From positions 1 through 23,422 of IMG/VR virus record IMGVR_UViG_3300021964_000556: a DNA stretch of 23,422 nucleotides. The stretch is one strand, 5' to 3'. A program made the translations under genes and the position numbers. This document shows, one piece after another, positions 1 through 23,422 of this stretch (its first letter is position 1; every line of letters begins with the position of its first letter). The stretch is from a virus. The notes beneath the pieces were generated by a model that saw nothing but the letters and a program-made list of their open reading frames with translations, was not told where the DNA came from and ran no database searches.

Positions 1-91
1 CCCTAGTTGCCCAAAACACTACTTTGTGTAGTTTTTCAATGTCCAGCGGCTCCTGCCTGCCGTCACGTTTGGTTACTAAGATTTGTGTCAT
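1..91 (-). CDS. nrdA: ribonucleotide reductase large subunit, N-terminal fragment cut by window edge
   Basis: The first 30 codons of a protein begin at an ATG at 91 and run off the left edge. They read MTQILVTKRDGRQEPLDIEK and continue with LHKVVFWATR. This is the opening of the ATP-cone of class I ribonucleotide reductase alpha subunits (pattern VxKRDGRxExxDxxKxxxxxxWA). NrdA reduces ribonucleoside diphosphates to supply dNTPs for phage replication, and it is common in T4-like phages. A GAGG Shine-Dalgarno lies 5 bases before the ATG, just after the stop of the upstream 142-codon gene, so the two probably share a transcript. The catalytic part is outside the window. The match is clear but short. 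Confidence 0.8.
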   Translation of the reverse strand, partial: MTQILVTKRDGRQEPLDIEKLHKVVFWATR

Positions 92-98
92 TTTTGCC

Positions 99-527
99 TC
101 AATTTATTTTGTGTTCGAACATGGACGATTCCATGGTGCGTGTTATGCGAAACTTTTGCGTGTTGATATTTAACATCTCGCCTGGTGCCCAATTAAGAAT
201 ATATATTCCCTGATTCACCTGGACTAAATTGTCCCCTTCATCTGTCTCAAGTAGGGTTAAATCATTGATATCGGGACGATTCATCAACAGTATAGTATAA
301 CTGATCCCTAGACTTTTTGCAAGACTACAGTATATACCATCGGCAAGCAAATCCCAGGGATCTGGCCACTCTTTTACGGTATCCCAGTGCAGATAGTGTA
401 AGGAGATTGGAGCCATCTGCCACCAATCGTTTACATTTTGCAGTGCTTGTTCTAATGAGTTGTCTAAGTTATCAAGTCGAAGGCTATACCAAGAGATCAA
501 CAGATCGTCATTGTTATTTGGCCACAC
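99..527 (-). CDS. unknown small protein upstream of nrdA
   Basis: A 142-residue acidic protein rich in Trp, Asn and Asp, which I do not recognise. It has no signal peptide, no membrane segment and no cysteine cluster. The start is a GTG at 527, four bases after the stop of the fibre gene (TGA at 531-533). GGGGTGA at the end of that gene serves as its Shine-Dalgarno, and no in-frame ATG occurs before residue 38. It lies between a fibre gene and nrdA on the same strand. Its C-terminal third (NWAPGEMLNINTQKFRITR) is mixed polar and suggests a soluble globular protein. No function is proposed. Confidence 0.7.
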   Translation of the reverse strand: MWPNNNDDLLISWYSLRLDNLDNSLEQALQNVNDWWQMAPISLHYLHWDTVKEWPDPWDLLADGIYCSLAKSLGISYTILLMNRPDINDLTLLETDEGDNLVQVNQGIYILNWAPGEMLNINTQKFRITRTMESSMFEHKIN

Positions 528-530
528 ACA

Positions 531-2114
531 TCACCCCAGATATTCTACTGTGTATTTGAATGTTCCTGCATCAGTTGCAGTGTATTTTACTGAAATTGTT
601 GTACTACTTTGTTCAACACTTAGTACCAGACCAGTTGTAGCGTTTTCACTGTATTCGTCAGTGTAAATCAGTGTCCCTGAACTGTCATCTGTGTCTTGCC
701 CAACTACATTTAATACACCCATACGCAGTGCATAACTCACTGGATCATAAAAACTGTAGCGCACAGAGAACACTGGTGCAGTTGTACTTGTCATTGTGAA
801 AATTGTGGTTGCACTAACTTGAGTAGTAAGGCTTACAGTTTTTCCAACTTCACGGGCATATGATCCAAACTTATAGCGTTGTCCTTTATCAAGTCCAAAT
901 GCATCTTTGTTGTTTAAGGCAATTCGAGCATAACTTGCATCATCAGCATCACTGCGCTCAAACATATCACCAACGCTTACATTGTCATCACCGTTGATGT
1001 TAATTACTGGTGTAATTGCACTTCCTGCTCCTGAGAAGTTATTGCCAACATCAAGGAAGATGTTGTATCCACTCATGTTGTTGCTTACGGCACCAATTGA
1101 AATACCTTCACCACGTATATTGTCAAATAAACTTTGTGTTACACAAAAACCTTGTGGGCCTCCTGATACCGGTGTTCCTGTACCGATCAAAACACCTTGA
1201 TACAGTGTAGTAAAACGGCTGTTGTTTACATTTATTCCTTCGATTTGTTCGTCGGCGTCGAAAGCGTAAGTAGCATTACTAAACTTACAACGCTCAAATA
1301 CAATACTACTAGTTACTATGGTAGCAGTACTGCCAAATCTAACCAGTGCAAGGTCAGCGGCAGCAGTTCCAAGGTCAGATTGTGCCAATGGTCCTTTAAA
1401 GTCCACACTTTCAAAAATCATGTGTGTAGCATCTTCAATTAAAACTGCGGTAGTTGATTTTGCAGTTTCAAAACACAAACTTGCTATCTCTATATCAGTA
1501 GGCGGTGTTGCACTTGAATCGCCGATGTTACTACCAGTTTGTTGTAAACTATCCGCTGTCTGCATGACGTAGTTCCCACTTGCACCACTAGCAAGTTTTA
1601 TAATACTACTGCTCGATCCTTCACCATACAAACGACAAAATGGTGGAACCTTCAATGGTTCTGTTACTAGATAAGTACCTGCTGGAAAGAATAGACTGCG
1701 TCTAATTTCGCTATTAGTCTCACGACAAAACAATTGAAAGAGTGCCCTGTTAATTGCTGTTGTATCATCGGTGCTGCCGTCGCCGGTTGCGCCAAAGTCT
1801 TTTACACTTGCAAAATCGTCAATCTTACGTTGTAATGTGCGACTAACTGGTGCGCTTGCACTTGGACCGGTTTGTACCGTATATCCAGCAGCTTCGCCTT
1901 TATATGTGTAACTATCTGCCAGGCCAAGTATGTCACTATATTGTGTTAATACTTCGGTATTGCCTACAGCAGGAGCACCTTCAGCAAGGGTGCCATTACC
2001 GATGTAAAGTTTTCTTTCGTCTATTACCCAACCAAATTCTGCACCTGCAAGTTGTGGTAGATTATCGCTTAAACCTTTACGGTGTGTTATACGTGATACT
2101 TGAACTATTGCCAT
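531..2114 (-). CDS. tail fibre / tailspike protein with pectate-lyase-like beta-helix
   Basis: A 527-residue virion protein. Residues 1-60 (AEFGWVIDERKLYIGNGTL) match the short N-terminal module seen on many phage fibres, with its typical xEFGxxxDxxxLxIGNG pattern. From about residue 102 (SVKDFGATGDGSTDDTTAIN) begins the pectate-lyase superfamily domain of tailspikes, a right-handed beta-helix, with FFPAGTYLV and CRLYGEGSSS as the next family landmarks. It probably extends to about 400. The last 100 residues form a separate Ser/Thr-rich beta domain that may trimerise or bind the host surface. GGAGAG lies upstream of the ATG, preceded by ATAAATAC at 2135-2142, so I infer late expression. Whether it degrades polysaccharide or only binds it cannot be told from sequence alone. 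Confidence 0.85.
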   Translation of the reverse strand: MAIVQVSRITHRKGLSDNLPQLAGAEFGWVIDERKLYIGNGTLAEGAPAVGNTEVLTQYSDILGLADSYTYKGEAAGYTVQTGPSASAPVSRTLQRKIDDFASVKDFGATGDGSTDDTTAINRALFQLFCRETNSEIRRSLFFPAGTYLVTEPLKVPPFCRLYGEGSSSSIIKLASGASGNYVMQTADSLQQTGSNIGDSSATPPTDIEIASLCFETAKSTTAVLIEDATHMIFESVDFKGPLAQSDLGTAAADLALVRFGSTATIVTSSIVFERCKFSNATYAFDADEQIEGINVNNSRFTTLYQGVLIGTGTPVSGGPQGFCVTQSLFDNIRGEGISIGAVSNNMSGYNIFLDVGNNFSGAGSAITPVININGDDNVSVGDMFERSDADDASYARIALNNKDAFGLDKGQRYKFGSYAREVGKTVSLTTQVSATTIFTMTSTTAPVFSVRYSFYDPVSYALRMGVLNVVGQDTDDSSGTLIYTDEYSENATTGLVLSVEQSSTTISVKYTATDAGTFKYTVEYLG

Positions 2115-2134
2115 CTAAAATTCTCTCCGATAGC

Positions 2135-2142
2135 GTATTTAT
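2135..2142 (-). promoter_or_regulatory. T4-type late promoter candidate for the tail fibre gene
   Basis: ATAAATAC on the minus strand, 20 bases before the fibre ATG, differs only slightly from the T4 late -10 element TATAAATA. It overlaps the last codons of the nuclease gene. The same core recurs upstream of other late-type genes in this window. Confidence 0.6.
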
Positions 2143-2846
2143 GTGTTTGTGTAGTATAGTTCAACTCGTTTCCACCACTCCTGTCGCCATTTTTCAAACT
2201 CATTGCCTTCGATGACGAACTCTTGGTATTGTGGTTCGCCGGTAATAAGTCCTGCCTCATCCATGTCTGGTTTAACACACATTAACACAACACCTTTGCG
2301 AATGTTTGTGCCATACACTTCATTGTGTGCTTCGGCATAGGCACACAGTTGCAGTTTGTAGTCTTCAATCCATTCTTCTTTCTTGGGCTTGTTACTTTGC
2401 TTAAAGTCTAGTATGCTTTCTTGGCCTTTATGAATGCCCACACAGTCAGTAGTACCTGCATACACGTCAGGAAAGTACAAAGGTACTTCAACGCCCCAAT
2501 ACTCATCAACATTACACAAGCCTTCACGAATAACAGTTTCAGCCATCATATGACTTGCCCAACTAAATGGGTTACTGCCACGTGGCTTGATCTCTCCATC
2601 CAGCACATAGTGCTCAAGGTATGTGTGCATCCTGGTGCCGCGGTTTGCGGCTTCAGTGGTTATCTGTTGCGCACGTTCGTGTCCAACACGACGTTTCCAA
2701 TTCTCCAGTGCAATCTTTTTCTCTTCAGGTTTGGTTTTGTCCAAGATTGTTGTAACACTGGGTACTGGGTTACCATTGGGTGTGTTATAATGACGTTTGC
2801 CGTTGATGTTTGTTCTTGAGAGTGGGTTATAATCAAATTTCATCAT
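2139..2846 (-). CDS. PD-(D/E)XK exonuclease, RecB/Cas4-like
   Basis: A 235-residue nuclease with the PD-(D/E)XK motifs in order: GTRMHTYLE (about 70-78), GVEVPL with E120, GTTDCVG with D134, ILDFKQ with D147 and K149, and KLQLCAYAEA (Q166, Y170), the QxxxY motif of RecB/Cas4-type enzymes. These residues bind the metal ions that cut DNA, so a role in recombination, end processing or host DNA degradation is likely. No four-cysteine iron-sulphur cluster of Cas4 is present. Two consecutive ATGs (2846 and 2843) begin it, 10 bases after the radical SAM stop, with no clear Shine-Dalgarno. Its 3' end carries the promoter of the fibre gene. Confidence 0.85.
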   Translation of the reverse strand: MMKFDYNPLSRTNINGKRHYNTPNGNPVPSVTTILDKTKPEEKKIALENWKRRVGHERAQQITTEAANRGTRMHTYLEHYVLDGEIKPRGSNPFSWASHMMAETVIREGLCNVDEYWGVEVPLYFPDVYAGTTDCVGIHKGQESILDFKQSNKPKKEEWIEDYKLQLCAYAEAHNEVYGTNIRKGVVLMCVKPDMDEAGLITGEPQYQEFVIEGNEFEKWRQEWWKRVELYYTNT

Positions 2847-2855
2847 ACTAGTTTA

Positions 2856-4451
2856 CTATAGGTCGTTAAAAATATCAAGGAATTGTGGATAAACTTTGGC
2901 AAAATTTGTGTTCCTGTGCTTGTCCCGTAGAGATATATCAGTTTGCAAAGATTTAAGAACATACTGTAGATCTTTTGCAAACATGTATTCTTTTACTGAT
3001 TGCCAATCTTCGGTCAGTGAATTATTTTGATTACCGAGCCAAATACAATGCTCGTCGATTAACTTTGCAAATCTGTTTTTATGATGCAATGGCAGAGTCT
3101 GAACGTTATAAAAATCATTGTTCTTTAGCATGATTTCAATTTCAAATTTTGAAATATCGAGGATCTTACTATTGTGCCATTCCTTTTGCAATTTGATAAT
3201 ACTTTCAAGGCTTAAAAAACTTATCACACTGGAAACTCTAAGATCAATCGCTGGGCATTGCGTTTTTATTGTGATAAAATTTTGTGCAACTGTGTGCCAA
3301 TCTGCTCCATGTCTGATATAATTAAATGCACTACCTATGCCATCAAGACTAAAATTTACCCTGACGTTTTCAAATTTATTCCATAAAGCGCAAATGTCAT
3401 TATCTTTGTGTTTAATGGTGGTACCATTGGTGTTGTATTGTAGTTTTGCACTGTTGTTTGCAGTTCGAAGTAGGTGATGCAGTATTTCGTAATGTTCGTC
3501 TTGAATTAAAGGTTCGCCTCCTGCAAATTTTAATTTTTGCACATGGGCACAAGATTTTTTAATGTTTTCTACAACATCTTTCATTTCATTCTTTGTTACC
3601 ATTGCGTCCAAATTGTCATTGTACCCGAAAAGTTTCTTTTCTTCACGTGCAAGTTTACTACTGGATACACCGCTGCAGGTTCTACACATTAAATTACAAA
3701 CATTATTCATTGCAATTTGAGCTTCAACATACTCTAAATTTATAATAGTGCCATCTGCTTTTGTATTGGCTAAAGATTTTGCTATTACATCTTTCCAGTT
3801 TTTGTTATAGGATTGTCTTTGGCTTTCTAAACCTGCATCTTCTATTTCATAACATGCCCTACATGCCTCAATGAGTTCTCCGTTGATCATTTTACGCCTG
3901 GCTGTCCGAAAATTTTCATTGTTATACACATCGTATATGTCTTCTTGTCTAATGTTTCCAAGCACAGACTTATCATCAGTCAAGCAACATAATCTAAGTT
4001 TTGCATGGGTGTCTACGAATAAATGTGTCCAGGCCCTGCCACAAAATGAATCTCGTTTGGTAACACTTTTTGTAAATGGCAAATCGACAATGCTGTATTC
4101 GATATTAGTTGTGTCTTTAGAAAATAATTTTTGTGCTTGTAACAATTCTTCTGCAATATTTTTATTACCTGATATAACATGAACAAAACAATTTGTAATA
4201 TCTAGTTCAGTAAGAAACTTTTGCAGGTATGCAATAGTTTGTCCAAGATTTTCGCCGTAAGAATCATAAACATCATTACAATCTTGCACAATGATTATAC
4301 GTTGGTTTGAAGAATATGCGTCGCGACGATTATCTTTTAAATGATTATACAGTGTATTAATAACACTTTGGGTATAATTTCCTATAAAAAATGGTCTACC
4401 TATAACATGATATAACTCAACAATATCATCAAGAATTTGTTTATTGTGCAT
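2856..4451 (-). CDS. radical SAM protein with N-terminal twitch (half-SPASM) domain
   Basis: A 531-residue protein. The 4Fe-4S/SAM motif CNLMCRTC (Cys 252, 256, 259) lies unusually far in, and the core continues with LKFAGGEPLIQ (about 314-324, the GGEP SAM-binding motif) and YNTNGT. Before the core comes a second cysteine set: FCGRAW (C137), CC at 155-156 and CRAC (C197, C200). This fits a twitch/SPASM-type auxiliary cluster placed before the core, as in the N-twitch radical SAM family. The first 120 residues form an extra alpha/beta domain. The substrate is unknown; such proteins often modify peptides or sugars. The ATG at 4451 is preferred to a TTG one codon earlier. The gene is visibly AT-richer than its neighbours and looks like acquired cargo. 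Confidence 0.85.
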   Translation of the reverse strand: MHNKQILDDIVELYHVIGRPFFIGNYTQSVINTLYNHLKDNRRDAYSSNQRIIIVQDCNDVYDSYGENLGQTIAYLQKFLTELDITNCFVHVISGNKNIAEELLQAQKLFSKDTTNIEYSIVDLPFTKSVTKRDSFCGRAWTHLFVDTHAKLRLCCLTDDKSVLGNIRQEDIYDVYNNENFRTARRKMINGELIEACRACYEIEDAGLESQRQSYNKNWKDVIAKSLANTKADGTIINLEYVEAQIAMNNVCNLMCRTCSGVSSSKLAREEKKLFGYNDNLDAMVTKNEMKDVVENIKKSCAHVQKLKFAGGEPLIQDEHYEILHHLLRTANNSAKLQYNTNGTTIKHKDNDICALWNKFENVRVNFSLDGIGSAFNYIRHGADWHTVAQNFITIKTQCPAIDLRVSSVISFLSLESIIKLQKEWHNSKILDISKFEIEIMLKNNDFYNVQTLPLHHKNRFAKLIDEHCIWLGNQNNSLTEDWQSVKEYMFAKDLQYVLKSLQTDISLRDKHRNTNFAKVYPQFLDIFNDL

Positions 4452-4458
4452 CAAGTAA

Positions 4459-4803
4459 TTATTTTAGGTCGGCCGGCAATGCATTTTTTGCCATTTTTTC
4501 CACTGTGTCTTGTGCTTGTGTGACTGTCATTGTATTTGAGACTTTTGCGTCTGATCCGCCACCGGCAAAAATAATTTCATCGCCGGTTACATTTACAATA
4601 ACATTGTTTAGAGGTTCCTGGGTAGCCAGATCGCGCAGTTGGCTATCTGTAATATTAACACCCATATCGGATGCCATACCCAGAAATGTTGGAATACTAA
4701 TTTTGAACTCTGTGCCTGTATCATCAGCACGGCCAAGCAAGAATTCGCTGAGTGCAACGAGTTGTTGTTTCTCTACGGCTCCAGCAAATTCCCAAAGGCG
4801 CAT
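4459..4803 (-). CDS. unknown 114-aa protein
   Basis: A small soluble protein, not recognised. It starts MRLWEFAGAVEKQQLVALSE, with a helical N-terminal half, a central segment (IPTFLGMASDMGVNITDSQL) that may form a helix-turn-helix-like pair, and a short beta stretch (NNVIVNVTGDEIIFAGG). Its ATG directly follows the stop of the acidic coiled-coil gene (TAAATG, no gap), so the pair is translationally coupled and may act together in the virion or its assembly. The reading frame is well supported by this tight spacing. Confidence 0.7.
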   Translation of the reverse strand: MRLWEFAGAVEKQQLVALSEFLLGRADDTGTEFKISIPTFLGMASDMGVNITDSQLRDLATQEPLNNVIVNVTGDEIIFAGGGSDAKVSNTMTVTQAQDTVEKMAKNALPADLK

Positions 4804-5607
4804 TTATCTACGAGCTCTTCCGAGACTCGCCTCTAGATCTGATTCTGGCTCTTCAGCATCAACATCCACATCAACTTCAACATCACCGGCGTCGGTGTCT
4901 ACATTCATGTCCATGTCCATTTCGCCTTCACCAGGCACAACTGGTTCTTGTCCTGTTAGAACGCCTTGTGCAGATTCGAGTTGTCCCTTGGCGTTCTGTA
5001 GGTTGCCTACTAGTCCTTCTAGTGCTGTTGTTGCTTGATCGCGGAACTGTTGTGCTTGACTTGTACCCACTTCGTTCTTGATGCTTTCAACAAGTGCAGG
5101 AAGATCTTTATACTCCATATCGGTGATATCTTCAATCATATCCTGTACTCGGTCAACCATGTCTTGTGCAGCAAGAACAACCTGTGCTTGCTGAATTTCA
5201 CTTTCCATGACTTTGTAACCTTTCTTTTTCTTGCCTTCTTTCTTCAGTAGAGCAACAGCAGTTACAGTTTTTTGCTCGTCAGGTGTAAGATTTTGTCCTT
5301 TCGATGCCTTGTCTAATGTAGATTTGGTTTTTGGATCATTCATGTCAATCGCCATTGGCGCATCCATTTCCACAATTGATTGCAGTGCTTGCTCCATGAA
5401 AATAGCACGAAGGTATTTTGGATTACTTTCACTGGTATGGAAAGATGTGCTATTACGATATTCGTTGATGGTTGATCTTACTTTTTTAAGCATTTCTAGT
5501 GCTTGCACTTGGCCGATTGCACTTAGGTCCATTTTCTTTTCAAAGTAACTTTCAAAAACTTTCTGTGATTTCTGTACGCTACTTGATTCCAAGTCTTGAA
5601 GTTTCAT
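4804..5607 (-). CDS. acidic-tailed coiled-coil protein, possible virion assembly factor
   Basis: A 267-residue mostly helical protein. It is Gln/Lys/Glu-rich with likely coiled coils over residues 5-60 and 120-215. A strongly acidic low-complexity tail runs over about 227-250 (EGEMDMDMNVDTDAGDVEVD and more Asp-Val repeats) and ends in a basic GRARR. Helical bodies with acidic tails are seen in phage scaffold or internal core proteins, but I see no signature that proves this. The ATG at 5607 is chosen over an in-frame start 14 codons upstream because AAAGGG lies 9 bases before it and CTAAATAC at 5630-5637 forms a promoter-like site. It overlaps the preceding gene by 29 bases and abuts the next. 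Confidence 0.7.
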   Translation of the reverse strand: MKLQDLESSSVQKSQKVFESYFEKKMDLSAIGQVQALEMLKKVRSTINEYRNSTSFHTSESNPKYLRAIFMEQALQSIVEMDAPMAIDMNDPKTKSTLDKASKGQNLTPDEQKTVTAVALLKKEGKKKKGYKVMESEIQQAQVVLAAQDMVDRVQDMIEDITDMEYKDLPALVESIKNEVGTSQAQQFRDQATTALEGLVGNLQNAKGQLESAQGVLTGQEPVVPGEGEMDMDMNVDTDAGDVEVDVDVDAEEPESDLEASLGRARR

Positions 5608-6085
5608 TCTCGAATCCCTTTTGTTGACAGTATTTAGCCAAATTAACACATTTATCTAATTGTTTCTTTATGCCAACTGCTTGACTGCGACTATTGTACA
5701 GTCTATCAAATAGTACACCTTTTTGAAAACTATCTGTTGATCCTTTAATGCAATTAACAAAATGAACAATTTCCATTTGTTTGTAGCCAAGTTGTTTATC
5801 ACACTCTACAATGCGATTTTTGTATCCTATTAATTTGTACTTGTCAAAGATGCACCAACTGAGTGCGTTCTTTGTGTTGTTTAGTACAACCTGTTCTACC
5901 TTATTCTTATAAACAACGCATTCTTCAGAATGCTTTACAATGGTGTATTCGCCAAATACACTGATACTGTTGCCAGCATCGATGATAGCATTGGGATTGT
6001 CAATGAGATGTTTTTGTGCTAGCCTTGCAAGTGCGTCTGCGGCTTTCTTTTTGTTTTTTATAGAACGTAGTTTGCGAGAAGCCAT
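5579..6085 (-). CDS. unknown basic 168-aa protein
   Basis: A Lys/Arg-rich protein of 168 residues starting MASRKLRSIKNKKKAADALA. The basic N-terminal helix could bind nucleic acid or the head/tail scaffold. The rest has a small beta region (NSISVFGEYTIVKHSEECVV) followed by helices (CDKQLGYKQMEIVHFVNCIK). I do not recognise a family. The ATG at 6085 follows AGGA and overlaps the end of the upstream membrane-protein gene by 28 bases; an in-frame start at 6127 would double the overlap. The 3' end overlaps the next gene, so the three genes 6318 to 4804 form one unit. Confidence 0.65.
   Translation of the reverse strand: MASRKLRSIKNKKKAADALARLAQKHLIDNPNAIIDAGNSISVFGEYTIVKHSEECVVYKNKVEQVVLNNTKNALSWCIFDKYKLIGYKNRIVECDKQLGYKQMEIVHFVNCIKGSTDSFQKGVLFDRLYNSRSQAVGIKKQLDKCVNLAKYCQQKGFENETSRLGIK
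5630..5637 (-). promoter_or_regulatory. late promoter candidate before the acidic coiled-coil gene
   Basis: CTAAATAC on the minus strand, 22 bases upstream of the ATG at 5607, has the spacing of the other late-type sites here. It lies inside the preceding reading frame, so chance occurrence is possible. Confidence 0.45.
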
Positions 6086-6318
6086 CCTATTATTCCTACT
6101 AATGTAAGCATTATTCCGCCGCCCCATTGCATAACCTGATCATTGCGTCTTGTGGTTAGTTTATGTACGCAGTCATGCACTTCGTCTACTGTTTCTTCAA
6201 TTTTGGTAATTTTTGCGTCCATCGTTTCAAGTTTTGCTTCCATAAACTTGTAACGTTCGGCACACAGCTCAACGTGGCTTTCAAGGCTCTTCTTTTCTAT
6301 TGCTGTGGTTTCAACCAT
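6058..6318 (-). CDS. small coiled-coil protein with C-terminal membrane anchor
   Basis: An 86-residue protein. Residues 5-58 form an amphipathic heptad-like helix (MEAKLETMDAKITKIEETVD), followed by Thr-Arg-Arg and one hydrophobic segment at about 65-86 (GGGIMLTLVGIIGWLLANYV) that ends the protein. This layout, helix then a single C-terminal membrane segment, resembles haemolysin XhlA-like phage proteins that accompany holins. A role in lysis or membrane attachment is therefore possible, but it is inferred only from architecture. GGAAGG precedes the ATG by 6 bases, and ATAAATAC lies at 6337-6344. It begins the run of genes down to 4459. Confidence 0.75.
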   Translation of the reverse strand: MVETTAIEKKSLESHVELCAERYKFMEAKLETMDAKITKIEETVDEVHDCVHKLTTRRNDQVMQWGGGIMLTLVGIIGWLLANYVL

Positions 6319-6336
6319 GTTATTCCTTCCAATAAT

Positions 6337-6344
6337 GTATTTAT
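6337..6344 (-). promoter_or_regulatory. T4-type late promoter candidate for the membrane-anchored coiled-coil gene
   Basis: ATAAATAC on the minus strand lies in the short gap between the stop at 6346 and the ATG at 6318, followed by a strong GGAAGG Shine-Dalgarno. Its position outside any reading frame makes it one of the better promoter candidates in the window. Confidence 0.6.
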
Positions 6345-6345
6345 T

Positions 6346-6837
6346 TTACACAACGCCGAAGGATATGTTAGCACTTATACCCTCAGTGATCAAATACGGG
6401 TGAAAAAATCCGTCCTTATAGGTTTCGCCAAGCCCTACAATCATTGGTACACCTTCGCAATCGCTTTTGAGTATGCCTACTGGATCGTTGTCTTTCCAAA
6501 ATATTGCTTCCTGTTCGGTTTCAAACTGAAAGCACCATACTTTTTGATCTTCAATGTAAAAGGTTGTGACAGGTGTTATGTTCATTGGTTGGCATCGTAA
6601 ACTGATGCACTGCATTATGGTTTCAAAGTTGCGTTGTTGATTGCGTTGATAGTTCCAGTCAGCATCACTGAGCTCACTGTTACGTCGATAACTTTTTACA
6701 CCAGTTGGTGTTATATCAAATTGTGTTATTACTTCTACACCACTGCTCATAAGATGTCTCTCTTTTGCATCAAACAAACGACGGTAAACTGTTTTGCCGC
6801 CGTCTGGTGATTCATAAATGTATTTAGGCGTCGGCAA
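6346..6837 (-). CDS. unknown 163-aa phage protein
   Basis: The N-terminus PKYIYESPDGGKTVYRRLF is followed by an alpha/beta protein with several aromatic residues and no obvious active site. I do not recognise it. There is no in-frame ATG before residue 30, so translation most likely starts at the TTG at 6837, with GGAA 8 bases upstream; this overlaps the end of the oxygenase gene by 14 bases. An ATT or ATA a few codons further in cannot be excluded. Co-transcription with the oxygenase pair above is likely from the overlap. Confidence 0.65.
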   Translation of the reverse strand: MPTPKYIYESPDGGKTVYRRLFDAKERHLMSSGVEVITQFDITPTGVKSYRRNSELSDADWNYQRNQQRNFETIMQCISLRCQPMNITPVTTFYIEDQKVWCFQFETEQEAIFWKDNDPVGILKSDCEGVPMIVGLGETYKDGFFHPYLITEGISANISFGVV

Positions 6838-7342
6838 CCTTAAGTTTCCATGCTACTGTTACACGAAGTTCTGTGCAATGACGGCTTGGTTCCATACCAG
6901 CATGTAGTATTTTGCTATCAAACATCACTGCTGTGTTCGGCGTTGGGTATTGTTGACGTATTTCCAATCCGTCTTTGTCAAACCACACAGTATTTCCGCC
7001 CCAAACTGGATTCCAGTTTTTATTTGCATAATATAAGACAGTGTAGTATTTGCCTTCTGGAGCATCAACTACATCCTGATGTAGACTACCGCATAAGCCA
7101 GTGGTTTGTCCATTAGCGTACACCCTGCTGAGTTCAAATTTTTTGCCTGCGTCTTTCTCAATTTGTTTTAATAATGTGTCTGTAAACAATGGATCATCGT
7201 CAAGGTCCAGCATCCAAAAGCCTAGCCCACTGCTAACACTGCGCTGTCCAAAATGCCACCCTTTTGCATATCTTGTTTTTACAAACACTTCTTCTGCTTG
7301 CTCTTCACTTAGCCAATTGTCTGCTACATCAATTTCAATCAT
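6824..7342 (-). CDS. 2-oxoglutarate/Fe(II) oxygenase, prolyl-hydroxylase-like
   Basis: A 172-residue protein with the double-stranded beta-helix facial triad: HQD (H88, D90), H147 in SKILHAG, and R160 in LRVTVAWK to bind 2-oxoglutarate. The spacing and the GGNTVWF and YPTPNTAVMF segments match P4H-type hydroxylases. These enzymes use Fe(II), oxygen and 2-oxoglutarate to hydroxylate a target; the phage substrate is unknown and may be a virion or host protein. The ATG at 7342 follows GAGGT by 6 bases and overlaps the stop of the preceding oxygenase gene by 8 bases. The two oxygenases are therefore made from one message. Confidence 0.85.
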   Translation of the reverse strand: MIEIDVADNWLSEEQAEEVFVKTRYAKGWHFGQRSVSSGLGFWMLDLDDDPLFTDTLLKQIEKDAGKKFELSRVYANGQTTGLCGSLHQDVVDAPEGKYYTVLYYANKNWNPVWGGNTVWFDKDGLEIRQQYPTPNTAVMFDSKILHAGMEPSRHCTELRVTVAWKLKVADA

Positions 7343-7973
7343 TTTTTACCTCTACAATTTTACTGTTTGCCGCTACCACGTAACGGTTCTTGCCTTCTGC
7401 GCTGGTGTATGGAAGTTGACTATGGTAGATAAAACTAGGAAACACCAATAACAATCCATCCTTGTTGTTGATGTCAATACTGCTTTTTGTAGTCATCCAC
7501 ATTGTGCCTATGTCAAAGTAACTGCTGTTAAGAGCATTATAGTACCTTGTAAGTCCATTTTTGGTTTCATTGTTGCTGTCGCCAACATCAATGTAGTAGA
7601 TACAACTCCAACTGCTGTTACCATGTATGTGCTTGTCGTGATGCGCACCAGGACGGCAAATGTGGCACCAACTTTCGTGTACTTTTACAGCAAGTTGCAT
7701 GCCTGCGTCCCACTTGCCTTCGTTGGCCTTGCTAGCACTTTTCCAAATACTTTGATTAACAAACTCAGCAAGGGCTATTACGCTTGGATCTTCAAGATTT
7801 AAAAAGTTAAATGCACTTTCGTACAAGCCATGCTTTGCACCGGGCGCAACTCCACTGGTGCTGTTGTTCTGCTCAAGTAGATGGCAAATTTCTTTCAGTC
7901 GGTCTTTGTGCGTGTCAGCATCTTCCCATTCAAACCCATAAAAGGGAACGCTGAATTCATTGATTTCTAACAT
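7335..7973 (-). CDS. putative 2-oxoglutarate/Fe(II) oxygenase (2OG-FeII_Oxy_5-like)
   Basis: A 212-residue protein. HIHGNSSWSCIYYID (H115, H117), GLLLVFPSFIYHSQLPY (H184) and NRYVVAANSKI (R197) reproduce the HxHxxSxxSxxYY ... FPxxxxH ... R layout of this oxygenase family, which is frequent in marine T4-like phages. It probably hydroxylates an unidentified target. The ATG at 7973 has no Shine-Dalgarno. TTAAATAC ends only 4 bases before it, and the terminator of the upstream gene lies just before that. It may thus be leaderless or depend on read-through. It overlaps and likely couples to the second oxygenase gene. Confidence 0.8.
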   Translation of the reverse strand: MLEINEFSVPFYGFEWEDADTHKDRLKEICHLLEQNNSTSGVAPGAKHGLYESAFNFLNLEDPSVIALAEFVNQSIWKSASKANEGKWDAGMQLAVKVHESWCHICRPGAHHDKHIHGNSSWSCIYYIDVGDSNNETKNGLTRYYNALNSSYFDIGTMWMTTKSSIDINNKDGLLLVFPSFIYHSQLPYTSAEGKNRYVVAANSKIVEVKND

Positions 7974-7977
7974 GACC

Positions 7978-7985
7978 GTATTTAA
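7978..7985 (-). promoter_or_regulatory. late-promoter-like site touching the oxygenase start
   Basis: TTAAATAC on the minus strand ends 4 bases before the ATG at 7973, directly after the terminator. If it is a -10 element, initiation would fall at or inside the start codon and leave no leader. It may be coincidental. Confidence 0.3.
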
Positions 7986-7989
7986 GCCA

Positions 7990-8026
7990 TAAAAAAACCC
8001 CAGTTAAGAAAACTAGGGTTTTTACG
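7990..8026 (-). terminator. rho-independent terminator after the small structural gene
   Basis: On the minus strand, AAAAACCC and GGGTTTTT arms flank an inner AGTT/AACT pair with a five-base loop. A run of seven T follows the 3' arm. It lies about 20 bases past the stop of the gene at 8044-8472. The arms are A/T-flanked on both sides, so it could also work in the other direction. Confidence 0.85.
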
Positions 8027-8043
8027 GTATAAGTTACAAAAAC

Positions 8044-8472
8044 TTATGAAGTAGCTAGCTTGAAGCCTACGTCTGTAGCCTGTGAACCAGATACGTCAAT
8101 TGTGTTAGAACCAACACTTGAACCAAGACCAACAATAGCCTGGGTAAGTGTAGTTGCTGTGTAAGCACCCACTGGATAAACAGCTAGGCTGATTTGTCCA
8201 GAAGTTGCGTCTTCAACTTGGTAAACTGCAACTGTAGCAGTCTGTTGAATTTCACGAAGGATAGCTTCGACGCCTTCACCTGCGTCTAGTTCGTTCTGGA
8301 GGTCAATTGCTTGGTTTGAACCATTTTCAACTACTAGAGCGAAAAAGTCAAGAGCTGGACCTGCTGAGTTTACAAGAGCGTCTGCTGATAGAGCGCCAGT
8401 TGGATGACCGTTACCAGTATCCATATGCATAACTTGTTGTGCATCACCGTTTGAGCGAGTAAAACTTGCCAT
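8044..8472 (-). CDS. small, probably abundant virion structural protein
   Basis: A 142-residue protein starting MASFTRSNGDAQQVMHMDTG. It is rich in Ala, Gly, Ser and Thr, contains no Cys, and is predicted mostly beta with a central helix (QNELDAGEGVEAILREIQQT). Composition and context suggest a decoration or other virion protein; the exact role is unknown. It forms its own transcription unit: a perfect TATAAATA at 8515-8522, a hairpin in the leader, AGGAG 9 bases before the ATG, and a strong terminator just after the stop. That arrangement implies high late expression. Its codons look more regular than those of the neighbours. Confidence 0.8.
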   Translation of the reverse strand: MASFTRSNGDAQQVMHMDTGNGHPTGALSADALVNSAGPALDFFALVVENGSNQAIDLQNELDAGEGVEAILREIQQTATVAVYQVEDATSGQISLAVYPVGAYTATTLTQAIVGLGSSVGSNTIDVSGSQATDVGFKLATS

Positions 8473-8490
8473 TTTAATATCTCCTAATAT

Positions 8491-8512
8491 AGTAGGACTT
8501 GTTGTCCTTACT
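8491..8512 (-). promoter_or_regulatory. 5' leader hairpin of the small structural gene
   Basis: AGGAC and GTCCT (8494-8498 and 8504-8508) pair around a five-base loop. AGT/ACT extends the stem after a one-base bulge. It lies between the late promoter and the AGGAG Shine-Dalgarno and could stabilise the message. This is inferred from sequence pairing only. Confidence 0.5.
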
Positions 8513-8514
8513 TT

Positions 8515-8522
8515 TATTTATA
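8515..8522 (-). promoter_or_regulatory. T4-consensus late promoter
   Basis: TATAAATA on the minus strand, preceded by G and followed by AAAG, is an exact match to the T4 late -10 box. It lies in non-coding DNA 42 bases before the ATG at 8472. It is the clearest promoter in the window. Confidence 0.8.
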
Positions 8523-8547
8523 CCAAAATGCAAATATCGGGTGGTAC

Positions 8548-9111
8548 CTAGAGACTTTTTTGTAGGCGTTGTAGTAGCATGTAAAGATCACTTTGCATGC
8601 CGCCTTTTTCGCGCATTATATACATTAGACGTTGTACAACTTCAGATTTTTGATTTTTGGTTAATCTATCCCAATAGGAGATTTGTCTGCGTAAGATATA
8701 AAGGTATGCAGGTATGTTGGTAAACTCTCGTTGGAGCATCAACATCATGTAACTCCAATCATTGTTATCAAAGTCGCCACGCCTTAGGGCAAGTAGATTA
8801 CGTCTTAATCTTAGCTCAGGTAAAACAAATGTTTTATCATCCGCAAAAAGGTATCCGTACTTTTCAGGATTAAGTATTAAGGTAATAAGGTTATAAAGAT
8901 CAAGCTGGCTGGTACGGAACCCATCAAAGCCACTGGCCTCCATCATTTTTTTTGCATATCTCATTGCTGTGCCACGATCTTCATTGGCAAAAATTTGTAA
9001 CGCTAGCAAGTGTTCAAACAATCTTGCAGCAATCGCATCCATGCTACGTCCAGAAACATATTCGAGTTTCCTAAACAATCTACTTTCATTGAGTTCGCGT
9101 ATGAATTCCAT
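8548..9111 (-). CDS. unknown helical 187-aa protein
   Basis: An almost wholly helical, Leu/Arg-rich protein (RLFEHLLALQIFANEDRGTA; RLRRNLLALRRGDFDNNDWS). I see no known motif. Its ATG overlaps the stop of the large nucleotidyltransferase-like gene (TAATG), so the two are translationally coupled and probably act in the same process. It could be a small partner or structural subunit; no function is assigned. Downstream lies the late promoter of the small structural gene. Confidence 0.75.
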   Translation of the reverse strand: MEFIRELNESRLFRKLEYVSGRSMDAIAARLFEHLLALQIFANEDRGTAMRYAKKMMEASGFDGFRTSQLDLYNLITLILNPEKYGYLFADDKTFVLPELRLRRNLLALRRGDFDNNDWSYMMLMLQREFTNIPAYLYILRRQISYWDRLTKNQKSEVVQRLMYIMREKGGMQSDLYMLLQRLQKSL

Positions 9112-10997
9112 TACAGTTCCGGATTGTTCTTGGCAAAGTTTGCTTGACTGAATCTCATCCTATCTACAAACTTTAACATTAGGCCACTTGGGAGGCGGAT
9201 CACGTATCCTTCGTGCCCTGGTTCATTGTCAATGCTGGCCGAAATTTCATGTGCATTTTGATCCAGTTGTCGCACAATACCATTTTTAATACTGCTGATC
9301 AACAAGAAACTTTGTACCAATGCGCTAACACCTGCAGAGTTTGCTTGCATCCATTCTAGTATACGAGGTGCTTGTGTTGGCATTTTTTCATTTATCCAAG
9401 GCACAAAGTCTTTGAGTAGGTTATTAAAGTTGCCAGTACGAACCTTGCTGTTGATATACTGCTTGAACAGTTTAGGGAAACCGGTGATTCGTCTGTCACG
9501 CAACTCACTAGGGTTGAACAAACGATCGATTTGTGAACTGTCCACAGCTTTGAGCTTGGACAGCATGCCACTGTCAAGATTAAGCCCTGGTACACTGTCT
9601 TTGATATTTTGATTTGCAACAAACAATTCTGGAACATTTGTCGAAAATGCTCCTTCGATTGGCTCAACATCAGCACCAGGTTCTGCTACTCTACTATGAA
9701 TAACAATGCCAAACTTGGCTTTTTGTATTTGTTTACCAGTATTGCTATTAGCATCTATACTGTATTTCACAGTGTTAGGTTCGAACTCAACTTTTCCATC
9801 CTTTACTACATAAGGTTTTTGAGGATGGAACAATAGGTCAGCTTGTAAATACCCTTTAAGATTTTTTGGTGTTGCTTTTTCTAGTACAGGCCAAAGTTGT
9901 GCATATAACCCTGCTAGTTCTTCTCTACCGCCGCCTTTGCGTTGTGCCAGAACGTCTGCCATTTGCTTGGGACTGGTTGCAAGTCCAACACCACCTGCTT
10001 TTAAGAATCCGCCTTTGTCAGTAAGCACAAACTCGCCATTGGGTTTGCGTCCAAAAATGATTGCTGGCTTGCCGTCCCACTTTACTGTTGCATTGGTCGG
10101 CTTTTGTGATGCAAGTTCGAGTCCTTGAATAGCAGTGTCAATACCACGACTGCCCTGCTCAAACACTAGGTCTTCCGGATGCTCTATGCGCACACCTTCC
10201 TCCAGGATCTCTGATTCAACAATTACTTGATAGCCTTGATTTACAACTCTATCTCTCAGTCTAGCTAACCAGTGTACACTATTTTCATCCTCTGTGTCAA
10301 CCGTTTCTTCAAGAGTGATTCCTTGTTTTGCAGCATAGTCACGGAAGTCTGCTATTTTTTGTTCACGTTTAGGATCATTGGCAAGTGCCTTCATGATTTT
10401 TTCAACACTGCCCAATGGTGTTCTATCTGCGGCACCCGGTATAAACAACTTAGCAACTTCATCTGGATCGTCGGTGACCAGTTCATTGGTAGCTCTGTTT
10501 ACCAATCCAACGTTTTGATTGATCTTGTAGCCCATGCTTTTAGCAATGCTTGCTAACAGTATAGCTCGTGTCACACCTTTGAAGTTGCTGTCGTCATCCT
10601 GTGTCAGGTACCATTTCTGAAAGTCAGGCTTTTGTAAAAACATAAAGTCTGTTTGCACATAACCATTTTCTGGGCGTCCGGCAATAGGTGTTTTAAGATG
10701 TATATTGATGCCAGTTGCAGACACCCAGTCTTTAGGCTCAAGTCCATGACTGGTTGCCCACTGTTCCAGTTTTGCTCTAAACTGACCTTTGTCTACTTTG
10801 TTTGCATCTACTGCTAGATCCAAATCACCTGACGTAGGTGTCTTGCCCGTACTGCCTAGCATGTTGTTTAGTAATGCAAGTCCAGTTAGTTGTTCTAACC
10901 AAGCCACTGTAGGCTTTACATCTGTTTGATTGATGCGAATTGTTGCAGGCTTGCCCTCAGCGTCTTTGAATTCATTACCGCCTTCGAAGAGATTCAT
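9111..10997 (-). CDS. large protein with Pol-beta-like and ATP-ligase-like nucleotidyltransferase signatures
   Basis: A 628-residue protein with two catalytic signatures. Near the N-terminus, GS at 48-49, SGDLDLAVD (D58, D60) and VQTDFMF (D117) match the GS...DxD...D triad of Pol-beta-type nucleotidyltransferases. Further on, TVKWDGKPAII (K306) matches motif I (KxDG) of covalent nucleotidyltransferases such as ATP-dependent DNA ligases. FGIVIH (motif III-like), HEGYVIR (about 595-601, motif IV) and LKFVDR (608-613, motif V) follow in ligase order. The fusion suggests nucleotide addition plus end joining or repair of nucleic acid, but the substrate is unknown. GGAGG 7 bases before the ATG at 10997 decides this start over one six codons upstream; the preceding stop overlaps it (TAATATG). 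Confidence 0.75.
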   Translation of the reverse strand: MNLFEGGNEFKDAEGKPATIRINQTDVKPTVAWLEQLTGLALLNNMLGSTGKTPTSGDLDLAVDANKVDKGQFRAKLEQWATSHGLEPKDWVSATGINIHLKTPIAGRPENGYVQTDFMFLQKPDFQKWYLTQDDDSNFKGVTRAILLASIAKSMGYKINQNVGLVNRATNELVTDDPDEVAKLFIPGAADRTPLGSVEKIMKALANDPKREQKIADFRDYAAKQGITLEETVDTEDENSVHWLARLRDRVVNQGYQVIVESEILEEGVRIEHPEDLVFEQGSRGIDTAIQGLELASQKPTNATVKWDGKPAIIFGRKPNGEFVLTDKGGFLKAGGVGLATSPKQMADVLAQRKGGGREELAGLYAQLWPVLEKATPKNLKGYLQADLLFHPQKPYVVKDGKVEFEPNTVKYSIDANSNTGKQIQKAKFGIVIHSRVAEPGADVEPIEGAFSTNVPELFVANQNIKDSVPGLNLDSGMLSKLKAVDSSQIDRLFNPSELRDRRITGFPKLFKQYINSKVRTGNFNNLLKDFVPWINEKMPTQAPRILEWMQANSAGVSALVQSFLLISSIKNGIVRQLDQNAHEISASIDNEPGHEGYVIRLPSGLMLKFVDRMRFSQANFAKNNPEL

Positions 10998-10998
10998 A

Positions 10999-11718
10999 TT
11001 ATCCCTCCAATGCACGGTAAACGTCGGTGAGTTCCTTGCTTACATCAGCGGGGAAAGGAGTTCCGTTTGGTGAAGTCCATGCACTTCCATCCCACATTGC
11101 AAAGTCTTTTAATTTATATCCTGTTGGAATATAACCACGGCGTGATTTTTTCTGATCTGTGCGTCTGCTGGAACTTGAACTACTGCTTGACGCTTGTCCT
11201 CGCCTTGCACCAATAATAGTTTGTAATAAAGGTTTGAATAATTTTACTATGGTAGGTGCATCATCTTTAGCAGCTATCATTTGCTTTGCAATAGCATTTA
11301 TACGTTGTGTGCTGTTGGTGTCTGTGACTGGATTGTTGCGCAACAAATTAACTTTGATAAAGTCCTGTAATTGTTTTGTGTATTCACCTTGACTTACAAA
11401 TCCCTGCTGTTGTAAGATCTCTTGTGCTCTAGTATCAAAGGGTTGTCCACTGGAGTCTACCCATTGTTTGCCATCATAGGTAGCAGGACCTTTGGTGGTA
11501 GTAATCTTTGTGCCTCTTCTGGGCTTTACCCCACTGCTTGCATTGGCTTGTTTGATGCCATTTACTTTGTCTAACCATTGTTGAGCAGCAATTTTACCAA
11601 GTTTTTCGGCATTCTTTTCAACATCTTGTGCAGACTTGGATGCCTGTCTCTGAGCAATTTCAGCGTCAGTTCTTAAAAAATCTAAAGGTGCTTCAGTTAT
11701 AAATTCACTTGCTTTCAT
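10999..11718 (-). CDS. unknown 239-aa protein with duplicated DG-W motif and Ser tract
   Basis: It begins MKASEFITEA, an opening shared by several marine T4-like virion-associated proteins. Two copies of a YDGxxWxxxxGxPF motif occur: YDGKQWVDSSGQPF (about 81-94) and MWDGSAWTSPNGTPF (about 208-222). They are separated by a helical region and a tract of eight Ser (177-184) followed by basic residues. The duplicated motif looks like a small beta module that might bind a partner or sugar. The ATG at 11718 with GGAGAG upstream is preferred to one 13 codons earlier. It overlaps the preceding gene by 14 bases and couples to the following nucleotidyltransferase gene. Confidence 0.7.
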   Translation of the reverse strand: MKASEFITEAPLDFLRTDAEIAQRQASKSAQDVEKNAEKLGKIAAQQWLDKVNGIKQANASSGVKPRRGTKITTTKGPATYDGKQWVDSSGQPFDTRAQEILQQQGFVSQGEYTKQLQDFIKVNLLRNNPVTDTNSTQRINAIAKQMIAAKDDAPTIVKLFKPLLQTIIGARRGQASSSSSSSSRRTDQKKSRRGYIPTGYKLKDFAMWDGSAWTSPNGTPFPADVSKELTDVYRALEG

Positions 11719-11968
11719 CTGCTCTCCTGACTGATCTTGAGAATTTTTTAGGATCACGCAATCGAATACTGTTTAATAGTTTACGTTGTAGGTCCTCTGC
11801 TACCAATGGCTCATACAATTCGTCAATCTGTTCCATCAACCTTACAGCACTTGCAATTACATTACTTGCTCTGCTCTCAACAACATAACGTCTTTCATTA
11901 AGTTTACTGTATTTGTCGTTGTATAAGGTATCTAGTTCCTCTAGGATACTACGAGTCTTCTTTTGCAT
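11705..11968 (-). CDS. unknown short helical protein
   Basis: An 87-residue basic, helical protein (MQKKTRSILEELDTLYNDKY at the start; VIASAVRLMEQIDELYEPLV in the middle). It resembles a small coiled-coil adaptor, with no recognised domain. It opens the leftward operon of three genes (11968 to 9111). The ATG at 11968 has AAAGAG 9 bases upstream and ATAAATAT at 11987-11994. A longer frame from 12010 would place that promoter inside the gene. Confidence 0.65.
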   Translation of the reverse strand: MQKKTRSILEELDTLYNDKYSKLNERRYVVESRASNVIASAVRLMEQIDELYEPLVAEDLQRKLLNSIRLRDPKKFSRSVRRADESK

Positions 11969-11986
11969 CGGTTTAATCTCTTTATC

Positions 11987-11994
11987 ATATTTAT
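11987..11994 (-). promoter_or_regulatory. late promoter candidate, leftward
   Basis: ATAAATAT on the minus strand, 18 bases upstream of the ATG at 11968, in the 100-base divergent gap between the leftward operon and the plus-strand polymerase gene. Confidence 0.5.
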
Positions 11995-12035
11995 GGCCAA
12001 CGGTGAACAAAATTATACTTTGTTGTTACCCAATA

Positions 12036-12043
12036 GTAAATAC
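12036..12043 (+). promoter_or_regulatory. promoter candidate for the DnaE-like gene
   Basis: GTAAATAC on the plus strand, 25 bases before the ATG at 12069, has the same core as the leftward sites. Only a weak TAGG serves as Shine-Dalgarno. An early promoter cannot be excluded. Confidence 0.4.
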
Positions 12044-12068
12044 CAAAAGGCAAATATAGGCACACATT

Positions 12069-13769
12069 ATGGCAAACGAAATAGAACAAATACAGAGTTT
12101 ATTAGAAGAATTTAGGCGACCAGTACCAAACGGTGAAGAATACCAACTCAGACTTGCTGAAGAATTTGAAATCATACTACAGCAACGTTTTACAGATTAC
12201 TTTTTAAAGATACGCAAAATATTGGACCTCAATGATGACATACCACACATGACCCGCGGTAGTGCGGGCAGCAGTTTGGTGTGCTATCTCATGGGTATAA
12301 CGGATGTAGATCCAATAGAGTGGAATATTCCACTGGCACGTTTCTTAAATCCACACAGGGACGACTTGCCCGACGTGGACATTGACGTACCGCATCACAA
12401 ACAAGAACTGGCAATGCAACGGGTGTTTGACACTTGGCCCAACCAAAGTGCTCGTATATCAAACTATGTGCTGTACAGGGAACGTAGTGCAAAAAGAGAA
12501 GCAGCAAAACGGTTAGGTGCAAAAGGACGCTTGCCCAGGGACATTGACTATGAAAAACTAGGAGTGGATGTCAAAGAAGCAACTCGCATAGAACGCAAAC
12601 TGTTAGGCAAGAAACGTTGCATCAGCAAACACTGCGGCGGTGTATTAGTGTTTGACAGGGCACTGCCCAAAAGTCTATTCCGTGATGATAACCTCATACT
12701 GTTAGACAAAAATGAAGTAGAGGACTTGGAACACCTGAAAGTGGACATCTTGGCCAACAGAGGACTCAGCCAACTGTTGGAAATAGATCCCGATACCCCA
12801 CTGCATGAATATCCTAAACAGGATGATGCCACAGCAGACTTGCTGTGCCGCGGTGATGTGCTGGGTGTTACACAAGGTGAAAGTCCTACAATGAAAAGAT
12901 TGTTCCGTGCCCTGCAACCCACAGGCATAGAGGACTGCGTGTTTGCCAGTGCATTGGTGCGTCCTGTTGCAATGGAAGGCAGACGCAAGGCAAGTTGGTT
13001 CCGCGATTGGACGGAAGAAGGCATCAAGAAAAACGCTATTGTGTATGAGGACGATGCTATAGACAAAATTATGAAACTGATTGGCATAAGCCCATACGAA
13101 GCGGACATGTATCGCAGGGCATTTGCCAAAAAGAATGAAGAAAAGATGATGGAGTTCATGGGCAGGTTGGGCGATCATCCTGACAAGTATGACATCTATG
13201 ATCAAATGCAAACACTATCAGGCTTCGGATTATGCAGGGCACACGCTGTAAACCTGGGCAGACTCATATGGGCACTGGCATATCACAAGGTACACAACCC
13301 TAAACAGTTCTGGCGTGCCTGTTTGATGCACTGCCAAGGCAGTTATGCACGTTGGGTGTATCGCAACGAAGCAAAACGTGCTGGCTGGGACTTGCGTGAC
13401 CTAGGCTTTGACAACTGGGTAACTGAAGATCCTGTGCAGAGTTTCTTGGACAAGGGTGCATGGAACAGCCCAGGCTTTTTACCTGGCATGGGCTTGCAAA
13501 AATTATACTTGGATAAGTTTCAGTTTGCTGGCATAGTTGCAAACAGCAGGGTGTTCAAGTGCGATGCTAAAAGTTACATACATTTTATCACACTGGGTGT
13601 AGGTGAAGGCAAGTATGTGGACATAGTTGTGGACAAGCCTGTGAAGTATTCAAATGGCAGTGTGGTAATCGGCGAAGGTAAACTGCATCACAAGGACAAC
13701 AGCGAATACTTAAAGGTAAAACGCAAAAGTGTAAAAGTTATGCCGATTACCGACTACGTTACTTGTTAG
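12069..13769 (+). CDS. family C DNA polymerase (DnaE-like) lacking the PHP domain
   Basis: A 566-residue protein with the family C core in order: MTRGSAGSSLVCYLMGITDV (61-80, palm phosphate-binding GS), RFLNPHRDDLPDVDIDV (91-107; D104 and D106 match the E. coli DnaE catalytic pair), KHCGGVLVF (187-195, matching HAGGVVI), HLKVDILANRGLSQL (222-236; D226 is the third catalytic Asp), GVTQGESPTMKRLF (266-279), ASALVRP (293-299), FAKKNEEKM (352-360) and FGLCRAHAV (386-394, matching FNKSHA). Residues about 486-560 (FAGIVANSR... GEGKLHHKD) resemble the C-terminal OB fold. The N-terminal PHP domain, about 270 residues in bacterial DnaE, is absent; the protein starts just before the palm. The three Asp are intact, so activity is plausible. 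It runs opposite to its neighbours, and its stop overlaps the helicase stop by 11 bases. Confidence 0.9.
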   Translation: MANEIEQIQSLLEEFRRPVPNGEEYQLRLAEEFEIILQQRFTDYFLKIRKILDLNDDIPHMTRGSAGSSLVCYLMGITDVDPIEWNIPLARFLNPHRDDLPDVDIDVPHHKQELAMQRVFDTWPNQSARISNYVLYRERSAKREAAKRLGAKGRLPRDIDYEKLGVDVKEATRIERKLLGKKRCISKHCGGVLVFDRALPKSLFRDDNLILLDKNEVEDLEHLKVDILANRGLSQLLEIDPDTPLHEYPKQDDATADLLCRGDVLGVTQGESPTMKRLFRALQPTGIEDCVFASALVRPVAMEGRRKASWFRDWTEEGIKKNAIVYEDDAIDKIMKLIGISPYEADMYRRAFAKKNEEKMMEFMGRLGDHPDKYDIYDQMQTLSGFGLCRAHAVNLGRLIWALAYHKVHNPKQFWRACLMHCQGSYARWVYRNEAKRAGWDLRDLGFDNWVTEDPVQSFLDKGAWNSPGFLPGMGLQKLYLDKFQFAGIVANSRVFKCDAKSYIHFITLGVGEGKYVDIVVDKPVKYSNGSVVIGEGKLHHKDNSEYLKVKRKSVKVMPITDYVTC

Positions 13770-15165
13770 CCTTGAGTCCTGCTAGCATCTGCTTGAGCTT
13801 GGTGCTTTCAACATCTGCACGGATCTTGCCTGGTTCATCTTCAACTGCGGCACTGTCCTCTTCGCCAGTCATAGTGCTTTTGCTCTTGATGCTTTCATAG
13901 ATACTACTGCTACGCTTCTTGAACTCTTGGTAATCTTGATCTTCACCTAAGTCACGGATACGCAGACTTTCCATGTCAAACTCCAAGTCTACCTTTTGCC
14001 CCACACCACTACTTGAACGTGTCTTCATTGCTTGTATCTGATATCGCCCACGCTCACGCATTGCTCTACTTGTAAAGATACCAAATACGTTGTCAGCAGT
14101 GTTGATCTTACTGATACCACCTGCAATATGGCTGTGATCAAACTCAATCTCTTCCACAGCCGATCTGTTCAACTGCGATGCTGTTACAAACAGTATGTTC
14201 ATTTCCCTAGCCAAGTTGCGTAGTTCTTCTGAAACATACTTGTCTTTTACAAACTGATCATTTGGGCTTACCTTTGCACTCACCGGCATCAACAAGTCCA
14301 AGTAGTCAACACACATAAAGTCAATACCGCGTCCAGTTTTAATTTGTAACTCTTTGCAGAATGCACGAACATCATTCACGTTGCTCTGTGCTGGCATGTA
14401 TTTGATCTGCAGGTTACCCGCTTTCTTCTTCATCATCTTGACTTTCATTTCCACAGTGTCAAGATCCTTAAACAGTTGCTTTGCGGCTGTGTTAGTCAGC
14501 ATACTGTCAATACGCATAGCAGTCAAGCCTTCACTAAGTTCTAGCGTAATGTACGCACCGTTAAGTCCTGCTTCCAACCAGTTTACAGCCAAGTTCTGCA
14601 TAAACAAACTCTTACCCGAACCTGATCCACCTGCAAAGATCTGTAATTCGCCTCTGTTGAATCCTCCATACAGCAGTTTGTCCAGTGCAGGCCAACCTGT
14701 TGAATTCTGTCCGTTGTTGTCTTTGAGTGCCGCAAGTCTGCCACGTGGATCCTCAAAATAGTCTGTACCTAAGTCCTTTGTTAAACTAATCTGTACAGCA
14801 TCCTTGATCAGTTTTTCTACAGGATCATATGTGCCTTTCTCCAGCAAGTCAGCACTCTTGAGGATAGCACGTTCTAGTTCTTTGCGTCGAGTAAATCCTT
14901 CGAACTCCTGCAAACACCAGTCTAGGTGTCCTTCATTGAGCTCTGGTATTTCTTGCAGTGTAACACCTGTAACTGCTTTTATCTGTGCCCTGTCTGGTAG
15001 CGTTTTGTGTTCGTTGCTGTGTTCATAGATGAACTGTGCAGTTTCTCTCAAGTGCCTGTCAAAGTTTTCACTGTTGAATATGTTCTGCACACGCAGGAAG
15101 CTCTGTGCATCCTGCATCATGATTTCTAAGAATAGTTGTTGTACTTCAGGTGAGTAATCTTTCAT
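13759..15165 (-). CDS. replicative DNA helicase, T4 gp41 / DnaB type
   Basis: A 468-residue protein. An N-terminal helical domain (1-130) is followed by the RecA-like SF4 core: Walker A GGSGSGKS (179-186, K185), ITLELSE (E209 region), Walker B DFMCVDYLDLL (282-292, D287), TASQLNR (328-334) and KTRSSSGVG (381-389, the arginine-finger/loop region of DnaB-type helicases). It would form a hexamer unwinding DNA 5' to 3' at the fork with the primase. Its ATG overlaps the primase stop (ATGA). The C-terminal tail (405-468) is charged and probably mobile. Its stop meets the polymerase gene end to end. Confidence 0.95.
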   Translation of the reverse strand: MKDYSPEVQQLFLEIMMQDAQSFLRVQNIFNSENFDRHLRETAQFIYEHSNEHKTLPDRAQIKAVTGVTLQEIPELNEGHLDWCLQEFEGFTRRKELERAILKSADLLEKGTYDPVEKLIKDAVQISLTKDLGTDYFEDPRGRLAALKDNNGQNSTGWPALDKLLYGGFNRGELQIFAGGSGSGKSLFMQNLAVNWLEAGLNGAYITLELSEGLTAMRIDSMLTNTAAKQLFKDLDTVEMKVKMMKKKAGNLQIKYMPAQSNVNDVRAFCKELQIKTGRGIDFMCVDYLDLLMPVSAKVSPNDQFVKDKYVSEELRNLAREMNILFVTASQLNRSAVEEIEFDHSHIAGGISKINTADNVFGIFTSRAMRERGRYQIQAMKTRSSSGVGQKVDLEFDMESLRIRDLGEDQDYQEFKKRSSSIYESIKSKSTMTGEEDSAAVEDEPGKIRADVESTKLKQMLAGLKANK

Positions 15166-16133
15166 TTAACTTTTGCTTTTAGTTTTTTGCGAGCCATTTC
15201 AATTTTTATCTTGCCGCTTACACGGCTTTCCATTATCATCAGCAGTGTAGTTATCTCTCCGTAACGACAAACAGCATCATTGACGTCTTTTATGTCCGCT
15301 GGCCAGTCAGGTATACTTACACTATAGTTGTATTCCAGTGCGCTGTCAATTAATTTGAGTCCAGCCTCATCCTGGTCGGGCACCACAACAATTTCTTTTT
15401 CTAAACTGCGTATAAGTCTGCTTTGTGCTTCATTGATGTTGTTGTGCAGTACGGCCAAGCCGTTGATACACAGTGCGTCAATCACACCCTCAACCACAAT
15501 AGCATATTGCCAATCAGGCTGTTGCAGGTCTGTACCAAACACATAGCCTGGTTGTATATCTTGGATGTATTTGGGTATCCTGCCATCAATGTATCGGGTA
15601 GCATGCCCTACTATGGTGTTGTTGTGTGTAAAGGGTATTATAAATCCAACACGAGCACTGTGTTCCACGTCCTGTGTTAGATACGGATAGTCTTGGGGCA
15701 AACACCTATCCTCAACGTAGTTCCACAGCACTGTGTCTTTTTCAATCTTGTATGCGCGGCTGGGCAGTTCACGCTCTTCAAACTCAATGTTCATCAAACG
15801 TTGTTGGATCTGTTGGCGCTCCAGTGCAAGTCCCTCGATGCTACGATGACGCAGACTTTCAAGATTGATGCGTTCTATTTCTTCTTGTGGTACGTTGAAC
15901 CATCCCAGTAAACGTTTGGCTTTGAAACTGAGATTGCGTCCCAACATAAAACTTGCAGTGAATCCACAGTTAAAGCAGTGGTAGCTCCACGAGTCTTCGT
16001 TGAACTTGATTCCGCCACGTCCACGCTTGTCCTGACTTTCGCCATTGTGTACGCAACAGGGTGCATTGAAACTTATCCATCCGCCGGATGTCTGTTTGCG
16101 TTTTGCTGGCAAGTAAGTTAGAAGATCAATCAT
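15162..16133 (-). CDS. DNA primase, T4 gp61-type with zinc finger and Toprim
   Basis: A 323-residue protein. The zinc ribbon is formed by CCVH (C26, C27, H29) and CFNC (C53, C56). A middle region follows, then the Toprim catalytic motifs VVEGVIDAL (E215, D219) and VVPDQDEAG (D253, D255). This order is that of DnaG/gp61 primases, which make RNA primers on the lagging strand and bind the helicase. It overlaps its neighbours on both sides by four bases (ATGA with the SGNH gene and with the helicase), so the primase and helicase are made in coupled amounts. The N-terminus MIDLLTYLP lacks any extension. Confidence 0.95.
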   Translation of the reverse strand: MIDLLTYLPAKRKQTSGGWISFNAPCCVHNGESQDKRGRGGIKFNEDSWSYHCFNCGFTASFMLGRNLSFKAKRLLGWFNVPQEEIERINLESLRHRSIEGLALERQQIQQRLMNIEFEERELPSRAYKIEKDTVLWNYVEDRCLPQDYPYLTQDVEHSARVGFIIPFTHNNTIVGHATRYIDGRIPKYIQDIQPGYVFGTDLQQPDWQYAIVVEGVIDALCINGLAVLHNNINEAQSRLIRSLEKEIVVVPDQDEAGLKLIDSALEYNYSVSIPDWPADIKDVNDAVCRYGEITTLLMIMESRVSGKIKIEMARKKLKAKVK

Positions 16134-16852
16134 TCTATAAGTTTAACACGGTCTATGTATTCAATCAACCTTTGTGCTATTTTTTGATGGCCATTTTCGT
16201 TTGGGTGTCGTTTTGGACAAAAATCGTCTGCACTTAAACATTCGTGTAAGTTAAATCCGCAATTATTTTTTACATTGCTTCCTAGATTTTTTAGCATACC
16301 GTGCATGTTTGTCATCATATTTACAGTTGGCACGTTAAAACTGTTAAAGTAACCAATGGTTTGATCAAGGTTAAACCTATCATACTCCTCATGAGAAGAA
16401 TTATTGACCCACAACCTATGCATTTCGTGCCATTGAGTATTCTGATTGTCGTCAAAAGGTAACCAAGTATTATGATAGAACATGTTCCAAGGAGGATCTG
16501 GTCGTTCAGGATAGTAGTTACTGTATTCGTCGATAGGATTGGCTCGATCAGCAACAAAAAAACTGTATCTTGATGGATTGGTGTATCCAACCATAAAAAG
16601 ACATTCACTAAGATCTATGTTTTCTTTTATCCACCATGCAGCATACCGCATTGCTTCAAGGCTTGCGCCTGGAAATGCGGTATTGATAAATTCCATATTA
16701 TAATGCTTTGCAATGATCCCTGCATAACAATGACTATTTCTGTAGTCTTCATTTGAGGAATCACAACAATGCGTATTTAATGGTAGGGTTGGATCCAGTA
16801 ATTCGTCCCCATAGGTAAAACTGCATCCAAACGCAACAAGTTTTTTTAACAT
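16130..16852 (-). CDS. SGNH/GDSL-family hydrolase-like protein
   Basis: A 240-residue protein. Block I is FGCSFTYGDEL (S11 as nucleophile), block II-like GASLEAMRY follows, and the C-terminal block is KRHPNENGHQKIA (H216, H222). SGNH enzymes cleave esters on sugars or lipids; in phages they may deacetylate surface polysaccharide. The usual DxxH Asp is not in place before H216 (Pro at that position, with D209 and D210 nearby), so activity is uncertain. It starts directly after the stop of the fibre-like gene (TAGATG) and overlaps the primase start, linking a surface-type protein to the replication operon. Confidence 0.8.
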   Translation of the reverse strand: MLKKLVAFGCSFTYGDELLDPTLPLNTHCCDSSNEDYRNSHCYAGIIAKHYNMEFINTAFPGASLEAMRYAAWWIKENIDLSECLFMVGYTNPSRYSFFVADRANPIDEYSNYYPERPDPPWNMFYHNTWLPFDDNQNTQWHEMHRLWVNNSSHEEYDRFNLDQTIGYFNSFNVPTVNMMTNMHGMLKNLGSNVKNNCGFNLHECLSADDFCPKRHPNENGHQKIAQRLIEYIDRVKLIE

Positions 16853-17839
16853 CTAGCGATATTTAATGCTGGTTATACTTCCGAGGTTAACTTTCACATT
16901 CGGAGCCTGCACATAGCCACTTCCGCCTGCTGTAAGCGTAAGTCCTGTGACACTGTTAGAACTAATTGTACCAGTTGCTGTTGCACCAGTACCTAGTCCT
17001 TCGATGTCCACATTTGCAGCACCAGTGGTTAAAAAATCAGTGCCGCCAGCCGCTACGCTCACAGTGCTCACAGCACCGCCGCTTATGGTTGCTGTTGCCG
17101 TTGCACCCTTTCCGTATTGATTAATTTCAAAGCGAAGATAGTTGTGATTACCACTAATGTTAAGATAAGCACGGGCTGTTTGATTTGTGTACACCGTTTG
17201 TGTGCCAACATCATACCATGGTCCTAGTTGTGTGTCACTGCCTTGTGCTTTTACGTTGCCGGTGAAGTTGTCAAAGTCTAATTGGAATGTGGTCAGGTCC
17301 TGACCAGCGGTGTACGCTTCACTAGTATGTATCCTGTTCTTACTGTCAAGATCCTGCGGTAGATGGCTAGGTACCGTTAGATCCTTGCTTGCAACAAAAT
17401 CTGGATAAACACTGTCTAGTACATCCGCAGTGCCACGTCCGCCCGCATAGTCATCTACATAAACAGTTTCCCACAAATCTCCACTACCGCGTTCAACGCT
17501 GTAGTTTGCAGTTTGAGGATCCACTGTGTCGAGATCTTCTTCTGTGAGTGTGACTTTAGCCCTACCGTATGTAGAGTTTAAATGCACTAGATCTTTGCTT
17601 ACAAGTTCTGTTTCACCGTCCTGACTGATAAGCCTAAAGGTTAATGTGCTACCTGAAATATTTACAGGCTTCTGGTCTTGATTGATAAATTCAAATAGTA
17701 TGACATTATCAACACCACGATTGATTTTAAGGTTTTTTGCGTACACTGGTTGCCATCTCCGATCAAAGTATGCTCCACTGGTATTGATTAACAGTACCTG
17801 CTGTTTTTGTTGATATAAATAGGCAGTGGTAGAATACAT
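16853..17839 (-). CDS. fibre- or baseplate-like structural protein with Ig-like N-terminus and Gly-rich repeats
   Basis: A 328-residue protein. Residues about 35-118 (NLKINRGVDNVILFEFINQD; VTLTEEDLDTV; NYSVER) resemble the Ig-like N-terminal domain of BppU-type baseplate proteins. Residues 185-240 (FDNFTGNVKAQGS ... LRFEIN) form a jelly-roll-like module. Two Gly/Thr/Val repeats at 243-281 and 282-320 share GATATxTIS and AAGGTDF/TAGGSGY patterns known from phage fibres. It is probably exposed on the virion. CGGAG lies before the ATG, and ATAAATAG at 17861-17868 gives a late promoter. Finding such a gene at the head of the SGNH-primase-helicase run is odd. Confidence 0.75.
   Translation of the reverse strand: MYSTTAYLYQQKQQVLLINTSGAYFDRRWQPVYAKNLKINRGVDNVILFEFINQDQKPVNISGSTLTFRLISQDGETELVSKDLVHLNSTYGRAKVTLTEEDLDTVDPQTANYSVERGSGDLWETVYVDDYAGGRGTADVLDSVYPDFVASKDLTVPSHLPQDLDSKNRIHTSEAYTAGQDLTTFQLDFDNFTGNVKAQGSDTQLGPWYDVGTQTVYTNQTARAYLNISGNHNYLRFEINQYGKGATATATISGGAVSTVSVAAGGTDFLTTGAANVDIEGLGTGATATGTISSNSVTGLTLTAGGSGYVQAPNVKVNLGSITSIKYR
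16880..17113 (-). repeat. two tandem Gly-rich coding repeats in the fibre-like gene
   Basis: Two 39-codon units (about 17113-16997 and 16996-16880) encode GATATATISGGAVSTVSVAA and GATATGTISSNSVTGLTLTA, each followed by an xGGxxx turn. They look like a duplicated beta-hairpin module. The DNA copies have drifted, so the duplication is not recent. Confidence 0.7.
17814..17821 (+). promoter_or_regulatory. late promoter candidate for the plus-strand 125-aa gene
   Basis: TATAAATA on the plus strand, 45 bases before the ATG at 17867, is an exact T4 late box. It lies inside codons 7-9 (Tyr-Leu-Tyr) of the fibre-like gene read the other way, so it may be chance. No better site for the plus gene is visible. 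Confidence 0.4.
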
Positions 17840-17860
17840 TTATAAAACTCCGTTATAACA

Positions 17861-17868
17861 CTATTTAT
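17861..17868 (-). promoter_or_regulatory. T4-type late promoter candidate for the fibre-like gene
   Basis: ATAAATAG on the minus strand, 21 bases before the ATG at 17839 and followed by CGGAG, has the same spacing as the other late sites. It overlaps the start codon of the divergent plus-strand gene. Confidence 0.6.
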
Positions 17869-18244
17869 GGGACCAGAAGTATTTGAAAAATTAGCAGAAC
17901 GTTATCCTTTTATAACCTTCTGCACCTATGCTAGCAACGAGTATGTTGGAGTAGTGCAGAATCAGGATGACATTGTAACCACCATCTACGACTTTGGTGC
18001 AATACAGAGTCAGGAACTCAAAGAACTGTTCCTAGATCTAGCAAACACTTGGTGGTGGGAAAGCAACAGAAGCATACCAATCAACATATTTCTAAAAAAA
18101 GAATGGGATCCATTCAAGCCATATCTAAAAACTTTTATCAATAAAGATTTAGAAATACTCCATGGGCCCTGCACAAGCCTTGCTGAACTTAGCAGAAAAA
18201 AGACCAAGCGGAAAAGTATCACTCTTGTACGGAGGGTGGATTAG
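17867..18244 (+). CDS. unknown 125-aa protein, plus strand
   Basis: A soluble alpha/beta protein starting MGPEVFEKLAERYPFITFCT, with a beta region (YVGVVQNQDDIVTTIYDFGA), a Trp-rich helix (LANTWWWESNRS) and a basic tail (SRKKTKRKSITLVRRVD). The intact frame and ordered composition argue that it is real. I do not recognise a family; the basic tail could contact nucleic acid. It is one of only two plus-strand genes here. It starts 27 bases from the divergent fibre-like gene without a Shine-Dalgarno, and its last 26 bases overlap the end of the convergent 78-aa gene. Confidence 0.75.
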   Translation: MGPEVFEKLAERYPFITFCTYASNEYVGVVQNQDDIVTTIYDFGAIQSQELKELFLDLANTWWWESNRSIPINIFLKKEWDPFKPYLKTFINKDLEILHGPCTSLAELSRKKTKRKSITLVRRVD

Positions 18245-18455
18245 CAATCTGCCACTTTAAGAACTCCAGATTCTGATGATCCCATTTTAGTGCAAATATT
18301 GTAAAGTCTTGTTCGGTCATTGCCACACAATGGTACTTGTCAAGTTGTGTATACACAATAGGAAGCCTATCCAGTTTGTCTGTGATACTACGCCAAGCAT
18401 AACCTCTGGTCATACTGTTACTACCGCCAATGAACGGCCAGGCTACATATTGCAT
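18219..18455 (-). CDS. unknown 78-aa protein
   Basis: A small protein: MQYVAWPFIGGSNSMTRGYA is followed by YTQLDKYHCVAMTEQDFTIF and ends FLKWQIANPPSVQE. I do not recognise it. It overlaps the end of the miniature DnaE-like gene by 13 bases in another frame, which suggests translational coupling and possibly a joint function. It does not resemble the region of DnaE that would follow, so it is not a frameshifted continuation. The 3' end overlaps the convergent plus-strand gene by 26 bases. Confidence 0.65.
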   Translation of the reverse strand: MQYVAWPFIGGSNSMTRGYAWRSITDKLDRLPIVYTQLDKYHCVAMTEQDFTIFALKWDHQNLEFLKWQIANPPSVQE

Positions 18456-19018
18456 TGTGCTTGTTCTAGTAGATTTATATGCAATGCGATAAGTTTTGCG
18501 TAGCCAAGACTATGAGATTTTTTGAACACAAATCCTCTACTGTCGTTGCCATCCCACACACTAGCAAACACAGTCTCCCACGGCTGACGCTGTAGATGTG
18601 CCTTGCCTGGGCGTATGATAGCAATAAAAGCCGCCATCCTGGGTATGCTATCAGGCCGCATTGCACACACCAAATCATGATAGTTGCTGATGTGTACTAC
18701 TTGTTCGCAGAATGCTTGGTCCAACAGTAACTTCCAGTCAGGCTCCTTGGCTAACATAGCATCATAATGAGCTTGGTCACGCACTAGTGTGTACACGCTT
18801 TGATTCAGGAAGTCAATTTTAAAGTATCCACGTTGTTCTGCCTCACGATAGTCAAGACTGGCACAACCTTGTATTGGGTCAACTGGCACCGGTGTAACAT
18901 ATACACCTGAGTTATGTTTGCGTACTTCGCCGTTGTTTTCCTGTCGTGCTGGTATGTGTTTGATTAACTCCAGCACGTTGTTTCTATCCGCAAAATCTAT
19001 GTCAACATCTGCACTCAT
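18443..19018 (-). CDS. miniature DnaE-like protein: family C catalytic motifs in 191 residues
   Basis: The motifs of a family C polymerase appear in the right order in a very short protein. ADVDIDFADR (3-12) matches the PDxDxDF catalytic pair (D6, D8). KHNSGVYVTP (34-43) matches HAGGVVIAP. YFKIDFLNQSVYTLV (65-79) matches the third catalytic Asp (D69). AAFIAIIRPGKAHL (129-142) matches the ALxRPG segment, and FVFKKSHSLGYAKLIAL (163-179) matches FNKSHAxAY. The palm GS motif, the PHP domain, the rest of the fingers and the OB fold are missing. A stop codon four codons before the ATG shows that the frame truly begins here. Catalysis alone seems unlikely without the GS segment; a partner, primer-binding or regulatory role is possible. 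It overlaps both neighbours. Confidence 0.75.
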   Translation of the reverse strand: MSADVDIDFADRNNVLELIKHIPARQENNGEVRKHNSGVYVTPVPVDPIQGCASLDYREAEQRGYFKIDFLNQSVYTLVRDQAHYDAMLAKEPDWKLLLDQAFCEQVVHISNYHDLVCAMRPDSIPRMAAFIAIIRPGKAHLQRQPWETVFASVWDGNDSRGFVFKKSHSLGYAKLIALHINLLEQAQCNM

Positions 19019-20057
19019 TGATCTTCTCGACTATTTTTTCAAAATTTTCAAAAAATTCGTTTAATATTTTATCTGAATTTAACATGTTTCTTAAATTGTG
19101 GTCTGCAATTTCTTTCAATTGATTTTTGTGTTCTTGCCAATCGAATGTGTTTAGTTTTTGTAACACCTGTGTAATTTTATTAATGCGTTTAACAGAGTCT
19201 GTTTCTTCATCATAGCTTTCATCCCACAATGTATTATACGTTCGAAAGCCTAGGTCCTGCAAGTTTTTTAAAAACAAAGGAGTTGATACTATTATAAAAG
19301 GCATGCCGGTAATCAAAGATTTTACAGTTTTTTCAGTGATAAAAAAACTATCCTGCCAATCTATATCTGTCTCTACAACTAAATTTAAATATGCGCTATT
19401 GTACATGTCAATTGGCAACGTTTGGCTAACATTGTGATAGTATTCAGGAATTAATGCTGTATAAGGATCAAACTCGCCTTTAACAAAATTTACCACATCC
19501 AAATGATCATTGGGTATACCTAAATTTTCTCCACTGTATCTCAAAATGTAATTTTTGTATTCAATATTTCTGGAGATAGCGTCTATTACTTTGTCTCGCT
19601 CGTGTCTGACATTTCCAATGGTGCTACAGAAAACATAATCTTTTGGATATTTAAAATCATAGTTTTTGTCAAGATAAAAACAAAAGCGATGCGGACTCAT
19701 GTAGGTGTCAAGCATCTCGACGAGGAAAAAACAATAATACATAATATCGTAGTTTTTAATGCCGATGTTGTGTTTATCTTTATCCCATGTTCCGCCAGTG
19801 AGTATGATATAGTGTTTGTTTTGATTGTATCTGCGAAAGTATTTGTCAGAGTGGATACTTTCGGTTAGATTATTAATTACAATTACACTCTGATCGCAAC
19901 TATTGATTGACTCAACATCCTGATAATGATACGAGGGCAACTGCAAAAAATAATGTAAATCAGGTGAGCAAGTTTTATTGTGATAAAACATCTGATTTGT
20001 TTTCCAGATTTCATATTGATTTAAGATATTTTGAAAATATTCTTTAATCGGAGTCAT
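19002..20057 (-). CDS. glycosyltransferase-like protein
   Basis: A 351-residue AT-rich protein. The C-terminal half has the sequence run ETDIDWQDSFFITEKTVKSL (229-248), GMPFIIVSTPLFLKNLQDLG (251-270), FRTYNTLWDESYD (271-283). This resembles the donor-binding region of exostosin/fucosyltransferase-like glycosyltransferases (xxxEKxxxxxxxGxPFI ... LGFxTF ... DESYD). A nucleotide-sugar transferase acting on virion or host glycans is the most likely role, without direct proof. ATG at 20057 overlaps the zinc-finger gene stop (TGATG). Its codon and base use resembles that of the radical SAM gene and differs from its neighbours, so it may have been acquired. Confidence 0.6.
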   Translation of the reverse strand: MTPIKEYFQNILNQYEIWKTNQMFYHNKTCSPDLHYFLQLPSYHYQDVESINSCDQSVIVINNLTESIHSDKYFRRYNQNKHYIILTGGTWDKDKHNIGIKNYDIMYYCFFLVEMLDTYMSPHRFCFYLDKNYDFKYPKDYVFCSTIGNVRHERDKVIDAISRNIEYKNYILRYSGENLGIPNDHLDVVNFVKGEFDPYTALIPEYYHNVSQTLPIDMYNSAYLNLVVETDIDWQDSFFITEKTVKSLITGMPFIIVSTPLFLKNLQDLGFRTYNTLWDESYDEETDSVKRINKITQVLQKLNTFDWQEHKNQLKEIADHNLRNMLNSDKILNEFFENFEKIVEKINECRC

Positions 20058-20743
20058 CACCAGCCTGCCTGGCGCAGAATTTCTTCTGCGTATGCTTGAT
20101 CAGCGGGATAGTCCCGAAACTTCTTCTGCCAGAAGTCTGAATCAATCCAGGGCCACACTATTTGTATCTGCTCTGTGTTCATGTTGTTAAGGAACTGTTG
20201 TCCACTGGCACAGTTGTAAATGATCCAAGGACTTATCTTGCCTGTGCTTATAGCGTATGTCACTGTGTTGCTGTTTCCATAGCGTAGCACATCATGTGGC
20301 TCGCAACCCTTTTCCTCACCCCAGCATATAGAGTAGTTTATAGCACGTTGTAGTGCGTCTGTGAGTGCTTCTGTGCGCAGATACTGTTGCAAGTATTCAT
20401 CATACATGCTGTCCTTAGCCCAGTGATCCAGTTTCTTATTGTTCTTAAGCAACCAATCAATGTAGCGTTCCACGTTGATTGCGTTGATGTTTACACACTG
20501 TCTGCCAAACTTCACAAACGCATTATAATAAGGGCTCTTGGCAAAGTCGTCATAGGTCTTGAACTTGGCACTGCCTTGTGTCATTTCATAGAAACGCAGA
20601 TAGGCGTTCAGACCAATCTGAACACCTTTTTCGTTTTGCTGTTGATGTCTACGTTTAGGTTCGCAAAGATGTACTGCTAGTGTACTTTCTTTCTTGAAAC
20701 CTTTCTCACAGTACTTGCAAACATGACTACTTGTCGTTTCCAA
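20057..20743 (-). CDS. C2H2-type zinc-finger protein
   Basis: A 228-residue protein. Near the N-terminus VCKYCEKGFKKESTLAVHLC gives C9, C12, H25 and C27 or H33, with F16 and L22 at the hydrophobic positions of a C2H2 finger, followed by a basic KRRH. The remaining 190 residues are helical and Trp/Tyr-rich (YIDWLLKNNKKLDHWAKDSM) without a recognised fold. It probably binds DNA or RNA or a replication partner. No ATG precedes the finger, so the start is taken as TTG at 20743, with AGGA close upstream; it overlaps the preceding stop by 17 bases. It lies between a possible clamp-loader gene and the glycosyltransferase-like gene. Confidence 0.75.
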   Translation of the reverse strand: METTSSHVCKYCEKGFKKESTLAVHLCEPKRRHQQQNEKGVQIGLNAYLRFYEMTQGSAKFKTYDDFAKSPYYNAFVKFGRQCVNINAINVERYIDWLLKNNKKLDHWAKDSMYDEYLQQYLRTEALTDALQRAINYSICWGEEKGCEPHDVLRYGNSNTVTYAISTGKISPWIIYNCASGQQFLNNMNTEQIQIVWPWIDSDFWQKKFRDYPADQAYAEEILRQAGW

Positions 20744-21167
20744 GATCCTTCATCATCTCCCGTAGTTCTGCCTTGGTAATTATCTTGCTGAGTGCGTCAA
20801 TGTCACTCATTTTAGCCGATGGCATGAGTTCCATCAGTGTCTTTTTAACTTCGTTATTGCCTTTGTCTTTCTTCTTAGGTGCAATCCATTGGTGTCTGTG
20901 TGAGCCCATGCCAGGACTTATAGTAGTTGCTAACAACCATTGTAGTTTAGGATGTTTGCTCAAGTCAAAGAAGTGTTTGTTCAGTCTTTCGTTGCAGGCA
21001 ACCAAATAGTATTCTTGCAGTTCACTAGGTCCTTGCACCGCACTGCCCCAACGTATCATGAGAAAGTTGCTGAACTTCTTGCGCTCTTCATCCGTGAGGC
21101 TGTCGTAAAAGTCTCTGCTTTTACGATCCAGTTGTGCCATTTCATTTTGTATGCTGAGTTTTTCCAC
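20727..21167 (-). CDS. conserved phage protein, possibly the gp62-like clamp-loader small subunit
   Basis: A 146-residue helical, charged protein starting MEKLSIQNEMAQLDRKSRDF. The middle (FSNFLMIRWGSAVQG; NKHFFDLSKHPKLQWLLATT; HRHQWIAPKKK) recalls the pattern of T4 gp62, with its short FMxxxxxS, NxxN and LxxxxPRxxRxxKW-type segments, but identity is too low to be sure. If right, it would help gp44 load the sliding clamp. Its position beside a zinc-finger protein and near uvsW fits a replication cluster. The GTG start at 21167 overlaps the upstream stop (TAGTG), with AAGG 9 bases before it. Otherwise it is of unknown function. Confidence 0.5.
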   Translation of the reverse strand: MEKLSIQNEMAQLDRKSRDFYDSLTDEERKKFSNFLMIRWGSAVQGPSELQEYYLVACNERLNKHFFDLSKHPKLQWLLATTISPGMGSHRHQWIAPKKKDKGNNEVKKTLMELMPSAKMSDIDALSKIITKAELREMMKDLGNDK

Positions 21168-21667
21168 TAGAATGCCTTGTTGTAGTCTACTACTTCGCAG
21201 TTACGGCTGATGTCTTTTACAAAGTAAGCACACTTAGGACTATCGCCATCCTCAAAAGGCACTGCTAGCATTTGTCCATTCTTGAGTTTTGGCGCATACC
21301 AACTTACGTCTTGATAAACATCAATGATTTCAATGTCGTGATAAGTTGGACTAAAGCTACTACGTGGATTGTATTCAAAAATTTTAAAACCTCTATCATT
21401 GATACTGGTCAACGGTAGCATCTCAAGATCACCAACATCGGGCTCGCCAATAAGTACTTGCCAGTCTATGGGCATTTTTATTTGGTTGCGTCCTATTCGT
21501 AATACTAGTGCCGGTGAGTTAAAACTTTCTAAAAATATTAGTGGAATAAACATATAATCAGGATCACCAGGATCACTGTTGTCAAAGATAGCAAACCTCA
21601 TGTCGTCAATTTCTTCAGGCAACTGATCTAAATCAAATGTTGTATTTTCTAGTGTAAGTATTCTCAT
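21167..21667 (-). CDS. unknown 166-aa acidic protein
   Basis: A 166-residue acidic protein, beta-rich (MRILTLENTTFDLDQLPEEI; ALVLRIGRNQIKMPIDWQVL; RGFKIFEYNPRSS). I see no catalytic motif. The conserved-looking sections around RIGRNQIKMPIDWQVLIGEP and NDRGFKIF suggest a structured binding protein, possibly regulatory. The ATG at 21667 comes 4 bases after the stop of the oxygenase-like gene; an in-frame start at 21718 would overlap that gene by 47 bases and is less likely. It couples directly to the next gene. Confidence 0.65.
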   Translation of the reverse strand: MRILTLENTTFDLDQLPEEIDDMRFAIFDNSDPGDPDYMFIPLIFLESFNSPALVLRIGRNQIKMPIDWQVLIGEPDVGDLEMLPLTSINDRGFKIFEYNPRSSFSPTYHDIEIIDVYQDVSWYAPKLKNGQMLAVPFEDGDSPKCAYFVKDISRNCEVVDYNKAF

Positions 21668-21671
21668 AATT

Positions 21672-22322
21672 TTATAATTGTTCCTTAGCAATAGTATAAG
21701 GTATTTCGATGGTTTCATCGAGTATTCCGGTTATATTTGATGTCCATTTATTAGCAAAACCAGCATTTGTAGCTAAATGCATTCTATCAGGATGCCATAA
21801 CACTACATCACCTGCCAACCAACTTTTAATTACGCTATTACCTGCCTGTATAAAATGGCCCGGAGACCAATCAGAAATAAAAACTATAAATCTTACAATA
21901 AATTGTTGATTATCAGGATATTGCCTTTTAAAGTACCAAAAATGGTCCTTGTGCCATGGCATTGTGGTACCAGGCGGTTGCAAGGTAGGACGATTAATTC
22001 CATTTTGCAATGGTAAGTTGGTTACAATATCTGGCTCCCACTGCATACGAATTTGTTGTTTTTGTGCTGTGGTTTCCCAACTGCGAGTATTTTCTTTAGT
22101 GTATCCCCAATCTCTACCCATTTGGATTGCATTATTGTACTGGTCGCCGATGCCATCCCAACTGTCTACAACACTTACCAGGTCTGTCCAGTAATTTGGA
22201 TTGCTCTGTACAGCATCTTCGCATTCATGTTGTATAGCCTGCCAATCTGCGGCAATATTTCCAAACCAAATAAAGTCTTTGCTACTTAAGATTTCTAGCA
22301 ATCTCGTCCGTGATACAAACAC
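21672..22322 (-). CDS. oxygenase-like protein (2-oxoglutarate/Fe(II) or hydroxylase fold)
   Basis: A 216-residue protein with MPWHKDHFWYF (H124, D126), IVRFIVFISDW, and GDVVLWHPDRMHLATNAG (H182), followed by K192. HxD...H with a late basic residue is the layout of 2-oxoglutarate/Fe(II) hydroxylases of the phytanoyl or aspartyl-hydroxylase type. It would be the third such enzyme in the window. Its substrate is unknown. The start is a GTG at 22322 inside the previous gene (41-base overlap); a TTG at 22301 is another option. It is in the same run as the PLP-like gene and uvsW. Confidence 0.65.
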   Translation of the reverse strand: MFVSRTRLLEILSSKDFIWFGNIAADWQAIQHECEDAVQSNPNYWTDLVSVVDSWDGIGDQYNNAIQMGRDWGYTKENTRSWETTAQKQQIRMQWEPDIVTNLPLQNGINRPTLQPPGTTMPWHKDHFWYFKRQYPDNQQFIVRFIVFISDWSPGHFIQAGNSVIKSWLAGDVVLWHPDRMHLATNAGFANKWTSNITGILDETIEIPYTIAKEQL

Positions 22323-23139
22323 GAATATAATCTCCTCTTAAAAATTCTTTCCTTAGACTTTCAGGACCAAGTGCAAGTGTCATTGTGTTTGTGCTGATCA
22401 ATCCTAGCTCTTTACACACACTGTCAGCAATTGGTTTTATTGTTTCTACCACGGTGTCATGTGAAAACTTTTGCATTAATTGCATACTCATATAACACCC
22501 AAATCTGTCAAAAATATCTGCACCTAATATTCCTGCGGTTACACCATCATCTACCTCAGTACGTGTGAACCGAATTCCTAAACGCAGTTGATCAGGTGCC
22601 AGACATTTGCTTAAACTTAGTGCAAAGTCTTGTATGCACTCGTAACTTAAATCGTATTGCACACCTTGACTGTTACCAAAATATGCACCATCAATCATAA
22701 CAGGTACACCAAGTTGGTCAGCCAGTGAAAGAACGTTGTGTGGATATGTACTGCCATTACCGCTGTAAGGCAAACTAATAATCAGTAGGTCATTGCTTTG
22801 TAATGGCTCTTCTTCAAGGTACACAAAGTCTCTATTCCAGCTTTTACTGAGAATTTTAGTAATGATAAAATCACTGCGACTGGATCTCACACGTCTGTTA
22901 GGATAACGTGCTATAAATTCACCAAATGCATCTGTTGTGCCTGGAATAAACCCACTGTAGGGTAAACACTCCAAACCTTGTACAGTATTGTAAGTGCTAT
23001 CTAGTATCCAATCTCTCCAGGCTTGATCATGTTGTTGATTGGTGACACTAGCAAGGTCATCTAGTTTCAATTTTGACAGCAGTTTATCCGCGTATCTAAT
23101 GAATTCAGGTATCTGTAGTGGGGTATGTCCTATGTCCAT
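22282..23139 (-). CDS. PLP-dependent aminotransferase-like protein
   Basis: A 285-residue protein with class I aminotransferase landmarks. LIISLPYSGNGSTYPHNVLS resembles the NPxNPTG region. GVPVMIDGAYFGNS (D150, Y153) matches the D-A-Y that contacts PLP. FALSLSKCLA (K178) matches the SxSK lysine that forms the Schiff base, followed by RLGIRFTR. It is shorter than usual (about 390-430 residues), lacking much of the small domain. It may act on an unusual substrate or be catalytically altered. The start is ATG at 23139, overlapping the uvsW stop (TAATG) with GGAG upstream; a GTG four codons earlier is less likely. Confidence 0.65.
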   Translation of the reverse strand: MDIGHTPLQIPEFIRYADKLLSKLKLDDLASVTNQQHDQAWRDWILDSTYNTVQGLECLPYSGFIPGTTDAFGEFIARYPNRRVRSSRSDFIITKILSKSWNRDFVYLEEEPLQSNDLLIISLPYSGNGSTYPHNVLSLADQLGVPVMIDGAYFGNSQGVQYDLSYECIQDFALSLSKCLAPDQLRLGIRFTRTEVDDGVTAGILGADIFDRFGCYMSMQLMQKFSHDTVVETIKPIADSVCKELGLISTNTMTLALGPESLRKEFLRGDYIRVCITDEIARNLK

Positions 23140-23422
23140 TAAGTTTTCCACTCCATGCGTTCTTGAGTAAATGGATAGTTTGCGTCTTTGTAGAACTGTT
23201 TGCGTTTGGTAAGGTGGCGTTTTGCGAACTTGCAGGTGCTGGTTACGTCCCAGATTTGGACATAGTCTTTGTCTTCTGCTTTTCGAATGCCGCGCCCAAT
23301 ACTTTGGATTACACGAACAAAACTTTTGCCAGGCTCAATGAGAACAAGATTGAATATGCGAGGAATATTAATCCCAACAGCCGCAACTCCGTAGGTCGCA
23401 ACAATGATCTTGCCTTCCGATA
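23139..23422 (-). CDS. uvsW: UvsW-type DNA/RNA helicase, C-terminal fragment cut by window edge
   Basis: The last 93 codons of an SF2 helicase enter from the right edge and stop with TAA at 23139-23141. They carry VATYGVAAVGINIPRIFNLV (motif V), QSIGRGIRKAEDKDYVQIWD (motif VI, QxxGRxxR) and the ending KFAKRHLTKRKQFYKDANYP, which is characteristic of T4 UvsW. UvsW unwinds R-loops and branched DNA and helps switch from origin-based to recombination-based replication. The frame lacks its start here. Its stop overlaps the ATG of the aminotransferase-like gene. Confidence 0.9.
   Translation of the reverse strand, partial: SEGKIIVATYGVAAVGINIPRIFNLVLIEPGKSFVRVIQSIGRGIRKAEDKDYVQIWDVTSTCKFAKRHLTKRKQFYKDANYPFTQERMEWKT

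Follow-up and report, generated by a model that had tools for sequence, protein, structure and literature searches.

The window analysed here, i.e., the whole 23,422-nt IMG/VR virus record IMGVR_UViG_3300021964_000556, encodes a 191-aa protein that is most probably the C-terminal subunit of a minimal two-chain nucleotidyltransferase of family C (DnaE-like), whose palm would be built from two separately encoded proteins. This split enzyme would perhaps, by a narrow preference, be active as a DNA polymerase. The 191-aa protein and its homologues are called C-halves below, and the proteins that would complete the palm are called N-halves.

A split minimal Pol III alpha was already described from sequence, without experiments, in group 2.2 jumbo phages by Iyer et al. 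2021 (PMC7824862), an independent sequence study that reached the same split; the protein is thus not the new kind of object that the sequence-only reading had proposed. The pair is exemplified by F403_gp373/gp411 of RaK2 (phrog_11127 and phrog_11778). As in those jumbo phages, the window has a stand-alone C-chain that starts at DxD and carries the Mg-binding Asp and the fingers motifs. Whereas split-enzyme phages are said in the same study to have no other Pol III parts, the aquatic clade to which the window belongs also has an intact 566-aa single-chain family C polymerase. The fixed split point, the residue invariance, the near-complete co-occurrence of the halves and their conserved replication neighbourhoods are likewise new with respect to PMC7824862. 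A literature search found no experimental study of the split phage enzyme.

The 191-aa protein and its family

The 191-aa ORF starts with ATG, four codons downstream of an in-frame stop (stop-to-stop frame of 195 aa), in agreement with the earlier remark that the protein begins at the first Asp cluster. All five family C motifs that had been reported within these 191 residues were located in order: ADVDIDF (3–9), KHNSGVYV (34–41), YFKIDFL (65–71), IIRPG (134–138) and FKKSHSLGYA (165–174). The protein matches phrog_11778 ('DNA polymerase') with an E-value of 8.5e-60. Its relatives were found by tblastn in 67 phage records, with roughly 30–42% identity, nearly all of them from large myophages such as RaK2, PA5oct, 121Q, GAP32 and Atu_ph07, and they are encoded on 508 IMG/VR stretches. 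The median dN/dS among close relatives is 0.06, i.e., the gene is under strong selection. Given this conserved family, its wide distribution and this selection, the family C motifs of the ORF are not due to chance.

The C-half is hardly recognizable by single-protein searches. A Pfam scan of the window protein alone gave zero matches, and members of the family scanned one by one gave weak matches to DNA_pol3_finger in 12 of 34 cases (best E 0.02). Compared alone with DnaE by sequence, the C-half is matched weakly (hmmsearch E 0.012; hhalign E 0.003). Profile, structure and paired analyses were therefore needed.

Features of the window that bear on the split enzyme
Feature	Position	Strand	Basis
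C-half gene, 191 aa, phrog_11778	18443..19018	-	PHROG match, homologues, model, profile alignment
Codons of D4-V5-D6 (E. coli DnaE D401-F402-D403)	19001..19009	-	hhalign with concatenated N+C profile; D4 and D6 invariant (41/41)
Codons of K67-I68-D69 (DnaE K553-F554-D555)	18812..18820	-	motif spacing; K67 and D69 invariant (41/41)
Small phrog_11637 gene, function not assigned, convergent with the C-half gene	17867..18244	+	PHROG match; same layout in related phages examined
DNA primase (Toprim), in the C-half replication neighbourhood	15162..16133	-	domain and PHROG matches
DnaB-like replicative helicase, in the C-half neighbourhood	13759..15165	-	domain and PHROG matches
Single-chain family C polymerase, 566 aa	12069..13769	+	GS, DxD, KHxGG, KxD and RP motifs all present

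Conservation was examined in 41 C-half homologues, all less than 90% identical. D4, D6, K67, D69, H35, G38, P45, W95, P122, R136, P137, K139 and H169 are invariant in all 41, and the KKSH motif is invariant or nearly so. The catalytic Asp had been proposed to be D6, D8 and D69. Alignment to P400-D401-F-D403-V-D405 of E. coli DnaE supports D6 and D69 and replaces D8, which corresponds to D405, with D4 as the third residue. D8 is nevertheless kept in 40 of the 41 homologues. The Asp conservation that was to be checked was thus found, and the metal-binding positions are strongly selected, as had been suggested for the acidic residues.

The C-half resembles bacterial DnaE and PolC in its collinear palm and fingers motifs, its catalytic Asp positions and its fold match. 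The motifs DxD, KH, KxD, RP and KSH are at residues 401, 510, 553, 637 and 756 in E. coli DnaE versus 4, 34, 67, 134 and 165 in the 191-aa protein. The KH-to-KxD and KxD-to-RP spacings are similar in the two proteins, whereas the DxD-to-KH stretch (thumb region) drops from about 110 to 31 residues and the RP-to-KSH stretch (fingers) from about 119 to 31. Motif spacing thus shows that the thumb region and the fingers of the C-half are shortened. The absence of a GS segment, a PHP domain and an OB fold from the chain, as originally read, holds: the whole chain aligns to palm and fingers, there is no clamp-binding region either, and the GS nucleotide-binding motif is carried by the separate N-half. 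Unlike DnaE/PolC, the phage pair lacks the PHP, OB, clamp-binding and tau-binding parts, and its palm is divided over two proteins at a point that separates the GS element from the DxD element.

The N-half and the split point

The N-half is a stand-alone phrog_11127 protein of about 160–210 aa that ends about 8 residues before the position of DnaE D401. Pfam DNA_pol3_alpha was matched by 35 of 35 N-halves around the GS segment, and GxGRGS is invariant in 41 N-halves. On E. coli DnaE, the match of the N-half profile extends to residue 392–393. When the N- and C-halves of 14 phages were concatenated into one profile, it aligned collinearly with E. coli DnaE 208–419 (hhalign E 8.1e-10), with the break at 393/394, D4 facing D401 and D6 facing D403; the N-half contributes most of this match, and the alignment carries on through DxD. 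N-halves terminate at EFLK/R or no more than a few residues beyond it; C-halves begin at DxD or a few residues before it. No fused N+C version was present among the ORFs collected, in which both profiles were matched only by full DnaE-type proteins.

Two other origins of the split were considered. A frameshift, an intron or an assembly break was rejected, as the halves lie 11–224 kb apart and the split point is constant in 14 genomes. A split intein was rejected by inspection: N-halves stop near EFLK/R, and the residues ahead of DxD in C-halves bear no resemblance to an intein.

Predicted structures

AlphaFold2 models of the two halves have mean pLDDT values of 87 (N-half) and 85 (C-half). Foldseek searches with either model gave no significant E-value, and VIA-align was used as a second look for the C-half. 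Its best ten rows were all family C polymerases, with moderate Z scores (9.4–4.6) and collinear ranges (Taq 464–841, E. coli DnaE 404–781). This result bears out the family C palm and fingers fold that was to be looked for in the 191-aa model, at a moderate Z of up to 9.4. The N-half model maps to E. coli DnaE 278–393 (Z about 10–11) and scores 12.2 against 5lew, another bacterial Pol III alpha. Although these scores are moderate, the two models tile the same DnaE template end to end. Together with the motifs and the profile alignment, the fold match supports the origin of the protein in a family C polymerase core. In the C-half modelled alone, only residues 1–10, which hold the DxD strand, fall below a pLDDT of 50, as would be expected if this strand needs the other chain.

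Co-occurrence of the two halves

All 14 full-length genomes with a C-half that were checked (13 cultured phages, including RaK2, PA5oct and Atu_ph07, plus the 328-kb G001, an IMG/VR record related to the window) also encode an N-half; the two genes are separated by as little as about 11 kb in Slicko01 and as much as about 224 kb in Phosso. Conversely, the C-half was found on all eight tested N-half contigs of at least 200 kb and on one of 137 kb, and the six N-half contigs without it are fragments of 90–136 kb. Among the accessions listed, 59 of 60 C-half phages are included in the 60 N-half ones; the single exception is a partial record of 109 kb. The divergences of the two halves are correlated (r 0.92), weak evidence from a mirror-tree with no control gene, as shared phage ancestry alone may be its source. 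The need for a partner, which had been one of the earlier suggestions, is thus probable, the GS element being on a separate protein in 14 of 14 genomes. The window record, a 23-kb fragment, has only the C-half. Pairing in its own genome is hence inferred from G001, which has both halves and whose C-half is 72% identical to that of the window.

The 14 genomes with both halves also encode a family B polymerase. Overall, this polymerase was found in each of 15 full-length phage genomes searched for it, G001 among them, and in six further IMG/VR records; no match to it was obtained within the 23-kb window fragment.

The 566-aa single-chain polymerase

The 566-aa polymerase belongs, together with a relative encoded by LR756508.1 and with phrog_405, to the single-chain phage DnaE-like polymerases. 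These share a family C core and the same motifs with the split enzyme, and the 566-aa protein also resembles it in having no PHP domain. They differ from it in that GS and DxD are on one chain and in that their thumb and fingers are longer. Relatives of the 566-aa protein are found in the aquatic clade, with 87–100% identity in G001–G003 and G005–G008 and 57–61% in G009 and G010. It is absent from the 13 cultured split-enzyme phages (RaK2, Atu_ph07, PA5oct and ten further complete genomes), in which weak matches to it correspond to the N-half only. Among the split-enzyme phages examined, it is therefore limited to the aquatic clade including the window, and it is a separate enzyme, not a general partner of the C-half. 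LR756508.1 has its relative of the 566-aa polymerase without either split half.

The match between the 566-aa protein and a 171-aa phrog_11127 protein covers the GS segment only, at the extreme end of the latter. BLASTP detected no significant similarity between the 191-aa and 566-aa proteins; an origin of the C-half as a recent duplicate of the 566-aa gene is thus unsupported. In G001, G009 and G010, the 566-aa polymerase, the split enzyme and the family B polymerase are found together. The coexistence of the first two in these genomes appears not to have been described before.

Gene neighbourhoods

The N-half and C-half genes both lie in replication neighbourhoods. The neighbours of the C-half, in the window as in most of the related phages that were examined, are phrog_11637, a structural gene, the primase and the DnaB-like helicase. 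XacN1 is an exception, with one gene between the C-half and phrog_11637 and a partly different neighbourhood. The N-half is near a GroES-like gene and a clamp loader in RaK2, PA5oct, G001, G009 and G010.

Several other observations concern these regions. The phrog_11637 gene, which nearly all of the related phages examined have next to their C-half, is a possible functional associate. A 78-aa ORF (18219–18455, minus strand) overlaps the end of the C-half gene; it has no Pfam match, and similar ORFs were found only in near relatives (15 matches among the collected ORFs). In diverse phages, the GroES-like co-chaperonin gene lies between the N-half and clamp loader genes (L213:6210–6593, L104:5382–5708). 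A GDSL lipase/acylhydrolase-like protein (16130–16852, minus strand; PF00657, E 2.6e-5) is encoded within the cluster of the primase and structural genes.

The minus strand of the window also encodes a radical SAM and SPASM protein (2856–4454; PF04055, PF13186), and a similar Cys-motif protein adjoins the clamp loader in G001 (L213:4544–6235). On the same strand are two adjacent 2OG-Fe(II) oxygenase-like genes (6824–7973; PF13640, PF13759) and a DUF6267 protein (9111–11015; E 9.8e-42) with a KWDG stretch that we take to be reminiscent of nucleotidyltransferase ligase motif I.

A model of the split enzyme and its alternatives

The split enzyme may be viewed as follows. The N-half would supply the part of the palm that carries the invariant GxGRGS loop; in DnaE, this loop holds the incoming nucleotide by its triphosphate. 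The C-half would supply the remaining palm, with the carboxylates of D4, D6 and D69 holding two Mg ions and with K67, as well as a shortened fingers module (R136-P137, K166/K167 and H169). The two chains would associate non-covalently where the GS helix is severed from the DxD strand, forming one active site. Beside a family B replicase, the enzyme would probably serve as an auxiliary DNA polymerase that makes short stretches (in repair, in filling gaps or in extending primers), as the PHP, OB, clamp-binding and most thumb parts are missing, and its exact job is speculative. Processive template-directed synthesis is doubtful since the thumb is nearly absent.

The same reduction lends some weight to a less probable reading, according to which the two chains rebuild the active site for a reaction that is not templated (terminal transfer, a priming or oligonucleotide reaction, or protein nucleotidylation): the thumb is almost gone, so are most of the fingers, and these phages already have a complete family B replicase. 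However, RP and KKSH, which belong to the fingers and are linked with family C polymerases, vary little or not at all, and the genes of the halves lie beside those for helicase, primase and clamp loader. It is still more improbable that the two chains have a purely structural role in the replisome, being catalytically dead and keeping the acidic residues just to bind metal or DNA. The very reduced domain set would fit this role, but the whole catalytic constellation over the two genes (GxGRGS, D4, D6, K67 and D69) is invariant, and dead polymerases usually lose some catalytic residues.

Readings that dispense with the N-half fare worse. The 191-aa protein had been suggested as a partner of the 566-aa polymerase, whose gene is less than 7 kb away in the window and co-occurs with it in the clade. 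An accessory role of this kind is very unlikely, given that the 13 cultured C-half phages have no 566-aa protein, that this protein holds the full motif set itself and that the GS segment is on phrog_11127. Hardly any likelihood is left for a minimal nucleotidyltransferase acting alone or as a homo-oligomer, the other role that had been envisaged: all metal-binding positions are kept, but the chain has no GS nucleotide-binding element, its DxD strand is poorly ordered when modelled alone, and it is almost always inherited with a protein that bears just that element.

Significance

Under the two-chain model, there is a little less than an even chance that an active site cut between its nucleotide-binding and metal-binding elements reassembles in active form, and that some aquatic phages have three DNA polymerases (split, family B and single-chain family C), two of them being stripped-down bacterial-type replicases. 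If active, the split enzyme would be, to our knowledge, the smallest family C polymerase, and its active site, common to two proteins, would allow a direct test of the minimal DnaE parts for catalysis. As the split pair occurs in cultured phages of laboratory hosts, such as E. coli K-12 MG1655 for Sharanji and P. aeruginosa PAO1 for Paride and Cassandra, it is open to testing. The enzyme is also relevant to two wider questions: whether minimal versions of this kind are models for the ancestral bacterial replicase, as Iyer et al. 2021 (PMC7824862) proposed, and why phages that have a family B replicase retain a bacterial-type core as well.
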